From Ignavibacteriota bacterium (GTDB lineage: Bacteria; Bacteroidota; Ignavibacteria; Ignavibacteriales; Ignavibacteriaceae): a stretch of DNA of 64,000 bases. Below the pieces are notes generated by a model, which ran no database searches, had not been told where the DNA came from, and was given only the letters and a program-made list of their open reading frames with translations. Each line of letters starts with the position of its first letter. Within the stretch, counting starts at the first letter, position 1. The stretch covers positions 3,271,001 through 3,335,000 of the forward strand of contig CP053446.1 of the NCBI GenBank assembly GCA_013285405.1, in the 5' to 3' direction. Made by a program: the position numbers and the translations under genes. Below are positions 1 to 64,000 of this stretch, piece after piece.

Positions 1-904
1 TCAGGATTGCAAGAGCAATTAAAATTCTTTGCCAGTCAATAATATTTAACATTATCCAGCTTCCATCGGGAGAAATATTCTGGAAGAAAGTTACTTTGAG
101 AAATCTAATGAGCAACGCGAATCCAGCAGCTTTACTTGCAACTGAAAGATATGCTGTAATTGCAATCGGAGCTCCTTCATAAACATCCGGAGTCCAGAAA
201 TGAAATGGTGCTATAGAAATTTTAAATCCAATTCCACTAAGAACCATTATGCCTGCAAATATGAATGTAAATCCTCCAGTACCAGTGTGTTGAAGAAGAG
301 CATTCATTTCGTAAAGATTGGTTGTGCCAGTAAGTCCGTAAAGAATTGAAATGCCAAACAACATTATTCCTGAAGCGACACTTCCGTAGATGACATATTT
401 CAACGAAGCTTCTGAACTTCTTTCAACTGTTTTAAGATAACCAGAGAGTACGTAGGAAGAAAGCGACATCAATTCAATTGAGAGGTAGATGAGAATTAAA
501 TCCGTTGCTGATGAAACAAGGAACATTCCGAGAACCATTCCAAGAATTAAAGTATAGTATTCACCATGCCGGTCAGGATTCTTAATTATTTCATTTGATG
601 TAACTGAAAACATCACAACAAATATTGTTGAAAGAATTACAATCAATTTGAAGAATGCCGCGAATGAATCAACTGCAAGCATTCCGACACTTGTTAAATC
701 ATATCTGAATGCAAAGCTGTTCATATTGAATTGTTCAACAACATAGTAAGCAATAACCAGCAACCCGATTATTAAAATATAGGGAAGTATATTTTTCCTC
801 TTATCAAATATCAGATCAAAAAGGACAACTACTACCAGCAGGATTGAAAGAGCAATCTCTGGTTTAATAAGCTGAAGACTTGTTGTTAGATTTTCAATGT
901 TCAC
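1..904 (-). CDS. nuoN: NADH-quinone oxidoreductase subunit N (partial)
   Basis: Membrane antiporter-like subunit of respiratory complex I. About 301 codons are visible; the 3' end lies outside the window. The reading frame is open and strongly hydrophobic and is the last member of the nuo operon, six bases after nuoM. I place the start at the GTG at 902-904, since no ATG lies between the nuoM stop and the conserved hydrophobic N-terminus (VNIENLTTSLQLIKPE, start residue read as V). NuoN identity follows from position after NuoM and from its antiporter-like membrane character. Confidence 0.88.
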   Translation of the reverse strand, partial: MNIENLTTSLQLIKPEIALSILLVVVVLFDLIFDKRKNILPYILIIGLLVIAYYVVEQFNMNSFAFRYDLTSVGMLAVDSFAAFFKLIVILSTIFVVMFSVTSNEIIKNPDRHGEYYTLILGMVLGMFLVSSATDLILIYLSIELMSLSSYVLSGYLKTVERSSEASLKYVIYGSVASGIMLFGISILYGLTGTTNLYEMNALLQHTGTGGFTFIFAGIMVLSGIGFKISIAPFHFWTPDVYEGAPIAITAYLSVASKAAGFALLIRFLKVTFFQNISPDGSWIMLNIIDWQRILIALAIL

Positions 905-909
905 TTTTC

Positions 910-2511
910 TTATAATCCACTTATTGAGCTAAAGAATGATTGTGAGTCCTGCATAAACTTAACCATAGAATTAACTGAAGAATTCATTATATCGAGCATA
1001 GCAGAAGGATACACACCGAGGAAAATTATTATCAATGTTAACGGAATGAACATTGCGTATTCTCTTCCATCAAGATCTTTGAGTGCATTCCATTTTTCTT
1101 TTAAAGTTCCGAGATAAACTCTCTGCATTGTCCATAACATATAGCCAGCACCTAAAAGTATTCCAAGAGTTGAAACGATAGTGATAATTCTAATAACGTC
1201 ATGACTGAATGCACCAAGGAATACAAAAATTTCAGAAATGAATCCGCTTAAACCAGGAAGACCAATTGCGGCAAAGAATGCAACCGTAACAAAGCCTGTG
1301 TAAATCGGCATTTGAGTAGCCATTCCTCCAAAGTCATCGAGATTTCTTGTGTGAGTTCTATCGTAAAGCACTCCAACAATCAAGAAGAGCATTGCAGTAA
1401 TAGTTCCGTGATTGAACATTTGAAGTATCGCACCGGAAATACCCATCGTGTTCAGTGCAGCCATTCCAAGCAAGCAGTAACCCATATGAGAAACTGAAGA
1501 GTAAGCAATCAGCTTTTTGAAATCTCTTTGTGCCATCGCAGCAAGAGCACCATAAATAATATTTATCATTCCAAATAATCCAATGTACCATGCAAGATCT
1601 TTTGTCAACTCAGGGAAAATTGGATAATTGAATCTGAGTATTCCATAAGTTCCCATTTTCAGGAGAACACCTGCCAGTATAACGCTGATTGGTGTTGGAG
1701 CTTCAACGTGTGCATCAGGCAGCCAGGTATGAAAAGGGAACATAGGAATTTTAATTGCAAATCCTGCGAACAAAGCAACGAACGCAATGAATCGCCAGTT
1801 GTTCGGATTAAGCGGAGATAAAATTCCATCGACAGTGTAATTAGCCGTATTCATCATTTCAAGAATGTTGAAAGTAAATACTTTTGAACCATCGGCAAGT
1901 GTTTCGGTTGTACTGAAATAAAGTCCGATCATCACAAGTAAAATAAAAATGCTGCCAAACAAAGTGTAGAGGAAGAACTTGATTGCTGCGTATTCTCTTC
2001 TCGGACCTCCCCAGATTCCAATTAAGAAATACATTGGCAGAAGCATAATTTCCCAGAAGATGAAGAACAAAAAGAAATCCAGAGAAACAAATACGCCCAT
2101 CATTCCAGTATCGAGTAAAAGGAACAGAGCGAAATAACCTTTGAGTTGACGATCGATAGTCCAGGAAGATAAAGTTGCGATGAACGTGACAATTGCAGTT
2201 AAAAGTATTAATGGAGTACTTAATCCATCAGCACCTAAAAAGTAATCAATTTTTATTGTTCCGATCCACGGGAAATCTGAAATCTCGATCCATCGGAATT
2301 TTTCAACAAACTGAAATGTGTTTGCATCGTTAATACCTCCGAGCGAGTAATTGTAGTTGTTCATTAACACAATAGCAAGAACAACCTGCACACCGGTTGC
2401 AAGCAATGCTGTGTATTTGATTGCAGCTACATTCTCTTTCTTCAGGAAGAGAATTATCACCATTCCGAGAACCGGAATAAATGTTAGAAATGTTAGTATT
2501 GGAAAATTCAT
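910..2511 (-). CDS. nuoM: NADH-quinone oxidoreductase subunit M
   Basis: Proton-pumping antiporter-like subunit of complex I in the inner membrane, 533 aa, of usual length. Visible family marks are the conserved membrane Glu in FIFWEIMLLPMYFLIG (about residue 150) and the PMFPFHTWLPDAHVEAPTP stretch followed by VILAGVLLKMGTYG (about 255-290). Around fourteen hydrophobic segments can be seen. It lies 126 bases after nuoL and runs almost directly into nuoN, so it is co-transcribed with the rest of the operon. Confidence 0.97.
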   Translation of the reverse strand: MNFPILTFLTFIPVLGMVIILFLKKENVAAIKYTALLATGVQVVLAIVLMNNYNYSLGGINDANTFQFVEKFRWIEISDFPWIGTIKIDYFLGADGLSTPLILLTAIVTFIATLSSWTIDRQLKGYFALFLLLDTGMMGVFVSLDFFLFFIFWEIMLLPMYFLIGIWGGPRREYAAIKFFLYTLFGSIFILLVMIGLYFSTTETLADGSKVFTFNILEMMNTANYTVDGILSPLNPNNWRFIAFVALFAGFAIKIPMFPFHTWLPDAHVEAPTPISVILAGVLLKMGTYGILRFNYPIFPELTKDLAWYIGLFGMINIIYGALAAMAQRDFKKLIAYSSVSHMGYCLLGMAALNTMGISGAILQMFNHGTITAMLFLIVGVLYDRTHTRNLDDFGGMATQMPIYTGFVTVAFFAAIGLPGLSGFISEIFVFLGAFSHDVIRIITIVSTLGILLGAGYMLWTMQRVYLGTLKEKWNALKDLDGREYAMFIPLTLIIIFLGVYPSAMLDIMNSSVNSMVKFMQDSQSFFSSISGL

Positions 2512-2637
2512 TTATCTACCTATGTATTTTCAATTTTTTTTTCGTATCTCAGTTCTCCTGAACCGAGAATTTAATTTTACAAACTCAGGACTTTTCCAAA
2601 GGAATCCCTTCGGGAGAGAACTGAGCTACAAATTTTT

Positions 2638-4734
2638 CTAAAATGATTTAAATAAAAACAACAATATCACGATTGAAAAAATTACCATTATTATATATGT
2701 CTGTACTTTACCTGTCTGGACTTTTCTAAACATCAGTCCTATCATTGCACTAATCCATGCCATCAGATTTACAAGACCATCAACAACGACATTATCAAAC
2801 TTTCCTATAAAATTTGAGAAAACCTTAGTAACAGTTGCACTGCCGTCAACAATTCCATCAACTATTACACGGTCAAACCAGGCAACTAGCCAGCTCAGCC
2901 CTAATGTTCCTGCAATAAATGTTTTATGATAAAGTTCATCGAAGTACCACTTGTTGTAAGAAAATTTGTAAAGTGGTTTAAATCTTTCTGCAAGATTATC
3001 AGCATTTATCTTCTTCCATTGATAAATTGAGAAAGCAAGAAGTATTCCTGCTACTGCAACAAGCAGTGATAGAATAACTGCTGTTCCGTGTGCGTGATGT
3101 AATGCATCATAATATGTTTTTGAGTACATAATCTCGTGTTCTTCAGAGGAATTTGACAATGCAGCTTCATCAGATTTCATAAAATCCCACCGAACATTTT
3201 CCGGAGTGTAAATCACCGGAGCCTTAATCCATTTAGAATAAAACCAACCTGCATCAGGACTCATTGGATTTGGTGTGTACCAGAAGAATAATGAAAGTAA
3301 TGAAAGGACAACTAACGGCATTGCCATCACAAATTTTGATTCGTGTGCGTGATCAAATTTGTGTTGATCTCTCGGTTCACCGTGGAATGTAATTATCACA
3401 AGTCTGAACATATAAAATGCAGTCAACATTGCAACTAACAATCCTACAATCACAAACAACCAATGTCCTGTCAAGTCTCCAAAAGCAAAAGCACCTGAAA
3501 GAATTCCATCTTTACTTAAGAAACCTGAAGTGAGAGGAATGCCTGAAACTGCTAATGAAGATATTAAAAATGTTGCGTACGTAATTGGCATTTTCTTTCT
3601 GAGTCCGCCCATATTCCTGATATCCTGTTCGTGATGCATAGCATGAATAACAGAACCAGAACCAAGAAAGAGACACGCTTTGAAGAATGCGTGAGTAATC
3701 AAATGGAAGAATGCAAATTTGTAAGCACCTACTCCGAGTGCCATTATCATATAACCTAACTGCGAAACTGTTGAGTACGCTAAAACCCGTTTGATATCAT
3801 TTTGAGTTAAAGCGATTGTTGCAGGAATGAATGCAGATAATGCACCAATGGTCGCAATAATCAGCATTGCATCAGCAGTGAGTATTCCAAAAACTCTTAC
3901 AACAAGATAAACGCCGGCAGCAACCATTGTTGCAGCATGAATTAACGCACTGACCGGTGTCGGACCTTCCATTGCATCAGGAAGCCAAACGTGTAAGGGG
4001 AATTGTGCTGACTTTCCAACTGCGCCACAGAAAATTAAAACGCCCGTTACCGTAAGCCAGAATCCACTGTTGAATGGAAGATTACCTTTTGCAATTTCAC
4101 CAAATATTTGTTCGAATGAAAAAGTGTTATAAGTAAAAAATAGAATTAGCAAACTTGAGAGCATTCCAAGATCACCAATCCTGTTTACGATAAATGCTTT
4201 CTTTCCAGCATCTGAAGCAGATTTTTTTTCAAACCAGAATCCTATCAACAGATAAGAAGAAAGACCAACGAGTTCCCAAAACATAAACATCATCAGCATA
4301 TTGTGAGTGAGAACGATACCTGACATTGAAAATGTAAACAGACCTAAATAAGCAAAGTATCTGTTGTATCGAATGTCATCTTTCATATAATCGATTGAGA
4401 AGAAATGAACAAGGAAACTAACTATGTAAACGACAACAATCATCAATGCGCTGATATCGTCAATCAGCACTCCGAGATAAATATTGATTGAACCGATAAT
4501 AGGAACGCTGCCCATATCAATCCATTTAAACTCCGAAACTATTCGTGCATCAGGGAAGGAAGTTAGTTTTCCAATGAGAAGAACAAAAGCAAGAACAAGT
4601 CCGGAGAACATAACTAATATTTCAAAGAAAAATATTTTCGGAACTTTCTTGCCGAGCAGTAATGTAACTACAAAACCGAGAAGCGGTAAAAAGAGTACGA
4701 TAACTGAAAGTTGTGTTAAGAAATTTTCACTCAT
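2638..4734 (-). CDS. nuoL: NADH-quinone oxidoreductase subunit L
   Basis: Largest antiporter-like membrane subunit of complex I, 698 aa. Family marks: MFMFWELVGLSSYLLIG (conserved membrane Glu), then FPLHVWLPDAMEGPTPVSAL with IHAATMVAAGVYL (about 230-260). The C-terminal part, after a charged loop near 480-545, fits the long amphipathic lateral helix and final membrane anchor of the family. Three bases separate it from nuoK. The 126-base gap to nuoM holds no clear gene. Confidence 0.97.
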   Translation of the reverse strand: MSENFLTQLSVIVLFLPLLGFVVTLLLGKKVPKIFFFEILVMFSGLVLAFVLLIGKLTSFPDARIVSEFKWIDMGSVPIIGSINIYLGVLIDDISALMIVVVYIVSFLVHFFSIDYMKDDIRYNRYFAYLGLFTFSMSGIVLTHNMLMMFMFWELVGLSSYLLIGFWFEKKSASDAGKKAFIVNRIGDLGMLSSLLILFFTYNTFSFEQIFGEIAKGNLPFNSGFWLTVTGVLIFCGAVGKSAQFPLHVWLPDAMEGPTPVSALIHAATMVAAGVYLVVRVFGILTADAMLIIATIGALSAFIPATIALTQNDIKRVLAYSTVSQLGYMIMALGVGAYKFAFFHLITHAFFKACLFLGSGSVIHAMHHEQDIRNMGGLRKKMPITYATFLISSLAVSGIPLTSGFLSKDGILSGAFAFGDLTGHWLFVIVGLLVAMLTAFYMFRLVIITFHGEPRDQHKFDHAHESKFVMAMPLVVLSLLSLFFWYTPNPMSPDAGWFYSKWIKAPVIYTPENVRWDFMKSDEAALSNSSEEHEIMYSKTYYDALHHAHGTAVILSLLVAVAGILLAFSIYQWKKINADNLAERFKPLYKFSYNKWYFDELYHKTFIAGTLGLSWLVAWFDRVIVDGIVDGSATVTKVFSNFIGKFDNVVVDGLVNLMAWISAMIGLMFRKVQTGKVQTYIIMVIFSIVILLFLFKSF

Positions 4735-4737
4735 TTA

Positions 4738-5046
4738 TTAATCCCGGAGTTCGTCGATTTCATCGACATTTACATTTACAAAAGTTTTATAAACATTTAA
4801 CACAATAGCCAGAGCGATTGCAGCTTCAGCGGCAGCGAGGACAATTACAAAAAGTGCGAACAACTGTCCTTGTAAGCCAAAATTTCCAAATCTTGAAAAA
4901 GCAACGAAATTGATGTTTGATGCATTGAGAATTAATTCAATTCCCATAAGAACCATAATTGCATTCTTCCTTGTTACGATGCCATAAATTCCAAGACAGA
5001 ATAAAAGCGTGCTGACTACTAAAAAATGTGTTAAAGTTACTTCCAT
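4738..5046 (-). CDS. nuoK: NADH-quinone oxidoreductase subunit K
   Basis: Small three-helix subunit of the complex I membrane arm, 102 aa, the normal size. It carries the two membrane glutamates of the family, in MVLMGIELILNASNINFVAFS and in VIVLAAAEAAIALAIVLNVY. Together with NuoJ it forms part of the hydrophilic axis of the pump. It is followed after three bases by nuoL and preceded by a 101-base gap rich in short repeats (5047-5147). Confidence 0.97.
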   Translation of the reverse strand: MEVTLTHFLVVSTLLFCLGIYGIVTRKNAIMVLMGIELILNASNINFVAFSRFGNFGLQGQLFALFVIVLAAAEAAIALAIVLNVYKTFVNVNVDEIDELRD

Positions 5047-5047
5047 T

Positions 5048-5137
5048 TAAGAATTAAAAATTAAAAATGAAAAATTAAAAATTGATTTCAGTATTTTTAA
5101 AAATCTATTCATACATTCATACAACCATACAATCATG
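5048..5137. repeat. Degenerate 7-bp and 8-bp tandem repeats between nuoJ and nuoK
   Basis: The nuoK-nuoJ gap is made of two short tandem arrays. At about 5050-5084 units resembling AATTAAA repeat with period 7. At about 5107-5137 units resembling ATTCATAC / AACCATAC / AATCATGC repeat with period 8. A near copy of the second array lies at about 52417-52449. No gene or clear hairpin is seen. Confidence 0.6.
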
Positions 5138-5147
5138 CTGTTGACTT

Positions 5148-5636
5148 TCACTTCCTCGCCATTGATGCTGCACCGATCAGTGCAACCAAGAGTAAAATTC
5201 CAAGCAGTTCAAAAACTAAAACGTATTCATTCAAGAGCATATTACCCAAAGTAGATAAAGTTGATTCTGGTATTTCAGATTTAGAAATAAACCAATCTGT
5301 ATTAAATATTACTGCGCCAATAATTCCTGTGAATAATCCAACTCCAATTGCCGCTGGTAATGTTTGGACTGTTCCTGTTTTAATATCTACACTGGTTATT
5401 TTATTTGTGATCATCACTCCGAAAATCAGTAGTATCAAAATTCCGCCTACATAAACAATCAACTGAACGATTGCAACAAAATCAGCACCGAGCAAAACAT
5501 AAATCCCTGATACACCAAAAAAAGTAAATAGTAAAAAGAAAGCAGCACGAACAATATTTCTTGTCGTCACTACAAAAAATGCTGAAAGCAATGTGACTGC
5601 CGCAAATAAATAAAATATGATATCGTAAATGTTCAT
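5148..5636 (-). CDS. nuoJ: NADH-quinone oxidoreductase subunit J
   Basis: Membrane-arm subunit of complex I, 162 aa, about five hydrophobic segments. The family stretch with conserved residues is FFGVSGIYVLLGADFVAIVQ followed by LIVYVGGILILLIFGVMI (about 40-75), matching the pi-bulge helix region of NuoJ. Its ATG (5634-5636) comes one base after the stop of the upstream secreted-protein gene, so the normal nuoI-nuoJ adjacency has been broken by inserted genes. Confidence 0.96.
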   Translation of the reverse strand: MNIYDIIFYLFAAVTLLSAFFVVTTRNIVRAAFFLLFTFFGVSGIYVLLGADFVAIVQLIVYVGGILILLIFGVMITNKITSVDIKTGTVQTLPAAIGVGLFTGIIGAVIFNTDWFISKSEIPESTLSTLGNMLLNEYVLVFELLGILLLVALIGAASMARK

Positions 5637-5637
5637 T

Positions 5638-8301
5638 TTATTTAACTAAAATCATTTTCTTAGTTTGCTGAAATTCTTTCGCCACTAATGTGTAAAAATA
5701 AATTCCGCTTGAAAGATTTTCCGCTTCAAATGTAACTGTGTATTCACCTACTAACTTATCTTCATTAACAAGTACTGCAACTTCTTTTCCTAATACATCG
5801 TAAACTTTCAGAGTCACTAATCCATTTTCTTTTACCGAATATTTGATTTGTGTGGTTGGATTAAATGGATTCGGATAATTATCAAACAGTTTGTTCTCCT
5901 TCGGAATTAAAACTTCCTCGTCTGTACTTGTTAATTTATTAAATGCAAAGGTTGTATCTGTTTCATATCTTCCCACTGTTTTAATGACATATGCTATTCT
6001 TTCAGTTGGCACATTATCAAATTGAAATGTGAAATCAATCGATTCTCCCGGTAATATTTCCGCATAATTCTGATCTATACTGCCCAAAAGATTATTTACG
6101 TTGCCCTGCTGATTGTGAATCGCACCAATTAAATTAAGTGTTCTTGTCCGTGCAGTTCTTATATTTATAACAATAGCCAGATAATCAAGCACGAGATCTC
6201 TATTGATTTCTATTTCAAGATTTCCTGGTGGAACATTTCTCAAACTTTTTGCAATAACACTTCTATTTGGTCTGAAAAATAATCCACCAAATGGTGGGTT
6301 ATCGCTATCTTTACTATCTAAACTTTCATCACCATCTTTTTGTTTTGCTACTTTTAATGTGATTGATTCCTGATCTTTAATCGGTACTTCTCCACCTAAT
6401 ACAACATCCTCATCGTCTTCATCTTCAGGTGTAAGTGAATTTCTCATAACTGTCAAAACATCTCCTTCCACTAGTGATATATCAATTGAATCCATTGAAG
6501 TAAGAATATCAGTAATATCTGTTTCGCCGTTAAGCATCACAGATACTGGTGCAGTTGACTCTTTATAGTTTATTATCTCTCCATCATCGTTTACAGCCAC
6601 CAACTCATCTCTTCTTACTCTGGTTACAATAAGTTCTGCATAATCCAGCCACGTATGTTCTGTCTGCGGTTCGTGTACACGTAGGTTTATTTGATTACCA
6701 ATTGGTGTTATAACATTTTGTGCAAGATAGTAATCGGTTACATCTAATCCTGGATTGCTTGGTGATTTAATGAGTAAAGGATTATCATCTGTTATTTCAC
6801 CGCTGACATCGTATGCAAGTGTTGGACAACTACCTCCACCACCTCCTGGTGCGCAAGTTTCAACGGTTACATGATGATAGTCAACCACACTTTGATTCCC
6901 ATTCCAAACGGTCAATTTTAAGTAGTAATGGAAGGCCGAATTATTATATAAAGTTAATGTCGAACCATTTCCTCTTATTAAATAAGTGCCACAATTACCA
7001 AGGTCGTCGCCACAACAAGGATACATTTGTTCCCATTGATATGTAACGCTACCCCAAGAACCAACGACAGTCGAAGTAAAATTACTTGTAGTATATTTTT
7101 GAGCGTTTGTCGGTCCTGAAATTGTAACACTTAACGGAGGCGGAGGTGGTGGAATAATTCCTACCTCATTAGCAAACCAATAAAGTAAACCTGCTGTAGC
7201 TCTTATTACATGAGGGAATGTATTATCTCTAATATTTATTTTTTCTGTTTCAGTTAAGGTCGCGCCAGTTAAATTGGTTGGTTGAATATTATAAGGATAA
7301 TAAGGTATCATATAAGGTGGAGGAGATATGACATCATCACCACTAAAATCTCTACTCCCAAAATGATCTGCATATTGATTTTGATCATACATCAAGTAAC
7401 GTAATGGATCAGGTTTATTTAATGGATCCATAATATTACCAAATATATTCCAAACACGTGTTGCATTCCAATATGTTGCTAAAGTGCCGTACGCCATTGC
7501 ATTCTCATAAGGATCAGTATCAGGCCAATGAACATCACAATGAACATGTGCCGGGACAGACATGTCTGCAAGTAAATGACACATCCTACCAAGTATTTCC
7601 CAAGTTAATGTGTTAGCAAGGTACTCAACGGAGATGTTTTGAAGATTAGTATTTGTCAATAATCGAGGTGGATTGTAGTAGACTGTTCCACTACCAAAAA
7701 ATTCAACTGCAGTCACATAAATTTTTTTATTTTGATACATATCGGATAGGGAGTTATATGTTAAATGTAAGTTTGCCCACTGGGTTGCACAAGGTACACC
7801 ATTACCATTAGGTAATCCCCAGACAAGTGCCAAGTAATTTTTGATTTCCCAATCTCCACTAACATATTTTCTCAGCTTCATTAATGCATTAGGATAGTAG
7901 CCATCAAATGGAGCATTTAAATGACTTAGATACTCGTCACCGTAATCTGCGTTCCAAAAGTGCGTAATGCTTGCCCATGCCATCCTTGAAAGATCACCGA
8001 TTCCATCACCATAGCCATACATTACATCCTCTTCATCCTCTCTAAACGCTCCAGCAACAATCTTACCCTCAATCCATGGATTTCCATTTTCCCCCGGCCA
8101 ATGACTAACAAAGCCACCATCTTCGTTAAATCCTAAAGCTGCTTGCATTATAGGAATATTACGTCTAAGGTATTGTGTTAGTAATGCGTAAGCTTCTCTA
8201 ACAATATATTGATGTGTCCTTTGCTCATGTGCATAATTTTCAATTGTTGAGCCAATAACGATATTTAGCAAAATAGCAATGTTTAAAAAAATATTTTTCA
8301 T
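5638..8301 (-). CDS. Secreted zinc-dependent phospholipase C-like protein with T9SS sorting domain
   Basis: 887 aa exported protein. Order of parts: a signal peptide (1 to about 24); a helical domain (about 25-375) with many His/Asp, including HQYIVREAY, THFWNADYGD and HLLADMSVPAHVH (242-254), which fits the H-x3-D-x3-P-x-H pattern of zinc-dependent phospholipase C and S1/P1-nuclease-fold enzymes; a proline linker; an Ig/PKD-like domain (about 392-480); a domain of unknown type; and a C-terminal type IX secretion sorting domain with YPNPFNPTTQIKYSV and KKMILVK. Substrate is not known. It sits between nuoI and nuoJ with no functional link to complex I and appears to be a passenger gene. Confidence 0.8.
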   Translation of the reverse strand: MKNIFLNIAILLNIVIGSTIENYAHEQRTHQYIVREAYALLTQYLRRNIPIMQAALGFNEDGGFVSHWPGENGNPWIEGKIVAGAFREDEEDVMYGYGDGIGDLSRMAWASITHFWNADYGDEYLSHLNAPFDGYYPNALMKLRKYVSGDWEIKNYLALVWGLPNGNGVPCATQWANLHLTYNSLSDMYQNKKIYVTAVEFFGSGTVYYNPPRLLTNTNLQNISVEYLANTLTWEILGRMCHLLADMSVPAHVHCDVHWPDTDPYENAMAYGTLATYWNATRVWNIFGNIMDPLNKPDPLRYLMYDQNQYADHFGSRDFSGDDVISPPPYMIPYYPYNIQPTNLTGATLTETEKINIRDNTFPHVIRATAGLLYWFANEVGIIPPPPPPLSVTISGPTNAQKYTTSNFTSTVVGSWGSVTYQWEQMYPCCGDDLGNCGTYLIRGNGSTLTLYNNSAFHYYLKLTVWNGNQSVVDYHHVTVETCAPGGGGGSCPTLAYDVSGEITDDNPLLIKSPSNPGLDVTDYYLAQNVITPIGNQINLRVHEPQTEHTWLDYAELIVTRVRRDELVAVNDDGEIINYKESTAPVSVMLNGETDITDILTSMDSIDISLVEGDVLTVMRNSLTPEDEDDEDVVLGGEVPIKDQESITLKVAKQKDGDESLDSKDSDNPPFGGLFFRPNRSVIAKSLRNVPPGNLEIEINRDLVLDYLAIVINIRTARTRTLNLIGAIHNQQGNVNNLLGSIDQNYAEILPGESIDFTFQFDNVPTERIAYVIKTVGRYETDTTFAFNKLTSTDEEVLIPKENKLFDNYPNPFNPTTQIKYSVKENGLVTLKVYDVLGKEVAVLVNEDKLVGEYTVTFEAENLSSGIYFYTLVAKEFQQTKKMILVK

Positions 8302-8397
8302 GATGTGGTATCTTTCTACATATTTATTGAAGTTATAATTTTTAAACCCAGAGTGATACTAAACCGTCTTAAAAATAAAATTAAATACTCTTATTAC

Positions 8398-8940
8398 TTA
8401 GTTTAAACTATACTGAATACCTAATCCAACTAACCAAGAACTATATGCAGGCAATCCTCCGCCGAAATTCGGAGAGCCTGTCAATTGTTTTCTTAACTGG
8501 ATAAATCCATCAGCGTTTTTTGTAATTACTAAACCAACTTTTAGTGCAACATCAAATGAAAGTGAAAAATCCGAGTTCTCGCCGTAAATTGAATTTTCGG
8601 ATGATACATTTGCAATACCAGGGCCGAAGAGCAATTGTATATAGACATTATCTATATCCCATTTGTGTGCTACTAATAATGGAAATTCAGACAAAGTTAC
8701 AGTTTTATCAGCCCCATTTTCATTAGATTTCCAGAGATTATATTCAAGCTGTAAACTCCAGCCCAATCCTGTTGGAAAATTAACGAAAGCACCAAACCAA
8801 GGTCCTGTATCTAAGTTAACATCATCAGGCAATTGTATCCCTCCATAAATTCCAAAGCCAAGTCTTTTTGATGATGATTCTTGAGCATAAGCAGTTATAA
8901 AAACCATTGTTAACAAATAAATAAATAATATTTTTTTCAT
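8398..8940 (-). CDS. Outer-membrane beta-barrel-like protein
   Basis: 180 aa. Signal peptide of about 19 residues ending ITAYAQ, then alternating hydrophobic and polar strands with many aromatics and a terminal SSWLVGLGIQYSLN, the kind of last strand seen in small outer-membrane barrels. The start ATG overlaps the nuoI stop (ATGA), so translation is coupled to nuoI. Function unknown; possibly a porin-like or surface-exposed structural protein. It is the first of the two non-complex-I genes inserted between nuoI and nuoJ. Confidence 0.65.
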   Translation of the reverse strand: MKKILFIYLLTMVFITAYAQESSSKRLGFGIYGGIQLPDDVNLDTGPWFGAFVNFPTGLGWSLQLEYNLWKSNENGADKTVTLSEFPLLVAHKWDIDNVYIQLLFGPGIANVSSENSIYGENSDFSLSFDVALKVGLVITKNADGFIQLRKQLTGSPNFGGGLPAYSSWLVGLGIQYSLN

Positions 8941-9524
8941 AATTTATTTTCCTCTTTGTTATCCTGTTTAGCTTCTACTGGTTTGTTAGCTTGAACTACT
9001 GCAATTTTTTCTCCGGCTTTGACGGTTTCTTTCTTTGCTTGTAATTCTTCGTAATTCTTTTTCTTCTGGATTCTTTCTTCAGGAAGAAGAGTCACAAAAT
9101 CATAAACAAGGTTTTCTCTCTGGAATTCTGAAAATTCATAAGTATCAGTCATATAAATACATTCAGTAGGGCAGGGGAATACACACAACTGACAGTAACA
9201 GCATTTAGCAAAATCTATATTGAATGTCGTAACCCAGAGAGCTTTCTTTTTACCGTTTGATGTTGTTCCGAGATCTTCTCCCGGAATAGATTTAACTGTT
9301 TCAATTTCAATACAATTTACCGGACAAGCACGAGCACATTGATCACAGCCGATACAGTCATCCATATTAACATAAAGTCTGTTACGTTCTCTTTCCGGTA
9401 GTTGTGGTTTTACCGATGGATACTGAATTGTTACTGCAGGAATGAAAACGTGACGTAATGTTACTTTCATTCCGATAAGAATCGTGTATAAACCTTGCCA
9501 GAAATTGTAAAAATAATTTTTCAT
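8937..9524 (-). CDS. nuoI: NADH-quinone oxidoreductase subunit I
   Basis: Peripheral-arm iron-sulfur subunit of complex I, 195 aa. Two 4Fe-4S motifs are plain: CIGCDQCARACPVNCIEIE and CCYCQLCVFPCPTECIYM, which carry clusters N6a/N6b toward the quinone site. The last 40 residues are Lys/Glu-rich and longer than in most homologues. One base separates it from nuoH. Its stop overlaps the start of the beta-barrel gene rather than nuoJ. Confidence 0.97.
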   Translation of the reverse strand: MKNYFYNFWQGLYTILIGMKVTLRHVFIPAVTIQYPSVKPQLPERERNRLYVNMDDCIGCDQCARACPVNCIEIETVKSIPGEDLGTTSNGKKKALWVTTFNIDFAKCCYCQLCVFPCPTECIYMTDTYEFSEFQRENLVYDFVTLLPEERIQKKKNYEELQAKKETVKAGEKIAVVQANKPVEAKQDNKEENKL

Positions 9525-9525
9525 A

Positions 9526-10599
9526 TTAAATCAATACTATCAATCCAACTAATAAAAGAATTACAAAAGAAATTGGAATTAAATATTTCCAGCAGAATGC
9601 CATTAGCTGATCAACTCTGAATCTTGGTAATGTCCATCTTAACCACATTTGAACGAAGACAAAGAATAATCCTTTTGCTGTGAACCAAAAAAATTGTTCA
9701 ATCGGAACTAACCAGGTCCAGCCAAGTGTGTTACCGAGATATCCGAATGGGGATTGATATCCGCCAAAGAACATAATTGCAACAATTGCAGATACAGCAA
9801 ACATATTTGCGTACTCAGCAAGGAAGAACATTGCGAATTTCATTCCTGAGTATTCTGTGTGATAACCTGACACTAATTCTGATTCTGCTTCAGGAATATC
9901 AAAAGGTGTTCTGTTAACTTCTGCGAGTGTGCTTGTGTAAATTATCAAGCATCCCATAATCATTAATGGAAGTAATAATATTTTCTGAATACCGAATTCG
10001 GGACCGCCGAAAATGTACCAATTCCAGAAATATGCTGTTTGCATTTCGCTTAAATCATAAAAACTAAGAGTTCCACTGATTATGACAATTGTTAAAATTA
10101 TGAGCAGAGTTGGAATTTCATAACTAATAATCTGCGCTGCAGAACGCATTGCACCAAGCAGTGAATATTTATTATTTGATGCCCAGCCTGCCATCAGAAT
10201 ACCTGCAACAACAAGTCCGGTTATTCCAACAATGAAAATAATTCCAAGATCTATTTTTGAACCTATGAAAAATCCTGAGAAGGGAATTACAGCAAAAGCT
10301 CCGTAACTTCCCATAAACACTAACAAAGGTGCAAAGTTGAAGAGAGTTTTATCAGTGTCCCTTGCAACTAAATCTTCTTTTTGTAAAAGTTTTATTATGT
10401 CAGCAACAGTCTGGAGAATTCCGTGGTAACCTGTACGCATTGGTCCCAAACGATCCTGCATATGAGCAGAAACTTTTCTTTCAGCTAAAACTGCAGCCAG
10501 GGCAAAAGGCAAAATAAAAACAAATAAAGGCAACAGACTAACAATGAACATTGCAAGAATTTCACTTCCGGTAAGATTAAATAACCATTCGTACATCAT
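9526..10599 (-). CDS. nuoH: NADH-quinone oxidoreductase subunit H
   Basis: Membrane subunit of complex I that forms the quinone chamber, 357 aa. Family marks: AVLAERKVSAHMQDRLGPMRTGYHG, seen in two parts around residues 37-60, ADIIKLLQKED, and NRTPFDIPEAESELVSGYH (about 228-246). The start MMYEWLFNLTG overlaps a TGA belonging to a leftover nuoD 3' end (10600-10640), which shows that nuoH once followed nuoD directly. Confidence 0.97.
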   Translation of the reverse strand: MMYEWLFNLTGSEILAMFIVSLLPLFVFILPFALAAVLAERKVSAHMQDRLGPMRTGYHGILQTVADIIKLLQKEDLVARDTDKTLFNFAPLLVFMGSYGAFAVIPFSGFFIGSKIDLGIIFIVGITGLVVAGILMAGWASNNKYSLLGAMRSAAQIISYEIPTLLIILTIVIISGTLSFYDLSEMQTAYFWNWYIFGGPEFGIQKILLLPLMIMGCLIIYTSTLAEVNRTPFDIPEAESELVSGYHTEYSGMKFAMFFLAEYANMFAVSAIVAIMFFGGYQSPFGYLGNTLGWTWLVPIEQFFWFTAKGLFFVFVQMWLRWTLPRFRVDQLMAFCWKYLIPISFVILLLVGLIVLI

Positions 10600-10670
10600 C
10601 TGTCGATTTCTCCTAAAACAATATCAACGCTGCAAAGATTTCCAAGAACAGATAATGTAGAAAGAAAAGT
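10596..10670 (-). pseudogene. Remnant of a nuoD 3' end upstream of nuoH
   Basis: Read on the minus strand, the bases just before nuoH encode [11 protein letters not shown] and a TGA overlapping the nuoH start. This matches the last residues of the intact NuoD ([11 protein letters not shown]) at 15075-15110. Positions 10589-10625 and 15068-15104 agree over 37 bases with one difference. Further upstream an open frame (DTFLSTLSVLGNLC) shows only loose similarity to the NuoD tail and may be decayed. It is a fossil of the ancestral nuoD-nuoH junction, separated from the real nuoD by two inserted genes. Confidence 0.82.
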
Positions 10671-10714
10671 ATCTACACTAATTAAAGAGAATAATTTGAA
10701 GTAGTGAAGCATAA

Positions 10715-13700
10715 TTATTTTACTAAAATCATTTTTTTAACATTAACATAATCATTCACATTCAATCGGTAAATATATACACTGCTGGCAAGTTTACTTG
10801 CATCAAAGCTCACTTCGAACTTCCCAACTTCTTTAAATTCATCAACAAGTGTAGCTACTTCATTTCCCAGAATATCATATACTTTGATAGCGACATTTCC
10901 TGATATTGGTATTTGATACTTTATTGTAGTTGTTGCGTTAAATGGATTAGGATAATTCTGTTCCAAAGCATATTCTGTCACCACTTCTGAACCTGAATAT
11001 GAAATAACATTTTGATTTTGCTTTGGTAAAACATTTTCCTCAGCAGATATATTTGCCATTGCATACTCACCTCCAATGTTTTCTTCAACTACAATACGAA
11101 CTCTTACTTTTTTATTTCCTATTCCGTTTGTGTTTATTGAAAACGATTCTCCATAATACGGAATGACGTTCTGCTTTGTAAATGTTACAACAGTGTATTC
11201 ACCGATCACATTATTTGTATTTGCATTTATGAGTTGAAGTTTGAATTTCACAAACTCATTCTCTGCAAGGCTTTGAACTGCATTTAATGAATCAGATACA
11301 CCATATTCTATGGAAAAATCAAACTGTGAAGAATTCGTAACATTAAATTTCTGAGTGCTCAGGTAGTAATTCAACGTATCAAGGTTTGTGAAATCTGGAT
11401 TTATTCCGGTTGGAATAAAATCAATTATGTTGCCATTAAGATTTACGTCCCCTAATGTGAAATAAAACTCAGCGCTGTCACCTATTACGATACCCTTCCT
11501 ACCACAGGCTATTGGTATTTCTGTTACTTTTTGAAGACTTCCAAGACTGGCAGACATTGTAAAGCTGTAAGGCAATGTTGTATTCTGGAATGACATTGCG
11601 TACATATTATTTGTACTTGAACCATTACTCAGGTGAGTTTGCTTACCTGTTGTCCCAAGATTTTTTTCTGAACCCCAATACCAAACCTGTCTGAACTTAT
11701 TTCTCGTACCACTCTGGTCGCCATAAGCAATGATTGCTTTCCCATCATCTGTAGTTCTCATACTGTGGCTGCTTACATTTGTGCCGAAAATATAAAACTG
11801 ATAGTTGAAGTAAGTAACAACTTGCTTTTGACCTATTCCATCTAAATAATTTTCACCGAACCAGCTAATACGGTAATCATTATTAGGCATAACACTTATT
11901 GATGGTTGCTCGTTTTTAGAAAAACCTGCCTGACCATACGCTAAAAGTTGTGATTGCTGGATATCACTTGCACCATTTATCGGAACTAAATTTGCAAATT
12001 CAATAAATGTCTGATCTCTGTCCCAAGCTAACCAAAAACTATTTAATTGAAGTTTAGAAGTTCCGATTGTTGGATTATTTCTGAACGCTTCAAATGGATT
12101 TGAAATGGTGCGAGGATCGAAATACCAATAAAAGTCGTAGTAGGGTGGATAGGGTGGATTTGAAATAGTAACTTTTTGACCAAGACTATAAAAAATTTCA
12201 CCCGAAGCATTCCAGGCAACCATTAATCTTGTGTATGTCCAGGCAATTACTGGTTTTGAATCCGGAGTTACTTGACCCCATATAGAATTATCTGCAACTA
12301 TTGATTCACATTTAAATACACCATTTTCATAATATTGTGCGGCTATCACAGATTCATCTCTATTATATACAATAATTATATCATTAGTGCCTGGATAAAA
12401 ATCTATTGATGGATGAGTTGCAATTCCACCATAGATTGGTTTGCCACCATTCATTATTTCCCAGGTCTGTCCGCTGTTCGTACTTCTTTCATACCAAACT
12501 TTGTTCATACTCTCATAAACAATATGCAAGTGACCACTGTTTGTTTTGATAAATCTTCTCTGCCCGGGATTTTGATAAGCAGTCGTAGTATTAGAATGGT
12601 GAGGGTATTTGTAAAGCGCGATATATGTCTCATTGTTAATTGGTGTGATCGTTCGTGGATTGGGCACTAATAAATTATCACTCCAGCCAGCATAATTATA
12701 CAACTTCCCATTGACGCTGATTGGATTGTAAGCTGTTAATTCAAAGCTATTGCCCCAGTAAACGATTTTATTAATAGGTGAATTATATGGAATATTGTTA
12801 GTTGATTGAATTAAGTTTTTTATATCTACCTGGCCATTATTTTCTGTGTCAAATTCAAAATTATTTTTAAGCGTTAGTGAAAAAGGATCCGGATATAGGT
12901 ACACAACTCCTGAAATATCATCTGTTTCAAGCGTTCTCTTTTTCGTTTCGTTCGTACTACTATAACCATACATTGTTTTTTCACCATCAGTATTACCATA
13001 CAAATCATGTAAGTTTAATGCATGGCCTAATTCATGAGTTGCAATGTTTTGTACGTCCATTCTACCAGTTTGACTTGTAGTTGTCCATTGATAAGATACA
13101 CCATTAAAATAAATATCGGATTCAAATATTTCATTTAACCATGGATTCGGATTAAAACCCCAAATATTTACTCCGATTGCTGAAGAAGCATAAGGCCAGT
13201 TGCTTTCAATCCATCCAAAATCATTATAGTTATCAGAACTTTGAGGTGTTCTGGTAGTTGTTCCTCCATATACAAAAGAAAGATTTGAATGACCCACAAT
13301 ATTCCAATTTTGAATTGAATTTTGGATCTCAGTAAATTCATCTTCAGTGTCGGGCGTGCCGTTTTGATTAACGTAAAAAGTTATTTGTGGATCGAGAAAT
13401 TTTTTATTTGGTGTTGAGAATGTCACGTTAAATTGTTCACCATTACTAGTTCCTCCAGAAGTAATAACATAAATAAGACCGCTACTGGTATGAGGAAATT
13501 TACCCGCAAGTGTATATTGACCACCAGGTATTTTACACTGAATATGTGTATCACTCCATAATAAAACATATTGAGCATCTACGGGAATGCTTCCGCTTTC
13601 ATAAAATCTAACAACACTTGTGCCTTGAGTAGTGCCAAAATTTGAACCATAGATGTCAATTATTGTCCCTCTTTCACCTGGATTAAATGGATCATTTGGA

Positions 13701-14311
13701 TTAATTGCAAATGGTCTTAAAGCAGGACCAATATTTGGAGTAATACTTGAAACAGATGGCACCGATTCAGGTGAATTAGGTCCGTTGTTTGGGGACTTAT
13801 AATTTATCTCAATTTTGCCTTGCTCACCTTTTTGAATGAAGTTCTTTAATCCTAAAATAAAACCATTTGCATCTATTTCATCACCTTCATAAAATATCTT
13901 GTTATTAATTATTTCGAAATTGCCTTGTATCCATTCGGTAACTGTTTGTCTTCCTTTGTAATCATTCGTGATAAAAACTATTGATTCTTCACCAAGATCA
14001 AATTGTGGTGTGTGCGATACCATCATCCCAACATCACCAATAATACCTCCAGGGACTACTACTCTTTGTTTTTCTGAAGAAGTTCCTTTGATTGTTTCGA
14101 TTACATTAAACTCTACAATTGTTATAATATCCTTACCATTTGTATCATATTCAGACCATTTCTTGGAAACTATACCTTTAATTATCAAAGGTGAATTAAC
14201 CGATATTTCTTCCATCTCGACTTTTAACATTTGTGCTTCAACAATAAAAAAGTTAAATGAAATAAAAATCAAAACAATTAAACTCAATTGTTTGTTCAGT
14301 AAAGTTTTCAT
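10715..14311 (-). CDS. Secreted metzincin-type metalloprotease with IPT and T9SS domains
   Basis: 1198 aa. Parts in order: signal peptide (1 to about 27, ending VEAQ); an N-terminal domain (28-170); an IPT/TIG-like Ig domain (about 187-298, beginning SSITPNIGP, with IDIYGSNFG); a zinc-protease domain with HELGHALNLHD (426-436) and a later Met-turn TMYGY (446-450); a long beta-rich region that could be a beta-propeller; and a C-terminal type IX sorting domain with YPNPFNATTTIKYQI and KKMILVK. The zinc motif has Asp at the third ligand position and Asn where Gly is usual. It is a passenger in the nuo operon, between nuoD and nuoH. Substrate unknown. Confidence 0.8.
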   Translation of the reverse strand: MKTLLNKQLSLIVLIFISFNFFIVEAQMLKVEMEEISVNSPLIIKGIVSKKWSEYDTNGKDIITIVEFNVIETIKGTSSEKQRVVVPGGIIGDVGMMVSHTPQFDLGEESIVFITNDYKGRQTVTEWIQGNFEIINNKIFYEGDEIDANGFILGLKNFIQKGEQGKIEINYKSPNNGPNSPESVPSVSSITPNIGPALRPFAINPNDPFNPGERGTIIDIYGSNFGTTQGTSVVRFYESGSIPVDAQYVLLWSDTHIQCKIPGGQYTLAGKFPHTSSGLIYVITSGGTSNGEQFNVTFSTPNKKFLDPQITFYVNQNGTPDTEDEFTEIQNSIQNWNIVGHSNLSFVYGGTTTRTPQSSDNYNDFGWIESNWPYASSAIGVNIWGFNPNPWLNEIFESDIYFNGVSYQWTTTSQTGRMDVQNIATHELGHALNLHDLYGNTDGEKTMYGYSSTNETKKRTLETDDISGVVYLYPDPFSLTLKNNFEFDTENNGQVDIKNLIQSTNNIPYNSPINKIVYWGNSFELTAYNPISVNGKLYNYAGWSDNLLVPNPRTITPINNETYIALYKYPHHSNTTTAYQNPGQRRFIKTNSGHLHIVYESMNKVWYERSTNSGQTWEIMNGGKPIYGGIATHPSIDFYPGTNDIIIVYNRDESVIAAQYYENGVFKCESIVADNSIWGQVTPDSKPVIAWTYTRLMVAWNASGEIFYSLGQKVTISNPPYPPYYDFYWYFDPRTISNPFEAFRNNPTIGTSKLQLNSFWLAWDRDQTFIEFANLVPINGASDIQQSQLLAYGQAGFSKNEQPSISVMPNNDYRISWFGENYLDGIGQKQVVTYFNYQFYIFGTNVSSHSMRTTDDGKAIIAYGDQSGTRNKFRQVWYWGSEKNLGTTGKQTHLSNGSSTNNMYAMSFQNTTLPYSFTMSASLGSLQKVTEIPIACGRKGIVIGDSAEFYFTLGDVNLNGNIIDFIPTGINPDFTNLDTLNYYLSTQKFNVTNSSQFDFSIEYGVSDSLNAVQSLAENEFVKFKLQLINANTNNVIGEYTVVTFTKQNVIPYYGESFSINTNGIGNKKVRVRIVVEENIGGEYAMANISAEENVLPKQNQNVISYSGSEVVTEYALEQNYPNPFNATTTIKYQIPISGNVAIKVYDILGNEVATLVDEFKEVGKFEVSFDASKLASSVYIYRLNVNDYVNVKKMILVK

Positions 14312-14343
14312 TTTTTTCTCCTATTGATTTCTTAAAATGTTAA

Positions 14344-15078
14344 TTAGTGGTCAATTACTATAAAGACTGGACTTGCGATAAGAATTTCACTTCTCGTATT
14401 AAAATAGATTAACATGTTTCGCACATTATTTATACTATGACAATGAAGATAGTAAACATCATTCTCATAGGGATCAAATACAGGATCATTATATCTCCAA
14501 ACTCTCAATGTATCGCATCCTGAATTTTGTACGATTTCCCAACCAATGCTATCAGGTGTTTCCGACTTCAAATAGACCCCTATTGATGGCCCATACCCCT
14601 GTAATCCAAATTGTGGTGCATCTGGTCTTCCAACAGAATCAGCGATGCTGGTTATATATATTGTTGAGTCAATTAAATATCCGCCACTATTAGGATAATA
14701 AAAACTATTTCCTGTAGGTTTTAATGTTAGCTTCCCGAGTTTCGCACATAAGTATTTATCATTTATAAATATTATATCGAATACACCTTCAGGCATATTT
14801 GTGATTTTGAAACTAGCGTCAGTAGAGTTCACAAAAACAGATAAGATTGTATCACTGTAATCTTGATGATTCATAATGTAAATGTTAGTATTACTTACAG
14901 ATATTAAGGGATGGACATAATCATTAATAAAACCATACAAGTAAGCTGGACCGCCAGGGCCCTCAACTTCTGTAGTTGGAATAGATGGAATGTCCGGTGG
15001 TGTTTCAGTTATATCGCAGGAACTTAGAAGAAGCGAAACAAAGGCTAAAAGTGTAAATAACTTTTTCTCGTACATCAT
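14344..15078 (-). CDS. Lipoprotein of unknown function
   Basis: 244 aa. N-terminus [21 protein letters not shown] is a lipoprotein signal with lipobox LLSSC (Cys at about 21), followed by a Pro/Thr linker and a beta-rich domain. The last part ([21 protein letters not shown]) is not recognised. The start ATG overlaps the nuoD stop (TGATG), and its first four codons copy those of nuoH (MMYE), so the gene seems to use a captured nuoH translation start. It is probably co-transcribed with the metalloprotease downstream. Confidence 0.7.
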
Positions 15079-16223
15079 CTGTCAATTTCTCCTAAAACAA
15101 TATCGATGCTTCCGAGAATTGCCACAACATCGGCAACCATAAAACCTTTACATAGTTCAGGAAACACCTGCATTGTAACAAATGAAGGTGCTCTGGCTTT
15201 TACTCTTGCAGGATTTAACGAGCCATCACTAATAATAAAATAACCTAATTCACCACGCGGGTTTTCAACTCTTGCATAAATCTGTCCTTCAGGTGGTTTA
15301 ATTCTTTTTGGAATTGCAGAGGATACATCACCATCAGGAATTTGTTCGATAGCCTGCTCAATTATTTTCAGACTTTCTTCCATCTCCAAAACACGAACGT
15401 AATATCGATCCCAGCAATCGCCAACTTTTCCTTTTTCACCTGTTCCAACCGGAATATCATAATCAAATTTGTGATAGACAGAATAAGGATCATCTTTTCT
15501 TAAGTCCCACTTCATTCCGCTGGCGCGAAGATTTGGTCCGCTTACTCCATAATTGATAGCTGTTTCCAATGGAAGAACACCAACATTTGCAGTTCTTTCA
15601 ATAAAAATTCTGTTATAGGAAAGAAGTTCGTTCAACTCTTTTACGTTTGGTCTGAAATCTTTTATAAATTCTTTTGTAAGTCTGATAAAATCCGGATGTA
15701 TGTCATGAGAAAGTCCGCCAATCCAGATATAATTATATAGAAGTCTTGCACCGCAAGTAATTTCAAAAAGATGAAGAATTCTTTCGCGATCTCTGAAACA
15801 AAAGAGGAAAGGTGTGAATGCTCCAATGTCTGCACCGTAAGTACCGATTGCAACTAAGTGAGATGCAATTCTTTGAAGTTCACCCATAATCACTCTTATA
15901 TAATCAACTCTTTCCGGGACTTCAATCTTCAACAATCTTTCCATTGCAACAGCGTATCCGAATTCATTATACATCGAGGCTAAATAATCCATTCTGTCAG
16001 TGTAAGGAATTACCTGTGGATAAGTCATAGCTTCGCAGTGTTTCTCAAAACATCTGTGAAGATAACCAATATGAGGAACAACATCTTTTATGATTTCTCC
16101 ATCAAGCTGAAGCTCAAGCCTTAACACACCGTGGGTTGACGGGTGCTGAGGTCCCATATTCAATACCATTTCTTCGGTTTTTAGTTTTGAGTCTTTAGTA
16201 TTTTGTATTGAGTATTGAGACAT
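15075..16223 (-). CDS. nuoD: NADH-quinone oxidoreductase subunit D
   Basis: 49-kDa-type subunit lining the quinone pocket of complex I, 382 aa. The conserved core starts at [20 protein letters not shown] (19-38) and includes [17 protein letters not shown] and the C-terminal [11 protein letters not shown]. Residues 2-18 are encoded by a 7-bp tandem repeat and look like an added extension; an alternative start is the Met at codon 19 (16167-16169). The annotated ATG overlaps the stop of the four-helix-bundle gene (TAATG), which favours coupled translation from 16223. NuoC and NuoD are separate polypeptides. Confidence 0.96.
16175..16223 (-). repeat. 7-bp tandem repeat encoding the NuoD N-terminus
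   Basis: On the minus strand the first 49 bases of nuoD split into seven units of seven bases related to AATACTC (ATGTCTC, AATACTC, AATACAA, AATACTA, AAGACTC, AAAACTA, AAAACCG). Positions 16205-16220 are the exact inverse of 16638-16653 on the other side of the four-helix-bundle gene. Confidence 0.8.
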
Positions 16224-16576
16224 TATTTTTTTAGCGATTTTATTAAACCGTTCAATATTTTTTGTAATTCTTTGATGTAATTAGTTGAATCGTTTAATTC
16301 AGTTTGATTAATAAATTCCAAGTCGAACGATAAAATTATCTGTGTATCAAGTTCACAAGTTGATGCATAAGCAATCTCTAAAAATCTTGAAAATTCTTTT
16401 TTAGAAGAATGACCGGCACCTTCAGCAATATTGAATGGAATCGAAACAACTGCTCGTCTAACTTGTGATATCAAAGAATAAATTTCTTCTTTTGGAAATT
16501 TTTTAGTGAGTTGATAAGTGAACTTCACTAACTCCCTTGCTTTTTGCCAGACTTTCAATTCTTTATAATTATGCAT
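16223..16576 (-). CDS. Four-helix-bundle protein (S23/23S rRNA intervening-sequence protein family)
   Basis: 117 aa, no signal peptide, almost wholly helical. Family marks are [55 protein letters not shown] and [16 protein letters not shown], typical of the four-helix-bundle proteins first noted in 23S rRNA intervening sequences and widespread in Bacteroidota. The role is not established. It sits between nuoC and nuoD, bounded by perfect 16-bp inverted repeats (16205-16220 and 16638-16653), and overlaps the nuoD start. It looks like a cassette inserted in the operon. Confidence 0.9.
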
Positions 16577-16636
16577 AATATTTTTTTAGCAATTTGAATA
16601 ATGTCCTCAACTTAATATTAAAATACAGTTAAAATT

Positions 16637-16673
16637 ATCTCAATACTCAATACTCGCATCTCAATACTAATAA
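16637..16673. repeat. 7-bp tandem repeat between nuoC and the four-helix-bundle gene
   Basis: Units TCTCAAT, ACTCAAT, ACTCGCA, TCTCAAT, ACTAATA, period 7. The first 16 bases (16638-16653) are the exact reverse complement of 16205-16220. The array runs a few bases into the 3' end of nuoC. Confidence 0.75.
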
Positions 16674-17197
16674 GGAACTTTCATCCCCTGATAAAACTCA
16701 GGATTCTTGTAATCTTTCCTTAATGGATAACCAAATTCCCAATCATAAGGCATTAAAATTCTTCTTAAGTCGGGATGATTTAGAAAAATAATTCCGTACA
16801 TATCATAAGCTTCTCGCTCGTGCCAGTCTGCACCTTTCCAAACTTCAGTAACAGATACGACTTCTGGTTTTTCTCTGTCAGTTGAAGCTTTGATAGTAAG
16901 CTTATGTTTTAATTTTGTGGATTCTGTATGATAGTAAACACTTAGAGTTCCGCCTTTAATAGTTTCTAAACCTTTATCATCTTTTTCTTTTGTACCATTT
17001 GCATCATCAACTCCAGAAAGATTCATCAATGAATCAAATTGCAGATCCTTTTCATCTTTGAGGAATAAACATATCTTATCAACTTCAAGTGGATTTACAA
17101 TCACAAAAGGTTCAACTGGTTTATCAGTCTTGAGTTCAATGACTGATGACCCAAATTTTTCTTTTAATTGATTGAATATTTCTTCAGCAGTTTTCAT
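16667..17197 (-). CDS. nuoC: NADH-quinone oxidoreductase subunit C
   Basis: 30-kDa-type peripheral subunit of complex I, 176 aa. The signature around [19 protein letters not shown], then [20 protein letters not shown], is conserved. The start ATG overlaps the nuoB stop by four bases. The last codons meet the 7-bp repeat described at 16637-16673, so the extreme C-terminus (YQGMKVPY) could have been altered by that insertion. Confidence 0.96.
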
Positions 17198-17709
17198 GCA
17201 CTCTTTCCGACGATGGCGGACTTACTTGTCTTAACAATAGATTCATTTCTAATTTTTTCCTGAAGCTTTAATAACCCTTCTAATAATGCTTCAGGTCGTG
17301 GAGGACAGCCGGGAACATAAACGTCAACGGGAATTACTCTGTCAACGCCTTTTAATACATGATAACCGTGTTCCCAATAAGGACCACCGCAGTTTGCACA
17401 GCTTCCCATAGAAATAACGTATTTTGGATCCGGCATTTGCTCATATAATCTTTTAACACGAATAGCCATTTTAAGTGTTACAGTTCCGGAAATAATTATT
17501 ACATCAGATTGTCTTGGTGATGGACGTGGTATTACTCCAAATCTGTCAAAATCATAGTGTGAAGCCGAAGTTGCCATCATTTCGATCGCACAGCAGGCTA
17601 AACCAAAACCGACTTGCCAAAGTGAGGATAGTCTTGCCCAATTGAAAAGATCCTCAGCTTTCGCAATCACTATATTACCATCCGTAAATTCCTGATCTAG
17701 TAATCCCAT
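17194..17709 (-). CDS. nuoB: NADH-quinone oxidoreductase subunit B
   Basis: Subunit binding the last iron-sulfur cluster N2 of complex I, 171 aa. The tandem Cys of LACCAIEMM (about 38-46) and the Cys in MGSCANCGG and [14 protein letters not shown] supply the four ligands. Two bases separate it from nuoA, and it overlaps nuoC by four bases. Confidence 0.98.
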
Positions 17710-17711
17710 AT

Positions 17712-18146
17712 TCAGATTGCTGTCTTAAATTCTTCTTTTTTAATTTCTGTTGATTTAATTATTTCGAGGGTTGGTTCTTTGATTTTAGGTCTTGCCCATT
17801 CAAGGTCCCCTTTTTTCCATTCGTAAGCCATTCCAACTGCTAAAAGAAGCAGGAAGATAGCACCAATTAAATATCCGACTATTCCAATCTCCTTAAAAAC
17901 CAAAGCCCAGGGAATTAATAAAACGACTTCAACATCAAATATTAAAAAGATGAGAGCTACTACATAAAAGCGAATGTTGAATTTAACCCAAGGTGAACCT
18001 TCAGGATTTTCACCACATTCATAAGTTGTCAGTTTTTCAAAAGTGGGTCGCTTTGGTCGGAGAAGACGGGAAACATAGATAGCAACAACAACGAAAAGTG
18101 CTGCTGTTAAAATGAAGACGAATACCTTACCGAATTCTGTTAGCAT
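17712..18146 (-). CDS. nuoA: NADH-quinone oxidoreductase subunit A
   Basis: Three-helix membrane subunit at the hinge of complex I and first gene of the operon. Family marks: [22 protein letters not shown] and [20 protein letters not shown] choose the ATG at 18144-18146 (144 aa, [13 protein letters not shown]). A longer frame from a TTG at 18188 is open, but it would start upstream of the predicted transcription start, inside the promoter described at 18168-18198. Confidence 0.95.
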
Positions 18147-18167
18147 TATTTTTTGAAATTTGTTACT

Positions 18168-18198
18168 GAAAATTAACACTACTATCAAGTAATGTCAA
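18168..18198 (-). promoter_or_regulatory. Promoter of the nuo operon
   Basis: On the minus strand TTGACA (18193-18198) lies 17 bases from TAATTT (18170-18175); in the Bacteroidota format this is TTG-N20-TAATTTTC. The predicted transcript would start near 18162, about 16 bases before the nuoA ATG. Confidence 0.6.
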
Positions 18199-18282
18199 GA
18201 AAATGATAAAACAAAAATCGGATTGTGATTTATAAACATGAGATTTTTGTATTTTCAAGATAATTCTTTTATGATAATTAAC

Positions 18283-18290
18283 TATTTTTG
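18283..18290 (+). promoter_or_regulatory. Possible -10 element for the 18342 gene
   Basis: TATTTTTG fits the TAnnTTTG -10 pattern, about 50 bases upstream of the ATG at 18342. No convincing TTG is found 20 bases upstream, so the call is weak. Confidence 0.3.
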
Positions 18291-18341
18291 CTTCCGATCG
18301 ATTCAAATATTTCACGATTACCAGAAAACTATAAAGGCTAA

Positions 18342-19175
18342 ATGGAATTAGTAAAAGTTTATCTTATCCAAAGCATTACAACTGCCGCAAACAATCTTAG
18401 ACTGAATGCCCAGCAAATTGAAGTTGTTGGTTTATTACGTGAAACGATAATCAATGCTGAGGATATTGGTGCTGAATTGTTATTAATGAAAAAGACTACC
18501 GAACTTTCAAAGCTGGCAATCAGGTTGAGTGAAATTCATACTTTTCTCACTCAGGGTAAAGTGGATTTTATTAAAATTTCGGAACAGTTTCGTGAACACA
18601 GCAGATATCTGATCAGGGATCTTAATCAGTTTCTTGAAAATGTAACACCCAATATTTTTAAAGATGCATTTTTGAAGATGAATAATACACAACAATCTGC
18701 ACTTGATATTGAACTGGTTGATCGGAGTAATTTATCTCAAGAATTATTTGACAAAGGATTATCAATCACGGATGAAAAGTCATCTGAGGTTCAACCAAAG
18801 ATTACCTACACAACATTGGATTTTGAGAAAAAGATTCTTAGTCCGATCAAATCACTGGATGACATTCTCAAAAAAATTCCTTCTGGAAATGTTAGTGATC
18901 AGGAATTAAAACATACTTCGGAATTGATGACTGAACACGCAGAACTTTCCTCTCAACAGGGATTTAAAGTCTTATCACAGATGCATAATCTAATTGCCCG
19001 GTCATTCGATGCAATCTCAAAAGGCAATCTTATTGTGGATAAAACAATTGTGGAATCACTTCGCGCATGCCTTATTGTTATTGTGGCTGTAGTAAAGAGA
19101 AAAGATGTTGATATCACCGGATACCTGAACAGGGCTGAGGAGTTCGGCAATAAATATTTTCAGCAAAATTTTTAG
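18342..19175 (+). CDS. Helical protein of unknown function
   Basis: 277 aa, not recognised. No signal peptide or membrane segment. The N-terminal 125 residues are predicted to be mostly amphipathic helix (AANNLRLNAQQIEVVGLLRE, SEQFREHSRYLIRDLNQFLE); a Ser/Thr-rich middle (about 125-160) follows, then a second helical part (about 165-277). The frame is continuous with base composition like its neighbours. It is divergent from the nuo operon and ends 11 bases before the mannose-1-phosphate guanylyltransferase gene, suggesting one transcript. Confidence 0.7.
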   Translation: MELVKVYLIQSITTAANNLRLNAQQIEVVGLLRETIINAEDIGAELLLMKKTTELSKLAIRLSEIHTFLTQGKVDFIKISEQFREHSRYLIRDLNQFLENVTPNIFKDAFLKMNNTQQSALDIELVDRSNLSQELFDKGLSITDEKSSEVQPKITYTTLDFEKKILSPIKSLDDILKKIPSGNVSDQELKHTSELMTEHAELSSQQGFKVLSQMHNLIARSFDAISKGNLIVDKTIVESLRACLIVIVAVVKRKDVDITGYLNRAEEFGNKYFQQNF

Positions 19176-19186
19176 GAAATAATTTA

Positions 19187-20254
19187 ATGGAATTATATTC
19201 AGTAATAATGGCTGGTGGTATTGGAGCACGATTCTGGCCAAGAAGTAAGAAGAAAAGTCCAAAACAACTTCTGAAAATTGTTGGTGAAAAGACAATGATT
19301 CAGGAAACATTTAGGAGATTAAACGGACTTGTCCCGCGTGAAAATATATTGATAGTAACTAATGAAACACAAAAACCTGGTATTCTCGAACAACTTCCCG
19401 AAGTTCCTCCTGAAAATATTATACTTGAACCTTTTGGAAGAAATACCGCAGCTTGTATCGGACTGGCTTCCGTAATTATTAAAAGAAGATCACCTGATGC
19501 GGTTACTTTTGTAATGCCAGCCGATCATATTATCAGAGACAATGAAAATTTTATAAATACATTAAAAACTGCAGCACAATTTTCTTTTGATAATAATGCG
19601 TTGTTAACTATTGGAATTCAGCCAACAAAACCTGAGACAGGCTATGGTTATATCCAGATTGATGAAGACTCAGCTAAGAATAATGTTTTCAAAGTTTTAA
19701 CATTTGCAGAAAAACCAAATTATTCTACTGCTGTTAATTTTATAAAGAGCGGAGATTTTTTCTGGAATAGTGGAATGTTCATCTGGAAAATAAATACTAT
19801 CCTTAATGAGTTTAAAAATTTAATGCCCGATCTATATGAGGGATTGGTAAAAATGGAAGACAATCTGGACAAACCGGATTTCCAGAATACTCTGTCAGAC
19901 ATTTACGGTCATCTGAAAAGTATTTCGATTGATTATGGAATCATGGAGAAATCTGATAAAGTTTTTCTGGTCAAAGGTAATTTCTATTGGAGCGATGTCG
20001 GTAGCTGGGATGCTGTTTATGATTTAAGCGAAAAAGATCCTGATGGAAATGTTAAAGTTGGAACTATTTACACCGATATGGCTTTGGATTCGTACATCTA
20101 CTCGCCTGATAAATTTACTGCAGTAATCGGATTAGATAATATTATTGTGATCAACACAAACAATGCTCTGCTTATTTGCAAAAGAGATAAAGCTCAGGAT
20201 GTAAAAAATATTATCGACTATCTTAAATTGAATAAACTTGACGAACAGCTTTAA
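19187..20254 (+). CDS. manC: Mannose-1-phosphate guanylyltransferase
   Basis: 355 aa cytoplasmic nucleotidyltransferase making GDP-mannose from mannose-1-phosphate and GTP, for polysaccharide or glycan synthesis. The N-terminal nucleotide-binding motif GGIGARFWPRSKKKSPKQLL (11-30) is clear; later marks are ILEPFGRNTAACIGLAS, VMPADHII, TFAEKP and FFWNSGMFIWK. It is the monofunctional short form, without the C-terminal mannose-6-phosphate isomerase domain. It is followed after five bases by the RpiB-like gene. Confidence 0.92.
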   Translation: MELYSVIMAGGIGARFWPRSKKKSPKQLLKIVGEKTMIQETFRRLNGLVPRENILIVTNETQKPGILEQLPEVPPENIILEPFGRNTAACIGLASVIIKRRSPDAVTFVMPADHIIRDNENFINTLKTAAQFSFDNNALLTIGIQPTKPETGYGYIQIDEDSAKNNVFKVLTFAEKPNYSTAVNFIKSGDFFWNSGMFIWKINTILNEFKNLMPDLYEGLVKMEDNLDKPDFQNTLSDIYGHLKSISIDYGIMEKSDKVFLVKGNFYWSDVGSWDAVYDLSEKDPDGNVKVGTIYTDMALDSYIYSPDKFTAVIGLDNIIVINTNNALLICKRDKAQDVKNIIDYLKLNKLDEQL

Positions 20255-20259
20255 TTCAA

Positions 20260-20946
20260 ATGAAAATACTGGTAACTGAAAGAGATATCATAGAACTTGA
20301 AAAGCAGGGGATCAAAGTTTTACAAAAAACAAAGAATACAATTATTACTCCTCTCGCTGCTGACCGTATCAAATCTTCCAAATTTACCGTGGTAGAAAAA
20401 GAAGTATTACACGATAATAGTTCGCAAAAATTAGCCAGCGTATTTCCCACACTGCGGAAAAAAGTAATTTTCGGAAGTGATCATACAGGATTCAAACTAA
20501 AAAATATTTTGATAAAGTATCTGGCAGATAAAAATTATGAAATTACAGATGCAGGTACATTCAATGAACAATCCTGTGATTATCCTGATTATGCAAAAAT
20601 CGTAGCAGTAAGTGTATCGAAAGGTGAGAATGATTTTGGAATTTTAATCGATGCAACTGGAATTCCATCCTCTATCACGGCAAATAAGATAAAAGGAATC
20701 AGAGCAGCAACCTGCTACAATACATTCAGCGCAAGAAGTGCACGCGCACATAACAACGCAAACATTATTGTTGTTGGTGTAAAAGCTCTTGGTGAAGAGT
20801 CAATAAAATTAATCATTGATGAATGGCTTGTCACTAAATTTGAGGGTGGCAGACATCAGCACAGACTCGATAAAATATCCAGGATTGAAAATGATTCTTC
20901 TTCTCAGAAGAGTAACCAATCAAATAATTTTGAAATAAGTGAATGA
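20260..20946 (+). CDS. RpiB/LacAB-family protein with N-terminal extension, catalytic Cys missing
   Basis: 228 aa. Residues about 68-205 match ribose-5-phosphate isomerase B (VIFGSDHTGFKLK, CDYPDYAKIVA, NKIKGIRAA, ARAHNNANIIVVG). The usual active-site loop CGTGIGMS is replaced by DATGIPSS, with Asp131 at the position of the catalytic Cys. The first 67 residues form an extra domain with IITPLAADRIKSS, a motif reminiscent of proteins linked to bacterial microcompartments (from memory, unverified). The family normally interconverts ribose- and ribulose-5-phosphate; whether this member does so is doubtful. A sugar isomerase of different specificity is possible. Confidence 0.75.
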   Translation: MKILVTERDIIELEKQGIKVLQKTKNTIITPLAADRIKSSKFTVVEKEVLHDNSSQKLASVFPTLRKKVIFGSDHTGFKLKNILIKYLADKNYEITDAGTFNEQSCDYPDYAKIVAVSVSKGENDFGILIDATGIPSSITANKIKGIRAATCYNTFSARSARAHNNANIIVVGVKALGEESIKLIIDEWLVTKFEGGRHQHRLDKISRIENDSSSQKSNQSNNFEISE

Positions 20947-21022
20947 AGCCCTAATTTTCATAAGCCAAATAGATATTTAAATTCAGATAATGATGTTTTA
21001 TCAGCAAAAGGCACTTCTTAAA

Positions 21023-21057
21023 ATTACTCAACTATCAATTACTCAAAATCAATTAAA
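21023..21057. repeat. Short degenerate 7-8 bp repeat upstream of pyrK
   Basis: Units of the form ATTACTCA / ACTATCA / ATTACTCA / AAATCAATT repeat just before the pyrK start. They resemble the arrays at 16637 and 30611. Their role is unknown. Confidence 0.4.
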
Positions 21058-21819
21058 TTGTTCATCATAAATTCACCTCTTGAAGAAATCCTGGAAATAA
21101 ATCCTCAGATTTTTCTCCTTAAAGTTTTTTCTCCTGAGCTTGCAGCAGTTATTAAACCTGGTCAGTTTTTGAATATCAGGGTGACCAACCGAACTTCACC
21201 ACTTCTGCGAAGACCTTTTAGTGTTTGCGATGTTGAAGGAGACCATTTGTATCTGATGTTCAACATTACAGGAGAAGGAACTAATATGCTTGCACACAAA
21301 CCAATCGGCAGCGATCTGGATATTCTCGGACCACTTGGAAATGGTTTTAATCTTGAAGGAAATTACAACACAGCCGTGATTGTAGCTGGCGGATTGGGAG
21401 CTGCACCTTTTCCTTATGTAACACGGATGTTAGATGGAAAGAAAAAAATTCTTTCATTTGTTGGTGGAAGATCAAGACACGATGTTATAACTTATAATCT
21501 GAAGAATGAAAAAATTGCATCTGACGATGGAAGTCTGGGTGTAAAAGGTAACGTTATCCAATTGCTTGAACAGAATTTACCAATTTTGCAGAATGACAGA
21601 ATAAAAGTATTTGGTTGCGGACCGAATGCGATGCTTAGAGCATTAAAAGAGTTTTGTCTTAAGTACAACTTCGAGTGTGAAGTATCAACCGAATGTGCAA
21701 TGGCATGCGGTTTTGGAATTTGTCAGGGTTGTCCTATTGAATCAACCAAACAATCTGATAAATATTTGCTTGTATGTACGGATGGACCCGTTTTTAATAT
21801 TAAGGATGTGGTGATATGA
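21058..21819 (+). CDS. pyrK: Dihydroorotate dehydrogenase electron-transfer subunit
   Basis: 253 aa FAD and 2Fe-2S protein that passes electrons from PyrD to NAD+ in pyrimidine synthesis. Seen: RRPFSVCDVEG for FAD binding, VAGGLGAAPFPYV for the nucleotide fold, and the Cys cluster ECAMACGFGICQGC plus a later Cys in YLLVC. The start is a TTG at 21058 because no in-frame ATG precedes the conserved N-terminus. It overlaps pyrD by four bases (ATGA), so the two subunits are translated together. Confidence 0.92.
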   Translation: MFIINSPLEEILEINPQIFLLKVFSPELAAVIKPGQFLNIRVTNRTSPLLRRPFSVCDVEGDHLYLMFNITGEGTNMLAHKPIGSDLDILGPLGNGFNLEGNYNTAVIVAGGLGAAPFPYVTRMLDGKKKILSFVGGRSRHDVITYNLKNEKIASDDGSLGVKGNVIQLLEQNLPILQNDRIKVFGCGPNAMLRALKEFCLKYNFECEVSTECAMACGFGICQGCPIESTKQSDKYLLVCTDGPVFNIKDVVI

Positions 21820-22733
21820 GCAGCGTAGATTTATCTGTAAATATTGGATCGCTAACTTTACGAAATCCCATTATGCTTGCTTCGGGGACTGCCGGTTACG
21901 GTAATGAAATATCTGAATTTACAGATTTGAATATGCTTGGTGGTATTGTAACAAAATCATTAAGCCTGAAACCAAGAAAAGGAAATCCGCCGCAAAGAAT
22001 AGTTGAAACTCCTTCAGGTATGTTGAATGCAATTGGACTTGCAAATGTTGGGGTTGAAGTTTTTATAAAAGAAAAAATCCCATTCCTTAAAAATTACAAT
22101 GTTCCTTTGATATGTAATATTGCTGCAAGTACGATCGAGGAGTACGTTGAGTGTACAAAAATTCTCACCACAGAAGAAACTATCAAAGCATTTGAAATAA
22201 ATGTTTCGTGCCCAAACGTAAAAGATGGTGGTTTGTCTTTTGGAAATAATCTAAAAGCAGTAGCAGCTATAACTGAAAAAGTCAGAGCAGTAACTAATAA
22301 ACCACTTATCATAAAACTTTCGCCAAATGTATCTTATATTTTTGAATTTGCACAGGCTGCAAAAGAAAACGGAGCCGATGCTGTTTCCGCAATTAATACT
22401 CTTGTTGGCGCATCATTCAATATTCTTACTCGCAAACCAAAAATCCATAACATTACAGGTGGATTATCAGGTCCGGCAATAAAACCTATTGCAATTGCAA
22501 AAGTGCTGGAAATATCGAGACAAGTTAAAATTCCTATAATTGGTGTCGGTGGGATTATGGATTGGAAAGACGTAATTGAGTTTATAATTGCAGGCTCTAC
22601 AGCTGTACAAATAGGTACACTAAATTTTATTGATCCAACTGCACCGGGTAAAATTGTCAATCAACTCGAAGAATTTTGCATCAACAATGGAATTAAGAAA
22701 ATCACAGATCTAATTGCATCATATAAATTATAA
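21816..22733 (+). CDS. pyrD: Dihydroorotate dehydrogenase, class 1B catalytic subunit
   Basis: 305 aa FMN enzyme that oxidises dihydroorotate to orotate. Family marks: NPIMLASGTAGYG, GGIVTKSLSLKPRKGNPPQR, the active-site region EINVSCPNVKDGG with catalytic Cys, KLSPNV, and GVGGIMDWKDVIEFIIAGS. Pairing with pyrK identifies the NAD+-linked class 1B form. Confidence 0.95.
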   Translation: MSSVDLSVNIGSLTLRNPIMLASGTAGYGNEISEFTDLNMLGGIVTKSLSLKPRKGNPPQRIVETPSGMLNAIGLANVGVEVFIKEKIPFLKNYNVPLICNIAASTIEEYVECTKILTTEETIKAFEINVSCPNVKDGGLSFGNNLKAVAAITEKVRAVTNKPLIIKLSPNVSYIFEFAQAAKENGADAVSAINTLVGASFNILTRKPKIHNITGGLSGPAIKPIAIAKVLEISRQVKIPIIGVGGIMDWKDVIEFIIAGSTAVQIGTLNFIDPTAPGKIVNQLEEFCINNGIKKITDLIASYKL

Positions 22734-22737
22734 TTTG

Positions 22738-24009
22738 ATGGATATCGAAGCTTCACTGAAGAAACTCTTTTCTCTTCATACTTTCGGTATAAAACTTGGG
22801 CTTGATAATACAATTGGTTTCCTGAATTATCTTGGTAACCCACAGAATAATTTAAAAACTATTCACGTCGCCGGTTCAAATGGAAAAGGCAGTACATCTT
22901 CATTTATTGCAAGTATTCTTCAGGAGTTTGGTTTTAGGATTGGTTTGTACACTTCACCACATTTTGTAAAGTTTAATGAACGCATTGTTATTAACGGAAA
23001 TCAAATTGAAGATGAGTTTGTAGCTGATTTCTTTTCAACTCACGAAAAATATATTGATGAACATCAACTTACTTTTTTTGAAGTGACAACGGCAATGGCT
23101 TTTCAATATTTCAATGCGATGAGAACAGATTATTGTGTAATCGAAACAGGACTTGGCGGAAGACTTGATTCAACAAATGTTTTACCGGGCGGGCTGGATT
23201 CACAAAATCGTTTGGCAGTTGTAATTACTTCCATCAGTCTGGAACATACCAATGTTTTGGGAACCACTATAAATCAAATTACATCTGAAAAAGCTGCAAT
23301 TATTAAGAAGAATTCAAAAGTATTTACCGGGTTGTTAAACCCGGAAGCTGAGAATGTTATAAATCAAAAATGTAAAGAAATTGAAGTTCCACATTTCCCT
23401 GTAAAGAAATTTTTAATAGATGGAAATAAAACAAGTGTCAGACTCCCTAGTAATACATTAATTGAAATTAATCCACCATTGAGAGGTCATTATCAAAAAA
23501 TAAATGCTGCACTTGCCGTGTTAACTGTTGCAGAATCATTTTCAATGTTTGATGAAAAAAAGTTTATTGCCGGTATCCAAAATGTTTCCACAAATACAGG
23601 TCTGACTGGCAGATATGAAATATATAATGAGTTACCAAGGATAATTTTTGATTCAGCTCATAATCCTGAAGGAGTTGAAAACTTCCTTAGTGAGTTTTCT
23701 ACTGAATATACAAATTACCAAAAAAGACTAGTAATATTTGGAGTAATGAAAGATAAAGCAATTGAAGAGATGATAAAGAAGCTTGGGATGTACTTTGATG
23801 AAATATTATTATCTGAAATCCAATATGATCGGGCAGCCAAGCCTGATGAAGTTTTTGAAATATGTAAACGGTTAAACATCAATTGCAGAATACTCAAACA
23901 GCCGGCAGTTTTTATAAAAGAATTTACAAAAAGAGAATCCAATGACTGCCTGGTTGTGCTGGGGAGTATGTATTTACTGGGTGAAATTAAGCAACAATTA
24001 CAGGGATGA
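22738..24009 (+). CDS. folC: Folylpolyglutamate synthase / dihydrofolate synthase
   Basis: ATP-dependent Mur-ligase-family enzyme that adds glutamate to folates. Phosphate loop GSNGKGSTSSFIASIL, then LYTSPHFVKFNERI, ETGLGGRLDSTNV and IIFDSAHNPEGVENFL. I choose the ATG at 22738 (423 aa), four bases after the pyrD stop; a TTG at 22714 would overlap pyrD and adds only eight poor residues. Confidence 0.95.
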   Translation: MDIEASLKKLFSLHTFGIKLGLDNTIGFLNYLGNPQNNLKTIHVAGSNGKGSTSSFIASILQEFGFRIGLYTSPHFVKFNERIVINGNQIEDEFVADFFSTHEKYIDEHQLTFFEVTTAMAFQYFNAMRTDYCVIETGLGGRLDSTNVLPGGLDSQNRLAVVITSISLEHTNVLGTTINQITSEKAAIIKKNSKVFTGLLNPEAENVINQKCKEIEVPHFPVKKFLIDGNKTSVRLPSNTLIEINPPLRGHYQKINAALAVLTVAESFSMFDEKKFIAGIQNVSTNTGLTGRYEIYNELPRIIFDSAHNPEGVENFLSEFSTEYTNYQKRLVIFGVMKDKAIEEMIKKLGMYFDEILLSEIQYDRAAKPDEVFEICKRLNINCRILKQPAVFIKEFTKRESNDCLVVLGSMYLLGEIKQQLQG

Positions 24010-24013
24010 ATGC

Positions 24014-24044
24014 TTGACATTTACAAATTTAAGGTTTATGTTTC
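24014..24044 (+). promoter_or_regulatory. Promoter of rho
   Basis: TTGACA (24014-24019), 17-base spacer, TATGTT (24037-24042); in the Bacteroidota format TTG-N20-TATGTTTC. The predicted start near 24050 gives a 5' leader of about 140 bases before the rho ATG, containing a small hairpin ACTGG/CCAGT near 24116-24132. A long leader fits the autoregulation known for rho in other bacteria (inference). Confidence 0.6.
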
Positions 24045-24192
24045 GGTGAGCCGCAAAAACCTATCAAGTAAAATACAAATTGTTATAAGTAATAATTATT
24101 TCCCCGAATTCACAGACTGGCAGAGAACCAGTAAAATTTTATGTTAAATAACTATACCTTCATCTGACAAACAATAATTCAGGATAAAAAAA

Positions 24193-25446
24193 ATGCCAAT
24201 GGATATATCCGAACTCAAATCGAAGAAGATCGTAGAACTAAATGAAATTGCCAAAGAATTAAATATTCCCGGCTACAGCGATCTTCGTAAACAGGAACTC
24301 ATCTTCAAAATTCTGGAAGCTCAAACTTCAAAGGATGGTTTAACATTTTCGAAAGGCGTGCTGGAAGTTCTTCCTGATGGTTATGGATTCCTTCGTTCTT
24401 CGGACTACAATTACCTGCCATCTCCCGACGATATTTATGTTTCTCCCTCGCAGATTAAAAAGTTCAGCTTGAGGACAGGAGATTTTGTAAGTGGACAGGT
24501 AAGACCTCCAAAAGAAGGTGAAAGATTTTTTGCACTTCTGCGTGTCGAAGCTGTAAACGGACTAGCACCGGAAAATATTCGTGAAAGAACTTTATTCGAT
24601 AATCTTGTCCCGGTTTATCCCACGAAAAAAATTAATCTTGAATCTGCACCTGGCGAATATTCAATGAGAGTGATGGATATGCTCGCTCCGATTGGTAAAG
24701 GTCAGAGAGGTTTAATTGTATCACCACCAAAAAGCGGTAAAACTGTTTTGCTTCAGAAAATTGCTAACTCGATTACTCGTAATCATCCTGAAATAAAATT
24801 AATCGTTTTGCTGATTGATGAAAGACCTGAAGAAGTAACAGATATGGAAAGATCTGTTCAAGGTGAGGTTATCAGTTCAACTTTTGACGAACCTGCTGAC
24901 CGACACGTTCAGGTTGCTGATATGGTAATTGAGAAAGCTAAAAGAATGGTAGAGGCAAACGAACACGTGGTAATTCTTCTCGATAGTATTACACGTTTAG
25001 CAAGAGCTCACAACATTGTTGTTCCTCACAGCGGAAGAATATTATCAGGTGGTGTGGATTCAAACGCACTCCATAAACCAAAAAGATTTTTTGGTGCTGC
25101 AAGAAATACTGAGGATGGCGGAAGCTTGACTATTATTGCAACTGCTCTAATCGATACAGGAAGCAGAATGGATGATGTTATTTTCGAAGAATTTAAAGGA
25201 ACTGGTAATATGGAACTTGTTCTCAATCGTGATTTGAGTGACAGAAGAATATTTCCTGCAATTGATGTAAACCGTTCTGGAACAAGAAGGGAAGATTTAT
25301 TAATGAAAGAAGATGATTTAGGTAAAATCTGGATTCTTAGAAAAATACTCAGTGATTTTAGTCCGGTTGAAGCAATGGAATTTTTACTTGATAAAATAAG
25401 AGGAACGAAGAACAATAAAGATTTCCTGAACAATATGAACAACTGA
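24193..25446 (+). CDS. rho: Transcription termination factor Rho
   Basis: Hexameric RNA helicase that ends transcription, 417 aa. Seen: N-terminal helical Rho domain ([20 protein letters not shown]), cold-shock-like RNA-binding fold with [15 protein letters not shown], Walker [16 protein letters not shown] (about 177-191), [16 protein letters not shown] and the C-terminal Q/R-loop region. No large N-terminal insertion of the kind seen in many Bacteroidetes Rho proteins is present. It has its own promoter. Confidence 0.98.
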
Positions 25447-25484
25447 CAGTTAAAGTTCAACGATTAATTGTAACGAATTTTACC

Positions 25485-25514
25485 TTGTTTGTAATCCAGC
25501 CATTTATATTTTTC
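25485..25514 (+). promoter_or_regulatory. Possible promoter of the GWxTD gene
   Basis: TTG (25485-25487), 19-base spacer, TATTTTTC (25507-25514). The GTG start at 25525 follows so closely that the message would be leaderless or nearly so. Confidence 0.4.
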
Positions 25515-25524
25515 ATCTAAAAAA

Positions 25525-26796
25525 GTGAAAAAATTTTTAGCAGGACTCATCCTTACTACACTTAGCTTATTCGGGCAAACAGAACCCGATAATCCTCCTG
25601 TTGTACCAATCATGCCTTTTCGATCCGAAATAATCTCATTTCCGAGGGTTGATGGAGAATTCTCCGTTTACTACACTTTTAAAGTTCCTTACCGTCTTCT
25701 CGTATTTGAACGGAACGATAATTCATTCATTGCAGGGTTTCGAATTATAGTCGAAATACTGGATGATGATTCCAGGTTGGTTACAAGAGATATTAAAGAC
25801 AGCAAAGTTTCCGTAAATAATTTTGATTCGACTAATGATAATAATTTATTTCTCCAGAATTTTCTGAGTTTCAAAGTAAAACCCGGTGAGTACAAAGTTG
25901 CTGCTTTCATTTCTGATAAAAATTCATCTGGTGAATTGCCTCTGAAACCTGTTGAATTAATTTTGGAGGAGGATAAAGTTGTGCTTCATCCTTTAGTTAT
26001 TAAAACGAATGAGTTAATTTGTGAGGAACAAAAATCTTTCGAATTGACTAATGCAGGCGGAAAGATTCCATTTAGCAGTGAGACATATCATTTAATCATT
26101 CCTGTTCGTGATACATCCGTATCGCAGCTTACAATTTCAATTGAAAACAACGAAGAAGAGATCATCTCAACAGAATTAAATGAGTTTTACATTTTACCGC
26201 CTGGAATTAATAAATGTGAGGAACAAATATCAGTCACGAAAAATCAAGCGAATTTGCTGCTTAAGAATTTTATTTTGCACGATGTTAATAAAAATCTTTC
26301 TGAGGGTGAAGTAGTATTAACAGTAGTAAATGAAGAAAAATCTATTGATGAAGAATTTCGTTCTCAAATTGTATGGTTCAATAAACCATTCTCGCTGATG
26401 GATCCTGAAAAAGCAATAGAAAATCTTAGTTTTATTGCGTCTGATTCTATTATTTACACATTGCTTCAAGAAAGTACTTCTGATTATCCAAATGTTCTTT
26501 CTGAGTACTGGAAGAAATATGATCCCACACCAGAAACTGTTTTTAATGAAGTTATGTCCGAGTACTATAAACGTATTGATTATGCAATAAAGGAATTCAA
26601 AGGTATAGGAAAGATCAATGGCGCAAAGACTGACAGAGGTGTAGTTTATATCAAATTTGGTCATCCTGAAAAAATTGAACGATCTTCAAATTCTATGGGA
26701 CAAATTGTTGAAACCTGGACTTATGCAAAACCAGATCGAATATTTTCCTTTATTGATAAAGATGGAAAAGGAAATTTTAATTTGTCTGAGAATTAA
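25525..26796 (+). CDS. GWxTD domain-containing exported protein
   Basis: 423 aa. Signal peptide of about 18 residues (KKFLAGLILTTLSLFGQ), a beta-rich middle, then the C-terminal GWxTD-type region: TDRGVVYIKFGHPEKIERS followed by ETWTYAKPDRIFSFID. Family function is unknown; it is common in Ignavibacteria and related phyla. The start is a GTG. The stop overlaps the pdxA ATG by one base. Confidence 0.8.
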   Translation: MKKFLAGLILTTLSLFGQTEPDNPPVVPIMPFRSEIISFPRVDGEFSVYYTFKVPYRLLVFERNDNSFIAGFRIIVEILDDDSRLVTRDIKDSKVSVNNFDSTNDNNLFLQNFLSFKVKPGEYKVAAFISDKNSSGELPLKPVELILEEDKVVLHPLVIKTNELICEEQKSFELTNAGGKIPFSSETYHLIIPVRDTSVSQLTISIENNEEEIISTELNEFYILPPGINKCEEQISVTKNQANLLLKNFILHDVNKNLSEGEVVLTVVNEEKSIDEEFRSQIVWFNKPFSLMDPEKAIENLSFIASDSIIYTLLQESTSDYPNVLSEYWKKYDPTPETVFNEVMSEYYKRIDYAIKEFKGIGKINGAKTDRGVVYIKFGHPEKIERSSNSMGQIVETWTYAKPDRIFSFIDKDGKGNFNLSEN

Positions 26797-27794
26797 TGGG
26801 AAGATTTGTTTTTACATGCGGTGATATTAACGGTATCGGACCAGAGATATTAATCAAGACCATCAACAAACTCTCTTCAAAAAAGAATACTGATAAGTAC
26901 ACACTAATAATTCCTGAAAAAATATTTAATCTCACATCCAGAATAGTTGAACCAACATTTGAATATAAAATAATCAGGGGAATAACTTCCGTCAATCATA
27001 CTGATGATATAATAAGTGTTCTTGATTTTAAATCCGGAAAACAAAAATATGGCAGACCAACAATTGATTCAGGGAAAGCAGCATATTCAGCATTAAAAAC
27101 TTCTTTCGATTTACTAAAAAAGAAATTAGCTGATGCGGTTATAACTGCTCCTGTTTCAAAAACTGCTCTGAGAATGGCTGGTATTAAATATCCCGGTCAA
27201 ACTGAAATGTATGCAGATTGGTGTAAGGTTAAAAATTTTGTTATGACATTTTTATCCGGAGAGCTTAGAGTAGGACTTTATTCAATCCACATTCCTGTTA
27301 AAGATGTGTCAAGCTCGATTAACAAGAAGTTACTTACCTCAAAATTAGATACAGTTATTAAAATGCTAAAGTTTGATCTTGGAATTAAAAAACCGAGAAT
27401 TGCATTACTTGGATTGAATCCTCATGCCGGTGAAAACGGAATTATTGGTGATGAGGAAAAAAAAGTCATTGAGCCTGTAATCAATCACAAACATTTTAAG
27501 GGAATTATTGAAGGAACATTTTCTTCAGACGCTTTCTTTGCAGGCAGAAGATTTAAAGATTATGATTTAGTCTTTGGTCTCTATCACGATCAGGTTTTAA
27601 TTCCATTTAAATATATAAATTCAGGCAGAGGAGTAAACTATTCCGCAGGACTTCCGATTATCAGAACATCGCCTGACCATGGGACGGCTTATGATATTGC
27701 AGGACACGGAATTGCAGATGAATCAAGTATGATTGAAGCATATAATTATGCTAAGTTCATTTTGCGGAATAGAAAGAAGATCAATAACGGATGA
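26796..27794 (+). CDS. pdxA: 4-hydroxythreonine-4-phosphate dehydrogenase
   Basis: 332 aa NAD-dependent enzyme of pyridoxal-5'-phosphate synthesis. Marks: FTCGDINGIGPEI at the N-terminus, APVSKTALRMAGIKYPGQTE, LGLNPHAGENG, GLYHDQVLIPFK and RTSPDHGTAYDIAGHG, with the metal-binding His residues. Overlaps both neighbours by a few bases, so it is part of the 25525-29202 operon. Confidence 0.95.
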   Translation: MGRFVFTCGDINGIGPEILIKTINKLSSKKNTDKYTLIIPEKIFNLTSRIVEPTFEYKIIRGITSVNHTDDIISVLDFKSGKQKYGRPTIDSGKAAYSALKTSFDLLKKKLADAVITAPVSKTALRMAGIKYPGQTEMYADWCKVKNFVMTFLSGELRVGLYSIHIPVKDVSSSINKKLLTSKLDTVIKMLKFDLGIKKPRIALLGLNPHAGENGIIGDEEKKVIEPVINHKHFKGIIEGTFSSDAFFAGRRFKDYDLVFGLYHDQVLIPFKYINSGRGVNYSAGLPIIRTSPDHGTAYDIAGHGIADESSMIEAYNYAKFILRNRKKINNG

Positions 27795-28516
27795 AGGTTA
27801 AACCTTATGATAAGGTATCGGTCATTTTTGATACCTTGATGAAAAAATTGGATTATGAAAGCTGGTCGAATTACATATCAGCAATTGCTGATAACTATAT
27901 TAACAAAGATGCAAAAATCCTTGAACTTGGGGCAGGTAGTTGTAAAATAGCTGAATTTATTTTCGCCAGCTATAAAAATTATATCGCATCTGATATTTCC
28001 TTTGCAATGCTCAACTCAGCAAATAAAAATAATTTCATAAAAGTTTGCTGCGATATGACGGCACTCCCTTTTAAATCAAAATATGATTTTATCTTCTCCA
28101 GCTTTGATTGTGTTAATTACATTCTGAAACTAAGATCCCTTTACAAATTATTTACAGAAATATTTAGATTGCTTAAAAGAAACGGTGTTTTTACTTTTGA
28201 TGTGAGTCTTGAAAATAATAGTCTGGATTTTGTTATAGGTAAAACAATAGAAGGTCAATCTAATGGATACACTTTCCAGCGCAAAAGTAAGTATAACAAG
28301 CAAAAAAGAATTCATTCAAATCATTTTTACATAACAGACGAATTTGGAAATGAATTTCATGAAGTTCACAAAGAGAAAATTTACAAGATTGATACTTTCT
28401 TTAAGTTAGCAGATAAAGCCGGGTTGTCCATCGATGCTTGTTACGATTGTTTTACTTTTGATGATGTTAAAAGGAAATCCCAACGCGCACAATTTGTTAT
28501 GAGGAAAATAAACTAA
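27791..28516 (+). CDS. Class I SAM-dependent methyltransferase
   Basis: 241 aa cytoplasmic protein. SAM-binding motif I ILELGAGSCKIAEFI (about 39-53), acidic loop ASDISFAML and motif DMTALPFKSKYDFIFSSFDCVNY are clear. The C-terminal part is substrate-binding and gives no clue to the target. Overlaps pdxA by four bases and ftsE by one. Confidence 0.85.
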   Translation: MKVKPYDKVSVIFDTLMKKLDYESWSNYISAIADNYINKDAKILELGAGSCKIAEFIFASYKNYIASDISFAMLNSANKNNFIKVCCDMTALPFKSKYDFIFSSFDCVNYILKLRSLYKLFTEIFRLLKRNGVFTFDVSLENNSLDFVIGKTIEGQSNGYTFQRKSKYNKQKRIHSNHFYITDEFGNEFHEVHKEKIYKIDTFFKLADKAGLSIDACYDCFTFDDVKRKSQRAQFVMRKIN

Positions 28517-29202
28517 TGATGCTTTCTTTCGACAATGTAGAGTTTCACTATAAGAATCAACCTGTATTCACCAATCTGAATTTGGAACTTGATTATGGTG
28601 AGTTCGTTTTTGTAATTGGCAAAAGTGGTATAGGTAAAAGCACATTGATGCAGTTGATATATATGAATTTATTTCCTTTGACTGGTACAGTCAGAATAGC
28701 TGAGTTTGATTCGCAAACAATAAAGCCTTATCAAATTCCTTTGCTGCGAAGAAAAATTGGTGTAATTTTTCAGGATTTTAAACTGCTGCCTGATCGGAAT
28801 GTTTATCAGAACCTTGCCTATGTGTTAAAAGTAACGGGTGTTCCATCGACAGATGCTAAGAGAAAGATAAATGAGGTTCTTACTGAAGTGGGACTGTCAC
28901 ATAAAAGATTAAATAAACCAGGTGAGCTTTCTGGAGGTGAACAACAACGAATAGCAATTGCCCGCGCCATCATTAATGATCCCGTACTAATTCTGGCAGA
29001 CGAACCAACAGGAAATCTTGACCCCGACACTTCATCTGAAATTTTAGCTCTTCTTAAAAAAATAAATAAGCGGGGAACATCAGTACTTGTCGCTACTCAT
29101 AATTATGAGATTGTTAAAAAAGCTAATGAGAGAGTTATAAAACTTGAAGATGGCAGAGCATTAAAGGCTGTAATCAAACCTAAGTCAGAACTTCAGCAAT
29201 AA
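28516..29202 (+). CDS. ftsE: FtsE-like ABC transporter ATP-binding protein
   Basis: 228 aa ATPase. Walker [14 protein letters not shown] (about 35-47), Q-loop [23 protein letters not shown], signature [15 protein letters not shown], Walker [14 protein letters not shown], and H-loop ATHNYE. The sequence around the Q-loop is typical of FtsE, which with FtsX controls cell-wall hydrolases at division. No ftsX lies next to it in this window; a LolD-type role cannot be excluded. Confidence 0.82.
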
Positions 29203-29203
29203 A

Positions 29204-29848
29204 TTAGCTTGACAGATGACCCATTAATTCCTGATTAACACCTTCCACACTTCCGAGTCCATTTATAGAAATTACTTTTCCCTGCTTTTGATAATGCTTT
29301 AACACCGGCTCTGTATTTTGCTTGAATACGTTAAGACGTTTGCGTATGACTTCTTCCTTGTCGTCGTCGCGAAGATAAAAGCTATCCTTTGAATTACATT
29401 TCGGACAGGAATTAGCATTTTCAATTTCTGCCAGAGTAAATATTTGTCCGCAAACTTTACACGCTCTTCTGTTATTCAATCGCTTAACGAGTTCTTCTTC
29501 ATCAGCAACAATATTAATAAGTCTGATATCATTAATATTCATTGCTTCAAGAAGTTTATCAAGCTCCACAGCCTGATTTATTGTTCTTGGAAATCCATCC
29601 AGAATAAAACCATTGATACAATCTTTTGCGTTTAATCTATCCTTGATGATGCCAATCATTATTTCATCAGGAACAAGATCACCTCTGCTCATAATTTCAT
29701 CAGCCTTCTTACCGAGATCAGTTTGATCTTTAACTGCCTGTCTTAACATCTCACCCGTTGAAATATGTGGAATATCAAATTTGACGGAAAGTAATTTTGC
29801 CTGTGTTCCTTTTCCAACACCAGGTGCCCCAAATAGAAGTAGTCGCAT
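29204..29848 (-). CDS. adk: Adenylate kinase
   Basis: 214 aa; converts ATP + AMP to two ADP. P-loop LLFGAPGVGKGTQAKLL at the N-terminus, ISTGEMLRQA, ILDGFPRTINQA, and a zinc-type LID domain with CKVCGQIF and CPKCNS (Cys4). Converges on ftsE with a one-base gap. Confidence 0.98.
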   Translation of the reverse strand: MRLLLFGAPGVGKGTQAKLLSVKFDIPHISTGEMLRQAVKDQTDLGKKADEIMSRGDLVPDEIMIGIIKDRLNAKDCINGFILDGFPRTINQAVELDKLLEAMNINDIRLINIVADEEELVKRLNNRRACKVCGQIFTLAEIENANSCPKCNSKDSFYLRDDDKEEVIRKRLNVFKQNTEPVLKHYQKQGKVISINGLGSVEGVNQELMGHLSS

Positions 29849-29894
29849 AAAGAATATTTTTTTTATTGCAAATTATAGAAATTAAAATGCAGTC

Positions 29895-30389
29895 TCAAGC
29901 TGATGGCGGTGAAAATTTGAGAGAGTTTTTATTTTTTAATTGATTGAAGAACTCCTCAAGCAGTTTTTTACTTTCCTCTGAGTAAATACCTGAAAATACT
30001 TTTATTTTGTGGTTGGTTTTACCATCTTCGGCAAGATTGTAAACACTTCCGCAGGCGCCAAACTTTGGATCAAATGTCGAAAAAAATAATTCATTTACTC
30101 TTGATGCGAGCAATGCCCCGGTACACATTATACATGGCTCCAAAGTAACATAGATTGAACAATCATTTAACCTCCAGTTACCGATATGGTTTGATGCCGA
30201 AGTTAAAGCTATCATTTCAGCGTGAGCGGTAGCATCTTTTAATTTTTCAACCTGGTTATATCCGCGACCGATTATTTTATTATTTTTTACAACAACGGCA
30301 CCAACAGGTACTTCATTCTCTTCAAATGCTTTTTCAGCTTCCTGTAAAGCTGCAAACATAAACCGATATTTTTCTTCGTCGAAAATCAT
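29895..30389 (-). CDS. tadA: tRNA-specific adenosine deaminase
   Basis: 164 aa zinc enzyme that makes inosine at position 34 of tRNA-Arg(ACG). Motifs HAEMIALTSAS (catalytic Glu) and PCIMCTGALLASRV. Its expected substrate, tRNA-Arg(ACG), is encoded at 40818-40891 in this window. It might also act on free bases or nucleosides as some relatives do, but the length and motif spacing fit TadA. Confidence 0.93.
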   Translation of the reverse strand: MIFDEEKYRFMFAALQEAEKAFEENEVPVGAVVVKNNKIIGRGYNQVEKLKDATAHAEMIALTSASNHIGNWRLNDCSIYVTLEPCIMCTGALLASRVNELFFSTFDPKFGACGSVYNLAEDGKTNHKIKVFSGIYSEESKKLLEEFFNQLKNKNSLKFSPPSA

Positions 30390-30410
30390 CTTGGTTGCTA
30401 TAAGATAGTA

Positions 30411-30650
30411 ATTAGTAAGTAGTGGGTAATAAATTATAATTAAATCTTTTAATCCTCAGTAATTATTAATACTGAGACTTCTGAATTATTATGAGTGTGT
30501 CACTCTGAATCCGGCAACTGCCGGATTTTTTAATTTAAAAACCAGATATTTCACTCCTGCCTTGCCGGCAGGCAGGTCGTTCAATTTGACAAATTAGAAT
30601 TTTTCAGAAGTCTCTACTAATTACTGATTACTTTTTACTACTTACTCAAA
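30411..30650. repeat. 7-bp repeat arrays flanking a palindromic element
   Basis: Degenerate 7-bp units (GTAATTA, GTAAGTA, GTGGGTA) at about 30411-30431 on one side and their inverse (TACTAAT, TACTGAT, TACTTTT, TACTACT) at about 30614-30645 on the other. They bracket the MITE-like element at 30474-30614. Confidence 0.6.
30474..30614. mobile_element. MITE-like palindromic element
   Basis: 141 bases bounded by perfect 12-bp inverted repeats, GAGACTTCTGAA (30474-30485) and TTCAGAAGTCTC (30603-30614). Inside are two further palindromes: CCGGCAACTGCCGG (30511-30524) and CCTTGCCGGCAGG (30560-30572), plus a 'CACTCTGAAT' segment seen in palindromic intergenic elements of Bacteroidota. No coding capacity. 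It lies just downstream of tRNA-Arg(UCG) and upstream of tadA. Confidence 0.65.
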
Positions 30651-30656
30651 ATGAAG

Positions 30657-30730
30657 TACGCCCGGTAGGATTCGAACCCACAACCCTCAGATCCGAAGTC
30701 TGATGCTCTATCCAGTTGAGCTACAGGCGC
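30657..30730 (-). tRNA. tRNA-Arg (anticodon UCG)
   Basis: 74 bases on the minus strand. Acceptor GCGCCTG pairs with CGGGCGT (one G-U), D-arm GCTC/GAGC, anticodon stem TCAGA/TCTGA with loop CTTCGGA, T-loop TTCGAAT. CCA is not encoded. Reads CGA and, by wobble, CGN codons. Confidence 0.95.
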
Positions 30731-30743
30731 AAGAATTACTAAG

Positions 30744-30774
30744 TAAAAATAAAGATGCGAAATTGTAATTACAA
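30744..30774 (-). promoter_or_regulatory. Promoter of tRNA-Arg(UCG)
   Basis: On the minus strand TTG (30772-30774), 20-base spacer, TATTTTTA (30744-30751), one mismatch to TTG-N20-TAnnTTTG. The predicted start is a few bases before the mature tRNA 5' end. Confidence 0.5.
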
Positions 30775-30893
30775 TAAATTGCTATCGATGATACTTGCTC
30801 TAAAGAAAAAATCAATTTTATTTATTCAAGATGCATTTTTGGGTATGAATTAAAACAGATTATGTTTTTTGATTTATCGGCTAATAAGTTTTA

Positions 30894-30927
30894 AATAAAA
30901 AAAGGAGACCACTTTTTTGCGATCTCC
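30894..30927 (-). terminator. Intrinsic terminator of the 37-aa peptide gene
   Basis: On the minus strand an imperfect stem GGAGATCGC / GTGGTCTCC with an A-rich loop (30904-30927) is followed by seven T. Confidence 0.65.
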
Positions 30928-30972
30928 TAATTAACGCCCTCTCCACTCGAAATCATTAAATGCAGACTTTAT

Positions 30973-31086
30973 TTACTTGAACATCTTTTCAGTATCAGAT
31001 TTGGATTTTTTAATTCCCCGGATTGAAATAATTATAAACAATAAAAGTCCGCCTAAAATTATTCCGGCTAAAAGATAAACTGCCAT
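30973..31086 (-). CDS. Small single-pass membrane peptide (37 aa)
   Basis: Encodes MAVYLLAGIILGGLLLFIII, then SIRGIKKSKSDTEKMFK: one hydrophobic helix followed by a basic/charged tail, so N-terminus out and tail in the cytoplasm by the positive-inside rule. The start is decided by a strong ribosome site GGAGGG seven bases before this ATG; an ATG five codons upstream lies inside that site. A terminator follows about 50 bases after the stop, so it is a free-standing gene. Not recognised; it could be a small modulator or accessory subunit of a membrane complex. Confidence 0.7.
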   Translation of the reverse strand: MAVYLLAGIILGGLLLFIIISIRGIKKSKSDTEKMFK

Positions 31087-31273
31087 TGGATTGCCCTCCA
31101 TTTTTAACGACTAAATTTTCAACGTTTATGCCATGATAAATATTCTGAGAAACAGAGATAATCTTTGAAATATTGCTGATAGCTAATAATTGTTGTATCT
31201 AATTGGAATTTAAAATGAGAATTGTATCAAAAAAGGTGAAAGGAAATTTTAAAACTCAGCTTTTGAGATAACA

Positions 31274-31570
31274 TTAGTTCTTATTCAGAACAATTGGTAC
31301 TCCATTATGGAAATATATCCTGCCGTAATTTTCTTTTATCCAGTAGAGCGGTTTTTCTGTTGAAGTAAATCTTTCAACAATATTCAGTCTGACAACATCC
31401 GGTCGTTCCTTTATGTTTATTACCGCTTCACAAAATTCTTCAGGAGAAATACAAACTTGATCATCGAGTGAAATTTCAACAACTCTTTGCTTGTTTATTA
31501 AAACAGAACTGCTGACAACCTTATTAACGACTAATGGTTTAAAGGTTAATGTAACTTCAAAATTTCTCAT
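31274..31570 (-). CDS. Small protein of unknown function
   Basis: 98 aa, not recognised. Soluble, mixed alpha/beta by composition, no signal peptide; contains VCISPEEFCEAVINIKERP and ends EKPLYWIKENYGRIYF followed by HNGVPIVLNKN. It stands alone between the 37-aa peptide gene and the divergent M16 operon. Confidence 0.6.
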   Translation of the reverse strand: MRNFEVTLTFKPLVVNKVVSSSVLINKQRVVEISLDDQVCISPEEFCEAVINIKERPDVVRLNIVERFTSTEKPLYWIKENYGRIYFHNGVPIVLNKN

Positions 31571-31822
31571 AGCAATATTTTAATTGTTTTAAGTCATTAT
31601 CGAAATGATAAACATTCAGGTTATCCTGATCTGTTGAAATAGTTTAAGTTATTACTTTACTTTTTATAATAACTCAAATGTAATAACAATTAAATTTCCA
31701 TCACAACATTAAAATAGAAAATGAAATTGAAAAAGGGAAGTGGTTAAATAAAGTAAATTTTCGGAAACTGCGTAGAATCATTTAGAATTTATAGTATTTT
31801 TAGAATAATACAGGTTTCTCTC
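31571..31822. other. Intergenic region between divergent genes
   Basis: Apart from the promoter at 31823-31853 the 331-base gap (31571-31901) shows only AT-rich sequence and a short CAGG-TTAT-CCTG hairpin near 31618-31630. No gene is seen. Confidence 0.5.
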
Positions 31823-31853
31823 TTGGCTCAACCTGACTAATGAATTAAATTTG
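31823..31853 (+). promoter_or_regulatory. Promoter of the M16 peptidase operon
   Basis: TTG (31823-31825), 20-base spacer, TAAATTTG (31846-31853): an exact match to TTG-N20-TAnnTTTG, 48 bases before the start codon. Confidence 0.65.
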
Positions 31854-31901
31854 TCATTAAAAATCAAAATAACTATTCGAAAATAAATCAAGGAGTTAAA
31901 T

Positions 31902-33251
31902 GTGTGCAGACTAAATTTATTATTGATGATAGGATTGATGTTGTTTATGCTTACTGATTTAATAGCAAGCGATAACAAAATTCTGCCTTATCCAATCTAT
32001 CAGCATAAACTGGCAAACGGATTAAATGTTGTTACCGTTCCTTTCGATAGCCCGGGATTAGCAGCATTCTATATTGTTGTTCGGGTTGGATCCAGGAACG
32101 AAATTGAACAGGGAGTTACCGGCTTCGCTCATTTTTTTGAACATATGATGTTCAGAGGAACTGATAAATATCCGCGTGAAAAATATAATGAAGTTTTAAA
32201 AAGCACAGGTGCCGGAGCGAATGCAAATACTTCGTTGGACAGAACAATTTATCACATGACTGGTAATGCAGATTATCTTGAAGAAATGTTTGAACTGGAA
32301 TCAGACAGATTTATGAATCTCAATTATTCTGAACACGATTTTAAAGTTGAAGCAGGTGCTGTTAAAGGTGAATACACAAAAAACTTTGCTAATCCTTATC
32401 AGCGCCTTTATGAAAGTTTACTAAACACTGCATTTGATGCTCATACTTACAAACATACAACGATGGGATTTTTTAATGATATTGTAGATATGCCCAATCA
32501 GTATGCGTATTCACTCCAATTCTTTAAAAGGTATTACAGACCAGAATATTCGACAATAGTTGTTGTTGGTGATGTTAAAGAAGAAAAAGTTAACGAACTT
32601 GCAGAAAAATATTTTGGTATGTGGGAAACGGGAAATTATACTGCTGATGTTCCGGCAGAACCTGAACAAAAAGCGGAACGGAATGTACATCTTCAGGATG
32701 GATCGATTCCACCTTTTATGAGTTTAAACTATAAAGGTCCTGCATTTAGTGATTCAAAAATTGATATGGCAGCACTTGAAGTTCTTACAACAATTCTATT
32801 TTCACAAAATTCAGATTTATATAAAAAGCTTGTTGTCGAGGAACAAAAACTCAGATTTCTTGGCGGAGGAGCGATGGCTACACGTGATCCGTACCTGATA
32901 AACATTCAGGCGTCATTTATAGACAAAAATGATTTTCAGTATGTTAAAAATGAAATCGTAAAAGCGATAAATAATATCAAAGAAAATGGTGTCAGCAAGG
33001 AACTTTTGGATAAGACCAAATCAAATCTGAAATACAGCTTTGCAATGAGTATTGATAATCCTGATGTGATTGCCAACTCACTGTGCAGGTTTATTTATCT
33101 GACTGGAGATCCTGAATCATTAAACCGATTCTATTCGCTCTATGATACAGTAACAGAGTCCGATGTGAAGATGGTTGCCGAAAAATATTTTAAAGATAGT
33201 GGTTTAACAATAGCTACCATTTCAGATGATGAAAAAGGAGGTGTTGAATAA
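31902..33251 (+). CDS. M16-family zinc peptidase, catalytic subunit
   Basis: 449 aa exported peptidase. Signal peptide about 1-23 (LLLMIGLMLFMLTDLIAS). Inverted zinc motif HFFEH in FAHFFEHMMFRGTDKYP (about 82) with the distal Glu in EAGAVKGEYTKN. The start is a GTG at 31902 placed seven bases after AGGAG; the overlapping ATG at 31900 opens only a four-codon frame. Works with the product of the next gene as in two-chain M16B enzymes that clear peptides in the periplasm. Confidence 0.92.
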   Translation: MCRLNLLLMIGLMLFMLTDLIASDNKILPYPIYQHKLANGLNVVTVPFDSPGLAAFYIVVRVGSRNEIEQGVTGFAHFFEHMMFRGTDKYPREKYNEVLKSTGAGANANTSLDRTIYHMTGNADYLEEMFELESDRFMNLNYSEHDFKVEAGAVKGEYTKNFANPYQRLYESLLNTAFDAHTYKHTTMGFFNDIVDMPNQYAYSLQFFKRYYRPEYSTIVVVGDVKEEKVNELAEKYFGMWETGNYTADVPAEPEQKAERNVHLQDGSIPPFMSLNYKGPAFSDSKIDMAALEVLTTILFSQNSDLYKKLVVEEQKLRFLGGGAMATRDPYLINIQASFIDKNDFQYVKNEIVKAINNIKENGVSKELLDKTKSNLKYSFAMSIDNPDVIANSLCRFIYLTGDPESLNRFYSLYDTVTESDVKMVAEKYFKDSGLTIATISDDEKGGVE

Positions 33252-34783
33252 TGAAAGCGTTAATAATTTCAATTTTAATTAGTGGATTTATTATGGCTCA
33301 ACAGATTGTTGAATTAAAACAACCGAATTCTTCCAAGATAGTTGTAAAATTTATGTTCACGAACGGATCAGTTACTGATGCGGCAGGAAAAGAAGGATTA
33401 ACCTATACGACAGCTCAGCTTATCACGCAAGGTGGAACCGGTAATTTAACTTATAGTGATATTCAGGATAAAATTTATCCTATGGCAGCAGATTATTTTT
33501 CTTTGGTTGATAAAGAAGTTGTTACGTTCACTTTTCTTTTTCATAAAGATTGGATTGAAGAATTTTATCCGATTATGATTGGATTAATTACAAATCCTTC
33601 TCTAAGCCAGGCGGATTTCGATCGTGTGAAGAAAAACCAGCAGGCTTATGTTGACCAGGTGATACGTGCTTCATCAGATGAAGAATACAGCAAAAAAGCT
33701 CTGGAAGATTTTCTTTTCAGAGGAACAAACTACCAGCATATGGTTGAAGGAAAAACAGCTTCGGTTGGAGCAATTACACTTGATGATGTAAAAAATCATT
33801 ATAAAAATTTCTTCACAAAAAATAATCTTATGATCGGTATTGCAGGCAGTTATCCCGAATCTTTACTTGAGAAAATTAAAAATGATATTGCAAATCTTCC
33901 TGATATAAAACCTGTTATTCCTGAGGTACCGAAGATCAAAATGCCCGATGGAATTGATGTAGAAATCATTTCTAAAGATGGAGCTTTTGGTTCCGCAATT
34001 TTCACTGGCTATCCTTTGGATATAACCAGAGCCAATGATGATTTTGCAGCGTTGATGGTAGCTAATTCATATCTCGGCGAACATAGAAAATCTTATGCTA
34101 AGCTTTATCAGGTGATTCGTGAAGAGCGGTCTATGAATTACGGTGATTATTCTTACATCGAATGGTATCATAACGGCGGTGGAAATATGGTACCACCTTC
34201 CGGTGTTCCAAGACATTCAAATTATTTTTCAATCTGGATTAGACCTGTTCAGATTGCAAAACAATTAAGGATGCAATATCCCGAATTAGATAGTGTTGAA
34301 ATTGGTCACGCACATTTTGCACTTCGGATGGCTTTGAGAGAAATGGATAAGATGATAAAAAATGGATTGAGTCAGGAAGATTTTGAGGCAACAAGAGCTT
34401 TTCTGAAAAGTTATATCAGGCTCTACATAAAATCACCCGAACAGCAGCTTGGATATCTTATGGATTCGAAATTTTATGGAAGGGAAAATTACATTGAAGA
34501 ACTGTCCGGACTTCTGTCTGAACTGACACTCGATGATGTGAATAATGCAATCAATAAATATTTTCAGATTGAAAATATGAAAATCACTATAGTTACTGAT
34601 GTAAGTGAAGCTGAACCACTCGCAAAAAGTCTGAAAGAAAATTTACCATCACCGATGAGTTATTCAAATATTGTGAAAGCTGGATTACCGGAAGAGGTTC
34701 TGAAAGAAGATGAAGCAACAGAAGATTTTAAATTGAATGTAAAGAATGTAACAATAATAAATTCAGCAGATACATTTAAATAA
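33251..34783 (+). CDS. M16-family peptidase-like partner subunit without zinc motif
   Basis: 510 aa. Signal peptide of about 16 residues (IISILISGFIMAQQ). The region equivalent to the catalytic helix, EGLTYTTAQLITQGGTGNL, has no HxxEH, while the C-terminal half keeps the conserved substrate-grip region (NYFSIWIRPVQ). Such pairs of one active and one inactive M16 chain are common. The ATG overlaps the stop of the preceding gene (TAATG), consistent with 1:1 production. Confidence 0.88.
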   Translation: MKALIISILISGFIMAQQIVELKQPNSSKIVVKFMFTNGSVTDAAGKEGLTYTTAQLITQGGTGNLTYSDIQDKIYPMAADYFSLVDKEVVTFTFLFHKDWIEEFYPIMIGLITNPSLSQADFDRVKKNQQAYVDQVIRASSDEEYSKKALEDFLFRGTNYQHMVEGKTASVGAITLDDVKNHYKNFFTKNNLMIGIAGSYPESLLEKIKNDIANLPDIKPVIPEVPKIKMPDGIDVEIISKDGAFGSAIFTGYPLDITRANDDFAALMVANSYLGEHRKSYAKLYQVIREERSMNYGDYSYIEWYHNGGGNMVPPSGVPRHSNYFSIWIRPVQIAKQLRMQYPELDSVEIGHAHFALRMALREMDKMIKNGLSQEDFEATRAFLKSYIRLYIKSPEQQLGYLMDSKFYGRENYIEELSGLLSELTLDDVNNAINKYFQIENMKITIVTDVSEAEPLAKSLKENLPSPMSYSNIVKAGLPEEVLKEDEATEDFKLNVKNVTIINSADTFK

Positions 34784-34794
34784 AAAAAAATTTT

Positions 34795-34819
34795 ATGGGA
34801 CAGTCTTAGACTGTTCCAT
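34795..34819. repeat. REP-like palindrome after the M16 operon
   Basis: Eleven-base arms around TTA: ATGGGACAGTC and GACTGTTCCAT, one G-T pair. There is an A-tract upstream and no T-tract downstream on the plus strand, so it is a poor terminator for the M16 genes but could stop transcription on the minus strand. Confidence 0.55.
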
Positions 34820-34836
34820 AAAAAATATTACACTAT

Positions 34837-34992
34837 CGACTTAAGTCCATTACCACTCAAATCATTTCAGAAATAAAAATGCGATTGTCCGAACCAAACA
34901 ATCTTGAAAAAGGGATAGATAATTATCTGTCTAAATTGGAATTATTAAATCGGAGTATTTTAAGAAAAGTATTTGAGGGGAAACTGGTTTAA
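34837..34992 (+). pseudogene. 3' relic of a type I restriction specificity subunit (hsdS)
   Basis: The frame from 34879 encodes MRLSEPNNLEKGIDNYLSK, then LELLNRSILRKVFEGKLV and a stop at 34990-34992. The tail 'LxRSILRKxFEGKLV' is the hallmark C-terminus of HsdS proteins. Just upstream another frame gives DLSPLPLKSFQ, resembling the 'LPPL' element before the conserved helix, so a frameshift separates the two. Nothing else of the gene remains. Confidence 0.75.
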
Positions 34993-35000
34993 TACAATAG

Positions 35001-35122
35001 CCCCGAGTTTCAACTCGGGATAAAAGAAAAAATCCAAAACTAACCGGGCTTTAGCCCAAACAATTTGGCTAAAGCCGATAAATATTTTCTATATTATATA
35101 ATCCACGAGCTAAAGCTCGTGG
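35001..35122. repeat. Cluster of three REP-like palindromes
   Basis: Three palindromes in 122 bases: CCCGAGTTTCAACTCGGG (35002-35019); GGCTTTAGCC (35047-35056) pairing with GGCTAAAGCC (35067-35076); and CCACGAGCTAAAGCTCGTGG (35103-35122). They resemble REP-type intergenic elements of Bacteroidota. No gene is seen. Confidence 0.65.
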
Positions 35123-35197
35123 CAATTGGTCAGGAATCCAATGCTGCGTGCGGAGTTGTAACGGAGGAGATAGGTCTTTGGTCTAATAATAAAACTA

Positions 35198-35276
35198 GTT
35201 TAATCATAATTTTTTATAATTAAAGGAAACAGCATATATTTAATTATAGACTTTTATAATTAAGGGAAAACATCGA
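35198..35276. repeat. Short direct repeat before the Fic relic
   Basis: TTTTATAATTAAAGGAAA near 35211-35229 recurs as CTTTTATAATTAAGGGAAAA near 35250-35269. It may be a duplicated promoter or the footprint of an insertion. Confidence 0.35.
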
Positions 35277-35282
35277 AAATCA

Positions 35283-35435
35283 ATGAAATTTGAAGCGTTC
35301 AAAAGCGGGAAGTACTTACAGCAAAGGGATCATAAAACCTTTTCACCGGCTAACATAAATCATCAATGGATTTGGGATGATGTGAAAATTAATACTAGGA
35401 TGCATTTAAATAATATAAAAATTATAAAGAATTGA
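35283..35435 (+). pseudogene. Relic of a Fic-family protein gene
   Basis: A 50-codon frame starting FEAFKSGKYLQQRDHKTFS and continuing PANINHQWIWDDVKINT matches the N-terminus of Fic proteins (typically '...Ps.INh.W.W.D..I..LLe.A.r.LG'). After KINT it jumps to RMHL, which resembles a motif normally some 25 residues further on, then goes into AT-rich sequence. The AMP-transferring HPFx(D/E)GNGR core is absent, so it is non-functional. Fic genes are often found inside type I restriction loci, matching the nearby hsdS relic. Confidence 0.65.
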
Positions 35436-35457
35436 AGTCAGGTTTTACCTAGCTTTT

Positions 35458-36753
35458 TTATTCCGGTACTTCATACCCAATCCAATCTTCGATTGTGTTA
35501 ATAATATATTCCTGATCCTTTTCATTAAAACTTTTTATTCTTGTTCGATGATTACCACCGGGTTTAACCATCTTGATTGCATTAGTTTCACCAGTCAACT
35601 CAACAGCTGTTGCTGACCAGGAATCAATTTCACCATAAATAAAAATCATATTATTTCCGTGTTTCTGAATCCATGTATTAATTTCCTGCATTATGCAGCA
35701 ATCATAAACAGGTTTCATATAGTCTGGTAAAAATATTCTGCTCGTCGGTTCTTTAACTTCTTTTAATAAGTCTTTAAAATTTGAAATATCGTAACCGTAG
35801 TAACCCATCTGAGTGTAAGCCTGATAAATGAAAGGAAGATTGGACTCAATTTCCTGATCAGAAAAATAACTGAATGAAGATCCTGTTTTCAGATGCTCAA
35901 ATAAATCATCGTTTGATGCTGTTGTGTCAGGAATTTGTGAACACTTTGTGTACTGCCATTGCCAGAACGCAAATCCATACTCAAGTACTACATATTCAAA
36001 AATGAATTCGTAGTCACCGATTGAATAATTATAACCCGACATTTTTGTATCCTCGATAAACATCGGGATTAGTTCATCTTCTCGTTTCAAAACCTCTCTT
36101 TGGAATGCAACCATTTTATCTCTACACTCTTTTGTTCCAACATTGTCGAGGAAATGATAAATGCGTGGATCTTCTGGTGCAAGATTCAATGGTGCTACAT
36201 AGCAGACTGAAGCATCAGCATCATCAGGAAAATAATATTTATGGATATATGTTGTCTGACCACCTTTGCTTATTCCGGTTGTGATCCATTGTTTGTCATA
36301 AATTTTTTTTAGCGTTTCAATTATTTTATGATGATCATTAGCAGCTTGTTCAATTGTCAGATAATTCCAGTCGAGTGAATCAGGTTTCGATTCACCGAAA
36401 TAACGATGTTCGACTACAATCTTATTGCATTTTAATATTGATGATAGTTCATTTTCTCTGTTGTAATCAATGTTGTATCCATCAAGTTCAATCACCATCG
36501 GCAACGAAACATCTTTATGTGACAAATAAAATTTCTGTCTGAACTTTTTTCCTTCAGGATGATTATGGTCAATCGGTTGCTCGATAAATATTTTATATGC
36601 TTCATTATATTCTGAATCGGGTTGAATTATTTCTACATTCAGAATTCCCGGGAGAGATTCCAGATTTTTCTTTAAATCATTCTGCGAGTAGAGAAGGGAA
36701 AAGCAAAGTAGTACTATCCCCAGAACAGTTACAGAAAGCTTAATTATTTTCAT
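35458..36753 (-). CDS. Exported peptidase of family S37 (PS-10-like tripeptidyl aminopeptidase)
   Basis: 431 aa. Signal peptide of about 23 residues ending LLYSQ. The mature part is an alpha/beta hydrolase: VIELDGYNIDY, VEHRYFGESKPDSLDWNYLT, nucleophile motif TTGISKGGQTTYIHKYYFPDDAD, then YVAPLNLAPEDPRI, as in Streptomyces PS-10 peptidases (S37), which release tripeptides from N-termini. Final gene of the 35458-40626 operon, 18 bases after the EamA gene. In that setting it may trim proline-rich (collagen-like) peptides; the substrate is inference. Confidence 0.78.
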   Translation of the reverse strand: MKIIKLSVTVLGIVLLCFSLLYSQNDLKKNLESLPGILNVEIIQPDSEYNEAYKIFIEQPIDHNHPEGKKFRQKFYLSHKDVSLPMVIELDGYNIDYNRENELSSILKCNKIVVEHRYFGESKPDSLDWNYLTIEQAANDHHKIIETLKKIYDKQWITTGISKGGQTTYIHKYYFPDDADASVCYVAPLNLAPEDPRIYHFLDNVGTKECRDKMVAFQREVLKREDELIPMFIEDTKMSGYNYSIGDYEFIFEYVVLEYGFAFWQWQYTKCSQIPDTTASNDDLFEHLKTGSSFSYFSDQEIESNLPFIYQAYTQMGYYGYDISNFKDLLKEVKEPTSRIFLPDYMKPVYDCCIMQEINTWIQKHGNNMIFIYGEIDSWSATAVELTGETNAIKMVKPGGNHRTRIKSFNEKDQEYIINTIEDWIGYEVPE

Positions 36754-36771
36754 TATAAGCTCATCTGATTA

Positions 36772-37665
36772 TTAAGTTGAATAAATTTCTTTTTTCTTTC
36801 CGAAAAGATAAAGTTGAGAAAGAATCATTCCAAGCATCATTAAAACACAGCCAAATAATCCTCTCAAAGGAATTGATTCATCAAGCAGCAGCCAGCCTCC
36901 GATTAAAGCAAATACAGCTTCCAGGCTCATAATGATTGCAGCATTTGCAGGATGAGCTTCTTTTTGAGCGATTACCTGAATTGTAAATGCTATTCCAACA
37001 GAAAAGATTCCGGCATATAATATCGGAAGATATGCTTTTAGTATGTTTTGAAATTCAGTTGACTCAGTGAACAGTGCGGCAAGCCAACTTAGCAAAGCAC
37101 AAACAGTGAATTGATAGAACGCAAGCTTGAAGGATTCGATTCTTTTTGAGTAATGTCCGATTACAAGAATTTGAATTGCCCAAAAAAAAGCTCCGATCAA
37201 TACAAGTATGTCACCAATATTAATCATAAGTGATTCGGTAACACTTAGCAAATACAAACCAAAAATTGCTACTAAAGCACCAACCCACGTCATCAACGAA
37301 GTTTTCTGCCCGATAAAAAGTCCTAAAATTGGAACAAGGATAATATAAAAACCAGTGATGAAACCAGCTTTGCCTGCTTCGGTATAAACCAATCCGTACT
37401 GTTGAAAGGCTGCACCAAGAAAAAGAACGGTTCCTGATATTAATCCTCCAATAAAAATCTTCTTGTCAGCAAATGATTGAAAACTTTTTGTTTTAATTTG
37501 TTTGCTTCGATTGATAAGCAGGAGTGGAATTAATGAAAGACTTCCAAGTGCAAATCTTGCGGTGTTAAATGTGAACGGTCCTAGAAATTCCATTCCGGCG
37601 CGTTGTGCTACAAACGCGAATCCCCAAATGACCGCAGTTAAAAGTAGAAGTAAATTTGATTTCAA
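36772..37665 (-). CDS. EamA-family (drug/metabolite transporter) permease
   Basis: 297 aa, ten hydrophobic helices in two EamA repeats of five (AVIWGFAFVAQRAGMEFLGP begins the first; IGAFFWAIQILVIGHYSKRI the second). No transport substrate can be read from sequence. It overlaps the aminotransferase gene by four bases, so an amino acid, such as glycine or alanine made in excess by this pathway, is a reasonable guess for export, or proline-type compounds for import. Confidence 0.85.
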   Translation of the reverse strand: MKSNLLLLLTAVIWGFAFVAQRAGMEFLGPFTFNTARFALGSLSLIPLLLINRSKQIKTKSFQSFADKKIFIGGLISGTVLFLGAAFQQYGLVYTEAGKAGFITGFYIILVPILGLFIGQKTSLMTWVGALVAIFGLYLLSVTESLMINIGDILVLIGAFFWAIQILVIGHYSKRIESFKLAFYQFTVCALLSWLAALFTESTEFQNILKAYLPILYAGIFSVGIAFTIQVIAQKEAHPANAAIIMSLEAVFALIGGWLLLDESIPLRGLFGCVLMMLGMILSQLYLFGKKKEIYST

Positions 37666-38777
37666 TTAGATAATATTTCTTTCAGTGCAGTTAGTAATGC
37701 GTCAATATTTTTTTTATTTGAAGAATAACCCATTAATCCGATTCGCCAGACTTTACCGGATAGTTCTCCTAATCCTGCACCAATTTCTATGTTGTAATCA
37801 TTCAGAAGTGACATGCGTACATTTGCTTCGTTGACACCATCCGGAACGGCTATTGTTGTTAGCTGTGGCAATCTTTCATTTTTATCGACGAAAGCTGATA
37901 AACCGATTTTTTCCAGTTCGCTGATCAATTCTTTACCGTTAATTTCATGACGCTTCCATGAATTTTCTATTCCTTCTTCTTTAAGAATTAAGAGAGCTTC
38001 GTGTAAAGCATAAAGAGAATTAATTGGTGCAGTGTGGTGATAAGTTCTTTTGTTACTTCCACTCCAATAACCTAAAATTAAATTCAAATCCATGAACCAG
38101 CTCTGCACCGGAGTTTTTCGATTCTTAACAAGTTCAACAGCCTTTTCATTAAAAGTTACAGGTGAAAGACCAGGTGGACACGACAAACATTTCTGCGAAC
38201 CAGAATAAGTTGCATCTATATTCCATTCATCAATCAATACAGGAATGCCACCGAGTGATGTAACAGTATCAGCAACTACAACACAATTGTACTTATGTGA
38301 AATTTCTGTTAACACTTTAATATTGCTTTTAGCTCCGGTGGAAGTTTCGGCATGGACAAATGAGCAAAGATTTATTCCTTTATTTTTTTTCAATGTGTCT
38401 TCAAAAGTTTGAGGATCAATTGATTTACCCCACGGAAAACTTAAAACAATCGGTTCGGCTTTACATCGTTCAACAATGCTTTTCATTCTTCCGCCAAAAA
38501 CTCCATTAATGCAGACTAATACTTTAGTTTTTGGTTCAATCAGATTAACAAGACATGTTTCCATCCCGACTGAGCCTGGACCTGATACGGCAAAAGTAAC
38601 ATCATTTTTTGTTTGGAAAGAATACTTGAGAAGTTGTTTAATTTCATCCATCAGTTCAATGAATTTTGGATCAAGATGACCAATAGTATTTCTTGACATT
38701 GCTTCTAATACTCTTGGATGAACATTAGATGGACCTGGTCCTAATAAAATTCTATCTGGTGGTGTAAAGGAGTTCAT
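37662..38777 (-). CDS. Alanine/serine--glyoxylate aminotransferase-like class V enzyme
   Basis: 371 aa PLP enzyme. Close to animal AGXT in many places: LLGPGPSNVHPRVLEAMSRN, DEIKQLLKYSFQTKND, HAETSTG, PLP Asp170 in ADTVTSLGGIP, PLP Lys196 in YSGSQKCLSCPPG, and the region YHHTAPINSLYALHEALLIL. It would convert glyoxylate to glycine using alanine or serine. It follows the aldolase gene after nine bases; glyoxylate is exactly what that aldolase would release. A phosphonate-pathway or plain serine-pyruvate enzyme is less likely given the context. Confidence 0.85.
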   Translation of the reverse strand: MNSFTPPDRILLGPGPSNVHPRVLEAMSRNTIGHLDPKFIELMDEIKQLLKYSFQTKNDVTFAVSGPGSVGMETCLVNLIEPKTKVLVCINGVFGGRMKSIVERCKAEPIVLSFPWGKSIDPQTFEDTLKKNKGINLCSFVHAETSTGAKSNIKVLTEISHKYNCVVVADTVTSLGGIPVLIDEWNIDATYSGSQKCLSCPPGLSPVTFNEKAVELVKNRKTPVQSWFMDLNLILGYWSGSNKRTYHHTAPINSLYALHEALLILKEEGIENSWKRHEINGKELISELEKIGLSAFVDKNERLPQLTTIAVPDGVNEANVRMSLLNDYNIEIGAGLGELSGKVWRIGLMGYSSNKKNIDALLTALKEILSN

Positions 38778-38786
38778 ATTAATTTT

Positions 38787-39671
38787 TTATTCAATTAAAG
38801 CTGCTTTTTTGAGAATAATTTTTAATTCGATTAGTTGAGCTTCACTCAACGGTTCCAAAGGCAAGCGCGGAAGCCCACCAAAATAACCAACTAAATCCAT
38901 CGCAGCTTTCAGACCAGCGACACCATATTTTGCTGTAACTGCCTTATTTACAGGAATCATTCTGTTTTGAATTTCAAGTGCTTTTTCAAAATTCCTTTCA
39001 CGTATAAGGTTAAAGATTTGAATACATTCGTCGGGAGCGATATTTGCCAATGCAAGAATCCCAGCCGAAGCACCACTGAGAAGTGCTGTGTAAAGAACAG
39101 AAGCAGTTCCAACAATCATTCTAAAATCAGGCGATACATTTGCTGATATCTCAGAAATTCTTGAAGGTATTTCAGTGCTATCTTTTAATGCAATAATATT
39201 AGGATGAGATGATAATTCAATTACAGTTTCAACTTCAAGATTTACAGTTGTAAATTTTGGAACATTGTAGAGGATAACAGGAATCATTACGCTATCAGCA
39301 ACTTTGGTATAATAATTTAGTAAAGTATGATGTTTCATTTCTGTTTTGAAAAATGAAGGTGTAATAATTAAAGCAAAGTTTGCTCCCGCTTCCGCAGCAT
39401 CATTAGTCAGTGTGATTGTTTCCTTAATTGAATCAAGTCCAGTTCCTGCTATTAATATTCTGTTAGTTTGCTTTCTGGCACTTCGAATTAATTGAAGCTT
39501 TTCTTCAGCAGTTAGAAATGCACTCTCTCCATTTGAGCCAAATAGAACATAACCAGCAAGCATCTTCTTTTCATACTTTAATATATTCCCAATAAACTTT
39601 TCGTACGATACTTCTTCACTCTCAAACGGTGTTGTTAGTGGGGGATAGATTCCTTTTAATAAATCAGCCAT
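38787..39671 (-). CDS. 4-hydroxy-2-oxoglutarate aldolase-like enzyme (DapA superfamily)
   Basis: 294 aa class I aldolase fold. Schiff-base Lys163 (ALKDST) and Tyr135 (ILYNVPKFTT) are present. The substrate loop reads GSNGES (45-50), not the GTTGE of true DapA (compare the DapA at 41880). It follows human HOGA1 closely in the C-terminal region: AVTAKYGVAGLKAAMDLVGY and then FGGLPRLPLEPLSEA. HOGA1 splits 4-hydroxy-2-oxoglutarate into pyruvate and glyoxylate, the last step of hydroxyproline breakdown before transamination. An alternative DapA-family role is the 1-pyrroline-4-hydroxy-2-carboxylate deaminase of bacterial hydroxyproline pathways. Confidence 0.82.
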   Translation of the reverse strand: MADLLKGIYPPLTTPFESEEVSYEKFIGNILKYEKKMLAGYVLFGSNGESAFLTAEEKLQLIRSARKQTNRILIAGTGLDSIKETITLTNDAAEAGANFALIITPSFFKTEMKHHTLLNYYTKVADSVMIPVILYNVPKFTTVNLEVETVIELSSHPNIIALKDSTEIPSRISEISANVSPDFRMIVGTASVLYTALLSGASAGILALANIAPDECIQIFNLIRERNFEKALEIQNRMIPVNKAVTAKYGVAGLKAAMDLVGYFGGLPRLPLEPLSEAQLIELKIILKKAALIE

Positions 39672-39696
39672 AACTTATTGTATTTTATTATTTAGA

Positions 39697-40626
39697 TTAT
39701 TTATTAAACATATTTTTTAATATAAACCAAACGTTTGCAGGTCGTTCAGCTAATCTACGCATATACCATGGATACCAGTGATTTCCATAACTGATTAAAG
39801 TCCTGATTTTATATCCATCCTGTGCTAGTTTGTATTGAGCACTGGATTTTATTCCATATAACATTTGAAACTCCAGTTTCTCTTTAGGCAGACCAATCTT
39901 TTCGCTTTCATTTTTAATGTGCTCCTGAATAATTAGATCATGTGTAGCAAAAGCGGCTCTAATCTCTTTTTCCTGAATCTGCTTTAATAGAAATTTTGAT
40001 AGCTTAATATAGTTTTCATTAACCTGATTTAGTTTTTTGAATACGACTGAAGCGGGTTCTTTGTAAGCACCCTTTACCAATCTTATCCATGGTTTTATTT
40101 CAGACATTGATCGTAGATCGTCCATGGTTCTGTACAAATATGCTTGCAGACAGAGTCCTACATTGTTGTATTTTTGCTTTATTTGTTTGTAAAATTCTAT
40201 CGTTTTATCAGCATAGCTGCTATCTTCGATGTCGATAAAAACATTATTGTTAAGTTTGCCGGCTTTCTCGGCGATATTTGAAAATAACTCAATAGTTTTA
40301 TTGAAGGAAAGATCAAGTCCAATGTGAGTCAGCTTAAGCGAAACTTCTACATCAAGTTTTTCGTTATTTATCTTTTCGAGCAGGTCGAGATAATGTTGGG
40401 TGTTTAACTCAGCTTCTTTGATATTTGTTATATTTTCACCAAGATGAGTAAATGTTGTTGGTATGTTGTTTTTGAGAAGTTCTCGTGTTGCAAGAATCGC
40501 ATCTTCAACCGATTCACCAGGCATAAAACGTTTCACTGCCTTTTGCGCAAAGTTCATCTTTGGAACACGATTTTTCAACCATTCATTTCGTGAAGCCCAA
40601 AGAAGAATATTTCTACTTATGCCCAT
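39697..40626 (-). CDS. Proline dehydrogenase-family flavoenzyme, possibly hydroxyproline dehydrogenase
   Basis: 309 aa FAD TIM barrel, monofunctional (no aldehyde dehydrogenase domain). Seen: Lys98 in SLKLTHIGLDL, Asp135 in IDIEDSSY, RLVKGAYKEP, and the C-terminal WYPWYMRRLAERPAN with Arg290/Arg291 that hold the substrate carboxylate. The Tyr that in standard enzymes (PutA Tyr540, motif RxYxPxG) favours proline over hydroxyproline is Leu277 here (RTLISYG). The equivalent in animal hydroxyproline dehydrogenase is Ser. It leads the operon of aldolase, aminotransferase, transporter and peptidase, 25 bases before the aldolase. Partner would be a P5C dehydrogenase encoded elsewhere. Confidence 0.85.
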   Translation of the reverse strand: MGISRNILLWASRNEWLKNRVPKMNFAQKAVKRFMPGESVEDAILATRELLKNNIPTTFTHLGENITNIKEAELNTQHYLDLLEKINNEKLDVEVSLKLTHIGLDLSFNKTIELFSNIAEKAGKLNNNVFIDIEDSSYADKTIEFYKQIKQKYNNVGLCLQAYLYRTMDDLRSMSEIKPWIRLVKGAYKEPASVVFKKLNQVNENYIKLSKFLLKQIQEKEIRAAFATHDLIIQEHIKNESEKIGLPKEKLEFQMLYGIKSSAQYKLAQDGYKIRTLISYGNHWYPWYMRRLAERPANVWFILKNMFNK

Positions 40627-40731
40627 AATGAAAATTAAAATTGAGGTAATATTATTTAATGATATTTACTTTTTATCAAAACTCATTGAAATGTAATAAA
40701 AACAAAAATTACCGTTATCTAATAAGCATGT

Positions 40732-40739
40732 CAAAAATA
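40732..40739 (-). promoter_or_regulatory. Possible -10 element of the hydroxyproline-type operon
   Basis: Minus-strand TATTTTTG, about 105 bases before the proline dehydrogenase-like start. No TTG at the expected distance, so weak. Confidence 0.3.
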
Positions 40740-40817
40740 AATAATGATTACAATCACGTTGTTAGTTATAACTTGCCTCATCAACCCCTTGTTAGTTACG
40801 CACATTAAAAAAAGTAG

Positions 40818-40891
40818 TACACCCGTAGGGATTCGAACCCCAAACCTTCTGATCCGTAGTCAGATGCTCTATCCAGTTGAGCTACGGGTGC
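40818..40891 (-). tRNA. tRNA-Arg (anticodon ACG)
   Basis: 74 bases on the minus strand. Acceptor GCACCCG with CGGGTGT (one G-U), D-arm GCTC/GAGC, anticodon stem TCTGA/TCAGA with loop CTACGGA, T-arm with TTCGAAT. A34 is expected to be converted to inosine by TadA (29895-30389). Its 5' leader is part of the 90-bp repeat unit, so any transcript from outside the array must first cross the tandem tRNA fragments. Confidence 0.95.
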
Positions 40892-41340
40892 AATTAATTA
40901 TTTTTTGTATAACCTTCTGATCTCCCGTTTGTAGTCGGGATAAACTCCGTCAGATGCTCTATCCAGTTGAGCTACGGGTGCAATTAATTATTTTTTGTAT
41001 AACTTTCTGATCTCCCGTTTGTAATCGGGATAAACTCCGTCAGATGCTCTATCCAGTTGAGCTACGGGTGCAATTAATTATTTTTTGTATAACCTTCTGA
41101 TCTCCCGTTTGTAATCGGGATAAACTCCGTCAGATGCTCTATCCAGTTGAGCTACGGGTGCAATTAATTATTTTTTGTATAACCTTCTGATCTCCCGTTT
41201 GTAATCGGGATAAACTCCGTCAGATGCTCTATCCAATTGAGCTACGGGTGCAATTAATTATTTTTTGTATAACCTTCTGATCTCCCGTTTGTAGTCGGGA
41301 TAAACTCCGTCAGATGCTCTATTCAGTTGAGCTACGGGTG
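40861..41340 (-). repeat. Tandem array of 90-bp units containing tRNA-Arg(ACG) 5' halves
   Basis: Five full units (40861, 40951, 41041, 41131, 41221) and a 30-base partial unit (41311-41340). In transcript orientation each unit has the 5' acceptor strand, D-arm and 5' anticodon-stem strand of tRNA-Arg(ACG), then a REP-like hairpin (TCCCG/CGGGA) in place of the anticodon loop, then the 3' anticodon strand with AGGTT, and an AT-rich spacer. T-arm and 3' acceptor strand are missing. Only the unit at 40861 continues into a complete tRNA. Units differ by 1-3 bases (gtagtc/gtaatc, aacctt/aacttt, ccagtt/ccaatt), so the copies are real rather than an assembly echo. Confidence 0.92.
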
Positions 41341-41392
41341 AACGATGACTTTCCGGTTAAAAATGTATCATTAACAATTGATACTTTCACTG

Positions 41393-41400
41393 CAAATATA
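41393..41400 (-). promoter_or_regulatory. Possible -10 element for the tRNA-Arg array
   Basis: Minus-strand TATATTTG matches TAnnTTTG exactly, about 50 bases before the first partial tRNA copy. A hairpin GTATCA/TGATAC follows at 41364-41383. No clear -35. Confidence 0.4.
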
Positions 41401-41623
41401 ATCTAAAATTTTTGAAGTTTAAGATGTATTTAATCGTTGGATTCTCATCTCAAGTAAAACTTAAATTCAATAATTCATTATGAACCTATTAAAAGCAAAT
41501 GCATCATTCTAATAAAAATATTTAACACTTTCTCATATTGTAAACTGATGAAGACTTTTATAAATAATTCCAATTACAAAATTCAATTTTCACTGGCATA
41601 CATCTTGGGAATATGACCAATCA
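41401..41623. other. Intergenic sequence without recognised features
   Basis: AT-rich DNA between the tRNA array promoter and the structured element upstream of dapA; nothing convincing was seen on either strand. Confidence 0.4.
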
Positions 41624-41724
41624 GGCAAGAGTAAATAAGTGCTCATCACGAAGATATTATTGCAATTCTGAGACGCATTGGAATCTTAGAATTATTTGTG
41701 GAGGCTTGATGAGCCACTCTTGCC
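41624..41724. ncRNA. Structured inverted-repeat element upstream of dapA (candidate leader RNA or MITE)
   Basis: 101 bases fold into one long imperfect stem: GGCAAGAGT (41624-41632) with ACTCTTGCC (41716-41724); GCTCATCA (41641-41648) with TGATGAGC (41707-41714); an internal loop; and AATTCTGAGA (41664-41673) with TCTTAGAATT (41684-41693), closing a ten-base loop. The outer stems are perfect. It lies 155 bases before dapA. It does not match the lysine riboswitch as I know it. It could be an unrecognised regulatory RNA or a palindromic mobile element. Confidence 0.45.
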
Positions 41725-41813
41725 AACGATTTGAAACTATGTCCTCGTCTCCAAAAGGTCAATATTATTTCCCACATCAATAATCTCCTCTAAACAATCT
41801 TAATAATTTTTTT

Positions 41814-41821
41814 TATTTTTG
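41814..41821 (+). promoter_or_regulatory. Possible -10 element of the dap operon
   Basis: TATTTTTG, 58 bases before the dapA start, in a T-rich stretch; no TTG 20 bases upstream. If used, transcription would begin downstream of the inverted-repeat element at 41624-41724. Confidence 0.3.
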
Positions 41822-41879
41822 AAAGTAGTCTAAACTCTGTTTGGACGAATCAATCAGAAAATAAAAAATAAGGAGATAG

Positions 41880-42761
41880 ATGTTTAAAGGAACAGGTACG
41901 GCTTTAATCACACCATTCAGGAAGGATACTTCCATTGATATAGAATCGCTTAGAAAAATTGTTGACCAACAACTTCGTGGTGGAGTTGATGCTTTGGTTG
42001 TGCTCGGTACGACAGGTGAGTCACCGGTTATCGAATCTGACGAGAAAAAAATATTAGTAGAAAATGTTGTTGAGGAAGTAAAGAGAAGAATTCCTGTTAT
42101 CGTTGGAACCGGCACTAACAATACTAAAAAAGTAATCGAGCTTAATAAACAAGCGGAAGAACTTAGAGCCGATGGAGTCTTGATTGTAAATCCTTACTAT
42201 AACAAAGGCACACAGGAGAGTCTTGTTGAACATTATAAATATATTTCTGAAAGAACAAAGCTTCCTATTATTCTATACAATGTTCCATCAAGAACCGGAA
42301 TGAATATTCTTCCGGAGACTGCCGTACGTATTCATAAGGAATGCAAAAATGTTGTGGCGATTAAAGAGGCGAGCGGAAACATTTCACAAATTGCTCACCT
42401 GATTTCGATAAAACCAGATTCGCTGTCTGTACTTTCCGGTAATGATGATCAAACGTTATCTATAATGGCTTCAGGTGGTGATGGAGTAATTTCTGTTTTC
42501 TCAAATCCCTATCCTTCAGAAATGAAAAAAATTACTGAAGCAATGTTGAATGGCAAATTAAGAGAGGCGCAAACTTTGAACAATAAATATTTTGCTATGA
42601 TGAATGCTCTGTTTATTGAAACAAGTCCATCACCTGTAAAATTTGTAATGAGCAAACTGGGACTTTGTGAAAATGTAGTAAGACTTCCTTTGATAAAAGC
42701 ATCCCTAAAAGTTGAGGAACTTCTTGATAAAGAAATGAAAAGATTATCATCAGTAAAATGA
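41880..42761 (+). CDS. dapA: 4-hydroxy-tetrahydrodipicolinate synthase
   Basis: 293 aa class I aldolase joining pyruvate and aspartate semialdehyde in lysine/diaminopimelate synthesis. Conserved loop VLGTTGESP, catalytic Tyr in ILYNVPSRTG, Schiff-base Lys in VAIKEASGN, and GGDGVISV. AAGGAGAT precedes the ATG as ribosome site. First of four genes dapA-dapB-dapH-lysC. Confidence 0.96.
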   Translation: MFKGTGTALITPFRKDTSIDIESLRKIVDQQLRGGVDALVVLGTTGESPVIESDEKKILVENVVEEVKRRIPVIVGTGTNNTKKVIELNKQAEELRADGVLIVNPYYNKGTQESLVEHYKYISERTKLPIILYNVPSRTGMNILPETAVRIHKECKNVVAIKEASGNISQIAHLISIKPDSLSVLSGNDDQTLSIMASGGDGVISVFSNPYPSEMKKITEAMLNGKLREAQTLNNKYFAMMNALFIETSPSPVKFVMSKLGLCENVVRLPLIKASLKVEELLDKEMKRLSSVK

Positions 42762-42770
42762 GGTTATAAA

Positions 42771-43436
42771 ATGAAATATGGTTTAGTTGGCGCTTCCGGA
42801 AAACTTGGTAAAGAAGTCATTTCTGTATTTGCAGAAAAAAATAATGATCTGGTTTTTTCATTTGATTTGCAGGGAGATTGGAAGCAAACAAATCCTGAGG
42901 TTTTAATCGACTGTTCTCTTCCGGAGGCATTTGATAAAATGATGGATTTCACAAAAGATTTTAATGTGCCTCTTATTATTGCAACAACAGGATTATCGGA
43001 AAAACAATTATCGTATTTAAAAGAATATTCAAAACTAAAACCAGTAATTCAAAGTTATAATTTTTCGTTAGGTATCCAGATTCTACTTGAGCTTGCAAAA
43101 ATCGCTTATGAAAAATTACCAGACTGGGATATTGAAATTTCCGAAACACACCATCGTTTTAAAAAAGATAAACCTTCAGGAACAGCAAAAATGATCCAAA
43201 GCATTTTCAAAGGCAGAGAAGTGAATACTACTTCACACAGATTAGGAAATGTTCCGGGCGATCACACAGTAAATTTTGCCGGACTTGGAGAAGTGGTTTC
43301 CATTCAACATAGAGCTTTATCAAGACGAACATTTGCAGAAGGAATATTAAAATCTGCAGAGTTTGCTTTGAAAAAAAAGAACGGTTTTTATTCGTTTACT
43401 GATGTAGTGTTTGGAAATATATCAATGGAACACTGA
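42771..43436 (+). CDS. dapB: 4-hydroxy-tetrahydrodipicolinate reductase
   Basis: 221 aa NAD(P)H enzyme following DapA. Nucleotide-binding GASGKLGKEV at the N-terminus, the catalytic signature EISETHHRFKKDKPSGTA, and HRALSRRTFAEGIL near the end. Somewhat shorter than the usual 240-270 aa, mainly because the N-terminal domain lacks a segment after the first strand (FVFSFDLQGDWKQTNPEV-type compact form). Confidence 0.93.
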   Translation: MKYGLVGASGKLGKEVISVFAEKNNDLVFSFDLQGDWKQTNPEVLIDCSLPEAFDKMMDFTKDFNVPLIIATTGLSEKQLSYLKEYSKLKPVIQSYNFSLGIQILLELAKIAYEKLPDWDIEISETHHRFKKDKPSGTAKMIQSIFKGREVNTTSHRLGNVPGDHTVNFAGLGEVVSIQHRALSRRTFAEGILKSAEFALKKKNGFYSFTDVVFGNISMEH

Positions 43437-43526
43437 TTATTTTGATTGTTTATGATCTGTGCCGGTCATAATTAATCTGTAAAATCTGCGTTCTATTTGT
43501 CTTCATTATTATCAATAGGATTTATT

Positions 43527-44225
43527 ATGGATTCACATGAAATCATAAGAACAATATCAGACGCAAAAAAGAAAACACCGGCAAAGGTTTATCTTCAGGG
43601 TGAACTTGGTAAAATTAATTTTGGTGAATTAGATTATTATGGTTCATCGGTTTCTGGAATTCTATTCTGCGAATATTCCGATTTCGAAAAATTTTATGAA
43701 AGTAACAAACAATTCATTACTAAATTTAAGATTGAAATTGATAGAAGAAATTCGGCAATTCCAATGGCTGATCTTTCAAAATACAATTGCAGAATCGAAC
43801 CCGGAGCGATTATCAGAGATATGGTGGAGATTGGTGATCACTGCGTCATAATGATGGGAGCTGTGTTGAATATTGGTGCAGTAATCGGTGAAAGAACAAT
43901 GATAGATATGAATGTTGTAATTGGTGGAAGAGCAATTGTTGGTAAGAATTGTCACATCGGTGCAGGAACAGTTTTAGCCGGAGTGATTGAGCCGCCGAGT
44001 GCTGATCCTGTAATAATAGAAGATGATGTTTTGATTGGTGCGAACGCAGTCGTGCTGGAAGGTGTAAAAGTTGGTAGAGGTGCAGTAGTTGCTGCTGGTT
44101 CGATCGTTGTTAAAAATGTTGAACCAAATACAGTTGTTGCCGGAGTACCAGCAAAATTATTAAAAAAAGTTGATGATAAAACTAAAGCTAAGACTCAGCT
44201 AATGGAAGAGTTGAGGAAGCTGTAG
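43527..44225 (+). CDS. dapH: Tetrahydrodipicolinate N-acetyltransferase
   Basis: 232 aa acyl-CoA transferase with hexapeptide left-handed beta-helix repeats ([53 protein letters not shown]). The N-terminal part and NVVIGGRA fit DapH rather than DapD, implying the acetylase branch of diaminopimelate synthesis. I choose the ATG at 43527, which has AGGA at a good distance; an upstream TTG at 43497 lacks a ribosome site. The 90-base gap after dapB contains an intergenic repeat-like sequence around 'AATCTGTAAAATCTGCG'. Confidence 0.92.
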
Positions 44226-44290
44226 ATGGAAGATGGTTGATGGAAAATGTATGATAAGAATTTTATTCCGAACTTGTTTCGGAATCTTCC
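44222..44290. repeat. 7-bp repeat and palindrome between dapH and lysC
   Basis: Units AGATGGA, AGATGGT, TGATGGA (period 7) start at the dapH stop (about 44224-44247), followed by a REP-like hairpin ATTCCGAA/TTTCGGAAT (44262-44282). Confidence 0.5.
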
Positions 44291-44336
44291 CAGGAATGCT
44301 AAATATGAAAGTGAAGCAAGTTCGTCATAAATAAAA

Positions 44337-45530
44337 ATGAAATTAATCGTTCAAAAATATGGTGGAAGCAGTGTTTCTGATGTTGACAAACTGAAAAAGA
44401 TTGCTTCGATGATTGCTGCAGTCAGGAAGCAGCAGATTGATGTTGTTGTTGTAGTTTCAGCAATGGGAAAAACTACAAACCAGCTTATCGAAATGGCAAA
44501 AGCAATTTCGCCTGATCCTCCACGAAGAGAAATGGATATGCTGTTAAGTACTGGCGAACGAACTTCCATGGCTTTACTTTGTATTGCACTTCATGAAGAA
44601 GGAATTGAATCAATTTCTTTAACAGGTTCACAAGCCGGAATAATAACTAATGACCGTCATAATGATGCAAGAGTAATTGAAGTTCGCCCGATCAGAGTTC
44701 TGGATGAAATTGATAAAGGTAAAGTTGTTGTAATCGGTGGTTTCCAGGGCGTCAGTTACAAACGCGACATAACGACATTAGGAAGAGGGGGTTCGGATAC
44801 TTCAGCAGTTGCATTAGCTGCTGCATTAAATGCAGAAAGATGTGAAATATATTCTGATGTTGATGGTGTTTATACAACTGATCCGAATATTGTAGCAAAT
44901 GCAAAACATCTTCCCGAAATTTCTTATCAGCAAATTCAGGAAATGGCGGAAGCAGGTGCCAAAGTATTGAATGCTCAGGCTGTTCAATTTGCTAAAGAGG
45001 CAAAAATTACTTTGTTTGCACGTGATACGTTTAAACCAGGTAAAGAAACAATTATAAAAGATGTTTCCAGAAAAGAACTGTCAAGCGTTTTAGCTGTAGT
45101 TTATGAAAAAGATATCGTTCGCGTTTTTGTTCACGACGCAGATAAAATCTATGTTGTGCTGGACTTTCTTGAAAAGAATCAGATCCCAATTAAAGAATTT
45201 CAGGTATCAGGTATTTCTGGTGATAAAGGATACAAATGTTCGTTTATCATCTCAACAAGCAGTCTGTACAATTGGGAAAAAGTCAAAGAGAGTCTCGAAG
45301 AAAAGTTAAGAGATGGTATTTACATCAATGAAAACTTTGCAGCAATTTCGATAATTGGCGAAGGTTTCAGCCGAAACAACGATGCATTGATTGAGACAAT
45401 GAAACTGCTGGATTCCAAAGCAATTAATTATTACGGAATAAACACAACATCATTCAGAATTTCTCTGCTCGTCGAAAAAAATCTCCTTAATGAAGCTGTA
45501 AAAATCTGCCACGAGTATTGGATTAAATAA
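44337..45530 (+). CDS. lysC: Aspartate kinase
   Basis: 397 aa. First enzyme of the aspartate pathway (lysine, methionine, threonine). N-terminal [16 protein letters not shown], then [35 protein letters not shown] and two C-terminal ACT domains (about 255-397), which usually bind lysine or threonine. Position after dapH points to the lysine branch. Confidence 0.96.
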
Positions 45531-45573
45531 CGAGGTAAAATTTATTCCACTACAAATTCTATCCGTTGATTTC

Positions 45574-45581
45574 TATATTTG
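45574..45581 (+). promoter_or_regulatory. Possible -10 element of the TonB receptor gene
   Basis: TATATTTG, exact match to TAnnTTTG, 80 bases before the ATG at 45661; the -35 is not evident. Confidence 0.35.
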
Positions 45582-45660
45582 ATAAACATATCTGATTATT
45601 AAACTTTTTGTGCCATATTTTTTGTCTAATGATATTGATACAATCAAGATAAAATTTTAT

Positions 45661-48082
45661 ATGAATATTTTTTTTAGGATTATTTGTGTCTGTTTAGTTG
45701 TTGTAACTCAGGTGATTGCTCAACAAGGTCAGGGTAATTTTTCCGGAGGTTCTATTTTTGGTAAAGTGTTTGACTCATCAACGAAGCACGCAATTGAATA
45801 TGCGAACATTATCATTTTCTCTTTACGTGATTCATCGATGGTGACCGGTGGAGTAACAAATAGTGATGGCGTGTTCAACATTACACTAAACAAACCTGGT
45901 AAATTTAAAGTCGAAGTCAGGTTCATCGGATACGATACTGAAACAATTGAAGTATCAGTAAATCCATCTTCACCAAATATAAATCTCGGTGATATTCTTA
46001 TTCATCCAACAGCAATAAATTTATCTGATGTTGTCGTTCAGGGAGACAGATCTCCGGTTACTTATGAAATCGACAAAAAAGTTATCAACCCCGATCAGAT
46101 GCAAACTGTAATCTCCGGAAATGCTGCAGATGTTCTTGCAAATGTTCCTTCGGTTCAGGTGGATGTCGAAGGAAATGTTAGTTTGCGCGGAAGTCAAAAC
46201 TTTACTGTTTTAATTGATGGAAGACCATCTTTGATGGATGCACAGGATGCCCTTCAACAGATTTCTGCTTCGTCCATTCAGCAAATTGAAATAATCACGA
46301 ATCCAACAGCTAAATATGATGCTGAAGGAACTGCTGGAATAATTAATATTATTATGAAAAAGAATTTAGGTCAGGAGTTGAATGGTATCTTTAATGCAAA
46401 TGCTGGAATGTATGATACTTACGGTGGAAATTTTTTAATCAACTACCAGAATGGTTTCAAAGCAAATGCTGGGCTCGATTTTAATCAAAGGAATTTCCCT
46501 GGTGATCAAACACAGAATAATATTTATTATCTCGAGAACGGCACATCAACAATAAACTCAATTGGTGAAATCGAAAGAAGAAGAATTTCTTTTGAAGGCA
46601 GAGCAGGTATCGAGTTTAATTTAAGCGATTACGATCTCCTTACATTTGGAGTTCGTGGTGGAAAAAGAGAAGGTGGATTTAATTCCACTGATAATTTTAC
46701 TGAATTTGCTTCATCAGATTCTGCTGATTTTCATTACAAAGGAATTAACGATAGGACACGCGAAGGAACTTACTATTCATTAAATTCAAATTATACCCGG
46801 ACATTTGATTTACCCGGTCATCAATTAATAGCTGAATTGCTTTTTAGCAAACAGTCATCAGATGAGTTAACAACTACTGCAGAGTTTGATAACGTTAATC
46901 AACTAAGCGGGAAAAAAACAACCGAGAATGGTCCATCCACAGATTTCAGAGGAAAGTTAGATTATACTTTACCATTTTCTGAGGTGAGTAAATTTGAAGC
47001 AGGTTATCAGGGAGAAATTGAATTATCGGATGAGAGCAACGATCTTTATGAATACAATCCCTCCACCAATCAATATGAACTTCAGGCTCAGTTCAGTAAT
47101 CTTACAAAGTACAATGAAAGTCAGCATTCACTATACTCAATGTATTCCGATATGTTATGGGTTTTAAATTATCAACTTGGATTGAGAGTTGAATATACTT
47201 ACAGGAATATTGAAGTTCCTTTGATGAGTCAGACTTTCAATATCGATCAGGTTGATTACTTCCCGAGTATTCACACTTCATATAAAATTACACCAGTGTC
47301 AACAATCATGGCAAGTTATTCACGAAGAATTAACCGACCGGGAGGTTGGGCACTCGAACCATTTCCAACCTGGGTTGATGCAAACAATGTTAGGGTTGGT
47401 AATCCCAACTTGTTACCAGAATTTATTGATTCCTATGAAACAGGTCTTCAGTCGATTCTTGGAAGTGTTAATCTTTCCATCGAACTATATTTCAGGAAGA
47501 CAACAAATAAAATCGAATGGGTGCGGACGGCAATAGAAGACAATGTAACTTTAACAACGTTCAGCAATGTTGGTGAAGATTATTCACTCGGCAGTGAAGT
47601 AATGGTGATATTCGATCCATTCAGTTTCTGGAATGTTAACCTGATGGGGAATCTTTATAATTATCGTGTTGAAGGAAGTATATTGAACGAGCCATTTTCA
47701 AACGAAAGTTTCAACTGGCAGACAAGAATGAATAATACTTTCAAGCTCTGGAGCTCGACCCAAGTACAGTTTAATTTGAATTACAACAGTCCAACAGTTT
47801 CTTCGCAAGGGCGATGGGAGGAATTTTTCAGTTCTGATCTTTCTATAAGACAAGAAATTATCTCAAATATTCTCGCGATAACTTTACAAGTAAGAGATGT
47901 TTTTGGAACTGCTAAAAGAGAATTTTCTTCGGAAGGTACCCAACCTGTACAATTATAATTATTTTAATATGCACACTCCGGCATTGACATTAAATCTTCG
48001 ATATACATTCAACAACTATAAACCTAAACGGGAAGGCAGGGGAGAGGATAGCGGCAATTTTGAAGGTGGTGAAGAATTTTAA
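45661..48082 (+). pseudogene. TonB-dependent receptor-type outer-membrane protein, frameshifted near the C-terminus
   Basis: Frame 45661-47958 gives 765 aa: signal peptide (FFRIICVCLVVVTQVIAQ), carboxypeptidase-regulatory-like domain (SIFGKVFDSSTKHAIEYANI, about 18-105), plug domain (NPDQMQTVISGNAADVLANV), then a long beta-barrel. It ends abruptly at FSSEGTQPVQL. The +1 frame from 47897 continues as PNLYNYNYFNMHTPALTLNL and RYTFNNYKPKRE to a stop at 48080-48082, the normal barrel end of this family. A single frameshift lies near 47925-47945. I choose the ATG at 45661 over a GTG at 45610 because of the signal peptide. It could be a real mutation, a sequencing error or phase variation. Confidence 0.82.
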
Positions 48083-48331
48083 ATTGCTAACCTACCAACA
48101 ATTTTTATCTTACTTCACGACCTCAATCATTTCTCCATTTCAATAATTCATTTTCTATAAATAAGAATTATTGTCAACCATCAGTTCTATCTCCGTTCAG
48201 TTCAGAATAAAAAGCTAATAATTGAACTAAAAAAGATTGACACATTCCATTCAATATCGACTCAACATTTTAAACTTCTGGCATATTTTGTGGGAATGTG
48301 ATTCAACTCAGGACAATTATAAAAACTCATT
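48083..48331. other. Intergenic region before nfnA
   Basis: 249 bases without a gene; a TTGACA at 48238 has no matching -10 at the usual distance. A weak AGTTCA/TGAACT stem is seen near 48195-48226. Confidence 0.4.
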
Positions 48332-49189
48332 ATGTATAAAATTTTATCTGCAACATTTATTGCGCCTAACATTAAAAGATTTACAATTGAAGCACCAAAG
48401 ATTGCTCATAAGAGAAAAGCCGGACAGTTTGTAATTATCAGAATAGATGATTTTGGAGAAAGAATTCCTTTAACTATTGCTGATTCCGATTCTGAAAAAG
48501 GAACGATTGATATTATCGTGCAGGGTATTGGTAAAACAACTAACGAATTAAACTCACTTCAGACCGGAAATTATCTTAAAGATGTTGTAGGACCACTTGG
48601 CAAAGCTTCGCACATAGAAAATTATGGTACTGCAGTTAGTATCGGTGGTGGAGTTGGAACTGCAATTGTATATCCGACAGCCGTTGCTTTAAAACAAGCC
48701 GGTAATCATACTATTTCAATCATCGGAGGAAGAACAAAAGAGTTTGTGATTCTTGAAGATGAAATGAAAAAAGTTTGTGATGAAGTTTTTGTAACCACTG
48801 ATGATGGAAGTTATGGTAAACACGGTTTTGTAACTGATCAGTTGAAAGAATTAATCGCTCAAAGAAAAATTGATTTCGTTCTTGCAATCGGACCAATACC
48901 GATGATGAAAGCAGTTGCAGATGTTACAAGAGAGAAGGGAATTCAGACTGTTGTAAGCTTAAACCCGATAATGGTTGATGGCACAGGAATGTGCGGTGGA
49001 TGTCGTGCAACAGTTGATAATAAAACTGTTTTTGTATGTGTTGATGGACCGGAATTCGATGCACACAAAGTTGATTTCAAAACTTTGATGACAAGAAATC
49101 AATCATACTTGATGGAAGAGAAAGTTTCAATTGAAGGGCACGAATGTAATTTAAACAAACTTCAGCCTAATGATATTCTAACTTATTAA
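48332..49189 (+). CDS. nfnA: NADH-dependent ferredoxin:NADP+ oxidoreductase small subunit
   Basis: 285 aa flavin- and 2Fe-2S-containing subunit of the electron-bifurcating transhydrogenase. FAD-binding RIPLTIADSDSEKGTI, nucleotide-binding GGGVGTAIVYPTAVAL, and the cluster region GTGMCGGCRATV followed by VFVCVDGPEFDAHKVDF. It is paired with nfnB after 13 bases, which separates it from PyrK and from glutamate synthase partners. It links NADH, NADPH and ferredoxin pools. Confidence 0.88.
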   Translation: MYKILSATFIAPNIKRFTIEAPKIAHKRKAGQFVIIRIDDFGERIPLTIADSDSEKGTIDIIVQGIGKTTNELNSLQTGNYLKDVVGPLGKASHIENYGTAVSIGGGVGTAIVYPTAVALKQAGNHTISIIGGRTKEFVILEDEMKKVCDEVFVTTDDGSYGKHGFVTDQLKELIAQRKIDFVLAIGPIPMMKAVADVTREKGIQTVVSLNPIMVDGTGMCGGCRATVDNKTVFVCVDGPEFDAHKVDFKTLMTRNQSYLMEEKVSIEGHECNLNKLQPNDILTY

Positions 49190-49202
49190 TTGAAAGTTAA
49201 AT

Positions 49203-50666
49203 ATGTCAGAAAAAATTTCTAACAAAGAAAGAATGAAAATTCCAAGACAGGTAATGCCCGAACAAGATCCTGTTCAAAGAAGAGCTAATTTTTCTGAAGT
49301 AAATCTTGGATTTACAGAAGAACTTGCAAAGATGGAAGCACTTCGTTGTATTCAATGTCCAAAACCAACTTGTATTGAAGGTTGTCCGGTTGGTGTGAAG
49401 ATAAATGAGTTTATTGCTTTAGTTGCTGATGGTGATTTTTTAGGTGCTGCGTCAAAAATGAAAGAAGATAATTTACTTCCTGCAATTTGTGGAAGAGTTT
49501 GCCCGCAGGAAGAACAGTGTGAGATCAAATGTGTTGTTGGAAAAAAGAATGAGCCCGTTGCAATTGGAAGATTAGAAAGATTTGTTGCAGATTACGAAAG
49601 AGAGACAGTTGGTATTCGGGTTCCATCACCAAAACCTAAAACCGGGAAGAAAGTTGCAATTGTTGGAAGCGGTCCAGCCGGTTTGAGCTGTGCAGGCGAT
49701 TTAATACAAATGGGACACGACGTAACTGTGTTTGAAGCCCTTCACGAACTTGGTGGTGTGTTGATTTATGGAATTCCGGAATTCCGTTTACCAAAATCAA
49801 TTGTTAAAGCTGAAATAGAATCACTCAGCAAACTCGGTGTTGAATTTAGAACTAATGAAGTTATTGGTTTAACGGATACCGTTGATGAGCTTATGAAAAA
49901 AGGGGCTTCGTCTCCGACTTCGACCTCTCAAGATGGTTATGACGCTGTTTTTATTGCAGTTGGTGCCGGACTTCCATACTTCCTGAATATTCCTGGTGAA
50001 AATCTTAACGGTGTTTATTCTTCAAATGAATTTTTAACAAGAGTTAACCTGATGAAAGCGTACCGCTTTCCTGAATTTGATACTCCTGTTTTCAATTGTA
50101 AAGATAAAAACGTTGCAGTGTTTGGCGGTGGTAATACTGCAATGGATACAGTAAGAATTTCAAAACGTCTTGGTGCAAAGAATGCATATATCATTTACAG
50201 AAGATCAGATGTTGAAATGCCTGCACGTGAAGAAGAAATTCATCATGCAAAAGAAGAAGGGATAGAATTTATTTTACTTTCAAATCCTCTTGAATTTATT
50301 GGTGATGAAAGGGGCTGGCTCAAATCTGTAAAGATTCAAAAAATGGAACTTGGTGAACCCGATTCTTCCGGAAGAAGAAGACCAATTCCGATTCAAGGCT
50401 CGGAATATATTCTCCCGATTGATATGGCTGTAATTTCAATTGGCAATGGTTCAAATCCTATCATTCAAAAAACAACTCCCGACTTGCAGTATAATAAGTG
50501 GGGAAATATCATTGTTGATGAAAACACAATGAAGACATCGAAGAAAGGTGTTTTTGCAGGCGGTGATATTGTAACCGGTGGTGCAACCGTTATTCTTGCT
50601 ATGGGTGCAGGAAGAAAAGCTGCTTCAGCGATTAATGATTATTTACTTAATGGAGATAATCCGTAA
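49203..50666 (+). CDS. nfnB: NADH-dependent ferredoxin:NADP+ oxidoreductase large subunit
   Basis: 487 aa, glutamate-synthase-small-chain-like. Two 4Fe-4S sets: CIQCPKPTCIEGCPVGV and CGRVCPQEEQCEIKC (about 50-115), then FAD motif VAIVGSGPAGLSCAGDL, NADP motif VAVFGGGNTAMDTVRI and GVFAGGDIVTGGATVILAMG. A Ser/Thr-rich insert ASSPTSTSQDG (about residues 235-245, DNA 49901-49935) interrupts the normally compact 'G-YDAVFIA' loop. The nfnA partner identifies NfnAB rather than glutamate synthase. Confidence 0.88.
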   Translation: MSEKISNKERMKIPRQVMPEQDPVQRRANFSEVNLGFTEELAKMEALRCIQCPKPTCIEGCPVGVKINEFIALVADGDFLGAASKMKEDNLLPAICGRVCPQEEQCEIKCVVGKKNEPVAIGRLERFVADYERETVGIRVPSPKPKTGKKVAIVGSGPAGLSCAGDLIQMGHDVTVFEALHELGGVLIYGIPEFRLPKSIVKAEIESLSKLGVEFRTNEVIGLTDTVDELMKKGASSPTSTSQDGYDAVFIAVGAGLPYFLNIPGENLNGVYSSNEFLTRVNLMKAYRFPEFDTPVFNCKDKNVAVFGGGNTAMDTVRISKRLGAKNAYIIYRRSDVEMPAREEEIHHAKEEGIEFILLSNPLEFIGDERGWLKSVKIQKMELGEPDSSGRRRPIPIQGSEYILPIDMAVISIGNGSNPIIQKTTPDLQYNKWGNIIVDENTMKTSKKGVFAGGDIVTGGATVILAMGAGRKAASAINDYLLNGDNP

Positions 50667-50714
50667 ATATTTTGCGTCATAAGTTTAACTGAGACAATTA
50701 AAATATTTCAATTA

Positions 50715-52346
50715 TTAATCTTGTGAAGAGACGTACTCACATCCAGCAGGAATCTCAGGCTTTACTAACAATACATCTTCTCTTAATAAATGAACAGTTC
50801 CAACCGGATCTCCTTTTTTCTTCACTACGTATTTTTTAAAAGTAAAAGCAACCGGAACTATTCCTGCCGTCTTTGCCTTGCTGTGAAAAGCAGCAATCGA
50901 AGCAGATTTTTTTAATACACTTTTCGGAACAGGTTCTTTTGTGTTATGAATTCTCAAAACTGCGTGTGAACCTGAAGCACCTCTTGCATGGAACCAATAA
51001 TCGTTTTGCTTTGCAAACTTTGTTGTTAAAAGATCGTTGTTCTTACTGTCTTTGCCGACATAAAGATCATATTTTCCTTCAATCACATAGTGTTTGAACC
51101 TCAAGCTCAAATCATCTTTAGCTTCTTTTTCTTGTACGGATTTTATCCTTAGTTTTTTCATTACTTCTTCCAGTTCTTTAACTGATTGAATTTGATTAAC
51201 AGACTCATTCAGATTTTTAAGATAGTTGAATTCACTTTTTAATTTTTTCACAAGTTCTTGAGTTTTTGCAATCAACGTTCTTTCTGATTTTGATTTTTCG
51301 AAGTAGTAATCAATATTTTTTTGAGGTGAAAGCTTTGGATTAAGTGCAATCTGAATTTTAATGTCATCACCGAAAATATTATCAACAGTAATATTGTTCA
51401 TTCCTGCTTTGATCTTGCTGATATTAGTCAGCAGAAGATTTCCGTTTTGGTTGTATTCAGCTTCCTTGCTTCCTCTTTCCAGAATTCCGTTAAGACTATT
51501 AAGCCTGTTAGAAATTTTATTTATTTCTCTATCAAGAGATTGTTTGATTAGCTTCAAACGCTCTGATCTTGAATCAACATAATATTTTTTTGAAAGAAGA
51601 AAATTCTGTGCCTCAATTACATTTTTGAACAAAAACTTTTCTGTAAATGGTATGCTTTTAAAATTCTCAAAACCGAGTTTTATTTCCTGAGCGCTTTCAT
51701 CTGCAAATACACAAGGGCTGGATATCCTGATCTCTTCTAGGACTCCTTTCAATATGTTTTCAAGTTTTAGATTTGAATTATCATTAGATCGTGATTTTAC
51801 TTCTTTGATTATATCAGTTCCAAGCACCGGATATTTTTTCCTGATGTGATCAAGATAATTTGTCTCAACAACAAGATGCAGATTGATTGCGTTCCAATCT
51901 TCTGAAAACTTTTTATTCAGAAATTCATCATGAATAACGGAAAGTTCAGCTTGTCCGATAGTTTTGAATGGGATGAAGACTTCATTATTTGAAAAAAAAA
52001 CGTTTGTAAATTTTCCCCTGATTGCAAAATAGATTTCTGAATGTTCGAGATTGAATTTTATAATCCTGTCATCAACAGCAATTTCAAGCGAATGAATCTT
52101 TTCATCAACAGACTGGTTAAAAAAGTCTATCGTGTTTTTCTTTGCTCTCGAAAAAGTATTTTTTATAGTTAAATAAGGGCTGCCGGGGACAACACATATC
52201 TCAACAAATTTCTCATTACTTTTATTCCTGCAATGAATGATGAGCGTACCTTTTTCCTGCGAAAATATTTGTGCAATATTTAATCCTTTTAAAAGATCAT
52301 TTGCCTCAATGATTAACCTGTTAAGAAAGAAATAATTTCTGTGCAT
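50715..52346 (-). CDS. rqcH: NFACT-family protein (RqcH / Rqc2 homologue)
   Basis: 543 aa. N-terminal FbpA-like NFACT-N domain, a coiled-coil middle (about 270-400, many Lys/Glu and heptads), then the NFACT-R domain: DYWFHARGASGSHAVLRI, VPKSVLKKSASIAAFHSKAK and GTVHLLREDVLLVKPE. In other bacteria this protein binds stalled 50S-peptidyl-tRNA complexes and adds Ala tails for degradation. Confidence 0.9.
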   Translation of the reverse strand: MHRNYFFLNRLIIEANDLLKGLNIAQIFSQEKGTLIIHCRNKSNEKFVEICVVPGSPYLTIKNTFSRAKKNTIDFFNQSVDEKIHSLEIAVDDRIIKFNLEHSEIYFAIRGKFTNVFFSNNEVFIPFKTIGQAELSVIHDEFLNKKFSEDWNAINLHLVVETNYLDHIRKKYPVLGTDIIKEVKSRSNDNSNLKLENILKGVLEEIRISSPCVFADESAQEIKLGFENFKSIPFTEKFLFKNVIEAQNFLLSKKYYVDSRSERLKLIKQSLDREINKISNRLNSLNGILERGSKEAEYNQNGNLLLTNISKIKAGMNNITVDNIFGDDIKIQIALNPKLSPQKNIDYYFEKSKSERTLIAKTQELVKKLKSEFNYLKNLNESVNQIQSVKELEEVMKKLRIKSVQEKEAKDDLSLRFKHYVIEGKYDLYVGKDSKNNDLLTTKFAKQNDYWFHARGASGSHAVLRIHNTKEPVPKSVLKKSASIAAFHSKAKTAGIVPVAFTFKKYVVKKKGDPVGTVHLLREDVLLVKPEIPAGCEYVSSQD

Positions 52347-52411
52347 TTAAATTCATATTATAATCGTCTCAACAAATAAAAGTATGCCGGATGGCAAAAA
52401 CAAAATTAAAT

Positions 52412-52452
52412 TCATAATCCATACAACCATACAGTCAATCATCCATACTTCT
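52412..52452. repeat. 8-bp repeat upstream of the PASTA gene
   Basis: Units ATCCATAC, AACCATAC, AGTCA, ATCATCCATAC, a near copy of the array at about 5107-5137. No gene is present in the 154-base gap. Confidence 0.5.
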
Positions 52453-52465
52453 ATTACATCGTTAA

Positions 52466-52496
52466 TTGTATAAGAAAACTGCAATTGATATATTTG
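52466..52496 (+). promoter_or_regulatory. Promoter of the PASTA gene
   Basis: TTG (52466-52468), 20-base spacer, TATATTTG (52489-52496): exact match to TTG-N20-TAnnTTTG. The ATG at 52501 lies only four bases downstream, so the message is predicted to be leaderless. Confidence 0.6.
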
Positions 52497-52500
52497 ATTT

Positions 52501-53262
52501 ATGAAAAATTTCCTTCGAAATTCTCTGTTAAAAAAAATACTTTACGGTTTTATAGGCTTAATATTATTTATTATCGTTCTGGATAATTTTATAATGCCGT
52601 GGGTTGTGAGTTCTCCTGAAACAACCGTCCCGGAAGTAATCGGAATGCAGGTTACTGAAGGAATTCGTGTACTTGAAGAAAAAGGATTTGAACCTGTAAT
52701 CAGTGATACATCTTATGGTCTTCAATCAAAAGTTGGGGAAATTTTTCTGCAAAAACCTGATCCCGGTGCTGTTGTGAAAGAAGGAAGAACAATTTATTTG
52801 TTTGTTAGTGGTGGTGATAAAACTATATCGGTACCTCTGTTAAAAGGTAAATCACTTCTCGATGCAAAGTTTGCACTTGAACGTTTGGGTCTAAAATTAG
52901 GAAGAATTGAAAGAATTCCTTCCAGCCAGCCTCAGGATATGATTTTTGATCAACAGTTTGAAGAGGGAACATTACTCAAACAAGGTGACTTTGTTGGTGT
53001 TTCAATTAGTGCAGGTACAGGTGGTGGAACGATTATTGTCCCTGATCTGATTGGTAAATCTCTTACAGAAGCAAAAAAGATTCTTGCTGATAGTTCATTG
53101 ATTATAGGAAAGATAAATTATCAACCCTCTGCAACTCTGCTGCCTAACACTATACTTGATCAATATCCAAGCAGTGGTAATTCTGTAAATCCCGGAAATG
53201 CCGTTGACCTTTTTGTTACAAAACCCGCAGATACCAATATTCCTAATGAGGAGAATGATTAA
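52501..53262 (+). CDS. Membrane-anchored protein with three PASTA domains
   Basis: 253 aa. One N-terminal membrane helix (about 14-34), then three PASTA repeats: TTVPEVIGMQVTEGIRVLEE (from about 41), ISVPLLKGKSLLDAKFALER (from about 112) and IIVPDLIGKSLTEAKKILAD (from about 180). PASTA domains bind peptidoglycan precursors or mature wall. No Ser/Thr kinase domain precedes them. The stop comes just before rpe, so the two are co-transcribed. Confidence 0.88.
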   Translation: MKNFLRNSLLKKILYGFIGLILFIIVLDNFIMPWVVSSPETTVPEVIGMQVTEGIRVLEEKGFEPVISDTSYGLQSKVGEIFLQKPDPGAVVKEGRTIYLFVSGGDKTISVPLLKGKSLLDAKFALERLGLKLGRIERIPSSQPQDMIFDQQFEEGTLLKQGDFVGVSISAGTGGGTIIVPDLIGKSLTEAKKILADSSLIIGKINYQPSATLLPNTILDQYPSSGNSVNPGNAVDLFVTKPADTNIPNEEND

Positions 53263-53263
53263 T

Positions 53264-53917
53264 ATGACTTACTTAGCTCCTTCAATACTCTCTGCAGATT
53301 TCTCAAATTTATCGCAGCAAATTCGTATGACTGAAATGGGTGGAGCAGATTGGATTCATTGTGATGTGATGGATGGTCATTTTGTTCCGAATATTACAAT
53401 CGGACCTGTAATAGTAAAAGCTGTTAGAAAAACCACTAAGCTTCCGGTTGATGTCCACTTAATGATTGAAAATCCGGATAAATATTTGGAAGCTTTTGCT
53501 GAAGCAGGTGCAAATTATATATCGGTGCACGTTGAAGAAGTTGTTCATCTTAACAGAACTGTAAATCGAATAAAAGAACTTGGATGTAAAGCTGGTGTTG
53601 TAATAAATCCTGCAACTCCTGTGTCTGCTTTGACAGACATTGCTGAATATATTGATCTGCTACTCATTATGACAGTTAATCCGGGATTCGGAGGACAGGA
53701 ATTTATTCCAAATTCAATCAGAAGAATTGAAGAGGCTGTAATTCTCAGATCAAAACTTAATGCAAATTTTTTAATTGAGATTGATGGCGGTGTTAATTCA
53801 AAAACTATAGTAAAAGCAAAGAAAGCCGGGGCTGATATTTTTGTTGCTGGTTCTGCAATATTTCATTCTGATAATATTACGGCTTCGACTGCCGAATTAA
53901 GGAATCTTATTAAATAA
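53264..53917 (+). CDS. rpe: Ribulose-phosphate 3-epimerase
   Basis: 217 aa TIM-barrel enzyme of the pentose phosphate pathway. LAPSILSADFSNL, HCDVMDGHFVPNITIGP, DVHLMIENPD, MTVNPGFGGQEFI and EIDGGVN are all present. I choose the ATG at 53264 after GAGGAG; an upstream TTG frame overlaps the PASTA gene and lacks family similarity. Confidence 0.96.
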   Translation: MTYLAPSILSADFSNLSQQIRMTEMGGADWIHCDVMDGHFVPNITIGPVIVKAVRKTTKLPVDVHLMIENPDKYLEAFAEAGANYISVHVEEVVHLNRTVNRIKELGCKAGVVINPATPVSALTDIAEYIDLLLIMTVNPGFGGQEFIPNSIRRIEEAVILRSKLNANFLIEIDGGVNSKTIVKAKKAGADIFVAGSAIFHSDNITASTAELRNLIK

Positions 53918-53962
53918 ATGTTACACTGAATCCTTCCAGGTATCAATTTAAGTTACACATAA

Positions 53963-55093
53963 TTGATCTCTCAATTAATAAATCTTTCGTACATTAATTC
54001 TTTTAACAAATACAGGGACAAGTTTAATTATTCTCTTTTGCGTTTTAATGGATTTTATGGGCTTGAACTAAGGAATATTCCGTCAGAATTATTTTACATT
54101 TTTAGTGATAGTAATGGATCAAACATATTTCAATCAGGAAATAATTTTTTGATCACAGGTTCATTTCACGATATCCGAAATAGTATCAATAATATGAAAT
54201 TAACTGAAGTTATAAAATCAGATTTACTTAATCCGATTAAGAATTATGAAAAGTCTTCAATGATCAAATATCAAATCGGTAAAAAAGTATTTGATTTTAA
54301 ATATTCATATTCCATGGGTGTTCTCAACGTCACTCCTGATTCATTTTCTGATGGAGGAAAATTCTTCAAAAAGAAAGAAGCACTTCAACTTGCATCGCGA
54401 ATGGTAGAGGAAGGCGTGGATATTATTGATATTGGCGGAGAATCTACAAGACCGGGATCTATTCCAATTGAAGAGCAGGAAGAATTACAGCGGGTTATTC
54501 CTTTGATTGAAAGAATAATATTAGAAAAACCGGAAACAATTATTTCAGTTGATACAGTACGTTCAAACGTTGCACGAAAAGCTCTTGAAAGCGGTGCAAA
54601 GATAGTTAATGATATTAGCGCAGGAACATTTGATCCAAATATCTTCAATATCATAAAGGATTTTGATGCATCAATGGTAATAATGCATATCAAAGGTAAA
54701 CCTAAAACAATGCAGGTTTCGCCCAGCTATGAAAATGTAATCACTGAGATTTATGACTTTCTTTCCGGACAAATTGAAATTGCGGTGAAGCATGGAATAA
54801 AACAAATTTTTATTGATCCTGGTATTGGCTTTGGAAAAAGAATTGAAGATAATCTTAAACTTTTAAGCAGGCTTGAAGACTTTAAGTCATTGGGATTTCC
54901 TATTTTAATTGGTGTTTCTAGAAAATCTTTTATTGGGAACATCCTTAATTTAAGTATTGAAAACCGGGATGATGCTTCCAATGCTTTAAATGCGATGCTT
55001 TTAACAAAAGGAGCCAGAGTAATACGAACTCATAATTTTGTTCAAGCTGTTCAAACTTGTAAACTTTATAATTCACTTACAGACTATCAATGA
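53963..55093 (+). CDS. folP: Dihydropteroate synthase with N-terminal extension
   Basis: 376 aa. The enzyme core (about 108-376) has MGVLNVTPDSFSDGGKFF, DIGGESTRPGS, VDTVRSNVARKALESGAKIV and PILIGVSRKSFIG, and joins p-aminobenzoate to hydroxymethyldihydropterin. The first 107 residues are an extra domain not recognised. The start is a TTG at 53963; there is no ATG upstream. Overlaps dacA by four bases, a common arrangement of these two genes in the phylum. Confidence 0.9.
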   Translation: MISQLINLSYINSFNKYRDKFNYSLLRFNGFYGLELRNIPSELFYIFSDSNGSNIFQSGNNFLITGSFHDIRNSINNMKLTEVIKSDLLNPIKNYEKSSMIKYQIGKKVFDFKYSYSMGVLNVTPDSFSDGGKFFKKKEALQLASRMVEEGVDIIDIGGESTRPGSIPIEEQEELQRVIPLIERIILEKPETIISVDTVRSNVARKALESGAKIVNDISAGTFDPNIFNIIKDFDASMVIMHIKGKPKTMQVSPSYENVITEIYDFLSGQIEIAVKHGIKQIFIDPGIGFGKRIEDNLKLLSRLEDFKSLGFPILIGVSRKSFIGNILNLSIENRDDASNALNAMLLTKGARVIRTHNFVQAVQTCKLYNSLTDYQ

Positions 55094-55911
55094 TAGAACT
55101 TTTCAAAATCGGATTTTTAACATTTACTCTTTTAGATCTGATTGATATCCTGATCGTGGGTTTTATTGTTTATAAATTATATGTCCTGCTCAGAGGAACA
55201 ATCGCTGCTCAGATTTTTATTGGACTAATAATTATTTTAATCATTTCATTTGCAGCACAGGCAATTCAATTAAAAGCTCTTAACTGGCTTTTGAAACTCA
55301 TTACTGACATCTGGGTGATTGCATTCGTTATTTTGTTTCAACCGGAAATCAGACGTCTGCTGGTAATACTCGCCAGAAATCCTATAATAAAAATATTCAG
55401 TAAGCATGATATTGGTGAATCCGCTGAGATCATTGCCGATGCAGCATTTGAACTTTCTCAGAGACAATATGGAGCGTTGATCGTAATTATCAGAGAAACC
55501 GGAATCAGAACGTATATTGAATCAGGTGAAATTTTAAGTGCCCGACTCAGTAAATCATTAATTACTTCTATTTTCTTCCCAAAATCTTCATTACACGATG
55601 GAGCTGTGATTGTAAAAGGCAATATTGTTGAAGCTGCCAGATGTACTCTGCCTTTATCTACAACCACACAAGTTGATGGAGAAAATCTTGGTATGCGGCA
55701 CAGAGCAGGATTAGGTATAAGTGAACAAGCTGATGTCATAAGTGTAATTGTCTCGGAGGAAACCGGTGGAATTGCAGTGGCTGAGAATGGTATTTTAACA
55801 ACAGGTCTTTCAAAAGATTCACTCAAGAAAAAGTTAAAAGAATCTTTTGTGGCACCAACTCCAAAAGGCTGGAAATCATTATTTGAACAATTCAAAGGTC
55901 ATAAGAAATAA
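55090..55911 (+). CDS. dacA: Diadenylate cyclase (CdaA/DacA type)
   Basis: 273 aa membrane-bound enzyme making c-di-AMP from two ATP. Three N-terminal membrane helices (about 1-85), then the DAC domain with LHDGAVIVKG and RHRAGLGISEQADVISVIVS, the DGA and RHR motifs of the active site. The stop overlaps or abuts the glycosyltransferase frame. Confidence 0.94.
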   Translation: MIELFKIGFLTFTLLDLIDILIVGFIVYKLYVLLRGTIAAQIFIGLIIILIISFAAQAIQLKALNWLLKLITDIWVIAFVILFQPEIRRLLVILARNPIIKIFSKHDIGESAEIIADAAFELSQRQYGALIVIIRETGIRTYIESGEILSARLSKSLITSIFFPKSSLHDGAVIVKGNIVEAARCTLPLSTTTQVDGENLGMRHRAGLGISEQADVISVIVSEETGGIAVAENGILTTGLSKDSLKKKLKESFVAPTPKGWKSLFEQFKGHKK

Positions 55912-56560
55912 TTCCAGTCTGATATGTGCAGTCATTCCTTTTTATAATGAAAAAGAGACTTTGACAATTATTTTAAATGATACATTGAATTATGTTGACT
56001 CTATTATCGCTGTAAACGATGGTTCTATTGATGGCTGGGCTTATGAACAGAATGAAAATAAAATTCATTTTATAAATCTTGACAGGAATTACGGAAAAGG
56101 AAAAGCATTGAATGCAGGATTTGAAGCAGCACTTGAAAGAGGGATGAAAATAATAATTACTCTTGATGCAGATCTTCAGCACGAACCAAAATACATCCCG
56201 CATCTGATAAGCAGTTTGGAGACGTATGATATCGTTATTGGAAACCGATTAAAAAATTTAACTGGTATGCCTGTTCAAAGAAAGTTGAGTAATAAGTTAA
56301 CTTCAGTTTTGCTTTCATTTAAAACAAAACAAAAAATAGTGGATAGTCAATGTGGTTTCCGGGCATTCCGATCCGAAGTATTAAAAAATGTCCGAACCAA
56401 TAGCCCAGGATTTGAAGCAGAGAGTGAAATGATTATCCAAGCTGCAAAAAAAGGATTCAGGATAGGCTTTGTTGATGTTCCAACTATCTACGGAAAGGAA
56501 AAGAGCAAAATGAAACCTTTGCAGGCGATAATCGGTTTTTTAAGGGTTCTATTATCTTAA
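55883..56560 (+). CDS. Family 2 glycosyltransferase
   Basis: About 225 aa. VIPFYNEKETLTIIL, VDSIIAVNDGSIDG, NYGKGKALNAGFE and ITLDADLQHEPKYIPHL mark a GT2 enzyme related to dolichyl/polyprenyl-phosphate sugar transferases, without membrane helices. The start is uncertain: no ATG exists, and I use the TTG at 55883; a TTG at 55847 or a CTG at 55919 are possible. It overlaps dacA by 29 bases in the form chosen. Confidence 0.8.
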   Translation: MNNSKVIRNNSSLICAVIPFYNEKETLTIILNDTLNYVDSIIAVNDGSIDGWAYEQNENKIHFINLDRNYGKGKALNAGFEAALERGMKIIITLDADLQHEPKYIPHLISSLETYDIVIGNRLKNLTGMPVQRKLSNKLTSVLLSFKTKQKIVDSQCGFRAFRSEVLKNVRTNSPGFEAESEMIIQAAKKGFRIGFVDVPTIYGKEKSKMKPLQAIIGFLRVLLS

Positions 56561-56660
56561 ACAATGAATTAATTTTATAGTCGAAAACAAAATTTTTCTA
56601 AGTTATTTTTGTCAATGACAGGATAAACGTTTTTGTATTATAAAAGAATGGAGTGATAAA

Positions 56661-57338
56661 ATGAAATTAAGATATTTTTCACATTCAGCTTTTCAACTGA
56701 CCACATCTGTCGGTACGAAAATTTTAATAGATCCGTTTTTATCAGGAAATCCAACGTCACCTGTAAAACAGAACGAAGTTGACGCAAATTATATAATTCT
56801 GACTCACGCACATGGTGATCATATTGGTGATAGTTTCGAGATAGCAAAAAGATGTAACTCTACATTTATTTGCGTTAATGAACTGGCAAATTATTGTAAG
56901 TCTAAAGGATTTAATGCTCACAATATGCATATTGGTGGTGCACATAATTTTGATTTTGGAAAAGTTAAATTTACTATAGCTCACCATGGTTCATTAACTC
57001 CGGATAACCATTATGCCGGAGAACCTGCCGGAGTTATTATATCAGTTGACGGAAAAAATGTTTATCATACCGGCGATACCGGATTATTTTATGATATGAA
57101 ACTGATAGGTGAGATGACCCCAATTGATTATATGCTTCTGCCGATTGGAGATAATTTTACGATGGGAATTACGGATGCAGTTAAAGCAGTTGAATTTGTT
57201 TCACCAAAATTTGCTGTGCCAATACATTATAACACTTTTCCGGTTATCATTGCGGATCCAAATGAGTTCAAAAAATTATGTGAATCTAAAGGTCACCAGG
57301 TGAAAGTACTTAAGTTTGGAGAAGAAATAGAATTATAA
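56661..57338 (+). CDS. Metal-dependent hydrolase of the UPF0173/beta-lactamase-fold family
   Basis: 225 aa. HSAFQLTTS at the start, metal motif THAHGDHIGDS (about 50-60), then IAHHGSLTPDNHYAG, VYHTGDTGLFYDM and FAVPIHYNTFP. The family (YtkL-like) has no settled substrate. Free-standing between the glycosyltransferase and parA. Confidence 0.9.
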   Translation: MKLRYFSHSAFQLTTSVGTKILIDPFLSGNPTSPVKQNEVDANYIILTHAHGDHIGDSFEIAKRCNSTFICVNELANYCKSKGFNAHNMHIGGAHNFDFGKVKFTIAHHGSLTPDNHYAGEPAGVIISVDGKNVYHTGDTGLFYDMKLIGEMTPIDYMLLPIGDNFTMGITDAVKAVEFVSPKFAVPIHYNTFPVIIADPNEFKKLCESKGHQVKVLKFGEEIEL

Positions 57339-57366
57339 CTAAACTGGATAGTAAATAAATAATTTA

Positions 57367-58152
57367 ATGACTAAAATAATAGCCATAGCAAATCAAAAAG
57401 GAGGAGTAGGTAAAACTACCACCGCTATCAATTTATCTTCACTTCTTGCTGCTGCAGAAATGAAAACACTTTTGATTGATATTGATCCACAATCTAATTC
57501 ATCCTCCGGACTTAGTGTGGTAAAACATAGTCCCTCCGTTTATGAAGTGCTTGTCGGCAATGAAAACATAAAAGATGCGATAATAGAATCATTTATGCCG
57601 TTTCTTGATTTACTTCCTTCAAATATTAACCTTGTTGGTGCAGAAATTGAAATGGTTGAATTACCAAAAAGAGAAACAATACTTAAAGAATCTCTGCAGG
57701 AAATTTCGGAGAGATATGATTATATTTTAATTGATTGTCCGCCTTCGCTTGGTCTGTTAACACTCAATGCGCTTACTGCTGCAGATTCAGTATTGATTCC
57801 TGTCCAGTGTGAATATTTTGCGCTCGAAGGTTTAGGTCAACTCTTAAACACTATCAATATTGTCAAACAATATTACAATAGTAAATTAACAATTGAAGGC
57901 GTTCTGCTTACAATGTTTGATACCCGATTAAGACTTTCGCATCAGGTTGCAGATGAAGTGAGAAAATATTTTGGTGAGAAAGTTTATAATACGGTCATTA
58001 ACCGAAATGTTAGAATATCTGAGGCTCCAAGTTTTGGAAAACCAATCATACACTATGACGCTGTATCAACCGGTGCGCAAAATTATATGGCGCTTGCTGT
58101 TGAAGTTATTGAAAGAAATTCAAAATCTATAAATACTGTAGGAAATGAGTAA
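57367..58152 (+). CDS. parA: Chromosome partitioning ATPase ParA/Soj
   Basis: 261 aa. Deviant Walker A KGGVGKTTTAINL at the N-terminus, LLIDIDPQSNSSSGL, YDYILIDCPPSLGLLTLNAL and the C-terminal RISEAPSFGKPII. Works with ParB, which follows with an eight-base overlap. Chromosomal type; this pair often lies near the origin, but no parS site was identified in this window. Confidence 0.95.
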   Translation: MTKIIAIANQKGGVGKTTTAINLSSLLAAAEMKTLLIDIDPQSNSSSGLSVVKHSPSVYEVLVGNENIKDAIIESFMPFLDLLPSNINLVGAEIEMVELPKRETILKESLQEISERYDYILIDCPPSLGLLTLNALTAADSVLIPVQCEYFALEGLGQLLNTINIVKQYYNSKLTIEGVLLTMFDTRLRLSHQVADEVRKYFGEKVYNTVINRNVRISEAPSFGKPIIHYDAVSTGAQNYMALAVEVIERNSKSINTVGNE

Positions 58153-59098
58153 AATGAAAACAGGTTTAGGCAGAGGATTAGATGCTTTGATCAAGCCTCA
58201 GGAATATATTAAAAATACTGAGCAAAATGTTGACTTATCAAGAGTTAAGGACGACGATGGTAAACAGATTGATGTCCTTGCAAAAATTGCTGTTGAGTTT
58301 GTATCAAGAAATCCATATCAGCCTCGTTTCAATATTGATCCTGTATCGCTTGATGAACTTAAAAAATCAATACTTACAAATGGTTTGATCCAGCCGATTA
58401 CAGTAAGGAGAACACCTGATCATAAATATCAGTTAATCTCTGGTGAGAGAAGACTTCAGGCTTGCAAAGAGATTGGATTCAAGGAAATACCAGCATACAT
58501 CATTGATGTTGATTCTGACGAATTAATGCTGGCGCTTGCTTTGATTGAAAATATTCAACGAGAAAAGTTAAATGCTATTGAGGTTGGCACTGCTTACAAA
58601 AGATTGATGGATGAATGTCATCTTACTCAGGAACAAATTGCTGAGAGAGTTGGTAAAGACAGAACGACTGTTGCAAATACTATCAGGTTATTGAAACTTC
58701 CACAAAAAATTCAGGACGCGTTGGCTCAGGATAAAATTACATCCGGACACGCAAGAGCATTAATCAATCTTGACAATGAGCCACTTCAGCTTCAATTGCT
58801 CGATAATATTCTCAGTAAAAATCTATCTGTAAGAAAAGTTGAACGGCTTGTCCGAGAATTGAATGAAGGTGGCACCAGAAAAATAAATAAGACTCAAACA
58901 AATGATGATGTGAAAGCTACTTTCTACACTCCAAATTTACGTGATGTGGAAGATAAACTGCGCGTAATTTTTGGAACAAAGGTTAAATGTGTTCAGAGAA
59001 AAGACGGTACCGGCGAAATAACTTTAGAGTACTATTCAAAAGATGAATTCGAGCGTTTAATTGAACTCTTTGAAATTATTACCAAGAATTATAATTAG
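58145..59098 (+). CDS. parB: Chromosome partitioning protein ParB
   Basis: 317 aa CTP-dependent DNA clamp. KMKTGLGRGLDALIKP at the N-terminus (ParA-stimulating), VSRNPYQPRFNIDP, LISGERRLQACKEIG, ALIENIQREKLNAIEV, the HTH region TQEQIAERVGKDRTTVANTI and a C-terminal dimer domain. Confidence 0.95.
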   Translation: MSKMKTGLGRGLDALIKPQEYIKNTEQNVDLSRVKDDDGKQIDVLAKIAVEFVSRNPYQPRFNIDPVSLDELKKSILTNGLIQPITVRRTPDHKYQLISGERRLQACKEIGFKEIPAYIIDVDSDELMLALALIENIQREKLNAIEVGTAYKRLMDECHLTQEQIAERVGKDRTTVANTIRLLKLPQKIQDALAQDKITSGHARALINLDNEPLQLQLLDNILSKNLSVRKVERLVRELNEGGTRKINKTQTNDDVKATFYTPNLRDVEDKLRVIFGTKVKCVQRKDGTGEITLEYYSKDEFERLIELFEIITKNYN

Positions 59099-59555
59099 TA
59101 TATTTTTTGTACTGGTTATTTTTTCCACGATAACTCACAGTCAGGAAATCACCGATACAAACCCTCCTTCCGATACCGGATTTGTTTTGCAAAAATCACC
59201 ATGGGGTGCTGTTCTGCGAAGTGCTGTAATTCCTGGATTCGGTCAATTTTATAATGAATCATACTGGAAAATACCGGTCATCTGGGGTGTTGGCGCTTTA
59301 TTTATTTCTGGTTGGGTTCATAACAATAATCTTTATAAAGATTATAAAGATTTGTTTATTGAAACCGGAAATCAAAATTATTTGCAATACAGAGATTTTT
59401 ACAGAGATCAACGTGATAATTTTGCAATTTATCTGGCGTTGTTATATCTGCTAAATCTGGTTGATGCTTATGTCGATGCTCATTTGTATGATTTCAACGT
59501 AGATGAAGATCTTATCACAGGATCTTCAAGATTAAATTTCAGACTTTATTTCTGA
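59061..59555 (+). CDS. DUF5683-type exported/membrane protein
   Basis: 164 aa. Signal sequence (LPRIIISIFFVLVIFSTITHS), then WGAVLRSAVIPGFGQFYNES and two hydrophobic stretches, typical of the DUF5683 family placed after parB in Bacteroidota. Function unknown. The TTG start at 59061 lies inside parB; the frame fits well from there. Confidence 0.8.
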   Translation: MNSLKLLPRIIISIFFVLVIFSTITHSQEITDTNPPSDTGFVLQKSPWGAVLRSAVIPGFGQFYNESYWKIPVIWGVGALFISGWVHNNNLYKDYKDLFIETGNQNYLQYRDFYRDQRDNFAIYLALLYLLNLVDAYVDAHLYDFNVDEDLITGSSRLNFRLYF

Positions 59556-59571
59556 ACTTAAAAACCTGTAG

Positions 59572-60282
59572 ATGAAAAACTCAATTACTTGTCCTCATTG
59601 CAAGTCCGATAATGCTTTCTATAATGTAACATGCAATAAATGTGGATATTATCTGCGGGACAAAATCTATAATATTGATCTGTGGTCAATTATTATAAAA
59701 TTAATTGATAATCCTTCAAAGGCTTTCAGAAATATCATTTATGCGGAGCATAAAAATTTTATTTTTTTTATTCTTCTTTTCATCTCTGCAAAAGTTTTAA
59801 TCAACAGTCGTTTCCTTTCAATGGTCAGCGTTGGAGAATTTCAAACAACATTAGAATTGTTTTTCAGTTATCTGATCGTTCTGGTCTCTGTACTAATTTT
59901 TTTTATTGTATTCACTTTTGCTTATAAATCACTATGTATTTTTCAGAGTGTTCATTTCAGATTTGCGGATATTATTTCTTTAATTATCTATTCTCAAATT
60001 CCATTTGTTTTTGGACTAATAATTTTATTTCCTCTTGAGTTGGTGATCTTTGGTGATTACTTGTTCTCAATTAATCCATCACCTTTCTTAATAAAAGGCA
60101 GCATAGCATATCTGTTTCTTGTAATGGAATTAGCATTAATATTATGGAATATATTTCTCACTTTCTTAGCTTTCAAAGTTCACTCACACAATCTTATCCT
60201 CAGCACTGTTGTTACGATTAGTTTCGTTGTTTTGTTCTGGGTTTTAATATACTTTTGTTCAGTTATCATATTTACAATTTAA
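59572..60282 (+). CDS. Zinc-ribbon and Yip1-like membrane protein
   Basis: 236 aa. N-terminal zinc ribbon CPHCKSDNAFYNVTCNKCGY (residues 7-26), a short linker, then five hydrophobic helices of the YIP1 type (about 62-236). Function is unknown. It is placed between the DUF5683 gene and argD, with three bases to argD. Confidence 0.75.
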   Translation: MKNSITCPHCKSDNAFYNVTCNKCGYYLRDKIYNIDLWSIIIKLIDNPSKAFRNIIYAEHKNFIFFILLFISAKVLINSRFLSMVSVGEFQTTLELFFSYLIVLVSVLIFFIVFTFAYKSLCIFQSVHFRFADIISLIIYSQIPFVFGLIILFPLELVIFGDYLFSINPSPFLIKGSIAYLFLVMELALILWNIFLTFLAFKVHSHNLILSTVVTISFVVLFWVLIYFCSVIIFTI

Positions 60283-60285
60283 ATT

Positions 60286-61470
60286 ATGTCATCAACCGAT
60301 AATTCCTTTAACAGAGATGAAGAATATATTGTTCACACCTATAAAAGATTGCCTATAGAAATTACACACGGCGAGGGTGTTTATTTATTTTCAAAAGATG
60401 GCAGGAAATATCTTGATTTTTTTTCTGGTCTTGCTGTGAATGCCCTTGGTTACGGAAATAAAAAAGTAATTAGTTCAATAGAGGATCAGCTAAATAAATA
60501 TCTGCACATTTCTAACTATTATATCAGTACGCCCCAGATCCAACTTGCTGAAAAATTAGTCAAGTATTCAGGATTATCAAAAGTATTTTTCACAAACAGC
60601 GGAACAGAAGCAATTGAAGCTTCACTGAAACTGGTAAGAAAAGTATCCGGACCTCAAAAAAGAATAATTGCATTTTCAAATGCATTTCATGGAAGAACTT
60701 ATGGCGCATTGAGTATTAGTGGAAAAGAAAAATATAAAAAACAATTTGAGCCGTTAGTTCCAAATATTGTTCGATTAAATTTTAATGACATTGATGAAAT
60801 TAAAAACTCAATAGATGCTAATACTGCAGCAGTTTTTATAGAGTTTGTTCAGGGAGAAGCAGGAATTTATACTGCTTCAGCACAATTCGTTCAACAGTTA
60901 GATGAACTAAGAAAAATATTTGGTTTCATACTGGTCGCTGATGAGATTCAAACTGGAATAGGTCGAACCGGTAAGCGTTTTTCATTTAATCATTACAATA
61001 TAGAGCCCGATATAATTGTTTTAGCTAAAGCAATTGGAGGAGGATTACCTCTGGGTGCTATGATTATTAACAAAAAATATTCAGAGGCATTTCAACCTGG
61101 TGATCATGGAAGTACTTTCGGGGGCAATCCGGTTGCGTGCGCTGCTGGGTTGGCTGTTACCGAAATAGTTTTTGAAAATGGATTGGTTGATCAAGTGGAA
61201 AAATTGGGAAATTATTTCAAATCAGAATTAGTATCAATCTCAACGAACTTTCAATCAATTATAAATGAAGTTAGGGGAATTGGATTCATGCTCGGTGTGG
61301 AATTGAAAGATTCCTGTTTAAATATTGTTGATGAGTTTTTGAAAAATGGAATATTGGTTAATTGTACAAATGACAAAGTAATCAGGATTTTACCACCACT
61401 TATTGCAACAAAAGACAACATTGATTATTTCCTGAGTACTTTTAGAAATATTCTAAACAAATACTCGTGA
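60286..61470 (+). CDS. argD: Acetylornithine aminotransferase-family enzyme
   Basis: 394 aa class III PLP aminotransferase. YLDFFSGLAVNALGYG, FFTNSGTEAIEASLKL, FSNAFHGRTYGALSISG, VADEIQTGIGRTGK and the PLP lysine in LAKAIGGGLPLGAMI. ArgD is the likely identity; ornithine or 4-aminobutyrate aminotransferase are close relatives and cannot be excluded by sight. Confidence 0.83.
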   Translation: MSSTDNSFNRDEEYIVHTYKRLPIEITHGEGVYLFSKDGRKYLDFFSGLAVNALGYGNKKVISSIEDQLNKYLHISNYYISTPQIQLAEKLVKYSGLSKVFFTNSGTEAIEASLKLVRKVSGPQKRIIAFSNAFHGRTYGALSISGKEKYKKQFEPLVPNIVRLNFNDIDEIKNSIDANTAAVFIEFVQGEAGIYTASAQFVQQLDELRKIFGFILVADEIQTGIGRTGKRFSFNHYNIEPDIIVLAKAIGGGLPLGAMIINKKYSEAFQPGDHGSTFGGNPVACAAGLAVTEIVFENGLVDQVEKLGNYFKSELVSISTNFQSIINEVRGIGFMLGVELKDSCLNIVDEFLKNGILVNCTNDKVIRILPPLIATKDNIDYFLSTFRNILNKYS

Positions 61471-61589
61471 TGATTTCTTCATTAACTTCTTACATTCTTG
61501 TAATAGGAACTCGTTTATCCGGATTATTTACAGTCAGAAGATTAAAGGAATAAATTTCATCAGGCAAAAGGACACGAATAGTCAAAACG

Positions 61590-62516
61590 TCAATCCGTAG
61601 TTTTATAAAAAATATTTTTAACGATTGCACCGTATCTAATACCTCGAGTACTAACCGACAAATTTTCGATTTTATAATATTTCAAAAATTGTTCAAGTAT
61701 AATCGCTCCTGCCAGGATTATGTCTTCACGCCCTTGCATTATCGTCCCATACTTGTTAAGAATACCAGTTGAATCAAGTTTACTGATTTCTGAAATCATG
61801 TGAATTAAATCATCTTTTTTTAGAGTAAAGTTATCAACCAAATCTTCATCAAACTCTTTTAGTCCAAGATGCATACATGCTAATGTTGTTGCCGTTCCCG
61901 CTACCGCAATTATCTGTGATGAAACTAATGAATTGTTATAAGTTCGAAAATGATTTGTAGCTGAACTGTTTAAAGATTCTATTTCATTTATTGTGGGAGG
62001 TGAGGATTTAAGAAATTCTTCCGTCGCAGTAACTGAACCGAGTTGTAAACTGACTTTAGACAAAATTTTTGTGGTATCACCCGTTATGATTTCAGTACTG
62101 CTCCCGCCGATATCGATTACTGTCGTTCTGCCAATAGTCTTTAATGCTGAAGTAGCTCCAAGATATGCATACTCTGCTTCTTCATTTCCATCTATTACTA
62201 TTAATTCCATCCCACATTCTTTACGAATGGTTTCGATAATTTCTGACGAGTTAGAAGCTATCCTGAATACATTTGTTCCGGAGACAATTATTCTTCCACA
62301 ATTAAACTTATTAATAATACTTTTGTATTTCCTCAAAACTGCTAATAAGTTAGAGATACTCTCTGAACTTATTTTACCATTTTGTTTGATTCCCCGACCG
62401 ATTCTGGGCATATTATAATCATTAAATACCGGTACAATACTTTTTGTCACAGTATTGACTTCTGCGATCAAAAGTATAACTGTATTTGTACCAATATCGA
62501 TAGAAGCAATAGTCAT
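61590..62516 (-). CDS. Ppx/GppA-family phosphatase
   Basis: 308 aa actin-fold enzyme. IDIGTNTVILLIAEV, the conserved NVFRIASNS, TVIDIGGSSTEII and GTATTLACMHLGL. Acts on polyphosphate or pppGpp; the short single-domain form cannot be assigned to one of them. Convergent with argD and divergent from the 62557 gene. Confidence 0.88.
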   Translation of the reverse strand: MTIASIDIGTNTVILLIAEVNTVTKSIVPVFNDYNMPRIGRGIKQNGKISSESISNLLAVLRKYKSIINKFNCGRIIVSGTNVFRIASNSSEIIETIRKECGMELIVIDGNEEAEYAYLGATSALKTIGRTTVIDIGGSSTEIITGDTTKILSKVSLQLGSVTATEEFLKSSPPTINEIESLNSSATNHFRTYNNSLVSSQIIAVAGTATTLACMHLGLKEFDEDLVDNFTLKKDDLIHMISEISKLDSTGILNKYGTIMQGREDIILAGAIILEQFLKYYKIENLSVSTRGIRYGAIVKNIFYKTTD

Positions 62517-62556
62517 ATATTTTTTTTAAATTTAAATTAAAGATTGGATAAATTAA

Positions 62557-63084
62557 ATGAAAAAAGAAAAAATACTTACAAAAATCTTTGCATATATTTC
62601 ACTTACTTCAGGAAGTATTTGGTTTGGAGCATATATCTCCAGGTTGCTCACAACCTACCAAATGTTTGAGGCTACCGAACTCAAATTAAAAAGTTATGTC
62701 ACGGATAGTAATATCTCATCTATTTTTCAAACAACGTATCCTTTAGTAAACTTAACTATCTTTTCTTATTTAATTATGATAGTTTCATTCACATTATTTT
62801 TGGTATTCTCAAAAATTAAATTAAAAGAGAACGGTTGGCTATTCATTATTGCAATGATCATTTACTTAACTTTACCATTTGAATTTATTCTTTTACTGAT
62901 TGATTATAAACTCTTTATTTTATTTATGAATGACCAGTTTACATCAGAACTAATATTGCAATTAATAACGAAAAGGGTTACTATGTTAAGCAGCTTTCCG
63001 ATTATACTATTGTTTAGTTATTTATCGATACCATACTTTTTAGTATTTCAACCATTCACAAAAAAGACATCGAATGAAAATTAA
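62557..63084 (+). CDS. Integral membrane protein of unknown function
   Basis: 175 aa with four hydrophobic helices (about 10-31, 66-88, 94-119, 147-167). Not recognised. Overlaps the next gene by 11 bases, so the three genes to aroQ form one transcript. Confidence 0.65.
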   Translation: MKKEKILTKIFAYISLTSGSIWFGAYISRLLTTYQMFEATELKLKSYVTDSNISSIFQTTYPLVNLTIFSYLIMIVSFTLFLVFSKIKLKENGWLFIIAMIIYLTLPFEFILLLIDYKLFILFMNDQFTSELILQLITKRVTMLSSFPIILLFSYLSIPYFLVFQPFTKKTSNEN

Positions 63085-63346
63085 AGAAAAAGAATTTGAA
63101 GAAATATTGCAGGAATTAAAATCGGTTGCAGACCAGCTTGGAGCAAGTATCAGGTTTGAAAAGGGAGACTTTAAGGGTGGATATTGTATTATTAACGATA
63201 AGAAAGTCATTGTAATTAATAAAATGACCAACCTTCAGAGAAAAGTTATGATACTCTCGACAGCATTAAAGGAATTAGGCGTCGAAGAAATTTATCTTTC
63301 ACCACGACTAAGAGAAGTAATAGAAGAAATGTCAGGTTCAGTATGA
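63074..63346 (+). CDS. Small soluble protein of unknown function
   Basis: 90 aa. Begins with a charged helix (EKEFEEILQELKSVADQL), then GDFKGGYCIINDKKVIVIN and a C-terminal helix (SPRLREVIEEMSG). Not recognised. It overlaps aroQ by four bases. Confidence 0.65.
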   Translation: MKIKEKEFEEILQELKSVADQLGASIRFEKGDFKGGYCIINDKKVIVINKMTNLQRKVMILSTALKELGVEEIYLSPRLREVIEEMSGSV

Positions 63347-63771
63347 GAATTATAATTATAAATGGTCCTAACTTAAATCTCATGGAAAAACGTCCAGCAG
63401 ACATATATGGAAATATCTCATTAACCGAAATCGAAAAAATTGTAAAGACAGCATATCCAAAACATCAGTTCGAGTTTTTTCAAAGCAATCACGAGGGCGA
63501 ATTAATTGAAAGAATCCAATCTGCTGATTCAACATTTGATGGATTAGTGATTAATCCCGGTGGTTTCTCACATACTTCAGTTGCGATCAAAGATGCTCTC
63601 GAACTTTGTTCAGTTCCTAAAATTGAGGTCCATTTATCGAATATTGCTTCCCGCGAAAACTTTAGGAATGTTATGCTAACTGCTTCAAGTTGTAATGGTT
63701 ACATAAGCGGTTTTAGAGAAAAGGGTTATCTTGCAGCAGTTTTCCTTCTTGAGAAAATAACAGCAAAGTAA
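63343..63771 (+). CDS. aroQ: 3-dehydroquinate dehydratase, type II
   Basis: 142 aa shikimate-pathway enzyme. INGPNLNLMEKRPADIYG (N-terminal loop with catalytic Tyr), FFQSNHEGELIERI, INPGGFSHTSVAI and EVHLSNIASRENFR. The lid Arg is in the position RPADIYG. Confidence 0.96.
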   Translation: MRIIIINGPNLNLMEKRPADIYGNISLTEIEKIVKTAYPKHQFEFFQSNHEGELIERIQSADSTFDGLVINPGGFSHTSVAIKDALELCSVPKIEVHLSNIASRENFRNVMLTASSCNGYISGFREKGYLAAVFLLEKITAK

Positions 63772-63947
63772 TAAATAGATAAACTTTGTGTCATAAAACT
63801 CCTATTCTGTTCTGACTGAATTTGTAACAATCAATGGTATGAAAAGAGTTAACTGATATAATTAAAGTTAATAGTTACAAACTCGACTTAAATTTTGATA
63901 TATTAACAAGGATTTCTTAAGTTTCTATCAAGAATTTTATAAAAACT

Positions 63948-64000
63948 ATGCGAGACCTTTCAATAAAAAAGTTATACTACTCAATCAGTGAAGTAAGCAA
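63948..64000 (+). CDS. MerR-family transcriptional regulator (partial)
   Basis: Only 17 codons are visible before the window ends: MRDLSIKKLYYSISEVSK. The 'KLYYSISEVSK' start is typical of short MerR-like regulators in Bacteroidota. The 176-base gap upstream (63772-63947) shows no other feature. Confidence 0.6.
   Translation, partial: MRDLSIKKLYYSISEVS

Follow-up and report, generated by a model that had tools for sequence, protein, structure and literature searches.

In fungal mitochondria, mobile elements known as mORFs bring a replacement end into the gene that they enter; examples are atp6, atp9, cox2 and nad3 of Glomus and atp6 of Allomyces, and the mORF nuclease in atp9 belongs to the GIY-YIG type (PMC3630166). 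Another GIY-YIG enzyme, SegB of phages T4 and T6, is a free-standing homing endonuclease of tRNA regions, which cuts tRNA-containing DNA; for T6, it was demonstrated to cause a segment with tRNA and nuclease to repeat in tandem (PMC13096335). A survey of Slx1-like GIY-YIG proteins predicts roles in DNA repair and places selfish GIY-YIG enzymes in the UvrC-related lineage (PMC1564403). The Rickettsia palindromic elements (Ogata et al., cited in PMC6649704) are short palindromes inserted in genes, and in protein genes they are in frame.

Here we analyze a tandem array of interrupted tRNA pieces in the chromosome of an Ignavibacteriota bacterium, located in a stretch of 64,000 nucleotides (the window). 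In our view the array is probably a relic, composed of ORF-less, tandemly amplified copies of a GIY-YIG-linked mobile element that targets tRNA genes. As at mORF loci (PMC3630166), the proposed arrangement comprises the core of the host gene, a foreign end, a nuclease ORF and the displaced native end, with the host gene restored. Unlike mORFs, the element would target bacterial tRNA genes, either end of which is replaceable, and would leave the displaced end with a palindromic insert; its ORF-less copies form tandem arrays, and its nuclease is of the minimal Slx1-like type. Compared by description, the likeness to SegB consists in a GIY-YIG nuclease adjoining tRNA genes and in tandem repeats of tRNA-linked DNA; however, SegB repeats contain whole tRNAs and belong to a phage, whereas the chromosomal repeats found here contain tRNA ends that are broken and carry hairpin inserts. 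With prokaryotic Slx1-like proteins (UPF0213) the nuclease shares a stand-alone minimal GIY-YIG domain and the closest solved structures. The mobile, tRNA-targeting use that we propose was not encountered in the consulted passages of the Slx1-like survey (PMC1564403).

Three protein genes of this genome carry in frame a palindrome with the core of the window insert, which may be akin to the Rickettsia palindromic elements. We know of no Rickettsia palindromic elements that reside in tRNA loops with restoration of the gene or that are linked to a nuclease. Stand-alone GIY-YIG proteins of the Slx1 type have, to our knowledge, no settled role in most bacteria. Mitochondrial double-hairpin elements, present in Allomyces and others, are mobile, dispersed pairs of small hairpins; the pairing of small hairpins is common to both systems, but those elements are mitochondrial and dispersed, and replacement of tRNA ends by them is not known to us. 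The 178-bp repeats of E. coli tyrT, which include 19 bp of the tRNA-Tyr 3' end, are likewise arranged in tandem downstream of an intact tRNA; we know of neither a hairpin insert nor a nuclease linkage there. A search of open-access literature yielded no earlier description of a tRNA-targeting hairpin/GIY-YIG element, and the family is apparently undescribed so far.

Anatomy of the array ahead of tRNA-Arg(ACG)

The region contains a single strong tandem array, at 40859-41340, with a period of 90 bp, 5.4 copies and 98% match (TRF score 929). It consists of five 90-bp units, all in sense orientation, upstream of the sole complete tRNA-Arg(ACG) on the minus strand, which both ARAGORN and Rfam identify. 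The original prediction, a 90-bp array directly ahead of the only complete copy, is confirmed in these respects; its count of five and a third units reduces to five, the extra third being the intact tRNA's own 5' part as counted by TRF. The features are as follows.

40817..40891, minus strand: intact tRNA-Arg(ACG), putative restored host gene (ARAGORN; Rfam RF00005, 65.7 bits)
40892..40910, minus strand: AT-rich spacer ATACAAAAAATAATTAATT directly before the intact tRNA (from the sequence)
40911..40981, minus strand: tRNA part of unit 5, with nt 1-33 at 40949-40981, the 26-nt palindromic insert at 40923-40948 and nt 38-49 at 40911-40922 (from the sequence and the self-flank comparison)
40982..41071, minus strand: unit 4 and spacer; variable-loop part with a single private change, G to A (TRF)
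41072..41161, minus strand: unit 3 and spacer; consensus sequence (TRF)
41162..41251, minus strand: unit 2 and spacer; D loop with a single private change (TRF)
41252..41340, minus strand: unit 1 and spacer; T for G1 (first tRNA base lost) and a D-loop change (TRF); its 5' part would be the displaced native 5' half under the insertion model
41341..41409, minus strand: native leader and promoter-like block TAGATTATATTTGCA, with TATATTTG at 41393-41400 (homology with congeners)

In transcript order, a unit reads 5'-(G)CACCCGTAGCTCAACTGGATAGAGCATCTGAC, then GGAGTTTATCCCGAYTACAAACGGGA, GATCAGAAGGTT and ATACAAAAAATAATTAATT. The 26-nt palindromic insert GGAGTTTATCCCGAYTACAAACGGGA begins after nt 33 (...CTGAC) and takes the place of anticodon-loop nt 34-37 (TACG in ARAGORN numbering). 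It is followed by GATCAGAAGGTT, which supplies the 3' anticodon-arm strand and the variable loop and ends the tRNA part of the unit. Each unit therefore has a full anticodon arm, with a foreign hairpin as its cap. The units had been read as repeats of the 5' half of the tRNA, which is correct for nt 1-33; yet they are more than half tRNAs, as they also contain the 26-nt insert and the second anticodon-arm strand. The spacer ATACAAAAAATAATTAATT terminates every unit and is unlike the native leader ahead of unit 1.

As had been noted, the units are true copies with real differences: one variant is common to units 1 and 5, and a single private change distinguishes each of units 1, 2 and 4. BLAST matches between tRNA-Arg and its own flanks lie far above those of controls, so the array is not a product of chance. 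ViennaRNA gave no significant RNA fold for the anticodon-loop insert of the array, which lacks the regularity of the T-loop double hairpin described below. Neither the array itself nor, according to an HMM search, any other part of the window contains a GIY-YIG ORF, and by this absence we classify the array only as an ORF-less derivative. Both the missing nuclease ORF and the less regular insert, placed in the anticodon loop, count against the mobile-element reading.

In congeners, the region ahead of the single tRNA-Arg(ACG) aligns with the region ahead of unit 1, and the promoter-like block ATTTTAGATTATATTTGCA is part of the alignment. This block contains a TAnnTTTG element, which resembles the Bacteroidota -7 box. 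Since the native promoter-like block stands upstream of unit 1, the units separate the native promoter from the functional gene; a second such block was not seen between the units and the tRNA-Arg(ACG) gene. Given this position, the 5' units are probably transcribed, and the sense orientation of all of them downstream of ATTTTAGATTATATTTGCA bears out the earlier remark that they are properly oriented for co-transcription. The array is absent from all five congeners compared, each of which has a single tRNA-Arg(ACG). The neighbors are ordinary, with proline dehydrogenase and a DapA homolog on one side and DapA and DapB on the other; no integrase gene was found among them in the ORF list or the neighbor annotation.

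Partial tRNA units across the genome

For a self-flank comparison, about 600 bp around every Rfam tRNA in this genome and two relatives were considered, and each tRNA was compared with its own flanks. In this genome, we detected 67 sense fragment matches beside the tRNAs from which they derive, none in antisense and none against an unrelated locus. Of the 43 tRNA genes, 14 are flanked by units (1-11 per gene), in each of which a hairpin insert breaks up a tRNA end. The tRNA-Arg array is one instance of this genome-wide pattern.

Units lie on the 5' side of Arg-acg, Ser-tga, Leu-cag and Ala-ggc, and on the 3' side of Thr, Cys, Glu, Val-tac, Val-gac, Asp, Pro, Ser-gct and Asn. The tRNA-Met gene has units on both sides, and tRNA-Leu has one 3' unit besides its 5' units. 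The arrays include those of Thr (11 x 113 bp), Cys (9 x 92 bp), Glu (6 x 113 bp), Met (6 x 144 bp), Asp (5 x 315 bp), Ser(tga) (3 x 316 bp) and Leu (2 x 295 bp), and there are further arrays besides. Unit lengths range from 67 to 316 bp, and the ORF content of a unit is at most one GIY-YIG ORF.

Insertion with restoration of the target versus duplication

The units could have arisen by plain tandem duplication of the tRNA 5' region through slippage or unequal crossing-over, with a stray palindrome in one copy that was then amplified, all of it neutral. This explanation draws on the 98% likeness of the units, which must have been multiplied by tandem recombination, and on the dispersed palindromes with the core GGAGTTTATCC in three protein genes of this genome. 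We tested it at nine 3' loci by comparing the DNA after the last unit with the DNA after the intact tRNA. The only agreement was found for tRNA-Met, where the same terminator follows the last unit, as is compatible with plain tandem duplication. At the other eight loci the two flanks are foreign to each other.

A carried end that appears to be foreign was seen as well. At tRNA-Glu, the intact gene and the inner units encode CCA and share one terminator, while the displaced last end is without CCA and has another, partly similar terminator. Such a pattern would be expected if the carried end derived from a related but different tRNA-Glu locus. Relatives provide both states of a site: the tRNA-Cys site is empty in three congeners (G001, G002 and G003) and occupied in two others (G004 and G005) as well as in the genome under study. 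In G004 and G005, tRNA-Cys is accompanied by GIY-YIG elements with another insert, CCCCGAAA...TTTCGGGG. One full and one ORF-less unit with near-identical inserts are present in G005, which indicates that, at least at tRNA-Cys, ORF-less units derive from nuclease-bearing ones.

The differing flanks (8 of 9 loci) together with the empty and occupied sites of congeners argue for insertion with restoration of the target rather than simple duplication. Duplication is further contradicted by inserts that occupy the same T-loop point across many kinds of tRNA and many genera and by GIY-YIG genes inside units, and we consider it unlikely. The earlier idea of runaway duplication therefore survives for the tandem multiplication of the units; for the first unit, insertion of a mobile element with restoration of the tRNA is the most likely origin, not half-gene slippage.

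Structure and distribution of the hairpin insert

Most 3' units have the insert in the T loop, at the precise point between C56 and G57. Its usual length is 22 nt, made up of two 11-nt hairpins with triloops. The 3.86-Mb genome contains 31 copies of this double hairpin, TxCCnnnGGyA-TzCCnnnGGwA (pattern TNCCNNNGGNATNCCNNNGGNA), 30 of which are at tRNA loci. The reversed TNCCNNNGGNATNCCNNNGGNA pattern, used as a control, does not occur in the same genome, and a hairpin pattern with 4-nt loops gave no matches, the actual loops being 3 nt long. The T-loop insert is found at the same point in tRNAs of many kinds and in many genera. A generic mobile palindrome was considered for the T-loop form and ruled out by the 30 of 31 double hairpins at tRNA loci.

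To analyze covariation, we took 62 distinct inserts from many genomes and examined, in each small hairpin, bases 2 and 10, which the search pattern leaves unconstrained. All 124 test pairs can form (C-G 49, G-C 44, T-A 30 and G-T 1, that is, 123 Watson-Crick pairs). In 59 of the 62 inserts the two hairpins differ at the test pair, where a match by chance would be expected in about one third. The covariation within these sequences favors two separate hairpins atop the T stem over one long palindrome. Single-strand folding gave no decision between one hairpin and two. In some T-loop inserts ViennaRNA prefers one long imperfect hairpin, which counts against the double-hairpin form; the covariation test was more informative.

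The sole double hairpin of the genome away from tRNA genes falls into the window, at 2540-2640 on the minus strand (pattern match at 2594). The sequence there is GTAGCTCAGTTCTC[TCCCGAAGGGATTCCTTTGGAA]AAGTCCTGAG..., followed by an inverted copy of CTCAGTTCTC, and it may be a fossil tRNA-derived unit.

A palindrome that shares the core of the window insert (GGAGTTTATCC; GGAGTTTATCCYGC...) is present in three protein genes of this genome. These copies are in frame, at positions 80775, 584772 and 3809845 of C1 (L059, L060 and L067), and code for GVYPAxSGTQND or a close variant. The 11-nt core is common to the three protein genes with the in-frame GVYPAKSGTQND-like insert, and the T-loop form is nearly confined to tRNA loci.

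Association with GIY-YIG nucleases

Longer units encode small ORFs of about 80 aa, assigned to GIY-YIG by Pfam (PF01541). This genome has 20 GIY-YIG matches, 18 of them small, and 12 of the small ORFs lie in tRNA units (five at Asp, three at Ser-tga, two at Leu and one each at Asn and Ala). Counted as independent loci, the small GIY-YIG ORFs occupy 11, and 5 of these are tRNA units (P ~3e-5, with an estimated 3.9% of the genome near tRNAs). Of 32 unique domains, 31-32 retain the catalytic residues Y, Y, G, R, H and E, and the best matches among solved structures are the UPF0213 entries PDB 1ywl and 1zg2.

For a non-circular sample, loci were chosen solely by the T-loop insert from 84,980 species, resulting in 53 stretches. 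A same-strand GIY-YIG domain lies 14-126 bp upstream of the insert in 14 of them, compared with 2.6% expected for random positions within 700 bp (P ~5e-11). The named organisms among the 53 stretches all belong to Bacteroidota or to neighboring or allied phyla. The taxa with the T-loop insert are Ignavibacteria, Melioribacteraceae, Balneolaceae, Cyclobacteriaceae, Bacteroidales, Prolixibacteraceae, Calditrichota and LCP-89, and GIY-YIG genes were found in units in several families of Bacteroidota. Minimal complete elements come from other Bacteroidota. The cleanest (L262; also L269) runs from tRNA-Ser ...CGC through the nuclease ATG and stop codon to a T-stem strand, the insert, the other T-stem strand, the acceptor strand and the native terminator.

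It might be argued that the hairpin units are non-autonomous and were moved, as REPINs are, by a Y1 (HUH, RAYT/IS200-like) transposase, the GIY-YIG genes being mere passengers. The two small hairpins and their insertion after a fixed GTTC tetranucleotide without target duplication would fit, and the genome does have four Y1_Tnp genes. However, none of the four is in a unit or at an array, the nearest array being ~30 kb off, whereas GIY-YIG genes do occur in units, in several Bacteroidota families, and the restoration of the tRNA by a carried end is left unexplained. This makes a Y1-driven origin quite improbable. An identity with REPIN/RAYT systems proper was rejected: it requires a linked Y1 transposase flanked by hairpins, and all four Y1_Tnp genes are unlinked.

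Several GIY-YIG genes and inserts occur in other settings. Dispersed palindromes of the TCATTCTGAACTTG and CTTCGACTTCGCTCAG types flank three GIY-YIG genes of this genome away from tRNA loci (L192, L199 and L209, at 910389, 2916779 and 3443665), and L192 and L199 have direct repeats as well; the nuclease family of the tRNA units may also be tied to these common TCATTCTGAACTTG/CTTCGACTTCGCTCAG repeats. At 61.5-66.8 kb of the same genome (L200/L218), ~1.6 kb from tRNA-Leu, there are two GIY-YIG units that contain tRNA-Leu 5' ends; an ORF resembling an IS256-type transposase stands between them, and a 106-bp direct repeat surrounds the units. Marinoscillum furvescens DSM 4134, a cultured type strain with the same insert signature (L275 and L276), has 11 T-loop double-hairpin sites, 7 of them in one 2.7-kb cluster; no complete tRNA is present upstream in the examined stretch.

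Proposed element and its mechanism

The complete mobile element would consist of a stand-alone GIY-YIG nuclease (~80 aa, Slx1-like or UPF0213-like), one tRNA end and a palindromic insert, usually a double hairpin. We propose that it enters a tRNA gene at a loop, that the end it carries rebuilds a working tRNA, and that the displaced native end remains alongside with the hairpin in its loop. After 3' insertions the displaced 3' end would lie downstream, interrupted in the T loop between C56 and G57; after 5' insertions, as in the window, the displaced 5' end would lie upstream, interrupted in the anticodon or D loop. The nuclease may cut the empty tRNA site and drive copying, and the hairpin may serve as the terminus of the element or as a recognition structure. 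Tandem amplification could be stimulated by breaks, as with phage SegB at tRNA-Tyr (PMC13096335).

Applied to the window, the carried end would be the 5' part of tRNA-Arg(ACG), and the old 5' end would be unit 1, which stands beside the native leader and whose first base has decayed. The short form would have grown to five copies through tandem recombination between repeats, and the native promoter would now read through all units to the restored gene. The present state of the array is likely a neutral tandem expansion of element scars.

The traits by which mORFs are judged recur in the element family, namely a nuclease with an intact active site (PF01541 in tRNA units), an inserted end unlike the native end beyond the ORF (CCA of tRNA-Glu; flanks at 8 of 9 loci), and empty and occupied alleles in relatives (tRNA-Cys); the window array is without the nuclease ORF. 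A subset of the stand-alone Slx1-type GIY-YIG proteins seems to power a mobile element that resides in the cell's most conserved genes and does not kill the host. If true, this would account for unusual arrays of tRNA fragments, mosaics of encoded CCA and pseudo-tRNAs tagged with hairpins in Bacteroidota; the mitochondrial homing elements that replace gene ends would have a counterpart in bacteria, and hairpin-guided insertion would have a testable system. More tentatively, there may be a whole bacterial family in which a minimal Slx1-like GIY-YIG enzyme makes or recognizes branched double-hairpin DNA at tRNA loops and inserts with a replacement tRNA end of foreign origin. In Bacteroidota and allied phyla, such a family would repeatedly re-engineer both ends of tRNAs, 5' and 3', and could thereby add an encoded CCA.

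Unlikely alternatives: functional RNA and integrase islands

The original prediction offered roles for the array as decoys for tRNA processing, alternative 5' partners or a source of tRNA fragments; in a broader form, the units would be a functional RNA array that supplies fragments or decoys for the processing machinery or for tRNA-targeting nucleases. The 5' units, lying between the native promoter and the gene, are well placed for this, and hairpins covary across genomes, although a function at the DNA level would explain covariation equally well. Yet the array is species-specific, being missing from the five congeners that keep a single tRNA-Arg(ACG). Similar units, found at 14 tRNA genes in all, stand 3' of other tRNAs, several of them behind the terminator of the tRNA gene, and no single tRNA or loop is favored. 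The association with nuclease genes suggests mobility instead. An RNA function, in any of the forms proposed, is accordingly unsupported and very unlikely, and the suggested link to TadA is not needed for explaining the array.

Least probable of all is that the units are attachment-site scars of tyrosine-integrase islands, which likewise enter and restore tRNA genes and to which 3'-half remnants (nt 33-75) of tRNA-Arg(ACG) away from the gene in relatives would point, since the proline dehydrogenase, DapA and DapB neighborhood has no integrase, the units are only 67-316 bp long with at most a GIY-YIG ORF, and a junction hairpin is foreign to att sites. Isolated 3' halves of tRNA-Arg(ACG) (nt 27/33-75) are located at L044 1525-1573, L049 15780-15822, L050 1486-1528 and L051 1201-1243. 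Such halves are typical of island ends, and tRNA-Arg(ACG) seems to be an ordinary island site as well.
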